Shown here: one piece after another, positions 1 through 64,000 of the stretch | Numbering within the stretch: the first letter of the stretch is position 1 | Layout: every line of letters starts with the position of its first letter | Source: Bdellovibrio svalbardensis | GTDB taxonomy: Bacteria; Bdellovibrionota; Bdellovibrionia; Bdellovibrionales; Bdellovibrionaceae | Assembly (NCBI RefSeq): GCF_029531655.1 | Contig: NZ_JANRMI010000001.1 | Location: 1 to 64,000, forward strand | Length of the DNA: 64,000 nucleotides | Reading direction: 5' to 3' | Translations under genes and position numbers: made by a program | The notes under the pieces: model-generated | What the model was told of the DNA's origin: nothing | The model's input: the letters and a program-made list of their open reading frames with translations, nothing else | Database searches by the model: none

Positions 1-53
1 ACAATAAATAATTTATGTAAAGTTCTGATCTATTTCGATTTCTTAAAAACACG

Positions 54-75
54 AAAACCACCTTGCGGTGGTTTT
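54..75 (-). terminator. Terminator downstream of the tRNA
   Basis: Nine-base arms (aaaaccacc / ggtggtttt) flank a four-base loop, and on the minus strand the stem is soon followed by a T-rich tail. It lies just 3' of the minus-strand tRNA and fits an intrinsic terminator for it. Confidence 0.7.
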
Positions 76-79
76 AAAA

Positions 80-156
80 TGGTAGGGGCTGAGGGACTTG
101 AACCCACGATCCTCCCGTTATGAGCGGGATGCTTTAACCAACTAAGCTAAGCCCCC
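80..156 (-). tRNA. tRNA with CAU anticodon (elongator Met, or Ile2)
   Basis: Read on the minus strand this is a 77-nt cloverleaf: acceptor arm GGGGGCT paired with AGCCCCT, D-arm with TTGGTTAAA, anticodon loop CTCATAA with anticodon CAU, T-arm with GGTTCAAGT, and an encoded CCA end at 80-82. The first pair is G1-U72, not the C1-A72 mismatch of initiator tRNA, so it is not tRNA-fMet. Elongator Met and lysidine-modified Ile2 both carry CAU and cannot be separated safely by eye. A terminator follows at 54-75. Confidence 0.92.
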
Positions 157-265
157 ATCGGGCTGGTTGGAAAATACCTTACCAAAAAGGACGAGGACTA
201 CAAAGCCACAGCGCGCCACCCCAAACTTTATCTGGTCAGGTGGAGCGCTAAAACTTACCAACTGC

Positions 266-2035
266 TTAATCGAGAGCCAAACAAGCCGGGCTGTTCTTCA
301 CCTTATCGAAAATCATCGGCAGCGGCAGCAGGCCATAGGACAGAACCTGATCATTGAAGCATTTAGGGTCAAAGTTCTGCCCTGCTCTTGCCTCAGCCCA
401 TTCTCTGGTTTTTTTAACCATCAAGTAGCCATAGTAATAAGACGGCGCCTGGCCCGGGGCCATGATCGAATAACGACGCAGTTCCAGCTCGGCCATTTCC
501 TTGGAAACGCCCAGTTCTTTGGTGAAAACATCAAACACACGTTGATCTTTGATTTTACCTAACTGAATTTGCGGATCCAAGAAGGCTCTCGCCATTCTCC
601 AAAGACGCATTTGCAAGCCCACAAATTTTTCCTCGTCTTTGACATAAGGATAAACCATGTCTTCCGCATACAAAGCCCAACCTTCGACATTCACGCTATT
701 CATGGCATAAGTGGCGCGAATCATCGACATTCCGCCTTCCAACATACGACTGAACTGAAGATCATGCCCAGGACGCCCCTCATGAGCCGTCAACATGATC
801 GCCGCATACTGATGAGTGAAATCGTCATAAGGCATTTTGCCCTTCGCCGTCGGCACAACAAACTCAGGACGCTCCCCTTTATTATTTACGAACGGAGGAG
901 GATTCAAATGTGGAACTGGAGCGGCTTTACTTTCTGCCTCCCCAGCAAGGCGAATCACCAAAGGTTGCGCGGGCAAAGTTGCGATTCTGTTCTTGATAAT
1001 AATGTCTTTCAGACGGGCATCCGCTTCGTGATAAAGCTTTTCCACTTCATCATGCTTGGTCACTTGCTTCTTTTTCAAGAAAGCCATGACGTCTTTCGGC
1101 TGTGACGACTGCAAGTGATACTTTTTAGCTAAGTTTTTCGCCAATGCCTGATAGCGAGGATAAAGCTCTTTGTACCCTGCCTCGCCGATCTCGATCAGCT
1201 CTTCAGGACTTACTTGGAAGCCCATGGCCTTTAAGTTAAAGGCATACAGATCACGGGGTAGCTGAGCTTTCGTGCGCGCATAAGGTAAAATGTCGGATTT
1301 AACAAAGGCATCGAACACCACGGCCTGACTTTTAAACTTTTCATAGTCTGCCTGCCAATCCGTGCGCCCCGTTGATTTCAACAACTCTTCAATTCCCGCC
1401 GTGTAGGTCGGACTTTCGGAAAGATACAAATCCACTTCGCGCTTATACGGATAAACAGGATTTTTTCCGGCAAATTCTTTCGCTTGCTCTTTCATGTGCT
1501 CTGCACACGCCACCAGGAAAGGCTTGTACTTGCCAAAACCATTCACGTACTTTTTAAAACGATCCACAGCCTTGGCCTGTCTGTCTTTCGGGATCTGTGG
1601 ATTGATCATGGCCTGCAAGCCTTGGAAAATGTCCTTCGTCCCAGCGTTAAAGGTCATCACCGCCAGCTTCTTATCCAGCTCGGTTCCTTCAATGGTCAGT
1701 TTCACTTTTTCCTTAAGGATTGCAATGTCCTCAAGAGTTTCAGGGGGATGAGATTTCTTCGATTCAGATTCAAGCTTTGCCAACCATTTCTTTTCAAAAG
1801 AAAGAATACGTTCTTCATACGTGGAATCTAGCCCTGTGACCTCGGTATCAAATTCAGAGAATCCCAAGTAAGAAGCCATCTCTGGTGAAAGACTTCCGCG
1901 TTCGCGTGAATATTTATTTGCGATCTCGTCAGACTGGCGAATCCAATCCTTCACAGAAGGCAGGGTCGACGTTTTTTGATGGGAACAAGATGCCAATACA
2001 ATCAATGCAGAAACAAGGACAGTCTTCCAGGTCAT
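266..2035 (-). CDS. DUF885-family metallopeptidase-like lipoprotein
   Basis: The 589-residue product begins with a lipoprotein signal peptide (lipobox ending in Cys17) and should sit in the envelope. Residues 418-424 read HEGRPGH, followed by EGWALYAED from Glu451; this HExxPGH plus downstream EGWALYxE pattern is typical of the DUF885 family, whose members resemble gluzincin-type zinc peptidases. The start ATG at 2035 has the ribosome binding site AGGAG at good spacing. The substrate is unknown; a peptidase role is inferred from the preserved metal-ligand pattern. It stands alone, between the tRNA and a terminator that closes the upstream gene. Confidence 0.85.
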   Translation of the reverse strand: MTWKTVLVSALIVLASCSHQKTSTLPSVKDWIRQSDEIANKYSRERGSLSPEMASYLGFSEFDTEVTGLDSTYEERILSFEKKWLAKLESESKKSHPPETLEDIAILKEKVKLTIEGTELDKKLAVMTFNAGTKDIFQGLQAMINPQIPKDRQAKAVDRFKKYVNGFGKYKPFLVACAEHMKEQAKEFAGKNPVYPYKREVDLYLSESPTYTAGIEELLKSTGRTDWQADYEKFKSQAVVFDAFVKSDILPYARTKAQLPRDLYAFNLKAMGFQVSPEELIEIGEAGYKELYPRYQALAKNLAKKYHLQSSQPKDVMAFLKKKQVTKHDEVEKLYHEADARLKDIIIKNRIATLPAQPLVIRLAGEAESKAAPVPHLNPPPFVNNKGERPEFVVPTAKGKMPYDDFTHQYAAIMLTAHEGRPGHDLQFSRMLEGGMSMIRATYAMNSVNVEGWALYAEDMVYPYVKDEEKFVGLQMRLWRMARAFLDPQIQLGKIKDQRVFDVFTKELGVSKEMAELELRRYSIMAPGQAPSYYYGYLMVKKTREWAEARAGQNFDPKCFNDQVLSYGLLPLPMIFDKVKNSPACLALD

Positions 2036-2109
2036 AATATCTCCTAGTCAAACTTGATTTGATTTTCAAATCTGTTCATTGGCAATATCTTTCATGACTG
2101 GAAAAACAA

Positions 2110-2131
2110 AAAGCCCTCCGAAGAGGGCTTT
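2110..2131 (-). terminator. Terminator of the exported-protein gene
   Basis: Stem aaagccctc / gagggcttt around a short loop, followed on the minus strand by a T-rich stretch (tttttgttttt). It lies 27 nt beyond the stop codon of the gene at 2158-3117. Confidence 0.85.
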
Positions 2132-2157
2132 AAAGTCGTTCAAATTTTTTTGAAGGC

Positions 2158-3117
2158 TTATCTAACGGCTCCAGATCTTTCCGCCTTATTCTCTTTTTCC
2201 TTAGGCGCAGATTTCGGTGAAATTCCACCACCCATCATCACCACGCCGCCGCCAATCATCATACCACCAACTCCTGGCATCATGCCCATGCCGTATATGC
2301 CACCACCATAGACACCCATACCCCAGGCTTGGTCTGCCATCGTGCATGCTGCTATCTTAGAACCGAGGTCAAAATTCCCCATCGCATTAGGTTTCTCGCT
2401 CTCAGCACCCAAGAAGCTAGAAAAAGATTTTCCTTCAGCCTTGAGTTCTTTCGCACGACCGTCATAAGCCATTTGCGCTTGAGCGAATAAAGATCCACAT
2501 TGAGCCGCATTTTGTGAGCCCATTTGCTTCACAATCGGAGTCAAAGCATCACAGAATTTTTTGTCATAGTTGACCTTAGCTTCGACTGCTGCTTTTTCAT
2601 CTTTTGCTTGGTACGCAATATCCTGGTTCACAGCGCAGTTGTCGCCATCGTAGACAAAAGTGCTTTCCAACGATTTAAGAACAGGCATCTTCATCGTACA
2701 AGTTGGACAGTTATACTTTTTCGCCAATTCAACCTGCTTTTTCATATCAAAAAGCTTATTCACAGACATGATTTTTCCATCTTGTCTTTTGATTTCGACA
2801 GTTTTTCTAACGGTCTCAAAAATCATTTTACCGCTACCATCCATACGCGGCTCTTTAGATTTATAAACGATTGTCTCTACGCCATTGGCATTTGATCTTG
2901 AAACAATTCTATTTGCATCAAACACTTCCGTTTGGCCTTCTGGATTGATTGCGAAAGCTGCGCCATCTGGATCCATTCCCACAAACATATCCATAGTGGC
3001 TTGATTCACCTTCGCCTGACAGGCAAAGTTCTTATTCATTTTAGCCAAGTCCATGCCAGATGCCGCCATTGCTGTCGTCGCTGAACACATCAATGTCAGC
3101 AGAATTCCCAATCTCAC
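2158..3117 (-). CDS. Exported protein of unknown function with Gly/Met-rich tail
   Basis: I do not recognise this family. The start chosen is GTG at 3117, because GGGAGG lies five bases upstream; a longer reading from an ATG at 3171 has no such site and would put 18 polar residues in front of the signal peptide. The product (319 residues) has a signal peptide ending near TAMAAS, about eight cysteines including a CPTC pair near the middle, and a C-terminal third very rich in glycine and methionine (GGGIYGMGMMPGVGG and similar), which then ends in a charged Lys/Glu tail. Disulfide bonding in the periplasm is plausible but not shown. Confidence 0.75.
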   Translation of the reverse strand: MRLGILLTLMCSATTAMAASGMDLAKMNKNFACQAKVNQATMDMFVGMDPDGAAFAINPEGQTEVFDANRIVSRSNANGVETIVYKSKEPRMDGSGKMIFETVRKTVEIKRQDGKIMSVNKLFDMKKQVELAKKYNCPTCTMKMPVLKSLESTFVYDGDNCAVNQDIAYQAKDEKAAVEAKVNYDKKFCDALTPIVKQMGSQNAAQCGSLFAQAQMAYDGRAKELKAEGKSFSSFLGAESEKPNAMGNFDLGSKIAACTMADQAWGMGVYGGGIYGMGMMPGVGGMMIGGGVVMMGGGISPKSAPKEKENKAERSGAVR

Positions 3118-3262
3118 CAGAGCCTCCCATTTAAGTTTTGATTGCAGCTTATCAGAGGATCTACAAAACATGATATGGTCTAAGAAAAGAGCAGGTCCTT
3201 GGTCTACGGCAGAAATCCGAAATTTGTGGCTCGGAGGGATCTATACAGCGATAACGATAAAA

Positions 3263-3289
3263 AAAACGGGGACAAATTGTCCCCGTTTT
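3263..3289 (-). terminator. Terminator of the rpsU-yqeY-dnaG-rpoD operon
   Basis: A strong stem (aaaacggggaca / tgtccccgtttt) ends 25 nt beyond the rpoD stop codon and continues into a T-run on the minus strand. Confidence 0.9.
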
Positions 3290-3313
3290 AATCTTCAATA
3301 TTTTTTTATAACC

Positions 3314-5143
3314 TTAGTTATCAACGAAGTTTTTCAACTTGTTGCTGCGAGAAGGATGACGAAGCTTACGAAGAGCCTTCGCCTCGATCTGACGAATACG
3401 TTCACGAGTTACGTTGAAGTCTTGCCCCACTTCTTCCAACGTGTGATCCGATTCTTCACCGATACCGAAACGCATACGAAGAACTTTTTCTTCTCTTGGA
3501 GTCAAAGTCGAAAGAACACGGCGAGTTTGTTCCGCCAAGTTCAGGTTCACAATCGCTTCTGCAGGATTGATCACCTTTTTGTCTTCGATAAAGTCGCCCA
3601 AGTGTGAATCTTCTTCTTCCCCTACTGGAGTTTCCAAAGAAATCGGCTCTTTTGCGATTTTCAAAACTTTACGAACTTTGTCTACCGGCATGTCCATTTT
3701 ATCAGCGATCTCTTCAGGGGTTGGCTCGCGGCCAAGCTCTTGAATGAGGTAACGAGATGTACGAACAAGCTTATTGATAGTCTCGATCATATGAACAGGG
3801 ATACGGATCGTACGCGCCTGATCGGCAATCGCACGAGTGATCGCCTGACGAATCCACCAAGTTGCGTAAGTCGAGAATTTGTAACCACGACGGTACTCGA
3901 ATTTATCAACGGCTTTCATCAAACCGATGTTACCTTCCTGGATCAAATCCAAGAATTGCAAACCACGGTTCGTGTACTTCTTAGCGATCGAAACCACGAG
4001 ACGAAGATTCGCCTCTACCAACTCAGATTTCGCTGCATCGGCCTCACGCTCACCTTTCCAGATGGCTGTGTATGTTTCTTTCACCCAAGTGTGATTCATT
4101 TCAGTTTCTGAATCCAAACGCTTGATACGGACTTCAGCTTCTTGAGCCTGGATCACGTAAGATTTGTACTTTTGATAGTTCAAACCTGTATCGCGAGTCA
4201 TTCTTGTTAATTCTTTTTCATTCGACTCAACAAGCTTCATACGCTCAATCATCGATGCAACGTCTTTAGAGAACGTGCGCTCAACACCGTCTTTAATACG
4301 ACGACGAAGAGTTCCGATACGACCTACCAAGTTTTTGAACTTGATCACGATACGGTTGATGGTTTTACGGTTGAAGTTCACTGATTCAAAATTCGCCATC
4401 AACTTGTCATTCATTAGAACAAGTTCTTTCATGGCTGCTTGACGAGCAGGCGTGTTCGTTTCTTCTTTACGAAGAACTTCGAACTGCTTCGCTGAGGCTT
4501 TTTGGTACTCAGTGACTTTGCCGATCAATTCATGAATTTTGTCGATGTACTCTTTTTCATCGTACTGAGTGTCTTCGTCCTCAAGACCACGGAAGATCGC
4601 CTTAACTTTGATACGTCCTTCATCAAGACGTTTACCAAGTTGGATGATCTCGTAAGTTCCCAAAGGAGACAAAAGGATCGCACGAACGATCTCGCGCTCC
4701 CCTTTTTCGATACGACGAGCAATCTCAACTTCACCCTCACGAGTTAGAAGCGAGACGCTACCCATTTTACGCAAATAAAGACGAACAGGGTCATTGCCCT
4801 TAACGTCTTCGCTTTCAGCTTTTTCTTCTTCATCTACTTCTTCGTCGTCAGAATCAGGGCTTTCAAGGAATGAACCTTCGCCTTCTTCGTCTTTCGAAGT
4901 TTCAGACAAGTCTGAAATTACTACACCACCAGCCTCTAGGCCATGCATGAAGGCATCTAGAGCTGCGGGGGCGATAATTTCAGGAGGAAGGAGGTCGTTG
5001 ATCTCTTCGATCGTCAACGCGCCTTTCTCTTTTGCAAGCTTCAGAAACTTCTGAATTTCTTCTTTAATTAGAAGTTCTTGTTCCTGCAAAGAAAGAACTT
5101 TTGTAGGTTCTTTCTCTTGTTTGTTTGGTAGGTTTTGTTTCAT
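3314..5143 (-). CDS. rpoD: RNA polymerase primary sigma factor RpoD (sigma-70)
   Basis: The product (about 609 residues) has all regions of a group 1 sigma factor in order: an N-terminal region 1.1, an acidic stretch, region 1.2 ([12 protein letters not shown]), a long non-conserved spacer, region 2 with [34 protein letters not shown] and [12 protein letters not shown], region 3 ([13 protein letters not shown]) and region 4 with the helix-turn-helix [23 protein letters not shown] at 5143 is preferred over TTG at 5146, as it is five bases from GAGG. It follows dnaG by 13 nt and ends the macromolecular-synthesis operon. It directs core polymerase to housekeeping promoters and is the partner expected for the 6S RNA in this window. 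Confidence 0.98.
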
Positions 5144-5156
5144 CAATACCTCGCCT

Positions 5157-7025
5157 TTACCCTTTATTCAGAGAGAGTCTATCTCTATGAGCTTTCATTA
5201 TCTGTTCCAACTTTTCTGAGCTTGGCTCGGACTTTAATTCCTGAGCCAATTGCTTCGCTTGATCACGCAAGAAATTGTCGCGTACGCGCTTAAAGCAATC
5301 GCCTAGAAGCTTCATCTCTTTCTCTTCGTCAAACCCTGGGTCGCCATCTGGAGTCGGCTCCGCAACAAATAATAATTCAGGGTGATCTACATAAGAGACT
5401 AGAAGACTGGTCAATTTATCAAACTTATTAAGATCTTGTCTATACACATCGGAAGCTTTCTCGAGGATCTTTTTCACTCCCGTGTGTGCAATGTAATCGA
5501 GTACTTTTTCATTCACAAAACGCTCGAAGTTGGCACGACTTTTGAGCACCAGGCCCAGCAGCATTACCTCGGCTTTGGAGGCACCTTTCAAGCTAATCTT
5601 GCCCCCTTCTGCACTGTCTGACACAGCTGCAGGAGGTGTTGGGTTAGCATTTTGAGGCTGCATACTTGGCTGCACCGTCCTAGAGATTCCAGGGCGATTT
5701 TGCGAATATACAGGTCCGCTGCTTTGTAGACCCACAGCCTGACGGAGCCAAGGCAGGGTCACACTCATCTTCTGAGCGGCCTCAGCCAGGTACAAATCGC
5801 GCAAACGCTGATCTGGGATCACCTCATACAAAGGCTTCAATTTATCCGCGAGCTTAACCTTCTCAGAGGCATCACCGCGATAACCTTCCATCCAACGTGC
5901 CAAGATCATTACAAACAAATCTGGGGCGCGTTCCAGCTCAATTTTCAAAGCTTCCGCACCATACTTCTTCACATAATCATCAGGGTCCATGTTGTTTGGA
6001 AGCGTCAGACCTTTCGGATACAAATCAGCCGCCAACAAGATTGGCAAACTTCTTTCCGCCGCTTCCATTCCCGCAGAGTCACCATCAAAAAGTGCCACGA
6101 CGTTTTTAGTCATACGTTTCAGCATTCTTCCATGATCCGGAGTCAAAGCCGTTCCCATGGTCGCCACAGAGTTGCGAATGCCCGCTTGATAAAGCGACAC
6201 CAGATCCATATAGCCTTCAACGATCAAGGCCATATCTTCGCTGCGAATGTATTTTGCCGTCTGCGAAAGTCCGTACAGAACTTTGCCTTTTATGAAGACC
6301 GGCGTTTCTGGAGAATTTAAATATTTAGGTTCAGTTTCTTTTTTCTCGAGGTAACGTCCACCGAACGCAATGGGCTCACCCATTGGAGAAAAGATCGGGA
6401 ACATCAAACGATCTCTGAACAGATCGAAGTAACCTGGCTTGCCATTGCGGGCTTTTACCAAGCGCGCTTCTTCAGCCAGGGTCATTGAGATTTGCTTGCC
6501 TTGCAGATGTCTTTCCAGACCATCCCACTCAGCAATCGCGTATCCAATACCAAAGGTTTCGATCACTTCCTGAGTCAGTCCACGACTTGCGATGTACTTT
6601 TTCACAGGATGATCATTGGAAACGCGTTTTAGCTGATCAGAAAAATAATCAGCTGCAACTTTATTAACTTTTAAAAGGGCCTTCTTTTTATCCGCCAGCT
6701 GATCACGGTTTGGATCATCATTTTCAGGAGCCGGAATCGGAATGCTCGCGCGATTTGCAAGATACTCCACAGCTTCCGGGAAATTCATCCCCTGGTAGTC
6801 GCGCAAGAACGAGAACATGTTCCCGCTTTTGTGACATCCGAAGCAATGATAGACCTGTTTGGTTTCCGAAACGGAGAACGACGCCGTTTTTTCAGCGTGA
6901 TCTGGAAACGGACAGCGGCCCATAAGGCCGCTACCACTAGGTTTTAACTGTGTGTATTGAGAAATGAGGTCTACAAGGTTATTCGCCTCGGAAACCTTCT
7001 CAATAAAGTCTTGAGAAAATCGCAT
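5157..7025 (-). CDS. dnaG: DNA primase DnaG
   Basis: This 622-residue protein synthesises RNA primers at the replication fork. The N-terminal zinc ribbon uses Cys38, His43, Cys61 and Cys64; the first pair is written CPFPDH, two residues longer than the common CPFH. The TOPRIM catalytic core follows, with VEGYMD and the acidic FDGDSAG motif, then a low-complexity linker (about residues 430-470) and a C-terminal domain for helicase binding. It lies between yqeY and rpoD. The start ATG at 7025 has GGAG only at a long spacing of 11 nt, and that GGAG is inside a hairpin at 7036-7054. Confidence 0.97.
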
Positions 7026-7035
7026 GCTTGTCTAC

Positions 7036-7054
7036 ACTCCGGCTTCGCCGGAGT
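7036..7054 (-). promoter_or_regulatory. Hairpin holding the dnaG ribosome binding site
   Basis: An 8-bp perfect stem (actccggc / gccggagt) closed by a three-base loop lies 11 nt before the dnaG start. On the mRNA its 3' arm contains GGAG, the only Shine-Dalgarno-like bases for dnaG. A second, weaker inverted repeat (aattcag / ctgaatt) follows at 7063-7081. Lack of a T-run argues against termination; control of primase translation or mRNA processing is inferred. Confidence 0.5.
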
Positions 7055-7147
7055 AGTCATCCAATTCAGCTTTCCTGAATTGTCTTCCCTATCTCCGACC
7101 ACCATTAAGAACATGTTCACAGATTGACTTGCGTCAAGGTCTGGGAA

Positions 7148-7594
7148 CTAGGCCAATTTAGCTTTAATAACTTCGCTTACGATTTTGTTGTCGGCGGCGC
7201 CACCGGATTTTGCGATGACTTCTTTCATCACAGGACCCATGTCCTTCACGGTTTTAGCACCCAATGCTGCAATAACTTCTACAACCAAAGCTTCGATCTG
7301 TTCACGGCCCATTTGCGCTGGCAAATAGACTTCAAGAACTTTCAACTCTGCAGTTTCTTGATCAACGAGATCCTGGCGGCCAGCTTGTTGAAACTGATCG
7401 ATAGATTCTTTTCTTTGTTTTACTAATTTTTTGATTACGAGCAACACTTCATCTGGAGTGATTGCATCCGGGCGCATATCGATTTCACGATTTTTGATCG
7501 CTGCTTGGAGCATACGAAGAGCTCCCAACTTAACTGATTCTTTTGCGATCATTGCGGCTTTAACGTCGGCGGCGATTTTATCTCTGATTTCCAT
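7148..7594 (-). CDS. yqeY: GatB/YqeY domain protein
   Basis: The 148-residue product is a stand-alone YqeY protein, related to the tail domain of the amidotransferase subunit GatB that touches tRNA. Recognisable features are the helical N-terminal half (KLGALRMLQAAIKNREID) and the C-terminal half ending GGAADNKIVSEVIKAKL. ATG at 7594 is chosen because GGGAG lies five bases upstream; a TTG four codons earlier overlaps that site. It is inserted between rpsU and dnaG, as seen in several bacterial lineages. Its cellular role is not established; an effect on tRNA-dependent processes is the usual suggestion. Confidence 0.93.
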   Translation of the reverse strand: MEIRDKIAADVKAAMIAKESVKLGALRMLQAAIKNREIDMRPDAITPDEVLLVIKKLVKQRKESIDQFQQAGRQDLVDQETAELKVLEVYLPAQMGREQIEALVVEVIAALGAKTVKDMGPVMKEVIAKSGGAADNKIVSEVIKAKLA

Positions 7595-7634
7595 AGGGTC
7601 TCCCAAAAGTCATAAGAATGCGGAATAGCGTACT

Positions 7635-7674
7635 TTTGATAGAACAGAGGCGACCAGTGGCCGCCTCTATCAAA
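7635..7674 (-). promoter_or_regulatory. Intercistronic stem-loop between rpsU and yqeY
   Basis: A two-part stem: outer tttgata / tatcaaa, inner gaggcg / cgcctc, with a small bulge between. It lies 29 nt after the rpsU stop codon. No T-run follows on the minus strand, so full termination is doubtful; partial termination, RNA processing or stabilisation of the rpsU message is more likely, as in the E. coli operon, which also has control elements between rpsU and dnaG. Confidence 0.5.
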
Positions 7675-7703
7675 CGTTTGAAAAACGAAGTTCTTATTCA
7701 GAA

Positions 7704-7904
7704 CTAGTCGTTCCAACCTTTTCTAGATTTCTTAACAGCGCGCTTACGAGCTGCGATAGATTTCTTTTTAAGTCTTACTGAAGGCTTTTCAAAGTGTTCA
7801 CGTTTTTTAACTTCAGAAAGAATACCTGCTTTTTCGCAAGATTTTTTGAATTTTCTGAATGCAGATTCGAAAGACTCTCCGTCTTTGATCTTAACCATTG
7901 CCAC
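7704..7904 (-). CDS. rpsU: 30S ribosomal protein S21 (bS21)
   Basis: The 66-residue basic protein carries the S21 signature: an N-terminal [18 protein letters not shown] segment, then [18 protein letters not shown] and a Lys/Arg-rich tail. S21 binds the platform of the small subunit near the 3' end of 16S rRNA and assists initiation. GTG at 7904 is chosen because AAGG lies eight bases upstream; ATG at 7898 is 14 bases away from it. It is the first gene of the rpsU-yqeY-dnaG-rpoD operon and has a good promoter 40-70 bp upstream. The ending RKGWND is slightly longer than a minimal S21 tail. Confidence 0.95.
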
Positions 7905-7945
7905 GACAATCACCTTCCCTTCAACTGTGGAAACAAGAAGCAGAG

Positions 7946-7974
7946 TGTATAACAAAGCAGCAGCAAAGGGGCAA
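7946..7974 (-). promoter_or_regulatory. Sigma-70-type promoter of rpsU operon
   Basis: On the minus strand TTGCCC and TATACA are separated by exactly 17 bp, with the -10 box about 40 nt before the rpsU start. The 150 bp further upstream up to tadA is AT-rich and may hold another promoter, but I see no second good match. Confidence 0.6.
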
Positions 7975-8128
7975 CCCTATGAGGTCGTGACGCGGCGAAT
8001 TGTTCATTTCCCCGGTGTACCCTTTTGGATAAAGATCGCGTAGGGTTTTGTTTATGATAGTTATCTATTCAATTTCATTGAGATTATTAATAACTTAATT
8101 GATTCCTGTTCATCGAGGTCTGAGGGTT

Positions 8129-9085
8129 ATGAGTACTGAATTTTCTTCTCCAACGATCCAGTTGGCGAGCAAGTTAGACGAAAAGTGGATGAAGAAAGCG
8201 CTGAAATTGGCAGCCAAAGCTGGCAACAAGGGTGAAGTTCCAGTCGGAGCAGTCTTGGTCTCCCCTTCCGGCGAAGTTTTGGCCCAAGCCTCAAATGTGC
8301 GCGAGACCCTTGCGACAACACTCGGTCATGCAGAACTTCTTGCGATCCATCGCGCTTCCAAAAAACTTCAATCATGGCGTTTAGAAGACTGCACTTTGTA
8401 TGTAACTCTTGAACCCTGTGTGATGTGCGCCGGCGCCATTCAACAAGCTCGCTTGGGTCGTGTCGTGTATGGCGCAACTGATGCGAAAGCAGGCGGCGTC
8501 GAAAGTCTTTACAACATTCTTGCAGACACTCGCTTGAATCATCAGGTGCAGGTCACTCGCGGAGTTTTGGCGGCTGAATGTTCGAAGCTGTTGACTGATT
8601 TTTTTCAACATCGTCGTGATGAAATCAAAAAAGAAAAGTCGGAAAAAATTTATCGCCCCCGCGCCTCTGTCATCGTGGTTCACAAAAACAAAGTATTGGG
8701 ATTCAATGCCGTGGATCCTCATTCAGGACAGAAGTATTTCTTCATGCCCGGAGGTGGTGTCGAGACTGGCGAATCCGCAGCCGTAGCGGCCCAACGGGAA
8801 ACACTCGAAGAGACGGGTTACAAAATTCGCGTTCTTGAAGAAACTGAATTCCGCAGAAAGTATGACTTCCCCTGGAACGGCAAAATCAATCACTGCGATA
8901 CGGTCTTCTTTCTTGGCGTCCTGGATGAAGAATGGCATGCACCTAGCGAAGTGCAGGATGCCGATTATCATCGAGGCGTTCAGTGGATCGAAGGGAAGAA
9001 TGTTGATAAAGTCTTTGCATACAACAAAGATATTCTCTGGGCGGCACAAAAACTTATGAAGGTGGCGAGGAAACAGCGCCTTTAG
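8129..9085 (+). CDS. tadA: tRNA adenosine deaminase TadA fused to a Nudix hydrolase
   Basis: The 318-residue protein joins two complete domains. Residues 15-165 are TadA, which converts A34 of tRNA-Arg to inosine; the zinc site is intact with His67, the proton-shuttling Glu69 (GHAEL) and Cys97/Cys100 (PCVMC). Residues 178-310 form a Nudix domain with the box from Gly209 (GGVETGE, seven residues, RETLEETGY). TadA proteins normally end near residue 165. ATG at 8129 follows a GAGG; the TTG at 8099 is less likely. It is divergent from rpsU and closed by the terminator at 9121. The Nudix substrate is not predictable; nucleotide clean-up or an RNA-linked role are both possible. Confidence 0.93.
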   Translation: MSTEFSSPTIQLASKLDEKWMKKALKLAAKAGNKGEVPVGAVLVSPSGEVLAQASNVRETLATTLGHAELLAIHRASKKLQSWRLEDCTLYVTLEPCVMCAGAIQQARLGRVVYGATDAKAGGVESLYNILADTRLNHQVQVTRGVLAAECSKLLTDFFQHRRDEIKKEKSEKIYRPRASVIVVHKNKVLGFNAVDPHSGQKYFFMPGGGVETGESAAVAAQRETLEETGYKIRVLEETEFRRKYDFPWNGKINHCDTVFFLGVLDEEWHAPSEVQDADYHRGVQWIEGKNVDKVFAYNKDILWAAQKLMKVARKQRL

Positions 9086-9120
9086 AGTGGACATGTTTCA
9101 TTTTGCTCTCTGAGCTTATA

Positions 9121-9150
9121 AAAAAAGCGGAAGTTTCCTTCCGCTTTTTT
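9121..9150. terminator. Bidirectional terminator between tadA and response regulator
   Basis: Symmetric stem aaaaaagcggaa / ttccgctttttt with a short loop, with A-run on one side and T-run on the other, between two convergent genes. Confidence 0.9.
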
Positions 9151-9195
9151 ATTTTTTTTGCGCGCTGTAGACCCAAAAAAGAAGCAGGTACCTTT

Positions 9196-9876
9196 TTATT
9201 CTTGGGCTTCCAGGCGGTAGCCCAAAGATGGAACGGCGACGATGCGGCCGTTGAATTTTTGGATCTTGCGTTTCAAATAGTTGATTTGAGAATCGACGTT
9301 ACGTGATGTCACTTCCGTGTCTCCCCAAATTTCCATCAAACACTTTTCGCGAGTGACTAGGTGGTTCTTCGCGGCAACTAGCATTTTTAGGATATCAAAC
9401 TGTTTCGGCGTAAGATTCACTTCCTCGCCATCTACATAAACTTGACGAGACAGAAGGTTCATCTTCAAGTTGGCAGCAGTCAGTTCCGCAGCCACATCTG
9501 GCTCTTTCTCGGAAAGGCGTGCCTTGATTCTAAGAATCAATTCTTTAACGTGGAACGGCTTTGAGATAAAATCATCAGCGCCTGTCTCGAAGGCTTTGAT
9601 ACGTTCATCAATAGTTGCCGCACCAGAAACGAAGATGATCGGCGTATTTTTAGTCGCCTCATTTTCCTTCACTTCACGGCAGACATCCACACCCAACAAA
9701 CCAGGCATTTTATAATCCAGCAGGATCAGATCTGGTTTTTTTGAATTAATCAGATTGACCGCAGACATGCTGTCCGAGGTGTATGAGCATTCATAAGTTG
9801 AGCCCAAAATTTCTGCCAAGAGCTTGCAACTTTCTTCATAGTCATCAACGATCACTATTCTTTTAGCAGCCAAACT
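9196..9876 (-). CDS. OmpR/PhoB-family response regulator (orphan)
   Basis: The product has an N-terminal receiver domain with the acidic pair at VDDYEE, phospho-acceptor Asp53 (ILLDYKMPG) and the conserved Lys in ISKPF, followed by a winged-helix DNA-binding domain (LTPKQFDILKMLV ... VDSQINYLKRKI ... GYRLE). TTG at 9876 is preferred: GAGGAG lies seven bases upstream and the receiver domain then begins directly; ATG codons at 9891, 9912 and 9918 give longer forms without a better site. No histidine kinase is adjacent. It lies downstream of the prkA-SUI1 operon on the same strand with a 95-nt gap, so co-transcription is possible. Confidence 0.9.
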   Translation of the reverse strand, partial: SLAAKRIVIVDDYEESCKLLAEILGSTYECSYTSDSMSAVNLINSKKPDLILLDYKMPGLLGVDVCREVKENEATKNTPIIFVSGAATIDERIKAFETGADDFISKPFHVKELILRIKARLSEKEPDVAAELTAANLKMNLLSRQVYVDGEEVNLTPKQFDILKMLVAAKNHLVTREKCLMEIWGDTEVTSRNVDSQINYLKRKIQKFNGRIVAVPSLGYRLEAQE

Positions 9877-9971
9877 AGCTCTCCTCATGGAATCTGTAAT
9901 GTTCGTAAACATATTCATATTTGAAGAATGTCGCTTATCGAACAAAAATACAAGTTTTGAAAAGTCTAGAT

Positions 9972-10334
9972 TTACATACCTTTGTATCGTAGGCCCTTCG
10001 CATCAAAAATCTTTTTGAGCTGCTCGCGCTTGTCGCCTTGAATTTCGATGGTTCCATGCTTTTCGCCAAGGCTGTGGGATCCACCCACACCGCATTTTGC
10101 CTTGAGCTCCTTGGAAAGGTCTTTCAAATAGTTTTCATTTCTTGGAAAACCGTCCATAACCGTGACCGTTTTGCCGCCCCGGCCGTTTTTCTCTAGACGG
10201 AAAATAACGGTAAACTTAGCCCCCTCGGCGGAATCTTCCGGACGACAACGGCATTCCGCCTTCAATTCCTTGCAGTTTGCACAAACGACATTGTCTTTTG
10301 GATCGGTACTATAAACTAAACGAGTATTCTTCAT
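9972..10334 (-). CDS. SUI1/YciH-type translation initiation factor homologue
   Basis: The 120-residue product has the SUI1 (eIF1-like) fold signature in the C-terminal two-thirds: GGKTVTVMDGFPRN, LKDLSKELKAKCGVGGS and IEIQGDKREQLKKIF. The N-terminus starts RLVYSTDP, as in bacterial YciH, and carries Cys18, Cys21, Cys28 and Cys30, a possible metal knuckle. Bacterial YciH proteins are thought to affect start-codon fidelity or to act under stress. Its start overlaps the spoVR stop by four bases (ATGA), so translation is probably coupled, linking it to the PrkA/SpoVR module. Confidence 0.9.
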   Translation of the reverse strand: MKNTRLVYSTDPKDNVVCANCKELKAECRCRPEDSAEGAKFTVIFRLEKNGRGGKTVTVMDGFPRNENYLKDLSKELKAKCGVGGSHSLGEKHGTIEIQGDKREQLKKIFDAKGLRYKGM

Positions 10335-11866
10335 GAACCTGTGCTCTCTTGATTTGACGAATTCGAGCCCGAACTCGCGCCCGGCCCCTCTCCCAGTTTA
10401 TGCTGGGTATATTCTTTTCCGTCAAATCTGAAAAGCTGCGGGCTCTCGTCCATCACTGTGGCGATGTTCACCGGTCTTTTCCAGAGCTTAAATACGTTTT
10501 TTAGAGTCTCACTCATGAAGTCGGGCTGCATGTCGATGCCTTCGTGCAGATGCGTCAACAAAAGCTCACCACGATTTTCAAAGTTTGCATCTTCGATACG
10601 AATAATTGGTTGTCCAAAGTTCGTCATATGAAACAGCAACTGCGCTTTGATCGCCTTGAAATTTTGCGTATCGACTTCAAACTTCTGGGTCTTCTTATTG
10701 AACTTGTAAACGAACATCTTGTTCTTAACGCAGAACTCTTCTGTTAAGAACTGGTCAATAAAGGTCACATCGTTGCAGACCTTGCGCACTTCAAAGATTT
10801 TCTCACGGCCAAGATTCAATTTCTTGTCCCAGTGCTTTCTTTCGCGAACATCATCGCACTCATCCCATTCGCGCCCGAATTGACCTTTATTCCAGCGTTC
10901 TTCGATATTGCGCATAAGTTCGATGCCGACCTTATACGGATTGTATCCGTTGGGTGCCATCGCCATAGTCCCGGCGTGATGATCGGCGAAATCAATGATC
11001 TCTGAATCATCCAGAATTTTTGTCGTCATCAATTTTGAATGCCAGTACGAAGCCCAACCTTCATTCATGGTCTTGGTCATACCCTGCGGAGAGAAGTAGT
11101 AAGCTTCATCTCTGATAATGGTCAGTACGTCCACCTGCCAGTCCGCCAGCGGAGCGTGGTGAATCAAAAATTTTAAGATGTCTTTTTCAGGTTCTGCCGG
11201 GAATCGTTGCGCTCTTTGCAAAGCTTCGTCCTCAGCACGTTTCTTTTGTTCCGCCACGAAAGCAGGCGGATTGATATAATCGCGCATGTAATCGCGATCT
11301 ACGCGAAGCAAATAGTTATTCTCTTTCGGAGGCTCTGGAGACTTAGTCACAGACTTTTCCACAAAGGGACTATAGCGATCGATAAGATTTTCAACGCTCA
11401 AACAAACGTCGATGAAGTTTTCCACCACATCAATACCATAGCGATCCATGTAACGGCGAATGCGAGTCGCATGATTCGCCATTTGGTCCATCATTTTCCT
11501 GTTGGTCTTAGAGAACCAGATATTGTTCTTAAAGAAATCGCAGTGACCATACACATGGGCCATCACAAGCTTCTGATCCATCATCGCATTGCCTTCCATC
11601 AAGTAGGCATAGCAGGGATCCGTGTTGATCACCATTTCGTAAATTTTTGAAAGACCGTACTCATAGCTTTTAGAGAGATGTTCATACTCCATCCCGAATT
11701 TCCAATGTGGATAGCGAACCGGGAAACCACCATAAGCCGCAAACTGATTGATCTGATCGTAAGAGATCAATTCAAAAATAGTCTCGAAGCAATCCAGACC
11801 CGCTTCTTTGGCAATCTGACAAATTCTTTTTCTCTCTGCTTCTAACTCAGGTGTTAAATTAGCCAT
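10331..11866 (-). CDS. spoVR: SpoVR family protein
   Basis: This 511-residue cytoplasmic protein is a clear SpoVR member: it contains CFETIFELISYDQINQFAAYGGFP, HVYGHCDFFKNN, the VNTDP-like stretch MVINTDPCYAYLMEGN and MNEGWASYWHS. SpoVR was named for spore cortex formation in Bacillus, but homologues occur in many non-sporulating bacteria next to prkA and yeaH. The biochemical activity is unknown. ATG at 11866 follows GAGGCGAG; the longer frame upstream has no such site. It lies between yeaH and the SUI1 gene. A 25-bp near-perfect palindrome (11884-11908) sits in its leader. Confidence 0.96.
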   Translation of the reverse strand: MANLTPELEAERKRICQIAKEAGLDCFETIFELISYDQINQFAAYGGFPVRYPHWKFGMEYEHLSKSYEYGLSKIYEMVINTDPCYAYLMEGNAMMDQKLVMAHVYGHCDFFKNNIWFSKTNRKMMDQMANHATRIRRYMDRYGIDVVENFIDVCLSVENLIDRYSPFVEKSVTKSPEPPKENNYLLRVDRDYMRDYINPPAFVAEQKKRAEDEALQRAQRFPAEPEKDILKFLIHHAPLADWQVDVLTIIRDEAYYFSPQGMTKTMNEGWASYWHSKLMTTKILDDSEIIDFADHHAGTMAMAPNGYNPYKVGIELMRNIEERWNKGQFGREWDECDDVRERKHWDKKLNLGREKIFEVRKVCNDVTFIDQFLTEEFCVKNKMFVYKFNKKTQKFEVDTQNFKAIKAQLLFHMTNFGQPIIRIEDANFENRGELLLTHLHEGIDMQPDFMSETLKNVFKLWKRPVNIATVMDESPQLFRFDGKEYTQHKLGEGPGASSGSNSSNQESTGS

Positions 11867-11883
11867 ATGGTTCTCGCCTCTCT

Positions 11884-11908
11884 GCAAAAGGTGCCAGGCA
11901 CCTTTTGC
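11884..11908. repeat. Palindrome with core AAGGTGCC.GGCACCTT
   Basis: Twelve-base arms (gcaaaaggtgcc and its exact complement) meet around one central base, 17 nt before the spoVR start. A related palindrome lies at 11946-11962 and a half-like form aggtacct at 9186-9193, which suggests a family of short intergenic palindromes. Confidence 0.75.
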
Positions 11909-11945
11909 TTCACTCGCTGCATAAATTGCTGCTCTGAGCCTCAAA

Positions 11946-11962
11946 AAGGTACGGCGTACCTT
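11946..11962. repeat. Palindrome with arms AAGGTAC / GTACCTT
   Basis: Seven-base arms around a three-base centre end directly at the yeaH stop codon. It shares the AAGGTRC arm type with the palindrome at 11884-11908. A joint role of the pair as mRNA end structures between yeaH and spoVR is possible. Confidence 0.65.
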
Positions 11963-13060
11963 CTAGCGTCCTTTGCCGAGGAAATCTTTGATGGAATCTA
12001 GGATTTTGTCTCGGGTTTCGATTTGGCTTGTTGTGATTCGTTCATCTTCGCCGAACTCTTTTTGCAGATCTTTTAGGAACTGGCCGCTGCCGTATTTACT
12101 TTCGACTTGGCCGTATCCGAATTGATTGCAGTTCGGGAGGAAGAACTCCTGCAACATCTTAATACATAGACGCGTATCCTCGCCGCTCCAGTTATCGCCA
12201 TCTGAAAAATGGAACGGATAAATGTTCCATTCGTTCACCGGGTAATCGGCCTGGATGATTTCCTGACAGAGCTTGTAGGCAGAACTGATCAAAGTTCCGC
12301 CGGATTCGCTGGTCCTAAAGAAAGTGTCTTCATCAACTTCTTTTGCCGAGGCATCGTGGATGATGAAGCGGGTCTCTAAACCCTTATAATGTTTCTTTAA
12401 CCAGGTATTAATCCAAAAGCTTTCAAGGCGAACGATTTCTTTTTGTTCGTCCCCCATACTGCCCGACACGTCCATCATATAAATGACGACGGCCTGAGTT
12501 TGCGGCTTCGTCACCTTCTTAAAGGACTTATATTTCATATCGCGCTTGATCGGCAGAACCACCGGATCTTCCGCATTATAACTTCCTGAAGAAACATGAC
12601 GTTTTAAGGCCTGCTTATAGGAAGATTTAAAATGGCGCAGACCTTCAGGTCCCACCGGAGCAAGCCCCGTGAATTTGGTCTTCACCGCTTCAATATTTTT
12701 AGAACCTTTGGGCTGGATGCGCGGAAGCTCGAGCTTTTCACCAAGAATATCTGCGAGTTCTTCCATGGAAAGCTCAACTTCAAGCAAGTGTTCCCCTGGG
12801 GCTTCACCGGCTCGACCTTTACCACCTTCACCTGGATCACCGACATCTTGACCGGGCTGACCCTCGCCTTGACCAACACCGCCCGATTGTTTCGGACCAT
12901 ATCGGAAATTGGGAATGTCGATGCGAGGAAGCGGAATCTTTACGAACTCGTCTTCACGTTTCCCAATCATTTCGCCTTGGGAAACGTATTTGCGAAGGTC
13001 TTCTTTAACCTTGCCTTTGACGATGTCTTTAAATCGATTTTGATCTTCCCGTATCGACAT
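11963..13060 (-). CDS. yeaH: YeaH/YhbH family protein (DUF444, VWA-like)
   Basis: The 365-residue product belongs to the DUF444 family always found beside PrkA. It has a basic N-terminus, a Gly-rich flexible stretch at residues 59-90, and a von Willebrand A-like half with a MIDAS-type motif DVSGSM at 197-202, plus FHFSDGDNW further on. Such domains bind a divalent metal and mediate protein contacts; a direct partner is thought to be PrkA or SpoVR, but this is inference. The start ATG shares one base with the prkA stop codon (TAATG), indicating translational coupling. Confidence 0.95.
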
Positions 13061-15135
13061 TATTTACTCTTTACATCCCCACGAGCGAAGATACTAGCAA
13101 CGTAATGAAGTACGTCCGTCGCAGAAATCTCATCATAACCAAAGTCTTTGATGAGACGGGTTTTAACTACATCAATCTTTTCCTGGGTATCCTTGTCGGC
13201 AACATTACTTACAAGCGTCGTAAGTTTGATGCTGTCTTTTTGATCTTCAAAAAGTTTCAGCTCAATCGCTTTGTGCAAGCGTTCATTCATCTTGTAGTTG
13301 AACTTTTTGCCTTCCAAAGCCAGTGCACCGATGTAATTCATAATCTCGCGGCGGAAGTCGTCTTTGCGAGACTCAGGAATTTCGATCTTATCCTCGATCG
13401 ATCTCATCAAACGCTCATCCGGCTCTTCATCGTTCCCCGTGAATTGATTTCTTACGCGCTCTCTTTGTGTGTAAGCCTTCACGTTGTCGATGTAATTGCC
13501 GCAAAGTCTTTGCATCGCACTTTCGTCAGCGCTGATCGCTCTTTGCACTTCGGCCTTAATGATCTCTTCGTATTCCTGCATCACCACGCCCAAAAGTTCG
13601 CGGTATTCAGTTTTCAACTCTTCATCAGAGATCAAGGAGTGACTCTTCAACCCCGATTCCAACTCTTTAAAGACCATGAACGGATTCACAGAGCCTTTGT
13701 TGGACTGTTGAGCTGCGACCAGGGCGTTCGATAATTTATCTTGGATGTAACGAGCGGAAATACCCTCCAGACCCTCGCGCTGAGTTTCTTTACGAAGCTC
13801 ACGCACGTTGTCTTCGGTATAGTTCGGCAACGTTTTACCATTATACAGTTTGAGTTTTTGCAAACGTGTGAGGTTTGCTTTTTTAGGTTTTTCCAAACGA
13901 GTAAGGATCGCCCACATCGCTGCCATCTCAACCGTATGCGGAGCAATGGATATACCACGCACCTTCTGCGAATTGAAATCGCGCTTATAGATATTCACTT
14001 CATCTCTCCAACGAGTAATATAAGGAATATCTATCTTCACAGTACGGTCACGAAGCGCTTCCATGAATTCGTTGTCTTGAAGACGACGGTACTCTGGTTC
14101 ATTCGTATGACCGATAATCACTTCATCGATATGAGTCTGTGCGAATTTCTTTGGTTTGACTCTGTGTTCTTGTGATGCGCCCAAAAGGTCGTACAAGAAC
14201 GCCACGTCCAATTTCAATACCTCAACGAATTCGATCATACCGCGATTGGCGATATTAAACTCTCCGTCAAAGTTGAAAGCCCGTGGATCTGAATCGGAAC
14301 CGTACTCTGCGATCTTACGGTAATTGATATCACCCGTAAGCTCCGTGGAGTCCTGATTCTTTTCATCTTTCGGTTGGAAGGTACCAATCCCTACACGGTC
14401 AGCTTCGGATAAGAACAAACGTCTTACGCGGACATGCTTGAAGACCTGCATCAAGTCGCCGTCGTATTTTTCCATCAAAGCCTTGAAAATAAAGCGCGAT
14501 GGCGGACTGAGCTCACCGTCCACATTGACCCGGAAGCTGCCGTCTTGTCCTTTATTCAGGGAATCATAAACAGAAGAGCGTAGGTCATCCGGAATGAGTA
14601 ACAAAGGCTCCTCATTCATTGGCGTTGGGAAAATTTTAACGCCCTTGCCAAGAATGCCATCAAGTTCAAGTTTTTCATCGACCCAGTCAAATGTGTAAAC
14701 CGCACCGGTGTCAGAGTAAGAATAGCGTTCAAGGCCTTTTTTAAGCATCCGACAGATCGTCGACTTTGCCGAACCCACCGGACCGTGCAGAAGAATAACA
14801 CGCTTCTCAGTTCCGTAACCAAGAGCCGCGGCTTTCAACACGTTCACCAGTTTCATCAACTGCACGTCCAATCCAAACACCGCATCTTTACCGTTGTTGA
14901 ATTTGTCGTCGAAGAACTTATAGCGAACGACTTCTTTTTTAAAATCTGTGTAGGTTTCTGTGCCTTCTTCAACAATCATGTCGAACATGCGTTGATAAGC
15001 ATTGCGCGTGACCTTGGGGTTCTTTTTGACGATATCAAGATACTCGTCAAAGGTTCCGCTCCAATGTGCTTTTGCAGTCGCGCTTGAGTTTTGCCAGTTG
15101 GCTACTAACGAATGAAGGTCGAACTTAGAGGCCAT
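13060..15135 (-). CDS. prkA: PrkA/YeaG serine protein kinase (AAA+)
   Basis: The 691-residue protein has an N-terminal AAA+ module with Walker [10 protein letters not shown] at 118-126, and a C-terminal region related to kinases, in the normal PrkA layout and length. PrkA of Bacillus and YeaG of E. coli are linked to sporulation, nitrogen starvation and sustained stress. ATG at 15135 has GGGGGAG five bases upstream. It is the first gene of prkA-yeaH-spoVR-SUI1; together these probably act in a stress or stationary response, perhaps during the free-living attack phase (inference). Confidence 0.96.
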
Positions 15136-15213
15136 ATTATCTCCCCCGGTGGTGATGGGTGACACACCTACTAAGTTAGATTATGCATCATTGCTAGACG
15201 GTTAACGAGTTTT

Positions 15214-15867
15214 TTAATTTATTTGTATTGCCTTGAAGCCCTCAGGCTGCTTCAGCGTGAATGTCTCAGATTTGAACTCGACCTCTGTCTGGGGTGCTTT
15301 AAACAGCCACTGCATCTCGAATTGCGGGGCTGTAATCACAACTTTTTTCTGACCTTCATTTCTATCTTTCCACTCAACACGAATAGCTCGCTGAGCGTTC
15401 TCACACCTTGCAATCAATCCTATTGCATCTGAATAGCATTTCCAGCCCATTCCACGCACCGGCTCATCGAAGGCAATATAGGTCAGATTCATGGGATGCA
15501 AAGGCAATCCTATCATTCGTGCGACGGCGCTTTCTGAGTTTCTTCCATAATAAAATTTCTTTTCGGGATAGATAGCATAAGAAATTTCTTTGGGAGACAT
15601 AACCAAACTTGCTACCTGAAAACCCAGCAAAGCAGTGATCTCGAGTCTAGCTCGATCGTTCTTAATCGCCATGATATCGATATTTACTGACTGAGTTTTT
15701 TGTTCTTTGAGGTTGCGAATCAACGCTTTTGTTTCCCATTGAGCTTTTTGAAATCCACCTTCGTGCACTGGCTTCGTCGCGCAACCACTGAAAACCCAAG
15801 TCGCGCAGAACAGAACAAGCGAAACAAATGCCGGAGAAACAAAAAAGAGATTGAACCTATTTTTCAT
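15214..15867 (-). CDS. LolB-like outer-membrane lipoprotein (tentative)
   Basis: The 217-residue product has a lipoprotein signal peptide with lipobox FSGC at Cys29. The mature part is rich in beta-strand patterns (VNIDIMAIKNDRARLEITALLGFQVASLVMSPKEISYAI), which resembles LolB/DUF4292 lipoproteins: a first half-barrel that carries lipids or lipoproteins. Similarity is judged by pattern only. If it is LolB, it would accept lipoproteins from LolA at the outer membrane. It is divergent from the membrane protein at 15885, with 17 nt between starts, and lies just upstream of prkA on the same strand with a 78-nt gap. Confidence 0.65.
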   Translation of the reverse strand: MKNRFNLFFVSPAFVSLVLFCATWVFSGCATKPVHEGGFQKAQWETKALIRNLKEQKTQSVNIDIMAIKNDRARLEITALLGFQVASLVMSPKEISYAIYPEKKFYYGRNSESAVARMIGLPLHPMNLTYIAFDEPVRGMGWKCYSDAIGLIARCENAQRAIRVEWKDRNEGQKKVVITAPQFEMQWLFKAPQTEVEFKSETFTLKQPEGFKAIQIN

Positions 15868-15884
15868 TCCCTTAGCATAGGGAA

Positions 15885-16508
15885 ATGAATCCTGTTAAAC
15901 AAGCCCTGATCGCATTTAAAACAAATTGGAAAGAAAGTCTTTACCTCGGAGCTGCGGCCACCGTGTTTATCTTCTTTTCACAGGTTGTTCCTTTTATCGG
16001 CGCATTTCTAATCTCATTGGGGCTTTTGATCTTCCAGGAGCTCACCAATATTCGCCTGCGCACAGGTCAATGGAAGTTGGATCTCTCTCATTTTCAAAAT
16101 GATTGGATGTCATTGATAATCACAGCCATCATCCTGATGCCCACGGGCATTTTATTAGGCTCTGCATTTGGCCTTTTGCAAAGCCCACAAGAACACTGGC
16201 GAACCTTCCCCATGTCACTGGGACTTTTCATTCTGGGCATCTACTTCTTTATGATTCTTTCCCACGGCTTTAATCTTCAACAAAAGCTGCATGGTGGAAT
16301 CGCGAAGGCCCTGGATGCGACGGCTTTGGCTTCTATCAAAAATTTTAAACTCTATTTGGTTGCCAGTTTTTACACGAGCGTGGCACTCATGATTGGCGGG
16401 CTGCTTAAAGGCGTGGGCTTTGTCCTGGCTCTGCCGTTTCTATTCTATGTCGGCTACTTTGTTTTCGCCGACATGGTCAATAAAGACGCTTTTAAAAAAG
16501 GTTCTTGA
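15885..16508 (+). CDS. Integral membrane protein of unknown function
   Basis: This 207-residue protein has about five hydrophobic segments: around 20-50 (two close together), 78-98, 108-128 and 150-195. I see no catalytic motif and do not recognise a family. The start ATG at 15885 follows AGGG closely. Its last 17 bases overlap the 3' end of the convergent gene at 16492-18618, so both genes share 3' sequence and no terminator lies between them. Confidence 0.75.
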   Translation: MNPVKQALIAFKTNWKESLYLGAAATVFIFFSQVVPFIGAFLISLGLLIFQELTNIRLRTGQWKLDLSHFQNDWMSLIITAIILMPTGILLGSAFGLLQSPQEHWRTFPMSLGLFILGIYFFMILSHGFNLQQKLHGGIAKALDATALASIKNFKLYLVASFYTSVALMIGGLLKGVGFVLALPFLFYVGYFVFADMVNKDAFKKGS

Positions 16509-18618
16509 AGAAAGAAGCAATCTTGCCAAAGAAGTTGCTAAAGAATCCGCCGCCCTCTGCAGGTTTCGGCAGATTCGCAACGGAAGCTGAGGCAATTGGT
16601 TGCGACGAAGCCGCTAAGGCGGCCGCTTTGCGTTTGCCATCCAAGATATCGCGCGGAGTTGCCACCACCACAGAATTAGATCCACAGGCTCTTTGAATTT
16701 GCTGGAATTGATTCTGCATACGGCTGTGAATCATAGAGAAACTGCCGTCCTGCCCATTACACACACCACTCGTATCGCCTTGCACGCAATATGATTTCGT
16801 CAATTTAGCGTAGCTATCTTCAAGCATGGTAGTGTTCTGTCTGATCAATTCACTCTCAACCAAAGAATCCGTGTCTTTATCCACAGTTTTACTCATGGCG
16901 ATCATATTCAAACAACTTTTCTCGTGATCTTGATAGTTCTGCTGCTCCATGCACAAGTAGTTACACTTCTGCGAGATGGTCGCGGCACCGCATTTACAGT
17001 CATTTTCTGAGATGAAGTCTTTGACGACATCCAGCTTGCTGTCTTTACATTCATTGCGCTTTTTGCGATCTGAAGCCAAAGACTCATTCGCCGCTTGTGT
17101 CGCCTTCTCAGCCCCCGTCGCCAACGAGACCATATCATTCAACAAGACAGAACGCGCGTTGTGCATCTGAAGCTCTACATTGGCCCACTGCTGATACATG
17201 CGATCAAAGCCAGCACACAATTCCGCTTGAGAGCGAGGCTGCTCAGACTGCAAGATCGGCTGCATTTGTTTAAGCAGCTCAACCTGCTGACTCATCTCAC
17301 GAATCGCAGAACTACACTGCATACGAGATGCATTGTCAGAAGATTTATCCATCACACTTTGAAGCTTACGGATATCACTTTCCAGAAGCAGACGACGATC
17401 TTCAAGTTCATTGGCAACCACCAAGGGATCTTTGCCATTCAAAGAAGTCAGAACCGCCAGACGCAATTGTACATTTTTATCAATCTCAGCGACTTTCTCA
17501 GAAAGCTTTTGCAAATCATCCCAGGCCTTTTGCCCACGACCCGTCATACGCTCGCGCGTTGCCGGATCCATTTGCCCTGTCACCTCGTAGAAAATCTTTT
17601 TAACTAAAGAAGCAGCCCCGTCCGTTGCGAACTGCACCAGCATGGAACCCAAGGTGTATCCAAAACCGCTGGCCAGACCAATCTTGAAGAAGGTCTTTGG
17701 ATCCTGAAATCCCTGAAGAGTCTTATTGATATCACTCACCGAGCTCCTCATAGTCTCCGTTGAGTTCGCAATTGTCCCTTGAATGGAATGCGCTTCACCC
17801 GCAAGATTGTTCACAGAGGAGGAGGCATTATTGATGGAACTCGCGATATTGTTTCCCGCACCCGCGACATTGTTTCCCGCGCTGGCAAGTCCATCCACAG
17901 AACCTTTAATCCCGCCGACGGTGTTGTTCAGACCATCCAAGGATCCCTTCACACTGTTCACTGCGCTGGAATCAATATTAATATTTGGAAGATTGACGTT
18001 TGGAATATTGCCATTGAACCCGCTGGTCAAATCTGCCAATGAAAATCCATCCGCCGCATAAGCCGGACTTACGAAGAATTTAAATAGACGATTCCAGTTT
18101 TGATGAGACTCTAAAGAGGCTACTGCCTGTGTCCCTTCAATTTGCTGGCGCTGCAAAAGTTCAGCTTCATAGTAGGTTGGCAACATGTAAGCAAGACGAA
18201 TACTTGCTACAGAGTATTTAAAGTTCTTTTGATCTTTAGATACAAATAGCTTAATCAAACGCGCTTCATTGGGAACAGGTGCCTCATAGGCAATATAAGA
18301 TCCGCGATCTTCTTTTTTCCACACCTTAATCCCCATCAGCTTCGACATCTCTGCCGCAAGATCCTTGGGAACACCTTTGCCGTGTGGAGATTTAATTTCA
18401 CCGGAAGTCATTGTCGCGACAGGTATCACGTTGCCGCGCAACCTGATCATTCGCTGACGGCCTTGGGTTGTAACGCGAACCCCGCCTTCGGAGATGGAAT
18501 ACTTATCCGAAGTGGCCCAGTTTCTTTCGATAGATGAAATAGCCTGAGGGCTTGCTGATTTAGCAAACCCCAAAGACGAAGCTAATAGTATTGAAATTCC
18601 GACTACGTACGAAATCAT
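16492..18618 (-). CDS. Large exported protein with Asn/Ser/Gly-rich repeat region
   Basis: I do not recognise this 708-residue protein. It has a signal peptide (to about residue 22), a globular part to about 190, a repetitive low-complexity stretch at 200-300 with short units such as VNSVKGSLDGLNNTVGG and VAGAGNNIASSINN, a hydrophobic segment at 310-330, a helical, Gln-rich region, then a cluster of cysteines (CKCGAA, CNYLC and others) and a hydrophobic C-terminus (FFSNFFGKIASFFKNLF). The repeats recall coiled or tape-measure-like segments. It is 11 nt after the TPR lipoprotein gene and probably in its operon, so a shared envelope role is likely. RBS is AGAGAG. Confidence 0.8.
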   Translation of the reverse strand: MISYVVGISILLASSLGFAKSASPQAISSIERNWATSDKYSISEGGVRVTTQGRQRMIRLRGNVIPVATMTSGEIKSPHGKGVPKDLAAEMSKLMGIKVWKKEDRGSYIAYEAPVPNEARLIKLFVSKDQKNFKYSVASIRLAYMLPTYYEAELLQRQQIEGTQAVASLESHQNWNRLFKFFVSPAYAADGFSLADLTSGFNGNIPNVNLPNINIDSSAVNSVKGSLDGLNNTVGGIKGSVDGLASAGNNVAGAGNNIASSINNASSSVNNLAGEAHSIQGTIANSTETMRSSVSDINKTLQGFQDPKTFFKIGLASGFGYTLGSMLVQFATDGAASLVKKIFYEVTGQMDPATRERMTGRGQKAWDDLQKLSEKVAEIDKNVQLRLAVLTSLNGKDPLVVANELEDRRLLLESDIRKLQSVMDKSSDNASRMQCSSAIREMSQQVELLKQMQPILQSEQPRSQAELCAGFDRMYQQWANVELQMHNARSVLLNDMVSLATGAEKATQAANESLASDRKKRNECKDSKLDVVKDFISENDCKCGAATISQKCNYLCMEQQNYQDHEKSCLNMIAMSKTVDKDTDSLVESELIRQNTTMLEDSYAKLTKSYCVQGDTSGVCNGQDGSFSMIHSRMQNQFQQIQRACGSNSVVVATPRDILDGKRKAAALAASSQPIASASVANLPKPAEGGGFFSNFFGKIASFFKNLF

Positions 18619-18629
18619 CTAAAACTCTC

Positions 18630-20501
18630 TTATTTGCTTGTATGTTCGGCTAACGGAGCCTCCACCGATGCTGGCAAACGTGGGGTGCTCAACTCTTGTT
18701 TTTCTATTGCAGTAATCTTGTTGCGAATCTCTTTAACCTTGTTCTTGTCAGATTCCAGATCCGCAGCTTTGCGATACATCTTCTTCGCTTTATCCACCAT
18801 GGATTGCTTGTAGTATGCGTCGCCCAAATGTTCCGCGATAACACTCACTGTGCCTTGGAATTTATGTGCGGCTTCCAGGAATTTCACTGCCTCAGTGAAT
18901 TTACTTTGCTTGTACAAAATCCAACCCAATGTATCGAGCACGTAACCATCTTGTGGTTCGAGCTCCATCGCTCGACGAGCCAATTTCTCTGCATCCGGAA
19001 GATTTTGATTCAACTCAGCCCAGGTGAAAGCCAAATAGTTCAAACCTTGTACGTGGTTTGGATCCAATTCCAAAACTTTTTTCATTTCAGTGATCACAAC
19101 GTCTTTTTTACCAAGGCGATCATTGATAGTTCCATAATAGAATCGCAATTGCGCATTCTCTGGGAACTTCTCCAAACCTTGCTCAAGAACTTTTGCAGCC
19201 GCTTTGTAGTCATTCTTTTCATCCAAAAGCGAAGCGTACATAGCGTAAACTTGCGGTTGGTCACTTCTTTCAGCCAAACCTTTGGAGATAACCTCCACAG
19301 CCTCATCCAAACGATTCATCCCTTTAAGAAGGTAAGCCGAATGAACCGTCGCCTCACCAAAGAATGTGCTGGATGCCGGAATCTTTTTAAATTCACGCAC
19401 CGCTTTTTCATTTTGATGAGTTTCTTCGTAGACCGCCGCCAAATAGAAGCGCACTTTATCAGATTCTGGAGCTTCCTTAAGAACAGCCTCCAACTTTTCA
19501 GTCGCCAGCGGATACTTCTTCTGCTCAATCAAAATCAAGGCCATTTTCATTTTGACGTTCAATGGCTCATCCGTATTTTGCTCCAACACTTCCAATTGCT
19601 CATAAGCCAGGTCATATTTACCTTGCTCAATGAAAGTTTGTGACAACACTTCAGCGATCTTCGGACTAGGAGAGTTCTCTTTCTGGAAATTGCGATAAAG
19701 AGTGATCGCCTTTGCTTCGTTTTTTTGCTTGCTATACAAAGCACCCAAAGACAGAACTGCATCAGCAAAATCTGGTTTAAGAACCAAAGCTTTCTTGAAA
19801 GCTGCCTCAGCTGCTTTTTGGAATTTCGCTTCTGGCTGCTCCATGCGAACACGGCCAATATAGTATTGTGCCAGATACGGGGAAGTGTAATCTGGATTTT
19901 TCACCAAAGACTCAAAATAGCTGACTGCTTTATCCGATTGCTTTTGTTCAGAGTACAATGCCCCAATGTACAATGGAGCTTCTGTATTTTTTGGATCCAG
20001 CTTCAAGACCGTGTGATATTGATCCATGGCTTTTGGATACAATTTCATTGAAGAGTACAAACCACCCAACAACAAATGAGCATCAACATTTTTTCCGTCT
20101 TTCTTCACTGCTTCTTCAGCCTGTGTCAAAGACTCTGAGATCATACCTTGCTTAAGATACTCTCCTGCCAAACGCATATTTACTGTTGGAGAATTTTGAT
20201 CATAAATCAAAGTCATCTTGAAGGACTCAATCGCCTTCGCTGCATTCCCCTCAAGACTGTAAGCTTCCCCCATAGAGAAGTAGTAGTCCGCTTGAGTGCG
20301 CATATAAAGAGGATCCAAAGTTGCTTGTCCATCTTGGCTGCTGATCACTGGAGGAGTGAGTGAAGCAGGAGCGCGATTCTTATCATCGAAGGAAGCTTCG
20401 AAATAAGGTGCTTTGTCATTTTCATTCGTAGTGAAAGTCGCGCAGGCGGTCAAAGAGAGAAGCAGGGTCGCCGAAATCGCGGTCTTAGTGAAGGAAAGCA
20501 T
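18630..20501 (-). CDS. TPR-repeat lipoprotein
   Basis: The 623-residue product has a lipobox LTAC at Cys20 and then a long run of tetratricopeptide repeats; units such as AEAYFSMG-type A helices and DPKNTEAPLYIGALYSEQ recur about every 34 residues across residues 60-590. TPR solenoids assemble protein complexes, and lipidation places this one at a membrane. AAGGAG sits five bases before the start ATG. It lies between a pseudopilin-like gene and a large exported protein on the same strand, so it may scaffold a surface or secretion complex. That role is inferred from context. Confidence 0.9.
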   Translation of the reverse strand: MLSFTKTAISATLLLSLTACATFTTNENDKAPYFEASFDDKNRAPASLTPPVISSQDGQATLDPLYMRTQADYYFSMGEAYSLEGNAAKAIESFKMTLIYDQNSPTVNMRLAGEYLKQGMISESLTQAEEAVKKDGKNVDAHLLLGGLYSSMKLYPKAMDQYHTVLKLDPKNTEAPLYIGALYSEQKQSDKAVSYFESLVKNPDYTSPYLAQYYIGRVRMEQPEAKFQKAAEAAFKKALVLKPDFADAVLSLGALYSKQKNEAKAITLYRNFQKENSPSPKIAEVLSQTFIEQGKYDLAYEQLEVLEQNTDEPLNVKMKMALILIEQKKYPLATEKLEAVLKEAPESDKVRFYLAAVYEETHQNEKAVREFKKIPASSTFFGEATVHSAYLLKGMNRLDEAVEVISKGLAERSDQPQVYAMYASLLDEKNDYKAAAKVLEQGLEKFPENAQLRFYYGTINDRLGKKDVVITEMKKVLELDPNHVQGLNYLAFTWAELNQNLPDAEKLARRAMELEPQDGYVLDTLGWILYKQSKFTEAVKFLEAAHKFQGTVSVIAEHLGDAYYKQSMVDKAKKMYRKAADLESDKNKVKEIRNKITAIEKQELSTPRLPASVEAPLAEHTSK

Positions 20502-20574
20502 GGAATCTCCTTAGTCACTAGGCTGATCGGCGAATTTTGAGAAGACCTTGAAGGCTCAGGACCTCATCAGGACT

Positions 20575-21063
20575 TTAGTTTTGAGTCATGCTCAGAACCA
20601 CCCCGATATCGTCGCCAACATAGATTGGTTGGCTGGAGATGGCTTTAGATTCATTTTCCAGTTCTGCGGTATCGGCTTTCTTGTTTGGCCCCGAAGACCA
20701 AACTAAGATGCGCATAGCTTTGTTTTTTTCTGCAGACAGAATGCGGTAATGAAAAGGCTGGCCCCATGGATCATTTCCCATGGTTCCCGTCGTTCTGAGG
20801 CTTTCCAAGGTGGTTTCTGGGGCCACAGAGGCAGGGTTTCGGCCTGATTTGCTAAAAGACAGGGCTGAAGTTTTTGCCGCCTCGCGATAAATTTGCACGA
20901 CTTGGTAACCAACAACCTCAGCCTTCTGCAAGGCAGCATCCACTTCAGTGTCGCGATGTGAACGGTTCCAGGGCGCAGCTATGATTGCTGCCGAAAAGCC
21001 AACAAGTCCTAACAGCGTCAGAACACCAGATGACTTAAACTCTTGTTTTCGTTCATTATTCAT
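20575..21063 (-). CDS. GspG-like pseudopilin-related protein
   Basis: The 162-residue product has one hydrophobic helix near the N-terminus (about 12-30) followed by an amphipathic helix, and a C-terminal part with NDPWGQPFHYRIL and VWSSGPNKK; the DPWG-x-P-(Y/F) ... SxGP pattern is typical of the type II secretion major pseudopilin GspG. It lacks the usual prepilin cleavage site (G-F-x-x-x-E), so processing by prepilin peptidase is not evident. No secretion ATPase or secretin gene is adjacent. It precedes the TPR lipoprotein by 73 nt. It may be a membrane-anchored relative rather than a true pilin. Confidence 0.65.
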   Translation of the reverse strand: MNNERKQEFKSSGVLTLLGLVGFSAAIIAAPWNRSHRDTEVDAALQKAEVVGYQVVQIYREAAKTSALSFSKSGRNPASVAPETTLESLRTTGTMGNDPWGQPFHYRILSAEKNKAMRILVWSSGPNKKADTAELENESKAISSQPIYVGDDIGVVLSMTQN

Positions 21064-21235
21064 TAATTTATTTCCCGCAACGTGGTTTGCCTAAGATACC
21101 TTTCGGCAGCCTTTCGGAAGAACTTTAGACAAAGGTCTAACAATTTTAAAAAACAAACTTATGTTTGTGATTTTAAAAGCCCGCTGGGATTGATTTAATA
21201 ACGCTTAGAGTCTTTTCTTTTGATCTGAGGACCGC

Positions 21236-21264
21236 TTGACAAGGGGTGGCGCCGGCGATAGGTT
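21236..21264 (+). promoter_or_regulatory. Sigma-70-type promoter upstream of phaR
   Basis: TTGACA and TAGGTT are separated by 17 bp, about 85 bp before the phaR start. The -35 box is a perfect consensus, the -10 box is weaker. The remaining space from 21064 to 21235 shows no gene; it is AT-rich near 21130-21200. Confidence 0.55.
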
Positions 21265-21349
21265 GCGCCCATCGACCGGGGGATGTGCTGAATACTTTAG
21301 CACTTAATCAGTTGATAATTTTGGGAAAATTTCAAATTGGGAGGCACTT

Positions 21350-21898
21350 TTGATCAACCAAAACGAAACAATGACATCTAAGCCAAATTCAAAAGTTAAA
21401 ATCATTAAGCGTTATCAAAACCGTAAACTCTACGATACACAACAAAGCTGCTACGTTACTTTGGACGACATCGCTAAGATGATCCGTACTAACGAAGAAG
21501 TTATGGTTATCGATAACAAATCTAAAAACGATATTACTGCAGCGACTTTGACTCAGATCATTTTCGAAGCTGAAAAGAAAGCATCTCAATACGCTCCTCT
21601 TTTCACACTTCGCGAAATCATCCAAAACGGCAACGGCAGCATCTCAGGCTACCTAGCTAAATTGGGCGCTTTCCCTCAGGACTACATGACTAAACAACAA
21701 GTAAACACAGTTGTTGAAAATGCTTCTACTGACAGCGTAAAGCAAAACTTGGAAAACCGCGTTGCGACTGCAGCAACTCGCTACAACACAGACACTACTG
21801 CTAAAGTAGCTGCTGAAAAAGCGACTGTACTTCCTGGTTTGCAACAAGACGAAGAAACTCCAAATCTTCCTGGAATTTCTCTTGGCTTGAACAACTAA
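21350..21898 (+). CDS. phaR: PHA accumulation regulator domain protein (PhaR-like)
   Basis: The N-terminal half of this 182-residue protein matches the PHB/PHA accumulation regulator DNA-binding domain: KIIKRYQNRKLYDTQQSCYVTLDDIAKMI, then VIDNKSKNDITAATLTQIIFEAE. In PHA-producing bacteria such proteins repress phasin genes and sense polymer granules. The start is TTG at 21350, with GGGAGG five bases upstream; the ATG seven codons later has no site. The C-terminal half is Thr/Ala-rich and variable. No PHA synthase or phasin is in the window, so its target here is unknown. A terminator follows at 21928. Confidence 0.88.
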   Translation: MINQNETMTSKPNSKVKIIKRYQNRKLYDTQQSCYVTLDDIAKMIRTNEEVMVIDNKSKNDITAATLTQIIFEAEKKASQYAPLFTLREIIQNGNGSISGYLAKLGAFPQDYMTKQQVNTVVENASTDSVKQNLENRVATAATRYNTDTTAKVAAEKATVLPGLQQDEETPNLPGISLGLNN

Positions 21899-21927
21899 TC
21901 TTAGCCTCGGCTAACTTAGTGAAAATA

Positions 21928-21956
21928 GGCTCTGCTTCGGCAGGGCCTTTTTTTTT
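21928..21956 (+). terminator. Terminator of phaR
   Basis: Stem ggctctgc / gcagggcc with a ttcg tetraloop followed by a nine-base T-run, 30 nt after the stop codon. Confidence 0.92.
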
Positions 21957-22032
21957 GCGCCTACGCCAAGACTTCGGCCACAAGGCACCCTTCAAAGTGG
22001 ACAAGGTCCGCAGTAGCTTTAGCGATGGTGGA

Positions 22033-23280
22033 TTATTTTAACGAACGCCAGACAACGAACTTCTTTTTCCCTGCCTGAATCTCAACTTCTTGGTCTTTCA
22101 AACCTTCACCGGTGGGAACGCCCGCCAAAGTTAAACCCTCAAGATTGAATTTGTACTTTCCCGGAGCCAAAGGGATGCGAATCATCTGAATGCTTTGCGG
22201 AAGGAAGGACCATTGACGAAGATCAGCTCGGTCCGCCAAGTTCAATGCAATATAAGTCAGGTCACCCAAAAGTCGATCCTGTTGGCGAACTTGATCTGCG
22301 GCTACAGCCTTGGCTGCAAATCCCGCCATGCGCTTTGCCACCAGAATTCCATAATCATCTTTCAAAGTTTGAATAGCCGCCATTTCGACATCATAAATTA
22401 GACGGCTCACGTAATTCCCCCCACCTTCAAAGGAAAGTCGGGTCAAAACTGTTTCACTGCGGACGGGCATAAGAGCCGGCAAACGATATTCATTCGAGGA
22501 AGGAACCTTTCGTGGCCCCCAACCTTGTTGAAATATGACCACCAACTCCCCTATGTTTTTATCATACCAAGTTTTCTCTTCCTTCACGTCGGGAAACTTC
22601 TTTTTCCAGCTTTGATAGGCATCATTTCGTCGCGCCAATTTTGCGGAACGAATGAGGTCTTCCCCAATAGGCCCAATCGTAGGATCAATTTTGTAAGCCT
22701 CAGTGTAAGCAATGTAAGCATCATCGTAGTTCTTATTGGCTTCCCAAATCACTGCCGACAAATACTTACTGAAAGAGTTCATCTCGAATGACTTTTTCTC
22801 TTCCTGACGATTCTTGATAAATTTTTCGTTAATACGACGAGCTTCGACCAAAGCGTCATCCAGGTTTCCAAGCTCCAAAAAATTCATCGCCAAATACGCA
22901 TTGATGAATATCTTTTCGAAGGTATCACCTTTGTATTGAACCATTTCCTGATTCAAAAGAAGCGATCCCGTCTGCCGGGAGATAGATTGATAGTCGACGA
23001 GTTCAGACAGGCGGTCGGCCTTCAAGAAGGCATTGTTACTGTCCTTGTAGTTTCCGGAAATCTGCAAGGCCGTTGCATAATCCAGAAGATACACCAGCTG
23101 ATCCCCATTTTCATTCGCAGCCAAGGGCTCCAAATCCTTCAAAGCTTTGCTGAAGTCATGACTCACCAAAGCCTGACGCGACTCTTGGACTTTATTTTGA
23201 TAAGTCGCACAAGCCGTCAGAGATAAGCTAAAAAAAAGACCCGCTGCAAGCGCGAGTCCTTTTGAAAAATCAGTATTCAT
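22033..23280 (-). CDS. TPR-like lipoprotein (COG3014 type)
   Basis: The 415-residue product has a lipobox LTAC at Cys24 followed by helical repeats (to about residue 230) with TPR-like character (AYLAMNFLELGNLDDALVEARRIN, AYIAYTEAYKIDPTIG), and a C-terminal beta-rich domain ending in FVVWRSLK. Layout and wording resemble COG3014 lipoproteins, which are found next to lpoB in some Gram-negative bacteria. Its start overlaps the lpoB stop by one base (TAATG). A role in activating or anchoring peptidoglycan synthases with LpoB is inferred from this coupling. Confidence 0.8.
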   Translation of the reverse strand: MNTDFSKGLALAAGLFFSLSLTACATYQNKVQESRQALVSHDFSKALKDLEPLAANENGDQLVYLLDYATALQISGNYKDSNNAFLKADRLSELVDYQSISRQTGSLLLNQEMVQYKGDTFEKIFINAYLAMNFLELGNLDDALVEARRINEKFIKNRQEEKKSFEMNSFSKYLSAVIWEANKNYDDAYIAYTEAYKIDPTIGPIGEDLIRSAKLARRNDAYQSWKKKFPDVKEEKTWYDKNIGELVVIFQQGWGPRKVPSSNEYRLPALMPVRSETVLTRLSFEGGGNYVSRLIYDVEMAAIQTLKDDYGILVAKRMAGFAAKAVAADQVRQQDRLLGDLTYIALNLADRADLRQWSFLPQSIQMIRIPLAPGKYKFNLEGLTLAGVPTGEGLKDQEVEIQAGKKKFVVWRSLK

Positions 23281-23876
23281 TAAAGACCGATAGTTTTCTT
23301 TTTATATGTTTTACGAATTTGCTTTTGATCAGACCAAGTAATCATACTGGATTTTAGGTTCGTCAGATTCAAAGTGATTTTGTAGTAGACGGATTTGTCT
23401 TTGCCAACTTCTTGAACGATAGAATCAAGACGTCCATTGATAATATAGTCGGCACCAATTTGACCACCAGGTCCCTTTTTAGTCTCTTGGGAAACTTTGC
23501 CAGAATTCTGGTAATCATATTCGTTCGCGATATCTTCGCGAGCTTCTTTATCAATGAAACCTACTTTTCCAGATTTCATCAGCTCAACACGAACCATATC
23601 CATAATGCTTTGAGTGTCGATATGCTCGCTGGTTTTGTTCTGAAGATTTGTCACCATCACAACTGGCATTTTTTTAGCTTGAGCCAAGGAAGGAGAGTTC
23701 AATGCACTCGCCACCAGATCATGAACAGCTTTTTGCATATCTGTTTCTGACCACTGATCGTTCAAATTGTTTTCTCTATTAACATCATCGTACTCGCCTT
23801 TAACAAAGGCTTTAGGACCACATGCGGTCAATGCAAGCATGGTGACAATTACTGAAGGGAGCATCCACTTAATCAT
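23280..23876 (-). CDS. lpoB: Penicillin-binding protein activator LpoB
   Basis: The 198-residue lipoprotein (lipobox LTAC, Cys19) contains the LpoB signature around residues 25-50 (FVKGEYDDVNRENNLNDQWSE split over the motif), NLQNKTSEHIDTQ and a C-terminal ADYIINGRLDSIVQ ... YYKITLNLTNLKS core. In E. coli LpoB spans the periplasm and activates PBP1b. ATG at 23876 is preceded by AAGGAAGG at seven bases; a longer frame to 23918 lacks this. The tether between lipid and globular domain is short compared with E. coli. It is followed, with overlap, by the COG3014-like gene. Confidence 0.9.
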   Translation of the reverse strand: MIKWMLPSVIVTMLALTACGPKAFVKGEYDDVNRENNLNDQWSETDMQKAVHDLVASALNSPSLAQAKKMPVVMVTNLQNKTSEHIDTQSIMDMVRVELMKSGKVGFIDKEAREDIANEYDYQNSGKVSQETKKGPGGQIGADYIINGRLDSIVQEVGKDKSVYYKITLNLTNLKSSMITWSDQKQIRKTYKKKTIGL

Positions 23877-24013
23877 AAAAATACCTTCCTTAAACCTTTT
23901 AGGTTCTAACACACGCAAGTTTATGCCTATGACTTACAGGGCGCAAGTCATGCCCAGCCGTTTCAAGACGGGTGTCCTAAAATCGAATATAGAAGGCCCC
24001 ATAGTGAATAATT

Positions 24014-24466
24014 ATGAGGGGCATTAATTGCAGAGCCCCATTTATTATGACGAACGAAGTTAACTCGAGCCTGCATGCCTTCGAAACACTGAAACAGTAT
24101 TTCAACCCTTACGCAGAAGAAGTTTGGGCCGTGGCGCTGAATTCCCATCTTCAGGTCTTAGGTCGAGAGATGATTTTTCGGGGGACTGCAGATCAATGCC
24201 TGATTCATCCACGGGATATCTTTAGGTTTCTAATTCTATCTAATGCCAGTTCCTTTATTCTCGCACACAATCATCCAAGCAAAGAAGTTTTGCCATCGGA
24301 TCAAGATCTGATTCTGACTCGAAAAATCCACAATGCGGGCGTCCTGTTTCAGATTCCACTCCAAGATCATATCATTTTCAGTAAAGAAAAATATTTCAGC
24401 ATGGCGGACCACGGATATTTTAAATCTTGGAAGAAATCATTTCGCGCAGAAAAATTTAGAAGCTAA
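24014..24466 (+). CDS. RadC-like JAMM-domain protein
   Basis: The 150-residue product contains the RadC/JAMM metal motif AHNHPSKEVLPSDQD (about residues 84-98) with an upstream Glu in EVWAVALN, so the zinc-binding His, His and Asp are preserved. RadC proteins usually carry an N-terminal helix-hairpin-helix region of about 100 residues, missing here. The start is uncertain: neither ATG at 24014 nor ATG at 24047 has a clear ribosome binding site. RadC-like domains are of unknown function in spite of the name and are often found on mobile elements; I see no such element here. Confidence 0.8.
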   Translation: MRGINCRAPFIMTNEVNSSLHAFETLKQYFNPYAEEVWAVALNSHLQVLGREMIFRGTADQCLIHPRDIFRFLILSNASSFILAHNHPSKEVLPSDQDLILTRKIHNAGVLFQIPLQDHIIFSKEKYFSMADHGYFKSWKKSFRAEKFRS

Positions 24467-24469
24467 TAC

Positions 24470-25093
24470 CTACTGAAGGGCTTCACCATTTGAATTGAGG
24501 ATGTCTTGATCGCCACCACCCTGATCTGAAGGGCTGCGAATTGGCGTGACTGAGAGAACTTTAAAGTCTTCACCTATCTTCACTTTATATCCACCACGAC
24601 GAGCATTCTCTATAAATTGACGAACGTACTCTTCTTTGTAGGCTTTCGAATACTCTGCCTGCTGCTGCTGATTGAAGAGTTCTTTTTGAACGACGTCATT
24701 GGGATTTTCAAACGACTCTGCTCGTTTATCTCCGCGCCCTAGCTCATTGGCAATTTCAGCAGCACGGGAATCACTTGATAGATCCACACCGCCTTGCGGA
24801 GGTGCATAGACAGGCTGAGCGGATGTCGCATCAAAGTCTTTCGCCAGTCGGGCGTTTTCAATCTCCATGCGTTGACGAGCCATCGCCATGGTTTCATTTG
24901 TCACCATAAGATGCTTGTTCACGGCTTTCTCATACTTTTCGGATTTTACTGTGGCAGAGATTTCTGCAAATTTCTTTTTTGTTCCGTCAGAACCCAGATA
25001 AAGAAATGCCATAACTCCTGCTCCCAAAAATAGAAGCAGAGCCAGAAGTTTGGAACTATCCTTTTCTTCCTTGTTGGCATTCTCGGATGACAT
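24470..25093 (-). CDS. Membrane-anchored protein of unknown function
   Basis: The 207-residue product has a short cytoplasmic N-terminus, one membrane helix at about 16-33 (LLALLLFLGAGVMAFLYLG) and a helical, Gln/Glu-rich periplasmic part (SEKYEKAVNKHLMVTNETMAMARQRMEIENARLAKDF). It has no motif I can name. ATG at 25093 has AAGG five bases upstream and is preferred over the longer frame. It converges on the RadC-like gene with three bases between stop codons and no terminator. Confidence 0.75.
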   Translation of the reverse strand: MSSENANKEEKDSSKLLALLLFLGAGVMAFLYLGSDGTKKKFAEISATVKSEKYEKAVNKHLMVTNETMAMARQRMEIENARLAKDFDATSAQPVYAPPQGGVDLSSDSRAAEIANELGRGDKRAESFENPNDVVQKELFNQQQQAEYSKAYKEEYVRQFIENARRGGYKVKIGEDFKVLSVTPIRSPSDQGGGDQDILNSNGEALQ

Positions 25094-25207
25094 AGAAACC
25101 TTATCGGAGAATATGAGAAAAGCCTTTAGTCCCAATGAAATGGAACACATAGCTAACCGGAATCAACTTAAGTGGTGTCAGCGTATTAAGGTCGGGTGTC
25201 TATGAAT

Positions 25208-25236
25208 TTGACACCCACAAACGCGATATTTTATCC
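25208..25236 (+). promoter_or_regulatory. Possible promoter of the pilin subunit gene
   Basis: A perfect TTGACA at 25208-25213 is followed at 17 bp by TTATCC, a weak -10 box. It lies about 105 bp before the pilin start. No other gene is seen between 25094 and 25341. Confidence 0.4.
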
Positions 25237-25341
25237 CAAAAGAATCATATTCCATTAAAAACCAGTAAAGATACTGGCACGAGTAGTGAATTAGGGTCTT
25301 CATGTCTAGTGTTGAATAACAAAACCGAAAGGATCCCTCAT

Positions 25342-25836
25342 ATGCATATGAAATCTGTTAAATTCGCGGCAGCCCTCTTATCAACTATGGCTGTTGGAAC
25401 TTCCGCAATCGCTGCTTATGGACCGACTGGCACTCTCACGATCTCTGGAGTTGTGACGGCTGTGACCGAACTTGAAGTGACTGCTGCTCCAGACGCCACC
25501 ACGTTGAATATCCTTGCTGGCGAAACGGACAAGCTTGTTGCTTCTGTTTCTGAAAGATCAAACAACATCGGTGGATATAAAGTGACATTGACCTCTGTGA
25601 ACAATGGCCAGTTGGTGAATGGCGCGAATGCAACCTTAAAGACAGCTTACAAAATTGGCTACGACGGTGGAACGAAATTGAGTCTTACTAACTCTGCAAC
25701 TCAAGTTAAAAACGTGACGGCGTTAACGGGTCTCACGACTGTAGCTTCTGCGATGAGAGTGGAAGTAACAGCTTTGCCAACGGCAGCTGCTGGTACTTAC
25801 TCTGATACCATCACTGTTGCGATCACTGCGAACTAA
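25342..25836 (+). CDS. SCPU-type pilin subunit (archaic chaperone-usher pilus)
   Basis: The product (164 residues) has a signal peptide cleaved near SAIAA and a single immunoglobulin-like domain of the spore coat U / Csu pilin type: an N-terminal strand GTLTISGVVTAVTELEV, a central GGYKVTLTSVNNGQLVN and a C-terminal strand AAGTYSDTITVAITAN. Such subunits lack their last strand, receive it from a chaperone and then polymerise by donor-strand exchange. AAAGGA lies eight bases before ATG 25342 (a second ATG follows two codons later). It faces the tip/usher/chaperone operon and shares its terminator, so its dosage can be set separately. Confidence 0.85.
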   Translation: MHMKSVKFAAALLSTMAVGTSAIAAYGPTGTLTISGVVTAVTELEVTAAPDATTLNILAGETDKLVASVSERSNNIGGYKVTLTSVNNGQLVNGANATLKTAYKIGYDGGTKLSLTNSATQVKNVTALTGLTTVASAMRVEVTALPTAAAGTYSDTITVAITAN

Positions 25837-25858
25837 GAATTTCTTTTATTGAAAAAAC

Positions 25859-25889
25859 AAAAAGCCACCTCATAACAGGTGGCTTTTTT
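25859..25889. terminator. Bidirectional terminator between pilin and tip-adhesin genes
   Basis: Stem aaagccacct / aggtggcttt with a six-base loop, A-run on one side and T-run on the other. It touches the stop codon of the minus-strand gene. Confidence 0.93.
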
Positions 25890-26809
25890 TATTCCGTCGT
25901 TTCAATCGTCAACTGAACTTGATCGCTGTAGGCTCCGGCCTTTACATTCCCAAAGTTTCCTATGGTCACAGTGATAGGAATAGAGGTTCCCGACGCTGGA
26001 GAGACCCCAAATACGCGATAGAGTTGTTGTGGACTTGTTGTCAAACCCACGGTGTCGTTATTGAATTTGATCGTGTACGGAATATATTGCGCATCAGTTT
26101 GATGTTTGAGTCTTCCACCATTTGTCGAAGAAACATAAAGAGTATAGCCCGCATTGTACTTCATAACTGCACTGGCTGACCGAGTAGCTCCCGCCGAGAG
26201 TGTACCAAAGTTCATCACTTCATCCGTGTCGCCCAATACAAATGCACCACCCGAGGCCACCATGGAAACGTCGACTCTCTTTGGTGCATTATAATTCAGT
26301 GAGATGAGGCGTGAGGAAACGAAGCTATAGTTGGACAAAGTCCCTCTATACAGATGAGCACTTATGTATTCAGTGTAGTTTCCGAATCGCAGCCATGGGT
26401 TTGTCATATTCAAAGCCGCCCAATAAGAAACATTCACTTGAGCGTCGTTATTTCCATCAGGCAGAGTTCCACTAAGAATGTCACTGTTGCTGGAAGCATC
26501 CGTGACGTTCTTGATAATATTCACCCCCGCAGAGTCCTTATAAACCTGATAGGGCCATTCATAGCCTGACATTTTGAGACTGCGATTCACATAAGAACTG
26601 GAATAACCGTAATCAAACACAATGAAGAAATCACAGCCGCCGGGATTGGTGTTGGCTTTGACCGTGAAAGTTCCTTGAAACTGAGGATTGGATGTAAAAT
26701 CAATGTTGGTTTGCCCCGTCTGCAGTTGCATATTTACGCACGGAGCTCCCAGAGCATAACTCGAAAAAATGGTTCCCAAAATTAAAATCACAGAATTAAG
26801 AGTTCTCAA
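25889..26809 (-). CDS. SCPU-domain tip/adhesin subunit (CsuE-like)
   Basis: The 306-residue product has a signal peptide (to SYALGA) and two beta domains: an N-terminal one with Cys pairs (CVNMQLQTGQTNIDF, GGCDFFIVFDYGY) and a C-terminal spore coat U domain (NFGTLSAGATRSASAVMKYNAGYTLYVSSTNGGRLKH ... GAYSDQVQLTIETT, quoted in parts). Two-domain subunits of this kind are tip adhesins in Csu-type pili. Its start overlaps the usher stop by four bases. It is the last gene of the chaperone-usher-tip operon. Confidence 0.82.
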   Translation of the reverse strand: MRTLNSVILILGTIFSSYALGAPCVNMQLQTGQTNIDFTSNPQFQGTFTVKANTNPGGCDFFIVFDYGYSSSYVNRSLKMSGYEWPYQVYKDSAGVNIIKNVTDASSNSDILSGTLPDGNNDAQVNVSYWAALNMTNPWLRFGNYTEYISAHLYRGTLSNYSFVSSRLISLNYNAPKRVDVSMVASGGAFVLGDTDEVMNFGTLSAGATRSASAVMKYNAGYTLYVSSTNGGRLKHQTDAQYIPYTIKFNNDTVGLTTSPQQLYRVFGVSPASGTSIPITVTIGNFGNVKAGAYSDQVQLTIETTE

Positions 26810-29226
26810 TCTTCGCCTCCGGTCTTAACCGTGATATTTCCAAGGTCAATGACACTGTCTGGGCTCTCTTTAACTTGCACTGTTACAGAAGATAGGTCAG
26901 GACGATCTGTTACAATTCTATATTCGCCTGGTTCAAGACCTTCGATCAAGAAGCCACCCTCTTTGTTTGTAAAAAAGCTGTTGTCCACAAGGCGGCCCTT
27001 GGCATCTATGACATCTCCAGCAGCATAAGACAGCACTTCGCCATTTTCTTTAACGAGGCGCCCTTTCACCATCACTTTGTGTGTAAAGTTCAGCGAGATC
27101 AAGATACCGCTACGATATGTTGGCTGAATGCCGTAATACTCTTTTTCCAGCAAATAACCCGGGGGCAATGAAGTCGAATCTAAATTCACAAGGTATTTGT
27201 AGTAAGCTGTTTGATCTTTAAGAACCGTCGATGAACGAGGCCCCAACTGAGCTTCCCCGCGAGTCCCATTCGGATTGATGATCAGCTCTTGACCATCTGG
27301 AAAATTATTGGCAGCCACCAATACAAAACTATCCGTGATTGGTTGAGTAAAGGCCCCATGACTTCCGACCCAAGCAAAGCCCGTATTGATCCCAAGGGTG
27401 GTGATATTGTTGGTTGTACTGCCAATTTGGGTTGAGTATTGATCCAAGCGCAAACTCGCCGGCTGAGTAAAGTACTCTGCAGACAAGCTCTCTTGAGTGT
27501 TCATCTCGTTATTCTGTATCGACGCTGAAGCCCTGAAGTCATCATACTTCGAAAGATTATTTTTGCTTAGAGTGACATTGGAATTCTTTTGTTGAGAGTC
27601 ATAGAATGAACTTGCGCTGTACCGGCCCTGAAGTTCATTCCAGAAGAATGAAATGTAACCGCGATCATCCACAGCGTTATCCACAACCTTATTGTAACTC
27701 ACTTCGACGCGACAATTCCCTGCGAGAGGAAAAATGACGTTGGCGCGGTACAATCTTTGATCCGCGGTATTGCGCTGTTCAAGGTAGCTACCACCGATTC
27801 CGATAGTCCAATAAGATCCGGGACGGAAATTCAGTTGTCCGTCATAGCGACGTAGAAATGTTGAAGGCACCAGGTTGTTCGCCGATACCGGATTAAAATC
27901 CTGATCGTGATTTTCAGATTCCAAAGTCAAAGTGACAGGCATGTCCACACCGGCCATACGATCCAAAGTGCGGTACCTAAACTTCTCAGCATATCCCTTT
28001 TGACTGGAAGTCTGCGCCGAGTATGCCACGTCCGCAGAGAGATATCCCCAATTGGTGATTCCAGAAGCCTCAACACCCGTAAGCGATTGTGAAAGGTAAT
28101 TTTGATAATTAAATCCTACGGTCAGTTCATCAGAAAGACCCACGCGATGAAAGGCATTCGCAAAGACAGCATCTTTCACATAGGCGCGATCGGCACCTGA
28201 TTCAGTCCACGGAGCCCCCGCGCCATAAGAAAACTCCTGCACCCCTTTGGGAAGAATGCTGTTTTCAAATAAAACTGAAAAGTCGTAAATTTCTTCCTGG
28301 CCAAAATTATCGCGCACCTTAACTTTCACATTGTTCTGACCAATTGCCAGAGGGAAATCGCGAATGTTGAAGACCCCAGGGGCCAGACGCATTTGACTGT
28401 ACATGAAGCCGTTTACATACACTTCAACCTGCGATGGCCGTTTAATCACTATTTCTGTGGAACTGAGAGGGCGCAAAGTTTTATATGGCTGAATTCCAAA
28501 CTCTCGCACCAATGAGAATCCCGCCATATTGGGAGCCATTTGAAATCCCCGGGAAGTCAGAGTTAAATCACCCAAGGTATAGCGATTCATGCGCTGTTCA
28601 TCATCCCAACGAAGACGTGTGTCCTGTCGCTTCCAGGGATGGTCATCCTGCTCAAGGTAGTCCGCCATGCTTTCCAGAACGAAACCATGGATGTTTTCTA
28701 CAAAGTCGACGTGGCCGGAAAGAGGAAGCTTCTTATTTTCCGTATTCAATGACCCGTACTGATAAGACTGATTAAAACGAAAATTCAAATAACCACTTTG
28801 CTGACTGGGTCTTAAATATTTTTGATTTCCGTCATCGAAGTAGTTTAAGTCGACGTCGTTACTGCGACGATACTTTAACGGAAGATCCAGACGCAGCTCC
28901 AAATTGGCGTCGTTAAAATATGCTGAAACACCCGAGGCCTTCAGATCGCGCATCGTGATCACTCTCTCCGAGGTGACTTTCTGTTTCAAGTTGGCAAAAA
29001 GATCTTCCTTCATTCGCATTTGCAAAACCTGCAATAGAGGCTCTGCTTCTATTGAGAAATCACGATCTGTATCTCGTGGAAAAATCCAGGCTTCCTCGAT
29101 GACCGCTCCATCTATTACGATCGGCGCCACCACATAAGGCTTTGCCAAAGCAGGGCGAGGACCCACCGCTTGAGCCGCTAAACTAGATAGAAACACAAAT
29201 AGAAAAATAAAAGGCAGAATCCTCAA
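26806..29226 (-). CDS. Outer-membrane fimbrial usher (Csu/PapC-like)
   Basis: The 806-residue protein has a signal peptide, an N-terminal periplasmic domain, a long beta-barrel region and a C-terminal domain. Family marks include GDLTLTSRGFQMAPNMAGFSLVREFG, VEVYVNGFMYSQMRLAPGVFNIRDFPL and GQNNVKVKVRDNFGQE around the plug, and a C-terminal GRLVKENGEVLSYAAGDVIDAKGRLV region (each a part of longer motifs). Ushers take chaperone-subunit complexes and pass the growing pilus outward. It overlaps both neighbours by four bases, so chaperone, usher and tip are translated together. Confidence 0.93.
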   Translation of the reverse strand: MRILPFIFLFVFLSSLAAQAVGPRPALAKPYVVAPIVIDGAVIEEAWIFPRDTDRDFSIEAEPLLQVLQMRMKEDLFANLKQKVTSERVITMRDLKASGVSAYFNDANLELRLDLPLKYRRSNDVDLNYFDDGNQKYLRPSQQSGYLNFRFNQSYQYGSLNTENKKLPLSGHVDFVENIHGFVLESMADYLEQDDHPWKRQDTRLRWDDEQRMNRYTLGDLTLTSRGFQMAPNMAGFSLVREFGIQPYKTLRPLSSTEIVIKRPSQVEVYVNGFMYSQMRLAPGVFNIRDFPLAIGQNNVKVKVRDNFGQEEIYDFSVLFENSILPKGVQEFSYGAGAPWTESGADRAYVKDAVFANAFHRVGLSDELTVGFNYQNYLSQSLTGVEASGITNWGYLSADVAYSAQTSSQKGYAEKFRYRTLDRMAGVDMPVTLTLESENHDQDFNPVSANNLVPSTFLRRYDGQLNFRPGSYWTIGIGGSYLEQRNTADQRLYRANVIFPLAGNCRVEVSYNKVVDNAVDDRGYISFFWNELQGRYSASSFYDSQQKNSNVTLSKNNLSKYDDFRASASIQNNEMNTQESLSAEYFTQPASLRLDQYSTQIGSTTNNITTLGINTGFAWVGSHGAFTQPITDSFVLVAANNFPDGQELIINPNGTRGEAQLGPRSSTVLKDQTAYYKYLVNLDSTSLPPGYLLEKEYYGIQPTYRSGILISLNFTHKVMVKGRLVKENGEVLSYAAGDVIDAKGRLVDNSFFTNKEGGFLIEGLEPGEYRIVTDRPDLSSVTVQVKESPDSVIDLGNITVKTGGED

Positions 29227-29957
29227 TCACCAAGCTCCGCAAACTCAAGCTCTGCTTTTACACCTTGAGGAATTTCTTTGGATAAAGTCAGAGTGACAGT
29301 CTTTTCGGTCTTAGCCAAAAGATTCAAACCCTCAAATTCTTTGGGATCGGCGATTTCCATCACGATTTTATTGCCAGAAACAAGTTTCAACTTTTTTGTG
29401 TGAATCACCTTGTGAGCCGTGCCTTCATTGACCAAAGTCACCAGCACTTTTTTCGGGCCAAGTACTTTGGTCTCTTTCACTCTCACCTTGGCTGCGGCAT
29501 TGCCGGGAGTGACGTAAGCGGATGCTACATATTGCAGAAGAAAATTCAGACTGACGCCGGGTTTTTTGGATTTTGCATTTTGCTCTTTAAATTCAACGGG
29601 AATTTGTGAAACAACGATGCGATATGATTTCTCATCGTCTCCTTTAAATTCCCCGGCCCAAGTGACGCGTACATTTCTTTTTTCGTTGGGAAGCAGAACC
29701 ACCTGTTCAGGATAAACATTAAAGTCCGAACTCTTAACTCGAACCTCTTCCCCTTTGGCGTCCACCCCACGCGTGAAAACCTCTATCTGCACAGGAATCT
29801 TTTCGGAATCTGGATTTTCCAAAGTCAAAACCTGCGTCGATTTGCTTCCTGAAGGCGCAAAATAGATCACCATCGGTGACATCTTAAATGCGTAAGAAAA
29901 GACCGGAAATAAGAAAAGAAACGATATAAAAAAGAGTCTTAAAAACTTTCTTTGCAT
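29223..29957 (-). CDS. Periplasmic pilus chaperone (PapD/CsuC-like)
   Basis: The 244-residue product has a signal peptide and two Ig-like domains. MSPMVIYFAPSGSKSTQVLTLEN and PNEKRNVRVTW are the typical N-domain strands of PapD-type chaperones; the C-domain ends VKAELEFAELGD. It would stabilise the pilins by donating a strand and deliver them to the usher. No Shine-Dalgarno sequence is seen before the ATG. It is the first gene of the three-gene operon. Confidence 0.92.
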   Translation of the reverse strand: MQRKFLRLFFISFLFLFPVFSYAFKMSPMVIYFAPSGSKSTQVLTLENPDSEKIPVQIEVFTRGVDAKGEEVRVKSSDFNVYPEQVVLLPNEKRNVRVTWAGEFKGDDEKSYRIVVSQIPVEFKEQNAKSKKPGVSLNFLLQYVASAYVTPGNAAAKVRVKETKVLGPKKVLVTLVNEGTAHKVIHTKKLKLVSGNKIVMEIADPKEFEGLNLLAKTEKTVTLTLSKEIPQGVKAELEFAELGD

Positions 29958-30055
29958 ATAGATATAAGTTAGAGCACCGCAAAGAGATCGGATATCGGTA
30001 AAGAATGGGTTAAGACAATCTGGCCTTAAGGACTTATCCGTGGGAATGCATGCAA

Positions 30056-30280
30056 CTAAGGAGCCGTGGCACTTACGACGGAAGCCGGTCCTCTGCGAGT
30101 CATTTGGATTTTAAGCTTATCAGGAGAGTTCTGTTTGATGGCGACTTTGCCTGCAGATGAAGCCTTTATTTCAATATCTCCACGCAATGGAACTGTGCCC
30201 GCAATAAACAAACTTTTTGAGTTTGCCTGTGCGGTCAAAGAACCTACTAAAATTGCTGTGAACAATATCGCGAGCCTCAT
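30056..30280 (-). CDS. Small exported protein, pilin-like N-terminal strand
   Basis: The 74-residue product has a clear signal peptide (MRLAILFTAILVGSLTAQA) and about 52 mature residues. The mature start LFIAGTVPLRGDIEIKA has the same pattern as the first strand of the SCPU pilin (TISGVVTAVTELEV), but the rest of the domain is missing, so it may be a remnant or a stand-alone donor strand. It lies 98 nt upstream of the chaperone gene on the same strand. The site AGGA before the start ATG is inside a perfect hairpin (30281-30300). Confidence 0.65.
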   Translation of the reverse strand: MRLAILFTAILVGSLTAQANSKSLFIAGTVPLRGDIEIKASSAGKVAIKQNSPDKLKIQMTRRGPASVVSATAP

Positions 30281-30300
30281 AGTCTTCCTATCGGAAGACT
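30281..30300 (-). promoter_or_regulatory. Hairpin with the ribosome binding site of the small exported protein
   Basis: Perfect 8-bp stem agtcttcc / ggaagact around a four-base loop, directly before the start codon of the 74-residue gene and 12 nt after the kinase stop codon. The 3' arm on the minus strand includes AGGA. It may block translation, or serve as an mRNA end structure for the kinase operon; there is no T-run. Confidence 0.5.
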
Positions 30301-30311
30301 AGACTAAAGCT

Positions 30312-32279
30312 TTAGGACGTTAGTTGGGGATGCTTATCTTGTACTGGTGGGTAAACTGGGATAATTACAATAAATTCAGTACCTACGCCCACTTGTGATC
30401 GCACCTGAATCTCTCCGCCGTGATTTTGAACAATGCCGTATGAAATACTTAAGCCCAACCCTGTACCTTGTCCCACGCCTTTAGTCGTGAAGAATGGATC
30501 AAAGATCTTCTCAAGAGTTTCCGCGCTCATGCCCTTGCCACTGTCTTGAACTGAGATTTGCACCCAACCCGTTTTATCTTTCGAACCTTTATAATCTTTC
30601 AACGCCATCGTTGAAATCCACACATGCCCCTGCCCGTCGATGGCCTGAACTGCGTTGGAAAGAATGTTCATAAAGACCTGATTCACTTGGCTCGCATAAC
30701 AATGCACCAACGGTGTTGGTTCATACTGTCTGTGGATTTCAATACGATTTTTAATTTCACCCTGCAAAAGATTAAGAGTGGTATCAAGACTTTGATGAAC
30801 ATCAATCTCTTGCAACTTCGCTTCTTCCAAGCGTGAGAAATTGCGCAAGCCTAAGACGATATCGCGAGTTCGGCGAGCTCCGTCCTGACAGGAAGAAACC
30901 AGTTTCGGCAAATCTTTTACGATATAGTCGAACTCGTATTCCTCTTTTAAGGCTGTTAGCTTCTTAGGATCTTTTTCTGCGACATCCGCAATCTCAATCA
31001 GCTTTTCCGAGTAGTCTTGAAGATGAGTCATGTTGCTGTAGATAAAGCCAATCGGATTATTCAGCTCATGAGCCACACCAGCAACAAGTTGCCCCAGGCT
31101 GACCATCTTCGCTGAATGAACCAGTTTTGTCTGAGTGTCTTTAAGCTCTTTATTTGCTGACTCAAGTTCTGTGATTTTTTTGCGAAGATCCGATCGGGCA
31201 GTCCAAATCTTCTTACTCATCTCGTTAAAGCTTTCGGTCAACAGACCAATCTCAGTGTCATTCTTCACTGGAATTGTGACTGCCTGCTCTTGGGATTCGA
31301 AAGACTGAAGAGCTTCCACAAGATCATAAAGTGGTTTAAGCACCCAACTTGAAGTCACCAGGATTGTCAGAATAAGCAAAACAACGACAGCTCCGACGAC
31401 AGTCATGAAGGTGTAGTTAACGTTTTTCAAGACGGCAATCGCTTCAGATTTAGAGGCGCCTAGAGCGACGTAAAATTTCGTAATACCCCAATCAAGTGGG
31501 TAAACCAAAAATCCGTAGGGATTTCCACGCACATTCAAATCAAAGAAGGGCTCTGCACCTGGTCGGAAATAATTTTTAAAGAAATCTTTTTTGTAGAGAT
31601 AAAAGTCAGGATGACTTGCGACAACCACTTGGCCGTTATCTTTAAAAAGAATCAACTCCAATTTCAATCTATTCTTAATTTTTGAAAGAAAGTCTTTATT
31701 CAAATCGACGATTTGTTCGATATAACCCACAGTGCGCCCGCCAGCAGCCGTCACTTTTGAGATCAAAATCAAATTGAGCTTTTGGTTTTCAGTAAATTCC
31801 GCAAGACTGATTTCTTTACTGTCTTTCAAATCCGCCATGTACTTCGCTGACAGAAAAACCGCATCTTGGACAGGAACAAAACTTCGGACGTTTTCTTTGT
31901 CATCTTTGAAGACAGACGCCAGCATGCGACCTTCTCTATCAAAGAACGTTAGGCTGGAAATCCCATCGGATTTTAACCATCCGGAAGAGAGTCCTTTAAG
32001 AGTCGCGCCATCGCCTATCGAGATATGGTAGGTTAGACTTGGATCCCGAACATAACGATCTCTTTTTTGCAGAAGATTCGTTTTATAGTCATTAAGGATG
32101 ATTCCAATTTCACGGGCGTTTCCACTCAAGCGCTGAGAAAGCTCATGGTCGATGGCCTTTTCATACTTGATCATGGAGTATCCGGTAACGAAGGCCAAAG
32201 GAACAACGGAGAATAGGACGAACCAAACGATTAGAATCGTTCTTAATGATCGCTTAGGTTTACGTCTTGATGTTTTCAC
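30312..32279 (-). CDS. Membrane sensor histidine kinase
   Basis: The 655-residue kinase has a membrane helix at 12-35, an extracytoplasmic sensor region of about 250 residues with dCache-like character ([31 protein letters not shown]), a second helix at 289-312, a HAMP segment to about 366, a coiled coil, the phospho-acceptor His404 ([13 protein letters not shown]) and a complete ATPase domain: [35 protein letters not shown]. It overlaps the upstream anti-sigma-like gene by four bases (ATGA). No response regulator is adjacent. It is tied by operon structure to the sigma-like pair and mreB. Confidence 0.95.
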
Positions 32280-33247
32280 TTTTTAGCTTCATCCACAGTC
32301 AGAATCAGACGAATGATTCCGTCAGGCATCACACGCGGATGTTTTTCTTTTCCGATGTGAACCTTCCCGTAGGTCGCAAGATAGTTTGAAAGTTCCTGAT
32401 ATTTCGCCTGAGGAATTGTGAAGTGATAGTACATTGACTTGGATGTCTTCTGCCAACCAAGCTCTACCCCACCGGCTTTACGACCGCCCAATTCAATAAT
32501 TTTATCGGTGATCTTAGGGCCGACTACCGCCAGGTTGGTCACCCCGATATCACCACGGAAAAGAAATCCACCAGAACCCGCAGGCGCAATATCAGATTTC
32601 TCTTCTTCCATCTTTGCCACCGCGGTCGGTGACGGAGCTGGAGTCGGAACTGCTTTCACTGGAACCGCAGGTGCCGCCGGAACTTTCGCTGCTGTTGCGG
32701 CAGGCTTTGGAGTTGGCGTCACCAAAGGTTTCGCCGTCTTAGCATCTTCATCCACAAATTGTGGTTTTTCCTCAATCGGCTGTTGAGCTGTTTCGGTTTT
32801 AGAAACTTCCGCCAACACAACTTCTTTAGAACCGGTCGAAATACCCATGTTCAAAAGTTTCTGCCACGGAGCAATCGTCAGAACGGAAACAATCACCGCA
32901 ACCACGACAAGAGCTTCAAGACCCCACTTCAAACCTTGAGGCCATTTGTCGAAGTTCGACTTCTGCATCAACGTTGTAAGATAAGTCGACGTGGTATTGA
33001 TTTGTTCAATGATTGGTTGAGAAACGATGGTGTTAGCCAACTGACTTGCGTAGGCATCTCCATTTTGGATTTTATTAAGATCCAACTGTGCATCACGAGA
33101 GTATTTAACATGATCAGCAACTGCGCTTGAGCGCTCCTCATCGAGCATCCCAGAGAGATAGTCATAAAGAAGCTCATGCCCGATAAAGGGAGAAATCTCC
33201 CTCTTGCCTTTTTTTGAGAACGGAATCTTATTTTCCTGCTGAGCCAT
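32276..33247 (-). CDS. Anti-sigma-factor-like membrane protein without zinc cysteines
   Basis: The 323-residue product has an N-terminal helical segment (residues 24-55, HELLYDYLSGMLDEERSSAVADHVKYSRDA) laid out like the zinc-binding anti-sigma domain, but the HxxxCxxC positions read HVKYSRDA, so zinc binding is lost. A single membrane helix lies at 109-127, followed by a Pro/Ala/Lys-rich linker (170-215) and a C-terminal domain ending in [11 protein letters not shown]. It overlaps the sigma-like gene by 20 nt and the kinase gene by four. Membrane-bound sequestration of the neighbouring sigma factor is inferred from pattern and context. Confidence 0.75.
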   Translation of the reverse strand: MAQQENKIPFSKKGKREISPFIGHELLYDYLSGMLDEERSSAVADHVKYSRDAQLDLNKIQNGDAYASQLANTIVSQPIIEQINTTSTYLTTLMQKSNFDKWPQGLKWGLEALVVVAVIVSVLTIAPWQKLLNMGISTGSKEVVLAEVSKTETAQQPIEEKPQFVDEDAKTAKPLVTPTPKPAATAAKVPAAPAVPVKAVPTPAPSPTAVAKMEEEKSDIAPAGSGGFLFRGDIGVTNLAVVGPKITDKIIELGGRKAGGVELGWQKTSKSMYYHFTIPQAKYQELSNYLATYGKVHIGKEKHPRVMPDGIIRLILTVDEAKK

Positions 33248-33698
33248 GCTTTAGTTTACTCACACCTTGGGTCATCGTTCCTAGTTTGCGTAAAGATCTT
33301 CCAAGACGATAACGAATCGTGCCTGAAGTGATCCCCAGCCCCTCTGAGATATCTTGATCATCAATTTTTAAAATTTTAGACCAAATAACTGTTAAAAGCT
33401 CGTCTTCAGAAGCAGTCTTCTGAAATTCACGCCATGGGCCTAGATCGACACCCTCTGGAACAAGCCAGCCGGATTCGACGGTGGTGTTAGGACGTCCACG
33501 TGCTACGCGCACTTTGAACTTATCCCAAACAGCTTTGGTTGCGGAAACCAAAGCCACTGAGTTTTTAATTTCTGGATTTCGTTTTTTCTTGTCTAGACAA
33601 ACGGCTAGGGCTTGAGTCGAAGCCTCGATCGCCTTTTTATCATCTAGCAAAGCAAAGTAGAAGAAGAGTGCGATCGATTGAATGTCAGCTTCGGTCAT
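33228..33698 (-). CDS. Divergent ECF-type sigma factor
   Basis: The 156-residue product ends with a good sigma region 4 helix-turn-helix: SEDELLTVIWSKILKIDDQDISEGLGITSGTIRYRLGRSLRKLG (shown here by its key parts). The N-terminal part (ALFFYFALLDDKKAIEASTQALAVCLDK) resembles the helices of region 2 but is weakly conserved. Length is slightly short for an ECF factor. It begins 10 nt after the mreB stop codon without a clear ribosome binding site, and overlaps the anti-sigma-like gene by 20 nt. Promoter targets are unknown; envelope or shape stress is a natural guess. Confidence 0.75.
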   Translation of the reverse strand: MTEADIQSIALFFYFALLDDKKAIEASTQALAVCLDKKKRNPEIKNSVALVSATKAVWDKFKVRVARGRPNTTVESGWLVPEGVDLGPWREFQKTASEDELLTVIWSKILKIDDQDISEGLGITSGTIRYRLGRSLRKLGTMTQGVSKLKHGSAGK

Positions 33699-33708
33699 AT
33701 AATAGATA

Positions 33709-34788
<1,080 letters not shown>

Positions 34789-34809
34789 CTAATATCTGTT
34801 AACAGCTCA

Positions 34810-34838
34810 AGTCTAGGTATAATGAAAACCAGAGTCAA
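34810..34838 (-). promoter_or_regulatory. Promoter of mreB
   Basis: On the minus strand TTGACT and TAGACT are separated by 17 bp, with the -10 box about 58 bp before the mreB start. Confidence 0.6.
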
Positions 34839-34864
34839 TGCGGATATTTAGGCCCACCAGTGAG

Positions 34865-35905
34865 TTATTTTGACGCAGGAGCACAACTAAGGACTATGTT
34901 TATCCCTGAATCTCGCGAACTAAATCGAATCTCCAGACCTTCATTCAGTGTGCTTTCAGCCCTCATAGATTTGTCATAGTCGAGGTCTGCAATCTCCAAC
35001 TCCACTTTCTCGTCTTGCCCATTCATCGCGGGTTTCAGACGCAAGGAGATGTTTTCAGAAGCGCTATTTCCGAAGATCTGTTTGGACGTTTCGGAGCGCA
35101 TGTCCCAGTTCACCAGCTCTTCCCGAGGGTTGCGATTGCCGTCCGATTTATAGGTACAGCGCACCTGGTGAAGATCTACTTTGGGTTTTTTAAATGAGCT
35201 GTCGCTCATGCAAACAACCTGGGTTTCCTGCTGGGCACTCTCATTTTGCACAAACAATGAGATTTGCGAGCCTAAGTTACTACGCACCAAGTAGGCATCG
35301 CTGCCATTGCCTTGAACCAGACCCACAACACCCTCCGCCGGAAGATTTCGTTGAGAGGCGTTCATGGTGAACTTTGCTCGCCCAAAGGTTGCGGAGATGG
35401 TTCCAAGAATGTCGTAAGAACGATCTGCACGGCCATCCCAGAAAATGTCGCGAATCACTTGGCGATTTCTTGGATTGAACGGGTTCAAGCTCTGCAACAA
35501 AGTGCGATCCTTAAGATCACTACCATTCACCACACAACGAGCGGAGTTCATGATATTCATCGTTCCCGGCTGAATCACCGTCCCACCGTTCACACACAAG
35601 CGATTGAAGGCCGCGACACGAAGCTCGCGCGCGCAGTTGTTGTTAAGGGCGTCATTCAGCATGGCATCACAATAGCCTTTTACGCTGGTGAATTCGCGTC
35701 GCCCCGTCGAGCAGGTATTTGTTGAAAATTGATAGGTATATTTTCCGTTAACCACTGGAATTGTGTTCGGGGTTGTCGGAGTCGTCGTGGTTGGAGTCGC
35801 CACCGGCGAAGGCACTGGAGTTGCCCCACTTCCGCCGCCACCATTGGAGCAAGCGGCAATGGAAAGAGAGAGCATCGCAAAAGTTATTTTCAATGTGCTT
35901 TTCAT
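34865..35905 (-). CDS. Lipoprotein of unknown function
   Basis: The 346-residue product has a lipobox IAAC at Cys19, a Gly run, and a Pro/Thr-rich linker to about residue 50. The rest is a globular part with about eight cysteines (NTCSTGRREFTSVKGYC, NNCARELRVAAFNRLC, RCVVNG and others), which suggests disulfide bonds. I do not recognise a family. It is 15 nt downstream of the exported protein at 35921 on the same strand, so they form an operon. Confidence 0.78.
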   Translation of the reverse strand: MKSTLKITFAMLSLSIAACSNGGGGSGATPVPSPVATPTTTTPTTPNTIPVVNGKYTYQFSTNTCSTGRREFTSVKGYCDAMLNDALNNNCARELRVAAFNRLCVNGGTVIQPGTMNIMNSARCVVNGSDLKDRTLLQSLNPFNPRNRQVIRDIFWDGRADRSYDILGTISATFGRAKFTMNASQRNLPAEGVVGLVQGNGSDAYLVRSNLGSQISLFVQNESAQQETQVVCMSDSSFKKPKVDLHQVRCTYKSDGNRNPREELVNWDMRSETSKQIFGNSASENISLRLKPAMNGQDEKVELEIADLDYDKSMRAESTLNEGLEIRFSSRDSGINIVLSCAPASK

Positions 35906-35920
35906 GGTGACCTCCGGGAA

Positions 35921-36433
35921 CTATTTTTGACAAGTGAACTGTGCCGACGCCAAAGTCGCTACCAACAAAGCTTTCGCCTTATTTTGCGCTTTTACGCTGA
36001 CCAATTCGTTGCCATCATATCTCAAACCAATTTGAATAATCATTTTAAGACCTTTCAAAGACTCTCCTGTCTGTGGAAGATCATTCGTATCCAGTTTAAA
36101 AGTTTCACCATTCGAAAAAATGTTCTCCGAATGAGTGAAATAGGAATACATACCCTTACTCTCTTCAGCGATGCCCAGGACCTCACCGCCACCTTTTTCG
36201 CGAATCTCAGTTCGCGGGCCATAGCCATCGCTTTTTTCTGCGATAATTTCAAAAACCTGGGAAGCACCCTCAAGAATAACGCTTTTTAAGAGGTCACCCT
36301 CTCTCACAATCTTCACCGCACAGGCTTTTCCATCAATGCCGATGCCTTTCATAACTTGCGTTTGCTCCGCAGCCACACCCTTAAGGGAAAAAAGGATCCC
36401 GGCACACATCAGAACCAGCTTCGTTTTCTTCAT
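35921..36433 (-). CDS. Exported protein of unknown function
   Basis: The 170-residue product has a signal peptide (MKKTKLVLMCAGILFSLKGVAA) and a short mature domain with IDGKACAVKIVREGDLLKSVILEG and a C-terminal Cys. ATG at 36433 has AGGAG five bases upstream; the longer frame to 36658 is rejected. No family assigned. It is the first gene of a two-gene operon with the lipoprotein at 34865. The 277-bp space between it and the gene at 36711 shows no further gene. Confidence 0.72.
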   Translation of the reverse strand: MKKTKLVLMCAGILFSLKGVAAEQTQVMKGIGIDGKACAVKIVREGDLLKSVILEGASQVFEIIAEKSDGYGPRTEIREKGGGEVLGIAEESKGMYSYFTHSENIFSNGETFKLDTNDLPQTGESLKGLKMIIQIGLRYDGNELVSVKAQNKAKALLVATLASAQFTCQK

Positions 36434-36710
36434 AGTTTCTCCTGTACGTTCAAGAATGGGTTTACTTCCTAATCGGAATGCAGATATGCCACTTTCATTC
36501 CACCCCCTCAGCGCCATGGCGAGACGGTCATGTGATTTTAGGGCAGCCTCAGGTGTCGATGAACTAGACAAGGGCCACAAAGGGGCACCCCGAAATAAGC
36601 GCGGATGCAACAATACTTCCGTAGAGATTTTGATTTTCCAATACAGATTGGGACCCAAGCAGCTATAAACTGGTAGCTATTAACTGACCCTCAGAATAGG
36701 ACCTCATCAA

Positions 36711-37259
36711 ATGACTGAAACGCCGACGACCAGGGACTGGTGCTACCTCACCCTCAACAAAGGGCACAAAGTAAAAATAGACAAGGAAGATTCTGCTCGA
36801 GTTATGCAGCATACATGGCGTGTCCTGCAAAAAGAGTCGGGACGACTTAAGGTAGTCACGACCATCGTAACTGAAAAAGGCAATCGCGTGCTGTCACTTG
36901 GACAGTTTCTAATGAACCCACCCAAAGGAAAGATGGTCTATCCCAGACGATTCCAAGACGGTCTTGATTATCGCAAATCCAACTTGATCGTCTGCACGAT
37001 GGCAGAACGTCAGCGTCTGCTGCCCAAAACCAGAGGAGAAAAAAGCTCTCAATTCAAAGGCGTTTCTTACTCTGCAAAACAGAAAAAATGGCGCGCAAGT
37101 ATTCGGATCAACGGCAAAGGCATTGCATTGGGAACTTTTGAAACAGAACTAGAAGCAGCCAAAGCCTATAACAAGGCCGCCAAAGAGCACTTCGGTGACA
37201 TCGGTTATCAAAACCAAATCGTGCCACGCAAAAATATTAAAAGACCTGGTGATGATTAA
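36711..37259 (+). CDS. HNH-AP2-like DNA-binding protein with lost HNH residues
   Basis: The 182-residue product resembles HNH homing endonucleases with an AP2 domain. Residues 113-168 are AP2-like (SQFKGVSYSAKQKKWRASI, GTFETELEAAKAYNKAA). The N-terminal part follows the HNH layout (LMNPPKGKMV ... GLDYRKSNLIVCT), but where active members have a His before the (I/L)M and a DHIN motif, this one reads LGQFLM and VYPRRF. Both catalytic histidines are therefore missing. It could be a domesticated DNA-binding regulator, or a decaying element. No intron or target-site repeat is visible near it. Confidence 0.8.
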   Translation: MTETPTTRDWCYLTLNKGHKVKIDKEDSARVMQHTWRVLQKESGRLKVVTTIVTEKGNRVLSLGQFLMNPPKGKMVYPRRFQDGLDYRKSNLIVCTMAERQRLLPKTRGEKSSQFKGVSYSAKQKKWRASIRINGKGIALGTFETELEAAKAYNKAAKEHFGDIGYQNQIVPRKNIKRPGDD

Positions 37260-37286
37260 ACCCGATTGAGATCGTGGAAGAAGTTT

Positions 37287-38921
37287 TTAGAGGTGCTTCT
37301 TCCACTCTAATTCGTGAGCCATATACTCATTCAGCATTTTCTTTTCATCGTTCAATCGAGAATCCGTCCATCCCATTTTTTCCTGAAAGACCTTGCCGAT
37401 TTCATCCATATACTTCACACCATGATGGCGATCCGCCAGGAAGAGATGCACGCGTCGAGCATAGAAGTCGCGTAAATGAAGACACATAGTATTGTCGATA
37501 GCTTGAGCGGCTTCAAGCTGCCAGTAGCTATAGCTTTCGCTGTATTTACTGCAAATCACTTCGGCTTCTTTGCCATATCTGTCTACGAGCTGCTGCAGAT
37601 CTTCTGCAGAACGAGCCAATTCAGAAGACCAACTGTAGACCAAAGATTGCGCCTGTTGGAAGTTTTCAACGCCCGTGTAATCGTTCAACGGTAAAGTTGT
37701 ATCCGGTCTCGCGAACTTAATCTTTTCTTCCATCGAGAAGAATTCCAGAGCCTTTTCCACAGTCTGTTGGCACATCAAGCGATAGGTCGTATATTTACCA
37801 CCCGCCACAAAAGTGACTCCTCGATGATCATTGATGATCGTATGTTCGCGGCTGGTTTTACCCTCGCTGGATGATCCATCATTTACCAGAGGTCGCACCC
37901 CTGCATAAGTTGCAATAATATCCTGCGCTGTCACTTTCGCACCCGGGAAATATTGATGGGTGATATCCAACAAATATTTCACATCTTCAGGGGTGGTCGT
38001 AACGTTTTCTGGAGCTTCTTTATAGTCTGTGTCCGTCGTCCCAATGATAATCATCTCGTGACGAGGGATACCAAAAACAATGCGATCTTCTTTTTCCGCT
38101 CCCATCACCACCGCACTTGAAAGCGGCAGGCGATGTTTTGGCAAGGTGAGATGGACCCCTTTGGTTGGACGAAGAATTTTTTTCCAATCCTTCAAAAGAT
38201 TCTGACCAACCTCATCGGTCCAAGGGCCGACAGAGCTGATCACATGGCGGGCTTTAATGGCAAATTTTTCTCCGCCCACTTGATCTTCACAAAGAACAGC
38301 GGAAATCTTTCCATCGCTGCCAAACTGGGCGCCACTGGCTTTTATATAGTTCGCACAAATCGCCCCATTTTCATTGGCAGAGCGTAAAGTCTCAATCACA
38401 AGGCGGTCATCATCCATATAGGCATCAGAGTAGATATAAGAGCCTACAAGATTTGTTTCACGCAAAGCTGGCATTCTTGCCAAGGATTCCTTCGAGCTGC
38501 AGCGTTCATGCATCTCCGGAGTTTGGAACAAAGACAAGGCATCATAGAGCCACATCCCAAGGCCCATTTTGAACATTCCCACTCGGCTTTCCTGATACAA
38601 GGGAATCATAAAGCGCAAAGGATGCACTAAGTGCGGTGCCATTTCGAACAACTTCGTGCGTTCATTCAAAGCTTCGAAAACTAATTTAAACTCCAGATTT
38701 TCCAGATAGCGGATGCCACCATGAATAAGTTTGCTGGACTTGGAAGAAGTCCCAGAAGCGAAGTCTCTGGTTTCAATCAAAGCGACTTTCATGCCACGAG
38801 CCGAAGCATCACGCGCGACTCCGGCACCGTTAATTCCTCCTCCAATGATCACAAGGTCAAATTCTTGTGTTTTCATTTTTCCAATATTTTGGATTCGATT
38901 GGCGAAAGAGAAATTTTTCAT
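37287..38921 (-). CDS. glpD: Glycerol-3-phosphate dehydrogenase (FAD)
   Basis: The 544-residue enzyme oxidises glycerol-3-phosphate to dihydroxyacetone phosphate and passes electrons to the quinone pool. The FAD site VIIGGGINGAGVARDASARG is near residue 25; TSSKSSKLIHGGIRYLE is the GlpD family signature. Start at 38921 is chosen because AAGGG lies eight bases upstream; ATG at 38876, where most GlpD proteins begin, has no good site. The start is four nt after the stop of the GNAT-like gene, so they are probably co-translated. Lipid-derived glycerol phosphate from prey would be a natural substrate (inference). Confidence 0.95.
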   Translation of the reverse strand: MKNFSFANRIQNIGKMKTQEFDLVIIGGGINGAGVARDASARGMKVALIETRDFASGTSSKSSKLIHGGIRYLENLEFKLVFEALNERTKLFEMAPHLVHPLRFMIPLYQESRVGMFKMGLGMWLYDALSLFQTPEMHERCSSKESLARMPALRETNLVGSYIYSDAYMDDDRLVIETLRSANENGAICANYIKASGAQFGSDGKISAVLCEDQVGGEKFAIKARHVISSVGPWTDEVGQNLLKDWKKILRPTKGVHLTLPKHRLPLSSAVVMGAEKEDRIVFGIPRHEMIIIGTTDTDYKEAPENVTTTPEDVKYLLDITHQYFPGAKVTAQDIIATYAGVRPLVNDGSSSEGKTSREHTIINDHRGVTFVAGGKYTTYRLMCQQTVEKALEFFSMEEKIKFARPDTTLPLNDYTGVENFQQAQSLVYSWSSELARSAEDLQQLVDRYGKEAEVICSKYSESYSYWQLEAAQAIDNTMCLHLRDFYARRVHLFLADRHHGVKYMDEIGKVFQEKMGWTDSRLNDEKKMLNEYMAHELEWKKHL

Positions 38922-38925
38922 AAGA

Positions 38926-39381
38926 TCACCCTTTTGTAGTCTTCACAGAAATCGTCCCAGGCTTCCATGTCTCAGGCTTAAAGCCGCTTACAGAGTTAGG
39001 CACTCCATTTTCCTGCGGGAAGTAGACACGTTGTAGATGTTTTTCGCGGCCCAGTTTATACGCCAACTCACACAACTCATCGCGGGCTTGCAATGAACAA
39101 TGCTGAACATGCTCAACCCAAAGAGACTGAGTTTGACCGTCTAGAAATAATAATGGCTGCGCAATGAAATAGCCCATTAGTTTATGAGTTTCACTGTCTC
39201 TGGCCAGAAAACTCCAGCCCATTGGAATATAGTGATTCAGAGCTTCAAGGCGAAACTTGGAGTTCCAGCCTGCTATCATGCGCTCCATTTCATCGGGATA
39301 TGCTTCCTGCAATTTTTTGTTTTCAAGATCCAGGATTTCTTGCAGGTCTTCTGCCAAAATTACTTTGCAATAGAGGCTCAT
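38926..39381 (-). CDS. GNAT-like acetyltransferase (tentative)
   Basis: The 151-residue product has a GNAT-like layout: an N-terminal strand-helix (CKVILAEDLQEILDLENKKLQ), a central FLARDSETHKLMGYFIAQPLLF and a later VEHVQHCSLQARDELCELAYKLG, where many GNAT enzymes bind acetyl-CoA. The acetyl-CoA motif (Q/RxxGxG/A) is not clear. The acceptor is unknown. It is followed immediately by glpD. Confidence 0.6.
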   Translation of the reverse strand: MSLYCKVILAEDLQEILDLENKKLQEAYPDEMERMIAGWNSKFRLEALNHYIPMGWSFLARDSETHKLMGYFIAQPLLFLDGQTQSLWVEHVQHCSLQARDELCELAYKLGREKHLQRVYFPQENGVPNSVSGFKPETWKPGTISVKTTKG

Positions 39382-39397
39382 GGTCGCGGGGCTCCCC

Positions 39398-39426
39398 TTG
39401 TCAATTTACTGATCCTATTTCATACT
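39398..39426 (+). promoter_or_regulatory. Promoter of the HAD phosphatase gene
   Basis: TTGTCA and CATACT are separated by exactly 17 bp. The expected transcription start falls only a few bases before the ATG at 39435, so the mRNA would have a very short leader. Confidence 0.5.
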
Positions 39427-39434
39427 AAGAGAGC

Positions 39435-40178
39435 ATGAAATACAAAGACTATTCCCAAGACATTTGGACGCGCCTTCATTCGACACTTGATGAGGTTTTA
39501 AAATCAGATTCGCATCCTGTTGCAGCCTTCGACGCGGATGGAACCTTGTGGGATATCGATTTGGGAGAAAGCTTTTTCCACCACCAGATTGATAACAAAC
39601 TTGTGCAACTCCCCAATAATCCGTGGGAACACTATGAGACTTTGAAAGCCGCTAATCCGGTCGAGGCCTACCTTTGGCTAGCTCAAATCTGTCAAAGCCA
39701 AGAACTTAAAACAGTTCATGAGTGGGCGAAGGATTCCTTAAAAGGAATCTCTCCAGTTCCTGTCTTTTCAGAACAGAAAAAACTGATCGAGCTGTTTCTT
39801 TCCCGAGGAGTTCAGGTCTACATCATCACCGCCTCAGTGAAGTGGGCAGTGGAGCCTGGCGCGGCTCTGTTGGGTCTTAAATATGAGGATGTTCTGGGTG
39901 TAGAAACCATCCAGATCAACGGTGTCATCACTGAACAGCAAAAGGGAACTGTGACTTACAAACAGGGCAAGGTAGATGCTTTGCTTGAAAGAACCGGTGG
40001 GAAGAAGCCGTTCTTTGCCAGCGGCAACACCATGGGTGATTTCCAGCTTCTGCAATCAGCAACTCATTTAAGCCTGGCTGTCAGCGCTGCTTCTCGCGAC
40101 GACAAACTCTTTAAGACAGAGGCCGAACTGGCGCAACACGCGCAATCCAGTGGTTGGTTGTCACATCGCTTTATCTAA
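39435..40178 (+). CDS. HAD-superfamily phosphatase (SerB-like)
   Basis: The 247-residue product has HAD motif I AAFDADGTLWD (nucleophile Asp and acid Asp), motif II with ITAS, and motif III/IV GNTMGDFQLLQSA. The insertion between motifs I and II is helical, as in phosphoserine-phosphatase-like HADs. The substrate cannot be told. It is divergent from the GNAT-glpD operon and ends in a bidirectional terminator. Confidence 0.88.
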   Translation: MKYKDYSQDIWTRLHSTLDEVLKSDSHPVAAFDADGTLWDIDLGESFFHHQIDNKLVQLPNNPWEHYETLKAANPVEAYLWLAQICQSQELKTVHEWAKDSLKGISPVPVFSEQKKLIELFLSRGVQVYIITASVKWAVEPGAALLGLKYEDVLGVETIQINGVITEQQKGTVTYKQGKVDALLERTGGKKPFFASGNTMGDFQLLQSATHLSLAVSAASRDDKLFKTEAELAQHAQSSGWLSHRFI

Positions 40179-40203
40179 TTTGATCGCTAATTCTAAAAAT
40201 AAA

Positions 40204-40236
40204 AAAAGCCCGTTCAACATCATTGAGCGGGCTTTT
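40204..40236. terminator. Bidirectional terminator between HAD and pepP genes
   Basis: Long stem aaaagcccgttcaa / ttgagcgggctttt with a small loop and A/T-runs on both sides, between convergent genes. Confidence 0.93.
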
Positions 40237-40254
40237 ATTTTCATTTAATTCAGT

Positions 40255-41574
40255 TTAGTTCTTGCCGACAACTTTTTCGATGTCAGAGATTTCTTTTGGT
40301 ACTGAAGTGGTCATGTTTTCAGTTCCGTGAGACGTCACACGAATGTTGTCTTCGATACGGATACCGATTCCACGATACTTCTGAGGTGCTGATGTATCAT
40401 CCGCAGGGATGTACAAGCCTGGCTCAACAGTGAAGCACATATTCGCTTCCAAAGGGCGAGGCTCGCCTTTTTTAAAGTAAAGCCCTGAATCATGAACATC
40501 CATCCCCAACCAGTGACCGATACCATGTGGATAGTACTTCTTCTGTGCAAGAGCTTGGATCAAGTCTTCTTTGCGACCAGAAAGCAATCCCAGTTCCAAC
40601 ATTGCGTCCGTTAGCATCGATGTTCCCATATCATGCAATTCTTTAAACACCACACCTGGTTTGATAAAGTCGATGATCGCCTTTTGAACTTTCAATACAG
40701 CCTCATAGACACGCGCTTGCTCATCCGTGAACTTACCATTCACTGGATAAGTTCTGGTGATGTCACCGGTGTAATAGTTGTACTCTGCACCCGCATCAAT
40801 CAAAAGAAGATCACCATCTTTGCAGACTTGATCGTTGAAATTGTAATGCAAAGTCGTCGCCGAATTTCCTGATGCCACGATGAAGCCGTAACCTTCACGC
40901 GCTGACCCCTTCATGTAGAAATGATGAGCCAAAACAGCCTGAACCTGGCGTTCATTCACGCCTGGACGAGTGAAACGCATCGCTGCCAAGTGCGCCTGTG
41001 CGGAGATTTCGCAAGCCTCGCGCAATTGTGTCAGTTCATATTCTGATTTCACCAAACGGTGCTCACCGATCAAAGTGTCAGCATCATGAATAGTCAGCAA
41101 ACCGTAACCAGTGCGGCCCTGAAGGGCTTTCACAGTTTCCAGAACTGTTTGCATTCTCTCATCAACTTCTTTGTTTTTAAACTGACGATAGTAAACGCGG
41201 TCCACTTCTTTCAAAAGTTGCGGAGCGACTTTTTCAAATTCGTCGATTGGGTAGCATTTCTCGATTTTGAATTCACGTTCGCAACCTTCCGGTCCATAAC
41301 GGAATCCATCCCACGTTTCTCTTTCAACGTCTTTACGACGTGTGAACATTACCGTTTCTGGTTTCAAACCTGGGCGATAGATCAAGATCGAATCTGGCTC
41401 TTCCCATCCGGTGAGGTAAAACAAATTCGAATCCTGACGATATGGGAAATGCACATCATGGTTGCGAATCAATTCCGGGTGAGCAGCAACTACCAAGGCT
41501 CCACCTTGGATCTCTTGTCCAATTTTTCTTCTTCTCTCTGCAAAAATACTCATGTCGTAGATTGGTTTTCTCAT
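40255..41574 (-). CDS. pepP: Xaa-Pro aminopeptidase PepP
   Basis: The 439-residue enzyme removes N-terminal residues before proline. The N-terminal domain (RNHDVHFPYRQDSNLFYLTGWEEPD) is typical of aminopeptidase P, and the pita-bread metal ligands are present: DAGAEYNYYTGDITRT (two Asp), HGIGHWLGMDVHD (His), EPGLYI (Glu) and GIRIEDN (Glu). ATG at 41574 has AGGAG five bases upstream. Useful for digesting prey peptides. It is 8 nt downstream of the patatin-like gene. Confidence 0.96.
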   Translation of the reverse strand: MRKPIYDMSIFAERRRKIGQEIQGGALVVAAHPELIRNHDVHFPYRQDSNLFYLTGWEEPDSILIYRPGLKPETVMFTRRKDVERETWDGFRYGPEGCEREFKIEKCYPIDEFEKVAPQLLKEVDRVYYRQFKNKEVDERMQTVLETVKALQGRTGYGLLTIHDADTLIGEHRLVKSEYELTQLREACEISAQAHLAAMRFTRPGVNERQVQAVLAHHFYMKGSAREGYGFIVASGNSATTLHYNFNDQVCKDGDLLLIDAGAEYNYYTGDITRTYPVNGKFTDEQARVYEAVLKVQKAIIDFIKPGVVFKELHDMGTSMLTDAMLELGLLSGRKEDLIQALAQKKYYPHGIGHWLGMDVHDSGLYFKKGEPRPLEANMCFTVEPGLYIPADDTSAPQKYRGIGIRIEDNIRVTSHGTENMTTSVPKEISDIEKVVGKN

Positions 41575-41582
41575 CGTTGCTC

Positions 41583-42620
41583 CTATATGCCCCATTTACG
41601 CGTCAATGATTTCAATTGTTTGGCCGCCGATTCTGCGCCCTTGTTCATGATCTCACGGCGTTTATCGAAATCCATAATACCATACTCAGAAGTGTCCAGC
41701 GAGATCACACTGTCGACTCCTGGCAAAGGCTTATTATACACGCCCGAGATCTCACTCCATAATACATTATCAGTTGCTGAGGTGTCCAAAGTGAAGGGTT
41801 TAGCCCCTCCTGGTGGTTGCAATACGTTCACGAGAACGATGTAGTTGGCACCTTTTGAACGCAGATAATTGGCCAAAGCAGTGACATCCCGAATGGCACT
41901 GATATTCCCTTGGTAAGGTTGAAAGAAAGGCGGATAAGCCATGCAGAAATAAAGAATCTGCTCGAGGCTTCCGCGATTCATCAAGAACACCTGGTTCTTT
42001 TTCATGTTGTAAGAGGGACATGCAAACGGAAGCTTAAAATCTTCCACCTTTGCTTTGTTAAATGCCGTGTTCGCAAAATCTTTCAACAGAGATACTTCGT
42101 TGTTTTTATGAACCGAGCCCAAAAGGCTCTTCTTCACAACCTGATCATCTTTAAGTTTGAACATCTGCCACTCGACATCGTTAGCCAACTCACGGTTTGC
42201 ATACAATGCCGCCATCGGCGTCGCCAACTCAATGCCCCCAATGGCATAGACTGGAACCTTGAATTTCGCGAGCTCATGCAAAAAGCCGATGTGTGCATAA
42301 GTTTTGGCCCCGCCCGCGCCCAGGATAATTCCAATTTTTGGCAAAGCCGGAATCACTGGAGCCGGCAAAGGAGGTGGCGCCATTTCTGTTGTCTGTGGAA
42401 TATTCTCTGATTGAGTTACAGGTACTGGAGTGGGTTGCTGTTGCTCGCGCGGAGCCGAAGGTGCCGAAGTTGATGGATGCGATGAAGAAGGTTGAGTGCT
42501 TTTACGAATGTCTTCTCTGGTACGAACTGATTGGCAGCCCGCCAAAACCAGTAACGCCAGGAACCAACTCTTATTTGCTCGCAGATTTTTTTGCGAAAAC
42601 AAAGAACTCATGATTGCCAT
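41583..42620 (-). CDS. Patatin-like lipoprotein with altered active site
   Basis: The 345-residue product has a lipobox LAGC (Cys29), a Pro/Ser/Gln-rich linker to about residue 90 and a patatin-like domain. The oxyanion loop is recognisable (ILGAGGAKTYAHIGFL at 99-114), but the nucleophile elbow GxSxG is replaced by GGIEL at 128-132 and no DGG dyad is seen later. It is thus unlikely to be an active phospholipase. Start at 42620 or 42611; both follow GAAGGAAAGG. It overlaps the tlyA end by about 50 nt and lies in the xseA-tlyA operon. Confidence 0.8.
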   Translation of the reverse strand: MAIMSSLFSQKNLRANKSWFLALLVLAGCQSVRTREDIRKSTQPSSSHPSTSAPSAPREQQQPTPVPVTQSENIPQTTEMAPPPLPAPVIPALPKIGIILGAGGAKTYAHIGFLHELAKFKVPVYAIGGIELATPMAALYANRELANDVEWQMFKLKDDQVVKKSLLGSVHKNNEVSLLKDFANTAFNKAKVEDFKLPFACPSYNMKKNQVFLMNRGSLEQILYFCMAYPPFFQPYQGNISAIRDVTALANYLRSKGANYIVLVNVLQPPGGAKPFTLDTSATDNVLWSEISGVYNKPLPGVDSVISLDTSEYGIMDFDKRREIMNKGAESAAKQLKSLTRKWGI

Positions 42621-43353
42621 CCTTTCCTTCGATGGAAGATGCAAAATAGTCTTTCACTTCAAAGCCGTGATTTGCACAGCAGGATTTGATCTTTTCTTCG
42701 ACTTTTGCATAGAGAGAAACATCCTTGACGATACCACCCCTAGCCAGCCCGTCAACGCCGACTTCAAACTGAGGCTTTACAAGACTCAACAAATGGCCAG
42801 TGGGCTTTAGGAAAGTCGCAAGCTCAGGAATGATCAGCTCAATGGAGATAAATGAAACGTCCATGACAATAAGATCAAACTTCTGTGAAGGAGTTAAAGC
42901 CAAAACTCTATCCTCTTGGGATAGAGCTCTCGCGTTCACACCTTCTAATACTTTTAGCTTCGGATGATCTTTGAGCATGACACTAACTTGTCCATGACCG
43001 ACATCTACACCCAGAACAAAGTCAGCACCCTGTTGAAGCAAGCAGTCTGTAAATCCACCCGTTGAAATGCCAACATCTAAAGCTTGCAGACCTTTCACGG
43101 AAAGACCAACATGTGCCAATGCTCCCTCAAGCTTCAGGCCACCGCGTGAGACATAGCGATTGGCGGGACCCAATTCAACAATGATATTGCCGGCCATTCC
43201 AGGCTCAACTGCCAAACTTGATTTTTTAAGTGGTTTCTTTTGGGTACCTTGCTCGAGGAAAACCTGACCCGCTTCGATCAACTCCTGAGCATGAGTCCGC
43301 GAAGATGCGAAACCCTTTTCCACGAGATAGAGATCTAAACGAGTCTTTGCCAT
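42571..43353 (-). CDS. tlyA: TlyA-family rRNA 2'-O-methyltransferase
   Basis: The 260-residue product has an N-terminal S4 RNA-binding domain (RLDLYLVEKGFASSRTHAQELIEAGQV) and an FtsJ-like methyltransferase fold with the SAM loop DVGISTGGFTDCLL, VDVGHGQ, and LLSLVKPQFEVG (parts of K-D-K-E tetrad). Members methylate 16S/23S rRNA cytidines; some are called haemolysins. It follows ispA by nine nt, as in many bacteria where ispA/dxs and tlyA are linked. Confidence 0.93.
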   Translation of the reverse strand: MAKTRLDLYLVEKGFASSRTHAQELIEAGQVFLEQGTQKKPLKKSSLAVEPGMAGNIIVELGPANRYVSRGGLKLEGALAHVGLSVKGLQALDVGISTGGFTDCLLQQGADFVLGVDVGHGQVSVMLKDHPKLKVLEGVNARALSQEDRVLALTPSQKFDLIVMDVSFISIELIIPELATFLKPTGHLLSLVKPQFEVGVDGLARGGIVKDVSLYAKVEEKIKSCCANHGFEVKDYFASSIEGKDGNHEFFVFAKKSASK

Positions 43354-43362
43354 ACGGCTTCC

Positions 43363-44232
43363 TTAAACTTGGCGATTCTGATTAAAATTGATGAGATATT
43401 CCAACATTGGCGCTTCAGCCGAAACCTTATGAAGTTCCGCGAGAGTTTCTTTACTGATTTTTTGCAAATACTCTTTGGTTCCATCAAGACCCAAAATTCC
43501 AGTGAAGCTGCGCACGTCTTGATCCTTTTCGCCGTGATCCAAAACATCGTCAGCTACCTGGAATGCCAAACCCAAACCTTCACCAAATTTTTTCAGACTT
43601 TCAATTTCAGAAGGCTTCGCACCTGCAATTGTGGCAGCACCCTCGACGGACAGACGAATCAAAGCGCCCGTTTTTAGACGGTGCAAATGAGTCAGCTCTT
43701 CCAAAGACATGGGCTTGTGGCCGGCACGAAGATCAATGGCTTGACCGCCAACCATCCCACGTAAACCTGCCGCATCGGAAAGCAATTCAGTCAGACGTCC
43801 GATCAAAAAACCGCTATCACTGTAGTTCTTGGCAAGAAGCATGAACGCTTCCGTCAACAGGGCGTCCCCAGCCAAGAGAGCGAAGTCTTCACCGAAAACT
43901 TTGTGATTGGTCGGTTTACCACGACGGATGTCATCGTTATCCATGCACGGCAGATCGTCGTGAATCAGAGAATAGGTGTGGATGAACTCCACAGCCGTGG
44001 CAAAAGGAAGAACCTTCTGCACCGGACAATTAAAAAGCTCTGCAACCAGTAAGGACAAAACCGGACGAAAGCGTTTGCCGCCATTCGTAGCTGAATACAG
44101 CATGGACTTCCGAAGTTCTGCAATGGCCTGCCCCTTGGGAAGATCCATATCAGACAGGTATTTTTCCACAAACTGATTCACAGTTTGCACTCGCAAAGCC
44201 ATTTCCTGCTCAAGCTGAATAGCCAAATCCAA
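43363..44232 (-). CDS. ispA: Polyprenyl (farnesyl) diphosphate synthase
   Basis: The 289-residue enzyme condenses isopentenyl diphosphate with allylic diphosphates. Both Asp-rich motifs are present: DDLPCMDNDD near residue 85 and DDVLDHGEKD near 225, along with GGKRFRP and FQVADD. Length matches IspA. It follows xseB by one nt. The linked dxs gene found in many bacteria is missing here. Confidence 0.94.
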   Translation of the reverse strand: MDLAIQLEQEMALRVQTVNQFVEKYLSDMDLPKGQAIAELRKSMLYSATNGGKRFRPVLSLLVAELFNCPVQKVLPFATAVEFIHTYSLIHDDLPCMDNDDIRRGKPTNHKVFGEDFALLAGDALLTEAFMLLAKNYSDSGFLIGRLTELLSDAAGLRGMVGGQAIDLRAGHKPMSLEELTHLHRLKTGALIRLSVEGAATIAGAKPSEIESLKKFGEGLGLAFQVADDVLDHGEKDQDVRSFTGILGLDGTKEYLQKISKETLAELHKVSAEAPMLEYLINFNQNRQV

Positions 44233-44233
44233 A

Positions 44234-44458
44234 CTAATTGTCCTCTGGTGTGAAGTCTTTAGTTACAGGATTGCCGTTGGCATCCACACTCATCAAGATT
44301 TTTACTTTGGTTTCCGCTTCATTCAGACGTGAATGACATTCACGAGAAAGCTTTACGCCCTCTTCAAACAATTTCAAAGAATCTTCCAAGGCCAAATCGC
44401 CTTTTTCCATTTTCTGAACGATCTCTTCAAGACGTCCGAGTTTCTTTTCGAAATCCAT
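44234..44458 (-). CDS. xseB: Exodeoxyribonuclease VII small subunit
   Basis: The 74-residue protein has the helical XseB core FEKKLGRLEEIVQKMEKGDLALEDSLKLFEEGVKLSRECHSRL (key parts), normal length. It binds XseA to form the single-strand-specific exonuclease VII. It lies two nt after xseA and one nt before ispA. Confidence 0.95.
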   Translation of the reverse strand: MDFEKKLGRLEEIVQKMEKGDLALEDSLKLFEEGVKLSRECHSRLNEAETKVKILMSVDANGNPVTKDFTPEDN

Positions 44459-44460
44459 CT

Positions 44461-45888
44461 TTAATCCTTCTTCACTGTTTCAGCCACTGTATCGACAACA
44501 GCCGTTAGTGAACCTTGCGCCAATCGAATATCGAGCATGTCGCCCTTCTTCACTTGGCTTGCTGATTTAATAACTTCATTATTCTTGGTTACAATTGAAT
44601 AGCCACGCTCAACAACTTTGAGCGGACTCATACTGTCCAGCATGGCCATCACACGACTTAGCCGCGCCTTCTTCTTTTCGATAGAGTACAACAAAGCCTT
44701 CTCAGATCGCGCGAAGAAATATTCCAATTCCTTTTTCTTACGATCGATCAAATTTTGCGGACTGCCCAGCTTTTGCTGCAAAAGCTCCACACGATGCTTA
44801 CGGACAGCGACGACACGATTCATCGCCAACTCAAGACGAGTCAACAGGTCATCGTTGCGCAGTTCAAGATCCTGCAGGCGACGTTGCGGATCCACTAAGC
44901 GTTTAGAAAGACCCAGCATCTTTTCACGCAGATACTTCATCTTTTTCTCAAAAGACATATGCAGCATGCGCTCTGCCGCTTTTACTTTGTTTGAAAGTTC
45001 TGATGAACTTTTCGCTACCAGCTCTGCCGCGGCCGATGGAGTCGGCGCACGAAGATCCGCCACAAAGTCAGCAATCGTAAAATCAATCTCGTGTCCTACT
45101 GCTGAAATAACCGGAATGGGGCTGGCCGCAATTTGTCTTGCCAGTTTTTCGTCATTGAAGCACCACATGTCTTCAATGGATCCCCCGCCACGCCCAACGA
45201 TAATCACATCCACGCCTGGCAGAGTCGTGGCCTTCAACAAGGCCTCGCTGATTTTTAAAGCCGCGCCCTCACCCTGAACAACTGTCGGCACAACCGTGAC
45301 TTGAATAGACTTTGCTCTGCGCGAAAGAACATTGATGATATCGCGAATTGCCGCACCTGTTGGCGAAGTCACAATGGCGATATGGCGAGGAAATGTCGGG
45401 ATAGGACGTTTTCTTGTCGCCTCGAAAAGACCTTCTGACTTCAACTTCACCTTGAGTTGTTCGAAAGCTTTTTGCAAAGCCCCCGCACCCACCGGCTCCA
45501 TCATGTCACACATCAACTGATAGTTCCCGCGCGGTTCATAAACCGTGATACGTCCGCGCAGAATGACTTCCATGCCGTCAGTGGGCTTGAATTTCAAACG
45601 GGCATTATTCCCGCGAAACATCACCGCCATGATCTGGGATTTAGAATCTTTTAAACTGAAATAGAAATGCCCGGAAGTATGCGCTTTGAAATTTGAAAGC
45701 TCCCCGCGCACCCACACCTGACCAACTTGGCCCTCTAACAGCTGTTTAATATAAATATTCAATTGCTCAACAGAAAGTACTGAGGGCTCGTTGGATTTTT
45801 CCGCAAGCACATTTTCACCCAAAGAAATTTGGGCACTAAAATCTGATTTACGAAGAGGCTGATTTGGAGTGTTTGAGCTATCGGACAT
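44461..45888 (-). CDS. xseA: Exodeoxyribonuclease VII large subunit
   Basis: The 475-residue subunit has an N-terminal OB-fold (VWVRGELSNFKAHTSGHFYFSLKD), the catalytic core with VTSPTGAAIRDIINVLSRR, VIIVGRGGGSIEDMWCFNDE and SAVGHEIDFTIADFVADLRAPTPSAAAEL, then a long coiled coil and a C-terminal tail. It degrades single-stranded DNA from both ends and helps mutation repair. It is the first gene of xseA-xseB-ispA-tlyA. Confidence 0.96.
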   Translation of the reverse strand: MSDSSNTPNQPLRKSDFSAQISLGENVLAEKSNEPSVLSVEQLNIYIKQLLEGQVGQVWVRGELSNFKAHTSGHFYFSLKDSKSQIMAVMFRGNNARLKFKPTDGMEVILRGRITVYEPRGNYQLMCDMMEPVGAGALQKAFEQLKVKLKSEGLFEATRKRPIPTFPRHIAIVTSPTGAAIRDIINVLSRRAKSIQVTVVPTVVQGEGAALKISEALLKATTLPGVDVIIVGRGGGSIEDMWCFNDEKLARQIAASPIPVISAVGHEIDFTIADFVADLRAPTPSAAAELVAKSSSELSNKVKAAERMLHMSFEKKMKYLREKMLGLSKRLVDPQRRLQDLELRNDDLLTRLELAMNRVVAVRKHRVELLQQKLGSPQNLIDRKKKELEYFFARSEKALLYSIEKKKARLSRVMAMLDSMSPLKVVERGYSIVTKNNEVIKSASQVKKGDMLDIRLAQGSLTAVVDTVAETVKKD

Positions 45889-45985
45889 TGGGGCTCAAGC
45901 TAATGGGAGCCACCTTCGGAGTCAATACATTCAGAGTCAAAGAGCCGGCCCGCCAGGCCCGCTCCGGACACACAATTTCAAGGAA

Positions 45986-46204
45986 TTATAATGAAGAATA
46001 CCAGATGTTTTGTGCAGCCCAAACGCCACCCACAAAGAAACACACCCAGCCCAAACTTTTATGACGAGCGAGGTTTTGGAATGCCGCTCCCATGCGCTCT
46101 TCACCGATGCGCACCAGATAAGGGTTTTCCAACACAAACACCATAAACAGTCCATAGAAAAAAACGACGAAAGGAAAAATAAAATCTAACTTTTGAGGCG
46201 TCAT
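45986..46204 (-). CDS. Small membrane protein, two helices
   Basis: The 72-residue product has hydrophobic helices at about 8-26 and 51-69 with a charged loop (RIGEERMGAAFQNLARHK). ATG at 46204 follows a TTG; neither has a clear ribosome binding site. No family recognised. It lies between xseA and 6S RNA, on the opposite strand to the latter. Confidence 0.6.
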   Translation of the reverse strand: MTPQKLDFIFPFVVFFYGLFMVFVLENPYLVRIGEERMGAAFQNLARHKSLGWVCFFVGGVWAAQNIWYSSL

Positions 46205-46249
46205 AAGCAATTTATCGGTGCTTTGCCGAAAAGTAAGAGTCCGGTTCGA

Positions 46250-46277
46250 TTGACGGGAAATAAGATTATGCTAGTAT
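46250..46277 (+). promoter_or_regulatory. Promoter of 6S RNA
   Basis: TTGACG and TAGTAT are separated by 16 bp, and the predicted start at about 46284 matches the 5' strand of the RNA's closing helix. Confidence 0.7.
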
Positions 46278-46283
46278 TGTTTC

Positions 46284-46460
46284 TAGGGTTCGACGGCGTA
46301 AAGCTCATCGAAAATAAACCTTACAAGCATATTTTTGGGGACTGTCCCTGATGATGGTGAGCAAGCTCAGCTCGTACTGAGAAGCCTAAAGTCGTTATAA
46401 TGGTCACCCACCTTAGCTACTGGGTTTACTTTTCAGAGTGGCCTTCGAGCCTTTTTTTTT
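46284..46460 (+). ncRNA. ssrS: 6S RNA
   Basis: The region folds with a closing helix GGTTCGA-x-GGC (from 46287) paired to GCC-x-TCGAGCC (to 46451), followed by a nine-base T-run. Its middle contains GGTGAGCAAGCTCAG, then CTGAGAAGCCTAAA, which matches the conserved segment of E. coli 6S RNA (GGTGAGCATGCTCGG, CCGAGAAGCCTTAAA). Length is about 175 nt. 6S RNA imitates an open promoter, binds RpoD-polymerase and lowers sigma-70 transcription in slow growth. From 46205 to 46598 nothing else was found. Confidence 0.9.
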
Positions 46461-46598
46461 GCCTTTTTTTATTTCCCCACCAGCTTTCTCAACTTGATAC
46501 GGTCCTGAAAATAACTTCGACATTTTCCATTAAACATTTCTCATGAAACTCCTGTCGCTCACATACAGCAGAGTTTACCTAAGTCCGATAAGTTCTTC

Positions 46599-48557
46599 AT
46601 GGATTTGCGACTGTTCTGGGTGGTGTTTTTCACCGCGATCACATTTTTATTCACGGGTTGTGGACAGGGTTTGGTCGCGGGAGACTTTGCCTCGAGCGGT
46701 CCAGCAACATCAGAACCAGAATACAAGGCCACCCCAACGGTGATCGCAAATCCCATTGCCGTCCAGATGAAAGCCAAGTTCCTTTATCGCGCGCTCGTCT
46801 TCAGCCCTTCGACACCTACTTTAAACGGACTGCGTGATGTGGTGGCCTCAGGCTCAGCATTGCCAATTCCATTTGCGGAATTTCACATTTATGACTCCGC
46901 AGGAAACCGAATTCAGCAGGGCGAAACGGACACCACAGGAACTGCAAAGTTTAATCTGCCGAAAACAGCAGGTACTTTCACACTGAAAGTCTTCTCGCGC
47001 GCTTACAATCAGTTTCTTCGCGCAAGTGTTTTGGAAGACACTTACGCCAATCAACCCTATTCAATTTCAAAAGACTTTACGATCAGTGCTGCCGACATCA
47101 CTGCGGGCACGAAAGATCTCACGAGCACTCCAGTCTTTGCCCAGGCCGATGAACATCTGTCCACTAAGATTGAAGGTGCGGCATTTAATATTTTATTTGA
47201 TATCCTTTTGGCCAATGAATACATCCGCGACCAAATTGGTAAAAACATCCTTGATGGCAACGGCGTTCCTTCAACAGTAGCTGGGCAGTGGTGGGTGGCT
47301 GATAAAGTCACAGCTTATTGGAAAGCGGGATTCAATCCACGCAGCTATTTCTCTACAGACGGCGCCAATCTTTCGTTTTACGGGATGGGTACTAACAAGC
47401 TTTACATCTTAGGCGGCGCTAACGGTGATGTGAAAAATGCGGATACCGATCAATTCGATGACTCCGTCATTTTGCATGAATACGCGCACTTCCTGGAAGA
47501 CAACTATGGCAACTCTGTTTCGCCCGGGGGTTCCCATAACGGAAACTTCATCATTGATCCACGTTTGGCGTGGAGTGAAGGATGGGCGAACTATTTCCAA
47601 GCCGCTGTCTTAAATGGCAATGATCAAATTCCCAGCGATATACGCCTTCGCTATTATGTCGATACCATTGGATATAAATCCAGTGCCGCCGATGCCAATG
47701 GAAAAATTGGTATTGCCTTTGACCTGACTGCAAATCCACGCTCTGCAACTTATGACAGGATTGACCAGGATCCGGAAGACACAGGGCTATTCAGGGAACT
47801 TTCGATTTCTCGCACTCTTTACAAATCAAGCCGCGCCGGTGATCAACTTTACGATACTGCAAAGTATGGTGGTGGAATTATTTTCAAAGATATTTGGACG
47901 ACCTTCTCTGGGGAAAACAATTCCGGAAAAGATCGTAGCAATCCTGTCAGCACAAGTCTGCGCAACACAGGAACCTATCCGATTTCAAACATGGGTCTTT
48001 TCAATTACCTTTTGAATATCAATACCACAGTCGCAAGCAAGACGAAGTGGAACGCCATTTTAGCGGATGAAACTCAGAAAGTGACGACAGTGGATTATGC
48101 CCACTATCTTTCGACTGGCGGCAGCTGCACTTTCAAATTTGACAACCCGGCGCCTGAAGTGAACTTTGCCGATGTGCCAAGATCCAATCCACAGATGAGC
48201 AATAACTTCTATTTGTACTATCACAATGGATCGCAAAGTGAATCCATTGCATTGACCTATAGTAACACCGGAACACAAACGTTGGATCTAGATCTGATTG
48301 TGTATAAAAAAGATTATGTCTATTTTGAAGACTACTACATTGGAAAATACAGCACCTCTTCAATCGCCAACCAAAGTCGGCGAATCGCCTCCCTAGACGG
48401 CGGAGTGGAAACTGTTTCTATGGCAAACCAACCTTCCGGCTGGTACATCATCGACATTAAAATCAATGCCTATAATAAAAGTGCTGCGGCTCTTAATGGC
48501 AAAGCAACTTACACTTTGAAGATGAATGGAGTGGAACTATGCGGTTCAGAGCGATAG
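46599..48557 (+). CDS. Zinc metallopeptidase-like lipoprotein
   Basis: The 652-residue product has a lipobox FTGC at Cys21, a beta-rich N-terminal domain with carboxypeptidase-regulatory character (FHIYDSAGNRIQQGETDTTGTAKFNLP), a zincin domain with HEYAH at 293-297 and SEGWANYF with Glu327 as the third ligand, and a C-terminal beta domain (SIALTYSNTGTQTLDLDLIVY) resembling pre-peptidase C-terminal folds. It should act on the cell surface or in the periplasm as a protease; substrate unknown. Weak ribosome binding site. It overlaps the next gene by 19 nt. Confidence 0.82.
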   Translation: MDLRLFWVVFFTAITFLFTGCGQGLVAGDFASSGPATSEPEYKATPTVIANPIAVQMKAKFLYRALVFSPSTPTLNGLRDVVASGSALPIPFAEFHIYDSAGNRIQQGETDTTGTAKFNLPKTAGTFTLKVFSRAYNQFLRASVLEDTYANQPYSISKDFTISAADITAGTKDLTSTPVFAQADEHLSTKIEGAAFNILFDILLANEYIRDQIGKNILDGNGVPSTVAGQWWVADKVTAYWKAGFNPRSYFSTDGANLSFYGMGTNKLYILGGANGDVKNADTDQFDDSVILHEYAHFLEDNYGNSVSPGGSHNGNFIIDPRLAWSEGWANYFQAAVLNGNDQIPSDIRLRYYVDTIGYKSSAADANGKIGIAFDLTANPRSATYDRIDQDPEDTGLFRELSISRTLYKSSRAGDQLYDTAKYGGGIIFKDIWTTFSGENNSGKDRSNPVSTSLRNTGTYPISNMGLFNYLLNINTTVASKTKWNAILADETQKVTTVDYAHYLSTGGSCTFKFDNPAPEVNFADVPRSNPQMSNNFYLYYHNGSQSESIALTYSNTGTQTLDLDLIVYKKDYVYFEDYYIGKYSTSSIANQSRRIASLDGGVETVSMANQPSGWYIIDIKINAYNKSAAALNGKATYTLKMNGVELCGSER

Positions 48558-49093
48558 TCATCGCAGCAACAGGGCTTCTTTTGGGGATCACGGGCATGGC
48601 TTTGCTGCAAAAAACACCAAGTCGCAATCCCGCGAGCACTCATAAAGCAAAATGGATTCCGCAGGAATCCGCCAAGCATCTGGCAGCTTTGAAAGTAGAA
48701 CTTTCCACTGAGAAAGCCATCCCAGAATCTAGTGATGCGGAAGTGACTTTGATTGGAAAAATCACACTTCAGCAAAATGCCCAGAGCGAAGTCACTTACT
48801 CCTGGACTTTGCCGGAAGGTGTGGAAGTTCTTGAGGGCGATCTCAGCGATAGCTTCCCGAACGTCACTGCTGGCAAGACCATCGAAGTGAAACTCATCGT
48901 AAGTGGTTTTTCCAAAGAGAAACAAAGTCTCATCGCCTTGCAAAGCTCTGTCATAGCCAGTGGCGTGCAACTGGGTGGCTCTGCGGTTATCACAAGTCGT
49001 CCGGAAGACACATGGGAGGCTGTTGCTCCGCAAATGCAACAAGCCGCCGAGGAAAACTTGGGAGTTGAAGCCTTCCATGGACGCCGTAAATAG
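48539..49093 (+). CDS. Exported protein of unknown function
   Basis: The 184-residue product has a membrane anchor or signal peptide at the N-terminus (IVIAATGLLLGITGMALL) and a beta-rich domain (AEVTLIGKITLQQNAQSEVTYSWTLPEGVEVLEGDL). No family assigned. Its start is inside the metallopeptidase gene (19-nt overlap), so the two are translated together and may act together. Confidence 0.75.
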   Translation: MRFRAIVIAATGLLLGITGMALLQKTPSRNPASTHKAKWIPQESAKHLAALKVELSTEKAIPESSDAEVTLIGKITLQQNAQSEVTYSWTLPEGVEVLEGDLSDSFPNVTAGKTIEVKLIVSGFSKEKQSLIALQSSVIASGVQLGGSAVITSRPEDTWEAVAPQMQQAAEENLGVEAFHGRRK

Positions 49094-49098
49094 CACCT

Positions 49099-50880
49099 TT
49101 AATTGCCTGATAGATTCACAGATAGTTCCCGCACCAGTTGCGTAAACTCAGCGGGATAATCAGCATTTGATTCCTTGTTCAAAAAGAATGGATTCATGAC
49201 TGTCAGGCGCAATAGCACCAAACCTGAATCATCCACTTCGAGATTCCAATCCTTTGCAGCCGACTGTATCAGCTCCTCATATTCAGGGCGTTTTAGGAAG
49301 GTTTTTGAAACAATAAATCGGTTGCTCTCATTGATTTTCTCCACAAGCTTCGCCGTCTGTTGATTTACTTGCTTTAAGCTTTTGGATTCTCCAATAAATG
49401 ATAAAGATAGAAGGTTCAACCCAGGAACCTCGAGAACCTTCACCAACGAATTGCTTTCTTTCATTAGGTCTTTGATCTTATTTCTACCGGCAATAGTTCG
49501 TTTCAATATTTTTCCATAGCCGTTATTATCAAAACCAATGGTGTGCCCAGTCATCCAGGTGGCGGTCGCGCCCGAGGCACTTCGCGAACCCTCAAGAGTC
49601 TTCATCCAACGATCCACGCTGTGATCCGGTGATTGAATGTATTTGGCATCAAAGGCAGATACTCGGTAGTTCAAAAGATCTCGGACTATGATTGCTCCAC
49701 AAGCATAAGGGACATAACCCAACTTGTGAGGATCCAAAGTGACTGAATTCACTCTTCCAATCGCCCCCAGGGCCTGCATCACGACATCATCAACATCACT
49801 TTCCGTATCACCAATCATGCTGCAGAAATATCCACCATAAGCCGCATCAACATGATGCCAAATATCCAGGCGCAGAGTTTTTAGATAAGAATCCAAAACG
49901 TCCTGCACCAGATGAATGGGATCAAATTCGCCCAGTTCTGTCGTTCCACCGACAGAGACAACCATCATCACCGGACGACTCTCGCTGTTCGCTTTCTCAA
50001 TTTTTTTCTTCAAATCATTGATGTCCAAAATTCCATTGCGATCCAGATTGACAGGCCAGAAAGCCTCCTCGCCCAAGCCCAGCAATGAAACACCTTTCAT
50101 CCACGAATAGTGCTTAGAATTTGGAACTAAGACGACAGGGCCTGAGTAATTGATAGCGAATGCCTTTTGATAAACAGCCATGACCTGCCAAGGGCTGTTA
50201 GCCACGGCGCTGTACTTCCGCAATTCATTTTCTGGAATCTGATATTGATCAAGATAGGAATTATAGCGTTCCCAGCCCATGTGTGCCGCTTGCACCACCG
50301 ATAGTTTTTCCGTGGTGTTTAAGTTCAACCAGCATCCCAAGGAAATAAAGTGATCAACCCGGTAGCGAGCCCGCCATAGGGCTTCGATGTTCGCCACAGT
50401 TCCACCACTGGTGAAGTGCCCGGTTGCTTGGCCTTTACCATATCCCAGCATCTGTGCTAATTTTTCAATGGCTTCATCCTCGATATATGCACCGACCTTC
50501 GCCGCTTCCGTCGAGATGTTGTTCGGGTTGTGCAACAATGCAATGAAATGTCCAAACAAAGCGGGCAAAGAAATTTCCGAATACATATGTCCTATGTAGC
50601 GCGGAGAAAACTGGGGAATTTCCTGCTCAAACCTGACGCATAAATTTTCAAGGGCATTATGAGTACTAGAACGTCTTTTTAGAAACTCAGGGGATTTTTG
50701 ATCTTGCCTGGAGATGGCCTTTCCATCTTCTGGAAAGATGTCTTGTCGCCACTGAAACCAATGATCCAAGATGGAAATCAATTCCTGGCGGACCCAATCT
50801 GCATTTTCTGACTGAGGGCCAAGAAAAAAGCTCTTTAATGATGCTTCATCGGGATTGCAATTTACGTCATGTGTATCCAT
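49099..50880 (-). CDS. Group II PLP-dependent decarboxylase
   Basis: The 593-residue enzyme is of the glutamate/aromatic-amino-acid decarboxylase family. Marks are TSGGTVANIEALWRAR, HVDAAYGGYF (Asp binding the pyridine N) and the PLP lysine in TLDPHKLGYVPYACGA. The N-terminal part (PQFSPRYIGHMYSEISLPALFGHFIALLHNPNN) matches too. Substrate is not clear: amino-acid decarboxylases of this group make amines or GABA. It stands alone, convergent with the protease operon and 95 nt from the suf operon end. No good ribosome binding site seen. Confidence 0.88.
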   Translation of the reverse strand: MDTHDVNCNPDEASLKSFFLGPQSENADWVRQELISILDHWFQWRQDIFPEDGKAISRQDQKSPEFLKRRSSTHNALENLCVRFEQEIPQFSPRYIGHMYSEISLPALFGHFIALLHNPNNISTEAAKVGAYIEDEAIEKLAQMLGYGKGQATGHFTSGGTVANIEALWRARYRVDHFISLGCWLNLNTTEKLSVVQAAHMGWERYNSYLDQYQIPENELRKYSAVANSPWQVMAVYQKAFAINYSGPVVLVPNSKHYSWMKGVSLLGLGEEAFWPVNLDRNGILDINDLKKKIEKANSESRPVMMVVSVGGTTELGEFDPIHLVQDVLDSYLKTLRLDIWHHVDAAYGGYFCSMIGDTESDVDDVVMQALGAIGRVNSVTLDPHKLGYVPYACGAIIVRDLLNYRVSAFDAKYIQSPDHSVDRWMKTLEGSRSASGATATWMTGHTIGFDNNGYGKILKRTIAGRNKIKDLMKESNSLVKVLEVPGLNLLSLSFIGESKSLKQVNQQTAKLVEKINESNRFIVSKTFLKRPEYEELIQSAAKDWNLEVDDSGLVLLRLTVMNPFFLNKESNADYPAEFTQLVRELSVNLSGN

Positions 50881-50908
50881 GACGTAAAAGATGGCATATC
50901 TCCCACGG

Positions 50909-50936
50909 AAATAGCATGACCGAAATCATGCTATTT
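50909..50936 (-). terminator. Possible terminator of the suf operon
   Basis: Eleven-base arms (aaatagcatga / tcatgctattt) around a six-base loop, 40 nt beyond the nfu stop codon. The T-tract is short, so efficiency is uncertain. Confidence 0.5.
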
Positions 50937-50975
50937 TACTTTCCGCAAAAAATATCGATCTGTGTCTGGACACTA

Positions 50976-51536
50976 TTACATGGGAATCACTTCAATCTCA
51001 GGATTGAACTGGTCTCTTAAAATTCCTTCGATGGCCATCAAAGTTCCAGAAGTCGCGCTTGGGCAAGTTCCACAAGCACCTTGATAGAAGACCCACAATT
51101 TATTGTCTTCGTATTTCACAACATCCAAGTCGCCACCGTCACCTTGCAGACCTGGACGAACGGTTTCATCCAAGATCTCTTCAATTCTTTGAACTTCAGG
51201 AGGCAAAGAGGCTCTGCGCAGTTTCTTTTCATCCGCTTGGGTCTGATTTGGATTGTGCGCTGGCATTCTCGTTTGAATGACCGCGACAACATTCTTCTGC
51301 AGCTCTTCTGGATCTGCATCGAAGTTATGAGTCACTGTGATCACATTTTGAAAAAAGTGAACTTGGCGAACTCCCTCAACTTGGAACAAAGCGCTGGCTA
51401 GCATGCTTTGCTCTGCTTCCGCAGCATCAGCATAAGTCGCTTTACCATCGTTCAAAACCGGGCGGTCCATAACGAACTTCCAAGCATTTGGATTCGGTGT
51501 TGCTTGAATGCGGATCAAAACATCTTGGGTACTCAT
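50976..51536 (-). CDS. nfu: Fe-S scaffold/carrier protein Nfu
   Basis: The 186-residue protein has an Nfu N-terminal domain (IRIQATPNPNAWKFVMDRPV) and a NifU C-terminal domain with GDGGDLDVVKYE and Cys155-x-x-Cys158 (GACGTCPS). Nfu carries [4Fe-4S] clusters to target enzymes. It overlaps sufS by four bases and ends the suf operon. Confidence 0.94.
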   Translation of the reverse strand: MSTQDVLIRIQATPNPNAWKFVMDRPVLNDGKATYADAAEAEQSMLASALFQVEGVRQVHFFQNVITVTHNFDADPEELQKNVVAVIQTRMPAHNPNQTQADEKKLRRASLPPEVQRIEEILDETVRPGLQGDGGDLDVVKYEDNKLWVFYQGACGTCPSATSGTLMAIEGILRDQFNPEIEVIPM

Positions 51537-52762
51537 AGTAACATCTCCCGAGCCTTCACTACGGCTTTCACTAAGGCATCAATATCATCATAATTATTAT
51601 ACACAGAAAAAGAGGCACGTACGGTGCCAGGAACCCCAAGTCTTGCCATCAAAGGCTGAGTGCAATGGTGCCCCGCTCGAACCGCCACACCTTCCTGGTC
51701 AAGGATCTGACCTACGTCGGAATGGTGAGCGCCCTTCAGATTAAATGAAATAATCGGACCTTTATTCGCAGCAGTTCCGAAAATTTTCAGATCTGGGATT
51801 GCAGACAATTTTTCAGTCGCGACCTTCAATAGTTCCATCTCATAGGCATGAATTTTATCGAAGCCAATGGTTTCAATAAAATCAATAGCCGCGTGCAAAC
51901 CAACCGCACCCTCAACATGTGGCGTCCCCGCTTCAAAACGGAAAGGCACATCATTGTAGGTCGTTTTAGCAATCGTGACCTTCGCGATCATACTACCGCC
52001 TCCTTGGTAAGGAGGCATTGTTTCAAGAAGAGCCTTCTTGCCATAAACAACCCCAAAACCAAAAGGTCCGAAAAGTTTATGGGCAGAGAAAACAAAAAAA
52101 TCACAATCAATGTCTTGGACGTTCACTGGAGCTTGCGAAACAATCTGCGCCCCGTCGATCACAACTTTGGCACCAACATCATGTGCGAGCTTGGTCAATA
52201 ACTTCATGTCGTTATTCGTACCCAGAGTGTTGGAGCATGCTGTGAAGGACACAATCTTTGTTTTATTAGTCAGCTTCCTCTTGAAATCTTCAAGATCAAG
52301 CTCACCATTATCCAAGATCCCTGCCGCAATAACTTTCGCACCCTTTTCTTCGGCCAGCATTTGCCAGGGAACGATATTCGCGTGATGTTCCATCTCTGTG
52401 ATCAGAATTTCATCGCCTTCTTTGACTGAAATAAGTCCGAAGGTCTGGGCAATCAGATTGACACCTTCGGTGGTTCCCCGCACAAAGATGATCTCATCAG
52501 AACTGGCCGCGCCCAGGAAACCAGCCACCTTGTGACGGGCACTCTCAAAAGCTTGGGTCGCCACATCACCCAGGTAATGGGCACCTCTGTGCACATTGGA
52601 AGTTTCATAAGAATAAAAATGCGTGATGCGATCAATGACAGACTTTGGCTTCAAAGAGGTCGCCGCGCTATCCAAGTAAGACAAATTTTTACCATGCACC
52701 TTTTGAGTGAGAGCGGGGAACTCCCCGCGAACTTTGGCAAAAAAATCGTTCATCGAGCTCAT
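51533..52762 (-). CDS. sufS: Cysteine desulfurase SufS
   Basis: The 409-residue PLP enzyme takes sulfur from cysteine for cluster assembly. It has HEANIVPW-like EHHANIVPWQ, the PLP lysine in FVFSAHKLFGPFG, and the catalytic Cys in VRAGHHCTQP. Start is in the sufD stop (ATGA). No sufE or sufU is in the operon; a sulfur acceptor may be encoded elsewhere. Confidence 0.96.
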   Translation of the reverse strand: MSSMNDFFAKVRGEFPALTQKVHGKNLSYLDSAATSLKPKSVIDRITHFYSYETSNVHRGAHYLGDVATQAFESARHKVAGFLGAASSDEIIFVRGTTEGVNLIAQTFGLISVKEGDEILITEMEHHANIVPWQMLAEEKGAKVIAAGILDNGELDLEDFKRKLTNKTKIVSFTACSNTLGTNNDMKLLTKLAHDVGAKVVIDGAQIVSQAPVNVQDIDCDFFVFSAHKLFGPFGFGVVYGKKALLETMPPYQGGGSMIAKVTIAKTTYNDVPFRFEAGTPHVEGAVGLHAAIDFIETIGFDKIHAYEMELLKVATEKLSAIPDLKIFGTAANKGPIISFNLKGAHHSDVGQILDQEGVAVRAGHHCTQPLMARLGVPGTVRASFSVYNNYDDIDALVKAVVKAREMLL

Positions 52763-54021
52763 TTCAATGACTCCACATGAAGACGTTTGAACGCTTCATC
52801 CAAGTGGCGAGAAAGCCATTTCTGAATATCCTCGTCAGAAATTTTATAAATCACTTCAGACAGGAAACCATAACTAAGCATCTGCATCGCTTTGTCTTTA
52901 GGAATTGCGCGAGACAACAAATAGAACAATTCTTCGCGGTTCAATTGGCCCACGGTCGATCCATGTGCCGCTTTAACGTCGTCCGCGTAGATTTCAAGAC
53001 TTGGCTTACTGTCGGCTTCAGCTTTTGAACTGAGCAACAAATTGTTGTTCAACTGTGCCGAGTTTGCTTTTTGCGCGTCCTTTTGAATAAGAACTTTTCC
53101 ACAGAAAACAGCCTTCGATTCATCGTCCAAAATGCCTTTGTAAAGTTGGTTCGTATTGCACTCTCCAACTTGATGATCAATCACCGTCGTATTGTCGGCG
53201 TGTTGAGATCCCTTCACCGCATAGACACCCAAAACATCTGCATTCGCACCATGACCTTTTAGCAAAACCTCAAGGCTGTGGCGGGAAAGTGATGCGCCCG
53301 TTGCCAGCACCAGGCTTTGCAAATTTGCATTTTTTCCCAAAGTGATGCGCGTGCGACCAATATTGATAGCCGAATCGTTTTCCGCCTGTATGCGCGCATA
53401 AGTCACTGTCGCACTGTCTGCAACATGCAAATCAAAAACGGAATTAACAAAGTAAGCGGCACCCTGACCGTAATGACTTTCCAAAACCTTCACGGAAGAT
53501 CTTGTCCCTACATCCAAACGAATGCGTGGGTGGATCATCAACGCCGGACCGCCTTCGCTGGAAGTGAAAAACACGAAATTCACAGGTTTTTCCACAGAGG
53601 TTTCCTTAGTTACATTCAAAGCAAAGGGCTTTGTCATGTAGGCGCCATTCAGGGCATCAAAGGTATCGTGAAACATCGCTGGATATTCGGAAAGTTCACG
53701 CAACGTGAATCCCGTCGGAAGATCATTCGACAAAGTTCTGTTCAAAACACCATTGAAGAAAACCACGTTAACAAAATCAGGGTTTAAGATCTTTTTGATC
53801 TCAAGCAAGGTTTCATGGCTAGGCTCCATGGGGTTCACTGCGCTGGGTGTGAACTCTTTTTCACCTAAGACCTTAACACTCGTATAGTGCCAGTCTTCGT
53901 CTTTACGAGTCGGAAGACCTTTTTTAGAAGCATAATCAAAAGCCGCCTGACGGTAAGAAGCAAGAGCTCCTTGCGCCGGATGGGCCTGATTGAATTTTTC
54001 GTATGCTGAAAGCAAATTCAT
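52759..54021 (-). CDS. sufD: Fe-S assembly protein SufD
   Basis: The 420-residue protein forms the SufBCD scaffold with SufB and SufC. The beta-helix core and C-terminal HGSTVGQLNREELFYLLSRAIPKDKAMQMLSYGF are typical. GAGGG is six bases before the start. A 143-nt spacer with a large stem-loop separates it from sufC. Confidence 0.94.
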   Translation of the reverse strand: MNLLSAYEKFNQAHPAQGALASYRQAAFDYASKKGLPTRKDEDWHYTSVKVLGEKEFTPSAVNPMEPSHETLLEIKKILNPDFVNVVFFNGVLNRTLSNDLPTGFTLRELSEYPAMFHDTFDALNGAYMTKPFALNVTKETSVEKPVNFVFFTSSEGGPALMIHPRIRLDVGTRSSVKVLESHYGQGAAYFVNSVFDLHVADSATVTYARIQAENDSAINIGRTRITLGKNANLQSLVLATGASLSRHSLEVLLKGHGANADVLGVYAVKGSQHADNTTVIDHQVGECNTNQLYKGILDDESKAVFCGKVLIQKDAQKANSAQLNNNLLLSSKAEADSKPSLEIYADDVKAAHGSTVGQLNREELFYLLSRAIPKDKAMQMLSYGFLSEVIYKISDEDIQKWLSRHLDEAFKRLHVESLK

Positions 54022-54043
54022 AATTTTCCCTCAATATTAGGGT

Positions 54044-54155
54044 CGATCAAAAAGGTTCAGCCGCAAGGCGGAGGGTCTTATCTGCAACGGAGGCGTACTC
54101 TATGTACGCCGAAGAGGAAGATAAGGCCCGACAACGCAGTCGGATGGGCCTTTTT
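54044..54155. repeat. Large structured intergenic element in the suf operon
   Basis: Between sufC and sufD lies a composite palindrome: ccgc/gcgg at 54061-54071; a long stem gggtcttatct / agataaggccc (54073-54129) which encloses ggcgtac / gtacgcc (54092-54110); then a further short inverted repeat ending at a T-run (to 54155). The layout resembles REP-like elements scattered in intergenic regions of related bacteria. It may stabilise the upstream sufBC message or reduce sufDS expression. Confidence 0.7.
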
Positions 54156-54164
54156 CACCGAGCC

Positions 54165-54917
54165 CTAGTTGATCAACCAGTCGTAGCCTTTGTCTTCAAG
54201 CTTCAAAGCCAAAGAGCTATCGCCCGTCTCAACAATCTTGCCGTTCAAAAGAACGTGCACGTAGTCAGGTTTGATATAGTCCAAAAGACGTTGGTAGTGA
54301 GTCACCATAACAATCGCATTGTCTTTGCGACGAAGCTTGTTCACACCGTCGGAAACCACACGAAGAGCATCGATATCAAGACCTGAATCCGTCTCATCAA
54401 GCAATGCCAAACGCGGTGATAGAACCGCCATTTGCAGGATTTCATTCTTCTTCTTTTCACCGCCAGAGAAACCAGTGTTCACTGGGCGATCCAAATATTC
54501 AGGCTTCATGCTGACAAGTTTCAATTTTTGCACGAGGAATTCGCGGAACTCCCCTTCAGGCATCGGCTCTGAACCCTGATGTTGAAGAACAGAGTTAAAA
54601 GCGGTGTGCAAGAATGTGAAGTTCGAAACACCTGGAACTTCAATTGGATATTGGAACGCCAGGAAGATACCTTCTTTGGCTCTTTCATCCGGAGCCAGCT
54701 CCAAAAGGTTTTTCATCATGAAGTTCACTTCATAGTTTACAGTTCCTTCAGTCACTTCGTACGCTGGATGACCAGCCAAAACTTTAGATAAAGTAGACTT
54801 GCCAGAACCGTTAGGTCCCATGATGGCATGAACTTCACCGGCTTTAATAGTCAGGTTAAGGCCTTTAAGGATTTCTTTTTCTTCTACACGTGCATGGAGG
54901 TTTTTAATTTCTAACAT
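54165..54917 (-). CDS. sufC: Fe-S assembly ATPase SufC
   Basis: The 250-residue ABC-type ATPase has Walker A GPNGSGKST, the SufC-type signature FSGGEKKKNEIL and Walker B LALLDETDSGLD. It drives conformational change in SufBCD. ATG at 54917 is chosen because AAAGG lies eight bases upstream (ATG at 54923 is too close). It is 19 nt after sufB. Confidence 0.96.
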   Translation of the reverse strand: MLEIKNLHARVEEKEILKGLNLTIKAGEVHAIMGPNGSGKSTLSKVLAGHPAYEVTEGTVNYEVNFMMKNLLELAPDERAKEGIFLAFQYPIEVPGVSNFTFLHTAFNSVLQHQGSEPMPEGEFREFLVQKLKLVSMKPEYLDRPVNTGFSGGEKKKNEILQMAVLSPRLALLDETDSGLDIDALRVVSDGVNKLRRKDNAIVMVTHYQRLLDYIKPDYVHVLLNGKIVETGDSSLALKLEDKGYDWLIN

Positions 54918-54936
54918 ATTCATTACCTTTGTCGGA

Positions 54937-56394
54937 TTAACCGACTGAATTTTCCAATTTCATTTCGATCAACTTCACGGCTTCCACAGCGAATTCAAGA
55001 GGAAGTTCTTTGAAAACTTCTTTACAGAATCCGTTTACAAGCATCGAAATTGTTTTTTCCATATCCAAGCCACGAGATTGCAAATAGAAGATCTGATCTT
55101 CACTGATACGTGAAGTCGTCGCCTCATGCTCTAGCGTCGCTGTTTTGTTTTTCACTTCAATATATGGGTAAGTACTTGCGCTGCACTTATCACCCACCAG
55201 CATTGAATCACACTGTGAGTAGTTACGCGCATTTTCTGCAGAAGGCATAATCTTCACCTGACCACGATAGCAGTTTGAAGACCTGTCCGTAGAAATACCC
55301 TTAGAGATGATCGTGCTCTTGGTATTCTTACCAATATGAATCATCTTTGTGCCAGTATCCGCTTGCATCAAATCATGAGTCAGTGCCACCGAGTAGAAAG
55401 CACCTTCAGATCCATCCCCCTGCAAGATACAAGATGGATATTTCCAAGTGATCGCAGAACCTGATTCCACTTGAGTCCATGAAATCTTAGAGTTCTTACC
55501 AGCTGCCTTTCCACGTTTCGTCACGAAATTATAGATACCACCACGACCTTCTTTGTCGCCCGTGTACCAGTTTTGCACTGTGGAGTATTTGATTTCCGCG
55601 TTATCCAACGCCACCAATTCTACTACAGCAGCGTGAAGTTGATTTTCGTCACGCTGAGGGGCCGTACAGCCCTCAAGATAGTTCACATAGCCACCGTCAT
55701 CACAGATCAACAATGTTCTTTCGAACTGACCCGTGTCTTTCGCGTTGATACGGAAGTAAGTTGAAAGGTCAATTGGGCAGCGCACTCCTTTAGGGATGTA
55801 ACAGAAAGATCCATCCGTGAAGACTGCCGCATTCAACGCTGCATAGTAGTTATCTGTATAAGGCACCACTGTGCCCAAATATTTTTTCACAAGATCCGGG
55901 TGATTTTTGACCGCTTCCGAGATCGAACAGAAAATCACACCCGCTTCCGCAAGCACCTCATTATGAGTGGTACCGACGGAAACTGAGTCAAACACTACGT
56001 CCACGGCAATGCCGGAGATACGTTTTTGTTCACTCAATGGAATGCCCAGTTTCTCGAAAGTTTTGACCAATTCAGGATCCAAATCTTCAATCGACTTCGG
56101 CTTATCGCCTTCTGATTTCTTTTTCGGAGCCGAATAGTAACGAACTGCTTGGAAATCAATCTTTGGATAGGAAACCAAGGCCCACGTAGGCTCAACCATC
56201 GTCAACCAGTGACGATAAGCTTTCAAGCGGTACTCAAGCATCCACTCAGGTTCATTTTTCTTCGAAGAAATAAGACGAATGATGTCTTCATTCAACCCCA
56301 GTGGAACTTCGTCGGTTTCAATATTTGTCTCGAAGCCATATTTGTATTCATAGCTCTCAAGAACATTTGAGGAGTTGTTATTCTTATTATCCAT
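54937..56394 (-). CDS. sufB: Fe-S assembly scaffold SufB
   Basis: The 485-residue protein is a typical Suf[88 protein letters not shown] (parts). It is the scaffold on which clusters form. ATG at 56394 follows AGGTGG by six bases; it overlaps the rrf2 gene by eight nt. Confidence 0.96.
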
Positions 56395-56842
56395 GGACAA
56401 CCACCTCAGTCTTCTTCATCGGCATTGCTGTGTTCTTTTCTACGAGGAGGTCTTTCAAGCTTACGCTTTTATAGAATTCCGTCAGTTTGTGATTCAAATT
56501 CTTCAAAGGAGAAACAATGTTGCAGGTCGAGTGAATGTCGCAAGGAGCCTCACTGTTCATACATTTCATCAAAGCCGTTGGACCTTCGATAACCTCTACG
56601 AGGTCATGGAGAGAAACTTTTGCGAGGTCCTTAGTAATTTGATACCCACCGTTGGCTCCATACTCGGCGCGAAGAATTGCACCCTTCTGTGCCATCTGCT
56701 GCATGACTCTAGCTGTCGCATCAAAAGGCGTATGAAAAGCATCGGAGACTTCTTTTGCGGAAGTCAGCTCTCCTGGAATTTTCTGGCTCATGTATTTTAA
56801 AGCCATTAACGCATATTCGAGTTTGCGATTGATTTTGTTCAT
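56387..56842 (-). CDS. Rrf2-family Fe-S-sensing regulator (IscR-like)
   Basis: The 151-residue protein has the Rrf2 winged helix ([13 protein letters not shown] ... [29 protein letters not shown]) and three cysteines at 94, 101 and 107, spaced like those that bind the [2Fe-2S] cluster of IscR (x6 and x5 here, x5 and x5 in E. coli IscR). It is the first gene of the suf operon and probably controls it according to cluster status. AGGG precedes the start. I see no clear IscR operator. Confidence 0.92.
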
Positions 56843-56882
56843 GATTTCCCTGCCGAACTTTAGTTTCGACTGTCTTTGACCT

Positions 56883-56910
56883 TGTTTAGGCCCACTCTTT
56901 GGCCGCGCAA
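56883..56910 (-). promoter_or_regulatory. Possible promoter of the suf operon
   Basis: On the minus strand TTGCGC and TAAACA are separated by 16 bp, with the -10 box about 40 bp before the rrf2 start. Moderate match only. Confidence 0.4.
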
Positions 56911-57059
56911 TTACAGCCCTGTTATCTAATAGAAAGCTAATTGAAAAACAAGAAGATATACGCCTTATTTTAGCGTATTTAAGATTCTGACAGTAAACTT
57001 TCAGTTGGTTTTGAAAAAAGGTGCTGTTTTCAAAGTCTTAGGGTGCTATACGGAGGTCT

Positions 57060-57920
57060 ATGAGAATTATTTTAGCCACAGTTATCACCCTAGTTATGAC
57101 AGGTTTTCTTATCCTTACCACCCGTATTTGGGGTTTAGGACAGACTTTCCCTGACTTTCAAAGTCCCCTCTTCGCGGGAGAGACTCCCATTGTTATTGTG
57201 AAGGCGAACACTTTGGCCAAAATTGATGAGGCCTTAAAGCTCAAATCCGATGCGGTGATTTGGGTGGATGTCCGCATTTCCAAAGGAAATATCCCATACA
57301 TCTTAGCCCCTTCTCGTGATGCCGAATTCTTGAATCTGAAAACAGAGCAACAAAAAGCCAACCCAACCGTGCCAATTATGCAGGGCGGGAAATTGTCGGA
57401 TTACTCTTGGGAACAGATCAATGAGTTCTATAAAGACACCCCGGCCCTTAAAGAACTTTACGAAAAATTTCCGACAACTCGCTTTGTTTTGAACGTCGTC
57501 GACAATGTGCCGGACGTGCACACCACAGTCGTAGAAGCCATTAAAGATTTTAAACCTGACAATCGCACATTGATTCAAAGCGATGCTTTGGTAGTGATGT
57601 CCGCCATCAAAGATCTGAAGCCGGTGTTTGTTTATGGGACCAGTGTTCCGGATCTGATGCGTTTGTTGAGCTTTGATTCGCTGTTCATCCTGCCTGCGAC
57701 TCAATATAAGGGCGACGTCTTTATTGCGCCGTTCACTATATTAAAGCGTCCGGCATTTAACGACGACATCATCACAGAAATGCGTCGTCGTCATAAGCGA
57801 ATCTACTTGGGACCGATCGAAAGCCAGTCACAGTTTGATATTGCCGCGAAAGTTAAAGCTGATGGCTATATTACGGAAAATCTTCCGCAACTTCTGCAAA
57901 TGATGCCGGCTAAAAAATAG
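57060..57920 (+). CDS. GDPD-like protein, probably non-catalytic
   Basis: The 286-residue product has an N-terminal membrane anchor (ILATVITLVMTGFLIL) and a TIM-barrel pattern like glycerophosphodiester phosphodiesterase: DAVIWVDVRISKGNIPYIL matches the E-x-D strand, ending GYITENLPQLLQMM as GDPDs end. However the N-terminal HRG motif is absent, the Glu of ExD is replaced (WVD), and the HD pair reads APSRD. An active enzyme is unlikely. GGAGG precedes the start. It converges on the coiled-coil gene with two bases between. Confidence 0.65.
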   Translation: MRIILATVITLVMTGFLILTTRIWGLGQTFPDFQSPLFAGETPIVIVKANTLAKIDEALKLKSDAVIWVDVRISKGNIPYILAPSRDAEFLNLKTEQQKANPTVPIMQGGKLSDYSWEQINEFYKDTPALKELYEKFPTTRFVLNVVDNVPDVHTTVVEAIKDFKPDNRTLIQSDALVVMSAIKDLKPVFVYGTSVPDLMRLLSFDSLFILPATQYKGDVFIAPFTILKRPAFNDDIITEMRRRHKRIYLGPIESQSQFDIAAKVKADGYITENLPQLLQMMPAKK

Positions 57921-57922
57921 CT

Positions 57923-58837
57923 CTACTCTGTTTTTGTAAGCTGTTCTTGTTTTTGACGAATTTCATTCTGAATCGACTGAACTTGAGCAGCTTGAGATCT
58001 GTAATCCCGCTGCGCTTGACTGACCTGAGAGTTTAAAGTGGTCATGCTCATTCGGGATTTATTTTGCTCTTGCTGCAAGCGCCGAATCTCCGCTCTTAAA
58101 GTTCCAATCTCGTCGACGATGTCATCTTGATCCTGCGAATAGGTTCCCACAACCTGCTCGACATCCGCCTGAGTGCTTTGAGTCCGCAATAACGCTTGAG
58201 ATGAAAGCTCTATCCGCTGAGCCCGCATAGCTTGCAAACGCTCTTCTTGAGCTGCTAAAAGCGGGATCAACTCATCAAGATGGGCTTGTCTTTCGGGATA
58301 ATAGTTGTACATAAGATGCCAATACTCAATATCCTCTTTCGTCTTTCGAACCATCTCCTCCTGCTGGCGAATATTTTCATCCAACTGATCTCTTGCCGCA
58401 CTCAAAGCGCTGCTTTGTTCACGCAAAGCATCCGCTGCTCTTCGACTTAAATCACCTTCTGCTTGTTGATAGTCACGCAGATCAGAAGTCAAACTGTCGA
58501 TTCGCTCACTGTGCGCTTGAATCTGTGCACTATAGTTAACCGACTGTTCCTGCGCCTGGCGATTTTTGAGGCTCTGTAAAGTTTGATTTCGCGTCGCAAG
58601 TCGCTGCTGTTCAGCGGCAAGTTTTTTCTTTAGATCTTCAAGATCTTTTTGAATTTTATCTTTTTGATCTGCGCTAACTGTGGTTGTAATCCGTGTGACT
58701 TCACGCGTGACGCGAGTGGGGCTCTGCTCAGCTAACAGTTCTTTGGTTTCTTTGAAGTCTTTCTTTAGACTAAAAAACCAAAAGCCCGTCACTGCCGCAA
58801 AAAAAATGAGAATAATCAGAAGTGATTTTCGCGTCAT
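57923..58837 (-). CDS. Membrane-anchored coiled-coil protein
   Basis: The 304-residue product has one N-terminal membrane helix (LLIILIFFAAVTGFWFF) and then almost continuous heptad-pattern helix, rich in Gln, Glu, Arg and Ala, from about residue 50 to the end. No enzyme domain is present. It is divergent from tolQ with about 124 bp between, and could reach across the periplasm. Function unknown. Confidence 0.82.
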   Translation of the reverse strand: MTRKSLLIILIFFAAVTGFWFFSLKKDFKETKELLAEQSPTRVTREVTRITTTVSADQKDKIQKDLEDLKKKLAAEQQRLATRNQTLQSLKNRQAQEQSVNYSAQIQAHSERIDSLTSDLRDYQQAEGDLSRRAADALREQSSALSAARDQLDENIRQQEEMVRKTKEDIEYWHLMYNYYPERQAHLDELIPLLAAQEERLQAMRAQRIELSSQALLRTQSTQADVEQVVGTYSQDQDDIVDEIGTLRAEIRRLQQEQNKSRMSMTTLNSQVSQAQRDYRSQAAQVQSIQNEIRQKQEQLTKTE

Positions 58838-58961
58838 AAAAATCCCTCATTATTTTTGATTTTCCCCCTCTCGATTATCGAAAGCAATCTGGACTTAAGC
58901 CGTGCCCTAAAGGTTGATTACAGATGCCTTTAGGCATAAGGTGAACCTTGGAGGATTTCCC

Positions 58962-59714
58962 ATGATGTTACCACTATTTGTCAGTCTGCTCGGAAGCACA
59001 GCTCAAGCAGCACCCTCTGTTTCTGTAAACACAAGTTCCGTTGATGCAATTATACAAGCAAGTCCGGTGGTCCAGCTTACCTTAGTCATCCTTATCGTGA
59101 TGTCGGTATTTTGTTGGGCGATTGGTTATAGCAAATATCAAACGTTTAAAAAAATGCGTGAGTCTGATGATTTGTTTTTGAATAAATTCTGGAAAATAAA
59201 TTCATTGGATACTTTGTTTGAAGATATCGATCAATATAAAGAGTCTTCTGTGGCCCGAGTGTTTAAGGCCGCTTACTTGGAAATGAAAAAGATTTCTGAA
59301 TCACCGCTCATGGCAAAAACAGAGGGTGATAAACCGGTTTTGACTGGCATCGACAATCTTGAACGTATTCTCAATAAAGCTTCAGAAAATGAAATGGCCA
59401 AATTGGAATCCCGCCTGACCGTTCTTGCAACCACCGGCAGCACGGGTCCTTTCATCGGTTTGTTCGGAACAGTCTGGGGGATCATGGGATCTTTCCATAA
59501 GATCGGCATGACCGGCTCAGCAAGTCTTGCGGTTGTGGCTCCTGGTATCTCAGAGGCTTTGATCTCAACTGCCATCGGTCTGGCAGCGGCGATTCCGGCG
59601 GTTGTCTTGTACAATAATTTTATTTCTAAGATCCGTAAGCAGGAAATCACGTTGAATAACTTCAACGCAGACTTCTTGAACATTGTTAAAAGAAACTTCT
59701 TCCAAGGGAATTAA
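58962..59714 (+). CDS. tolQ: Tol-Pal system proton channel protein TolQ
   Basis: The product (250 residues) belongs to the MotA/TolQ/ExbB family: a first membrane helix at about 40-60, a large cytoplasmic loop, and two further helices holding LATTGSTGPFIGLFGTVWGIMGSF and ISTAIGLAAAIPAVVLYN. With TolR it uses proton flow to energise TolA. ATG at 58962 has GGAGG seven bases upstream. It begins the tolQ-tolR-tolA-tolB operon. Confidence 0.94.
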   Translation: MMLPLFVSLLGSTAQAAPSVSVNTSSVDAIIQASPVVQLTLVILIVMSVFCWAIGYSKYQTFKKMRESDDLFLNKFWKINSLDTLFEDIDQYKESSVARVFKAAYLEMKKISESPLMAKTEGDKPVLTGIDNLERILNKASENEMAKLESRLTVLATTGSTGPFIGLFGTVWGIMGSFHKIGMTGSASLAVVAPGISEALISTAIGLAAAIPAVVLYNNFISKIRKQEITLNNFNADFLNIVKRNFFQGN

Positions 59715-59716
59715 TC

Positions 59717-60136
59717 ATGGGAATGAGCGGTGGCGGCGGCGGTAAAAGTCGCGCGACATTAAGTGAAATCAACGTGACTCCCCTGGTGGACGTCATGTTG
59801 GTTCTTCTCATCATGTTCATGGTGACGACACCCTTGATGCAACAAGGGATTGAAGTCGATCTTCCGAAGACTTCGGCTTCGGGTGTTGAACTGAATGAAG
59901 AACCTTTTGTTTTGGTTATTGGTGCTGATCAAAAAATGACGATCGCCAAGACAAAGATTTCAATGGCGGATCTTCGCACTAAAGTTAAGGCGATCTTCGA
60001 GAACAAGAAGAACAAACAAGTCTATATCCAAGCTGATCGAAAAGTAGATTATGGCATCGTCGCGGAAGCCATGGCAGAGATTCGTGCAGCAGGGGTGTTT
60101 AACATCGGACTTTTAACAGTACCTAAAGACAAGTGA
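59717..60136 (+). CDS. tolR: Tol-Pal system protein TolR
   Basis: The 139-residue protein has the ExbD/TolR pattern: a Gly-rich start, SEINVTPLVDVMLVLLIMFMV with the proton-carrying Asp25, and a small periplasmic domain ending AAGVFNIGLLTVP. It pairs with TolQ. It begins two nt after tolQ and overlaps tolA by four. Confidence 0.95.
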   Translation: MGMSGGGGGKSRATLSEINVTPLVDVMLVLLIMFMVTTPLMQQGIEVDLPKTSASGVELNEEPFVLVIGADQKMTIAKTKISMADLRTKVKAIFENKKNKQVYIQADRKVDYGIVAEAMAEIRAAGVFNIGLLTVPKDK

Positions 60137-61011
60137 ATCCAGAAATCGAACTCGAAACAGAAAATGATGAGCAATTACCCCGCGGCTTAGGGGTTTCCTT
60201 TGCCGTTCACGCTCTTATTCTTTCATTCTTTGCATTGAAAGCGGCCTTCTTTACGCCGGAGCAAATTGATTTTTCTCAAGCTGTTCGTGTCGATATGGTC
60301 GGACTTCCCGATAAAATAGATAAAGCCCCTCCAGCGGCAAGCAAAGAGGAAGCGAAGCCGGCTATGCCGGAAAAGAATCCGGTTGCAGAAAAGCCTGTGG
60401 AAAAAACCGTGGAGAAAAAACCTGAGCCGGTGAAGCCTGAGCCCGTCAAACCGGCTCCGGCCAAACCCGCGCCCGTGAAACACGAAGTTCCCGCGCCAAA
60501 ATCGACGGCGAAAGCTGACAAAGACGCGATCAATTTGGACAAAACTAAATCGCAACAGCAAAGCGCCATTGAGAAATTGAAAGCCATGGCGGCACTAGAG
60601 AAAATCAAAGAAGACGTGGCTCAACAAAAAGCCAAACCCGCACCCGCTGCTGGAAAAGACAAGATCGGCGGAGCCAAGATTAAAGGCAATGCGATTTCAC
60701 CAGGAACTGCGTTGACCGGACTTGCGAAATTGCAGCACGACACTTATGCCGTAGACCTTGATCATCATATCAAGCAGCATTGGGCATTGCCTGAGTGGTT
60801 GGCGAATCGTGATTTCAAAGCCCAAGCGAAAGTTTATATCGATTCGCGTGGAAATATTTTAGGACGTAAAATTATTAAAACGAGTGGAAACCAAAGCTAC
60901 GACGATGAGGTTCTTGCGACAATTGATCGCGCGGCCCCATTCCCGGCTCCACCGGAAAAATTTGTATCTATCGTGGAAGTTGATGGCATCCTCATTGGCT
61001 TCCCAGAATAA
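60133..61011 (+). CDS. tolA: TolA-like energy transducer (TonB C-terminal domain)
   Basis: The 292-residue protein has an N-terminal membrane helix (about 18-38), a Pro/Lys/Glu/Ala-rich rod at 60-150 ([21 protein letters not shown]) and a C-terminal TonB-type domain ([51 protein letters not shown]). Start is GTG at 60133 in a GTGA overlap with tolR. The order Q-R-A-B supports TolA over TonB. Confidence 0.9.
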
Positions 61012-61012
61012 G

Positions 61013-61058
61013 CTCCGGTATACCGGAGTGAATAACCCTACTCCGACAAAGTCGGAGT
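61013..61058 (+). promoter_or_regulatory. Two tandem hairpins between tolA and tolB
   Basis: Stem one is ctccgg / ccggag (61013-61028), stem two actccgac / gtcggagt (61040-61058). Both arms carry GGAG on the 3' side, similar to the hairpin before dnaG. The tolB site itself (acggag, 61066-61071) is free of them. They could modulate translation or mRNA decay inside the operon. Confidence 0.55.
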
Positions 61059-61078
61059 GCGTAAAACGGAGATCGTTT

Positions 61079-62470
61079 ATGAGACTGTTATGCATCCTTC
61101 TTGCGCTCATCACTTTTGCACAAGTACCCAGTCAAAAGGCAGCCGCGCAAGAAAATGGCATCTATATCAAATTAGGTGAAGCCCGCACCAAGAAAAGTCT
61201 TTTGGCTTTTCCGGCACTTCAATATTTTGGTTCTCCAACTTCTTCTTCCAAATATCAATCTGTCGGCGCCGAGATGTTTAATACCATCACGAATGACCTG
61301 TCAGTATCGTCCTACTTTCAGTTCATTAACCAAAGTGCCTTTTTGGAAGACACCAGCAAAACAGGCTTGATGCCGGCTCCGGGCCAGGCGAATGGATTTA
61401 AGTTTCAAAGCTGGTCAGCTATCGGGTCCGACTTCTTAATTAAAGCTGGTTTCTCTATTGCCGGTGATGAAGTGACTTTGGAAACTTACACTTACCATGT
61501 GCCGCGTGCAAAATTGATCTTGGGCAAGAAGTACAAAGGCCCTCTCAGCACTGCTCGCCGAATTGCCCATACTTTTTCTAATGACGTTCTGGAAGCATTA
61601 ACTGGCAAGGAAGGCATGTTCCTTTCTCGCGTCGTCGTATCAACAGATCGTGGCGGCGGACAAGCAAAAGAAATTTATGTGATGGACTGGGATAGCGCGA
61701 ATGCTTCACAAGTTACCAGCCATCGCAGTATTTCTATTTCTCCAGCCTGGTCTCCAGACGGTAAGAAAATCGCTTACACCTCTTATGTTAAACGCGTTGG
61801 TGCGAAGTTTAGAAATGCCGACATGCTTTTGTTGGATCTCTCTTCTGGCAAAAGATCACTGATTTCTTACCGTCAAGGGATCAACTCAGGGGCCTCTTTC
61901 TCTCCGGATGGAAAACATATATATCTGACTATTTCCCAAGGCAGCAGCCCTGACATCTACAAGATGACTTATGATGGTTCTTTGGTGGGAAAAATCACGA
62001 ACGGACCTGCGGGCGCGATGAATGTGGAGCCCTCTGTAAGCTGGGATGGATCGAAAGTGGCCTTCTCTTCTGACCGTGCTGGGAAGCCTATGATTTACAC
62101 CATGAACGCTGACGGCAGTGGCGTAAAACGCCTGACATTTGCGGGCGTTTTCAACTCTTCTCCTTCTTGGTCTCCTGATGGCAAGAAGATCGCTTTCGCC
62201 GGTCAAAGTGAAGATCACTTCGACATCTTTGTGATGAACTCTGATGGCACAGGCATGGTTCGTTTGACCTCTGCAAAAAAACCGAATGGCCGCTGGGCCA
62301 GCAATGAAGATCCAAGCTTTTCTCCAGACGGTCGCTTCGTCATGTTCACCAGCAACCGAACTGGAAAAAATCAGATCTACATTGCAACAGTGGATGGCAG
62401 CGAAGAACGTCGCGTGACTAACGACAATAACAATTACTTTAAACCAAAGTGGTCACGAAACGTTGAGTAA
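61079..62470 (+). CDS. tolB: Tol-Pal system periplasmic protein TolB
   Basis: The 463-residue protein has a signal peptide (to KAAAQ), an N-terminal domain, and a six-bladed propeller with repeated units [57 protein letters not shown]. It links TolA and Pal during envelope constriction. ATG at 61079 has CGGAG seven bases upstream. Pal is not downstream; glnE follows instead. Confidence 0.95.
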
Positions 62471-64000
62471 TCTTTCTTTTGATGAACAGCTGCGCAGAGA
62501 GCGGAACGAGATTTGGTCTCGCTGCGCTCTGGCAGCAAAAGAAAATTCAGAAGATCCTCAGCAAATCTGTCTTCACTGGAGTCACTCCGCAGACTCCCTT
62601 CTTGCAAAAGCCTTTCAGGCTTGTTTTTCCTCAGAAAAAATTGCGCTCTTTGCCTTAGGAAAATTAGGTTCGTCAGAGCTGAACCTTAGCTCTGACGTCG
62701 ACCTGGTTCTGGTGACCGAAGAAGAGTCTGCATCGGCTCTTTCCGCCCTTCGAAAATTTCAAAAAATTCTTGGTGACCGAACCAGCCATGGCTTTGTCTT
62801 TCGCTTGGACTTTGATTTACGCCCCGGAGGCAAGCAAGGCCCCTTGATTCCCACTCTTGAACAATTTCGCGACTACTACGGGAATTACGGTGAAACATGG
62901 GAGCGTCTGGCCTTCGTTCGGCTGCGCCCTCTGGCCGGAGACCCCACTATCATTGATGCCGTGATGACTTTTGCAAAAAAGTTTTCATTCCGCCGTCATT
63001 TGGATTTCACTTTACTTGAAGATTTAAAAACCCTTCGCACAAAAATTCAGGGCCATTACTGGGGTCGCACACAAAACAATACGGTTGATCTTAAATTAGG
63101 CGTGGGTGGAATTCGCGACGTGGAACTCTTCACTCATGCACTGCAAGTAGTTCACGGCGGCAAAGATCCGTCCTTGCAAATCAAAGGGACCCAGCAAGCC
63201 TTACAACTTCTTGCCGAGCGAAAGCTGCTGCCTGAAGAGGAAGCTTTTTTTCTGCAGAGGCACTACTGGAATTTGCGCAGACTTGAAAATTATGTTCAAG
63301 CCTTGGAAGATCAACAGACGCATTTGCTTAAGACAGACGAAAATCATCCCGACTTTGTAATCAAGGCTCTTGCAAGTCTCTCCTTTGAGATGAAACGTTG
63401 TGATCAGATCGTCAAATCTCTTTTGGGTGAGGCACCCAAAGAGATCTCTGTGGAGGAAGAACTTAGTAAAATCGGCCTGCCCCAGGAAGAACTACAGGAT
63501 CTCTGGAATGAAATCTTGGGCCAAGAAGTTCTCTCACGCCATCGTGGTCGGGATGAAATTGCCAGAAAGGCCTTCCTACAGGAATTCTTGCAAACTTTGA
63601 AAGAGCAAGGCGGAGACATCCATCGCGCCCTACTACTGCTAAAGGATTTCATCCAGGGCACTCGTGCAAAGGCGACTTTTTTTTCTCTGCTGTTGCGAGA
63701 GAAAGATTTAATGAAAAAGCTGGCCTGGCTTTTTGGGCACTCGCCGTATCTTTCCAGAATTCTTTGCAACCGGCCTGAACTCTTGGATAGTTTTGTTTAT
63801 CGGTCGCAGGATAAACCTTCTGAGGACATGGGCTTGCTGCTGGAAGAGCTTGCCGAGAAAAGACTTCTTTCTGAATTGATTAGCGGAAGTCAATTTTTGG
63901 AAGACAAGGACCTGACTCCCCTCCTGACAAACTTAACTTCCACCGCCGATTCGATTGCCGAAACTCTTTTGCCGGCAATCAAAAAGGAATATCCTTCCTC
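62463..64000 (+). CDS. glnE: Glutamine synthetase adenylyltransferase GlnE (5' part)
   Basis: An open frame runs from TTG at 62463 to the window end (512 residues visible). It encodes the first nucleotidyltransferase domain of Gln[22 protein letters not shown] at about residues 64-84, [16 protein letters not shown], and [23 protein letters not shown], followed by the helical domain ([21 protein letters not shown]). The enzyme adds and removes AMP on glutamine synthetase for nitrogen control. The first domain starts unusually close to the N-terminus. TTG overlaps the tolB stop; no ribosome binding site is clear. The C-terminal part lies outside. Confidence 0.9.

Follow-up and report, generated by a model that had tools for sequence, protein, structure and literature searches.

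The analysed window, a stretch of 64,000 nucleotides of the Bdellovibrio svalbardensis genome to which all of the coordinates refer, contains a set of five genes that encode a pilin, a tip adhesin, an usher, a chaperone and a small secreted protein, which is termed SMALL here. Four of them lie at 25342-29957, which was the extent that was given in a preliminary description of this DNA. Those four genes are real, but this extent was too narrow because it left out the fifth conserved gene at 30056-30280 as well as the sites at 30289-30314 and 25275-25290. The genes of the module, its sites and the two flanking genes are as follows:

24470-25150, minus strand, membrane-anchored protein tm226, right border, outside the module; it adjoins HK at empty sites
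25275-25290, plus strand, TGGCAC-N5-GTGAA element upstream of the pilin, conserved in the genus
25342-25836, plus strand, major pilin candidate, SCPU-like, 164 aa, with a signal peptide and no cysteine; assigned from a weak SCPU match, synteny and co-loss
25859-25888, no strand, shared bidirectional terminator hairpin between the stop codons of the pilin and the tip; its stem-loop is symmetrical and has an A-tract and a T-tract
25889-26809, minus strand, two-domain tip adhesin, CsuE-like (SCPU E 3.3e-8, in two stretches)
26806-29226, minus strand, outer-membrane usher, 806 aa, intact (PF00577 E 7e-14)
29223-29957, minus strand, PapD-like periplasmic chaperone (PapD_N E 5.7e-9)
30056-30280, minus strand, SMALL, a candidate secreted mini-subunit of 74 aa, the ORF between HK and the chaperone
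30289-30314, minus strand, FliA (sigma28)-type promoter-like site TAAAG-N15-CCGATA, which begins in the HK stop codon
30312-32279, minus strand, histidine kinase HK, left border, outside the module; it is kept in module-less genomes

The tip, usher and chaperone genes are on the minus strand with 4-nt overlaps at both the chaperone/usher and the usher/tip junctions, and thus the tight operon that had been described was confirmed from the gene coordinates. The pilin gene converges on them from the plus strand. The terminator that had been proposed to be shared by the convergent genes corresponds to the hairpin listed above, and a similar hairpin is present in the pilin/tip gap of the relatives. 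The matches of the usher, chaperone and tip all passed the Pfam cut-off, which supported the earlier assignment to an archaic chaperone-usher set. The usher, whose integrity had been singled out as decisive, is unbroken with zero internal stops, could be aligned with 13 relatives along its full length and is the sole usher of the 3.9-Mb genome, in which the proposed search for other SCPU genes found no further ones. The pilin is more divergent. In the window it matched SCPU with an E of 0.044, which is under the Pfam cut-off, while SCPU was matched by 6 of the 16 pilin orthologues (best E 4.3e-5). The best PDB match of the pilin profile was a weak one (E 0.21) to the SCPU chain 8cio, which we take to be the CupE pilus, and the profile also matched CsuA/B. 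Moreover, the pilin gene always adjoins the module and is lost together with it. The AlphaFold model of the tip, which was based on six sequences, had a pLDDT of 88.5; Foldseek matched it to CsuE (6fjy_D, E 2e-9), which was listed beside CfaE/CfaB, and VIA-align gave a Z of 10.1 over 228 residues against CsuE and a Z of 12.4 for the N-terminal domain against self-complemented CsuA/B. Because of this model and the CsuE matches, the two-domain tip adhesin is well supported, and by analogy with CsuE, a function in attachment or biofilm formation is plausible. A foreign base composition of the island was ruled out, as its GC content (43-46%) was equal to that of the flanks.

The locus appears to encode an archaic chaperone-usher pilus, which is a known kind of system that is rearranged here and that carries an undescribed mini-subunit. 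It resembles the Csu pilus of Acinetobacter baumannii in its archaic chaperone and usher, its CsuE-like two-domain tip at the end of the operon and its candidate SCPU-type rod subunit. Unlike in Csu clusters, in which the pilin and the machinery have the same direction, the window pilin is convergent, being on the opposite strand and downstream, and it has no cysteine. While Csu has the full-size adaptors CsuA and CsuB, no full-size adaptor pilin was found between the major pilin and the chaperone in the window, where the 74-aa SMALL alone occupies this place. The CupE pilus of Pseudomonas aeruginosa likewise combines an SCPU pilin, a chaperone, an usher and a two-domain tip, and differs in that its single gene cluster includes two full-size minor pilins and that CupE1 contains a disulfide (PMC10104325).

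Co-occurrence of the genes in relatives, which had been set beforehand as a test of the assignment, was observed: 14 relatives have the module at one site, with ushers that are 51-74% identical. Throughout the genus, SMALL is followed by the chaperone, the usher, the tip and the convergent pilin, and the flanking genes are HK and tm226 in every case. The location of the pilin on the opposite strand, to which the preliminary description had drawn attention, is therefore true for the window but not unique to it, as it is genus-wide and other forms occur elsewhere in the phylum. In genera g10 and g17, the pilin, a SMALL-like ORF, the chaperone, the usher and the tip all have one direction, and the simplest reading of these gene orders is that the pilin moved and flipped on the line to the genus and g11. 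A detached pilin appears to be recurrent since opposite-strand pilins were also found in the loci L116, L118, L119 and L131 of the phylum. The last of these (G125) has two opposite-strand pilins upstream, and its chaperone gene follows the tip gene. Additionally, a second, partial and distant usher was detected on another contig of G036 (L043, 8025-9713).

In seven genomes of the genus, G003 among them, all five genes are missing and HK adjoins tm226 at a distance of 32-106 nt. The tree of the flanking genes required at least six changes in the presence of the module, five of which were forced by well-supported branches. At the empty sites, the left junction was the HK stop codon each time, and therefore repeated deletion and recombination within the conserved flanks are equally likely causes. 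HK was rejected as a component of the pilus system because it is retained where the module is lost; together with an anti-sigma-like protein and a sigma-factor-like protein, it belongs to a conserved block downstream of mreB (30312-33698).

The preliminary description had also proposed that the pilin has its own control. This was supported, as a conserved element that is distinct from the one of the operon was found upstream of the pilin gene. A scan of the region for sigma70-type promoters yielded fewer sites than the shuffles and none just upstream of any gene here. The pilin element, in the form [CT]GGCA[CT]-N5-[GA]TGAA, precedes the pilin in 13 of the 15 genomes of the genus, and 12 of its 13 matches in 598 kb of loci were upstream of a pilin. 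In the window's own genome, the pattern occurred 11 times compared to three for the reversed control. Its spacing resembles that of the sigma54 -24/-12 promoter, with the GC of the sigma54 -12 box replaced by GA in nearly all of the copies. Elsewhere in this genome, the element lies 40-59 nt before a lipoprotein gene (L173) and a gene for a secreted protein (L175); the remaining copies fall inside genes, and these sites did not point to a particular regulon.

The operon is preceded by the FliA-type site, which was kept in all 15 carriers of the genus and was absent at all seven empty sites. The form shared by the carriers is TAAAGCTTT-N-GTC, which is followed by CCGA 15-16 nt from TAAAG and lies about 10 nt before SMALL. 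In G020, another genome of the genus, the contig with the usher is truncated; this genome shares the promoter-like site and yielded a partial match to SMALL on a different contig. A comparable motif, TTAAG-N16-CCGATA, was found at 92 of 140 attack-phase promoters by Karunker et al., who ascribed it to FliA (PMC3627812). The pattern is not rare in the window's own genome (8 matches compared to 5 in the reversed control), and therefore the case for a FliA promoter rests on its conservation at this place. SMALL, the chaperone, the usher and the tip would thus be transcribed in the attack phase from this predicted promoter, and since the start codon is very close to the -10 box, the leader of SMALL would be very short. 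CCGATAA-like boxes were also seen just before tm226 at the empty sites and in several carriers, which suggests that tm226 may be under a FliA-type promoter as well; the window copy reads TTCCGGTTA instead.

The preliminary description, which was limited to four genes, overlooked SMALL. The protein has a signal peptide, an L.I.G.VP motif (LFIAGTVP in the window) and the terminus ATAP. It was found in all 14 genus genomes (including the window) that were readable at that end as well as in genus g11, and more distant members of the family have versions of 95-106 aa between the pilin and the chaperone. A family-wide protein search detected SMALL in 15 genomes, every one of which was an usher carrier; the carrier G007 was missed by this search and has SMALL by synteny. 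At the empty sites it was lost together with the rest of the module. SMALL evolves fast, with 43% identity to the nearest relative compared to 73% for the usher, and its dN/dS between relatives (0.08-0.28) indicates purifying selection. Searches against Pfam and NCBIfam revealed no convincing family, there was no match among the PDB sequences and the AlphaFold model (pLDDT 49.5) was uninformative.

A likeness to the pilin was nevertheless found at the N-terminus. Using hhalign with motif-trimmed sets, the first 21 mature residues of SMALL were aligned with the donor region of the pilin (E 7e-4), while beyond these residues the likeness was weak. When 3514 ORFs were searched without trimming, pilins accounted for 10 of the 13 top other matches, mostly at their N-termini. 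A score above 5 bits with the profile of the mature pilin was reached by 23% of 62 signal-stripped SMALL sequences, by 0.8% of the shuffles and by 3.6% of the shuffles that kept the donor motif (first 11 residues), although these percentages do not represent independent trials because the sequences are related. The mature length of the 62 sequences was 50-117 residues (median 65), and their C-termini were usually AP, AN or HP, those of the pilins being mostly AN. With only about 54 mature residues, a full Ig fold is unlikely for SMALL of the window.

An archaic-type usher was present in 92 of the 369 Bdellovibrionota genomes. A contig scan with the single window usher as the query gave no match, while a scan with the usher alignment returned six loci, one of which was a distant Sulfurimonas usher. 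Among the 55 loci outside the family that had a readable chaperone, a SMALL-like secreted ORF of 74-132 aa was located upstream of the chaperone in 43, and in most cases it lay between the pilin and the chaperone; about ten of these loci had fed the profile and about 33 had not. In the remaining 12, no SMALL was found by the same profile test. In G015, SMALL and the chaperone are separated by a strong terminator-like hairpin (L025, 6911-7069), and therefore SMALL may not always share the chaperone transcript. The locus L118, the pilin of which is divergent, has a full-size, pilin-like secreted protein of 184 aa that ends in TVAAP in the position of SMALL (about 3299-3853), and it is possible that this protein represents the ancestral form of SMALL.

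Based on these sequence comparisons, SMALL looks like a shrunken minor pilin of about 50 residues that kept its donor-strand end, and it probably ends or anchors the fibre at its base. We consider it quite likely that the five genes of the window locus make up a chaperone-usher pilus island of the archaic (Csu/SCPU) type, in which an operon that would be expressed in the attack phase includes such a mini-subunit. To our knowledge, no terminator of archaic pili has been described. The closest likeness for the proposed fibre-ending role is with the terminators FimI and PapH, which are also extra, low-copy subunits that are encoded with their machine. Both of these terminators, however, have a complete Ig fold that lacks a P5 pocket (PMC10673952), and SMALL is too short for such a fold. 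According to the known pathway, the subunits would enter the periplasm and bind the chaperone, after which the usher would assemble them tip first through donor-strand exchange, giving a thin fibre on the cell surface with a tip that would stick to surfaces or cells; SMALL would be handled by the same chaperone and would act at the pilus. As the pilin would be under separate control, the length or the number of the fibres could be adjusted without a parallel change in the machine. For type 1 pili, the fibre length is set by how much rod subunit there is relative to the terminator FimI (PMC10673952), and by analogy, having the pilin under its own control and the mini-subunit in the operon of the machine would permit a similar length control. 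A bolder proposal, which we regard as rather unlikely, is that SMALL represents a new subunit class that consists of a donor strand and a short remainder, caps the fibre and terminates archaic chaperone-usher pili throughout the phylum. If true, the pilin-to-cap ratio would set the fibre length, with the pilin being on a separately controlled strand.

Its shortness, fast evolution and poorly predicted structure could also mean that SMALL is no structural subunit and instead assists the chaperone or the usher in the periplasm, in gating or priming, or that it is a decaying duplicate of the pilin. This alternative is somewhat doubtful, and decay in particular is disfavoured by the dN/dS values given above and by the retention of SMALL across the phylum. 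SMALL might instead be an adaptor near the tip that joins the tip adhesin to the rod, as was described for CsuA and CsuB (PMC9452303). It sits between the major pilin and the chaperone in the operon order, which is the place of the minor pilins in related clusters, and the full-size ORF ending in TVAAP in L118 would fit such a role. An adaptor, however, requires a groove in addition to a donor strand, and a mature protein of about 50 residues is too small for a pilin Ig fold, which makes this reading unlikely. We favour the shrunken minor pilin at the base of the fibre. As for the function of the pilus, a role in prey recognition or invasion could be read from the attack-phase FliA-type site upstream of the operon, but this is unlikely: no fimbrial genes are present in HD100 (PMC3539863), a proficient predator, and the module was lost frequently and is dispensable for predation, given that seven members of the genus are without the whole set. 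The pilus may have a role in prey range or on particular surfaces. That the island is an inactive remnant, as its frequent loss in the genus might imply, is very improbable, since none of the full carriers examined has an interrupted gene in the module, purifying selection acts on SMALL and the promoter-like elements are conserved.

In the genome of B. bacteriovorus Tiberius, inserted PapD and PapC genes (Bdt0200 and Bdt0201) were reported with no fibre subunit recognised, and the authors suggested a novel one (PMC3539863). These genes are very likely the same locus as the window module (carrier G009). In contrast to that account, a pilin, a tip and a mini-subunit were assigned here, and they can now be named as candidates for the missing fibre parts. 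Because the module is naturally present or absent between close strains, with G009 carrying it and G003 being empty, its role in attachment is directly testable. The fibre genes and the mini-subunit are good targets for studying predator attachment and fibre termination, and the recurrence of the mini-subunit across Bdellovibrionota could show how archaic pili stop growing. Elsewhere in the window, a 6S RNA was detected on the plus strand at 46282-46457 (Rfam RF00013, E 2.7e-12).
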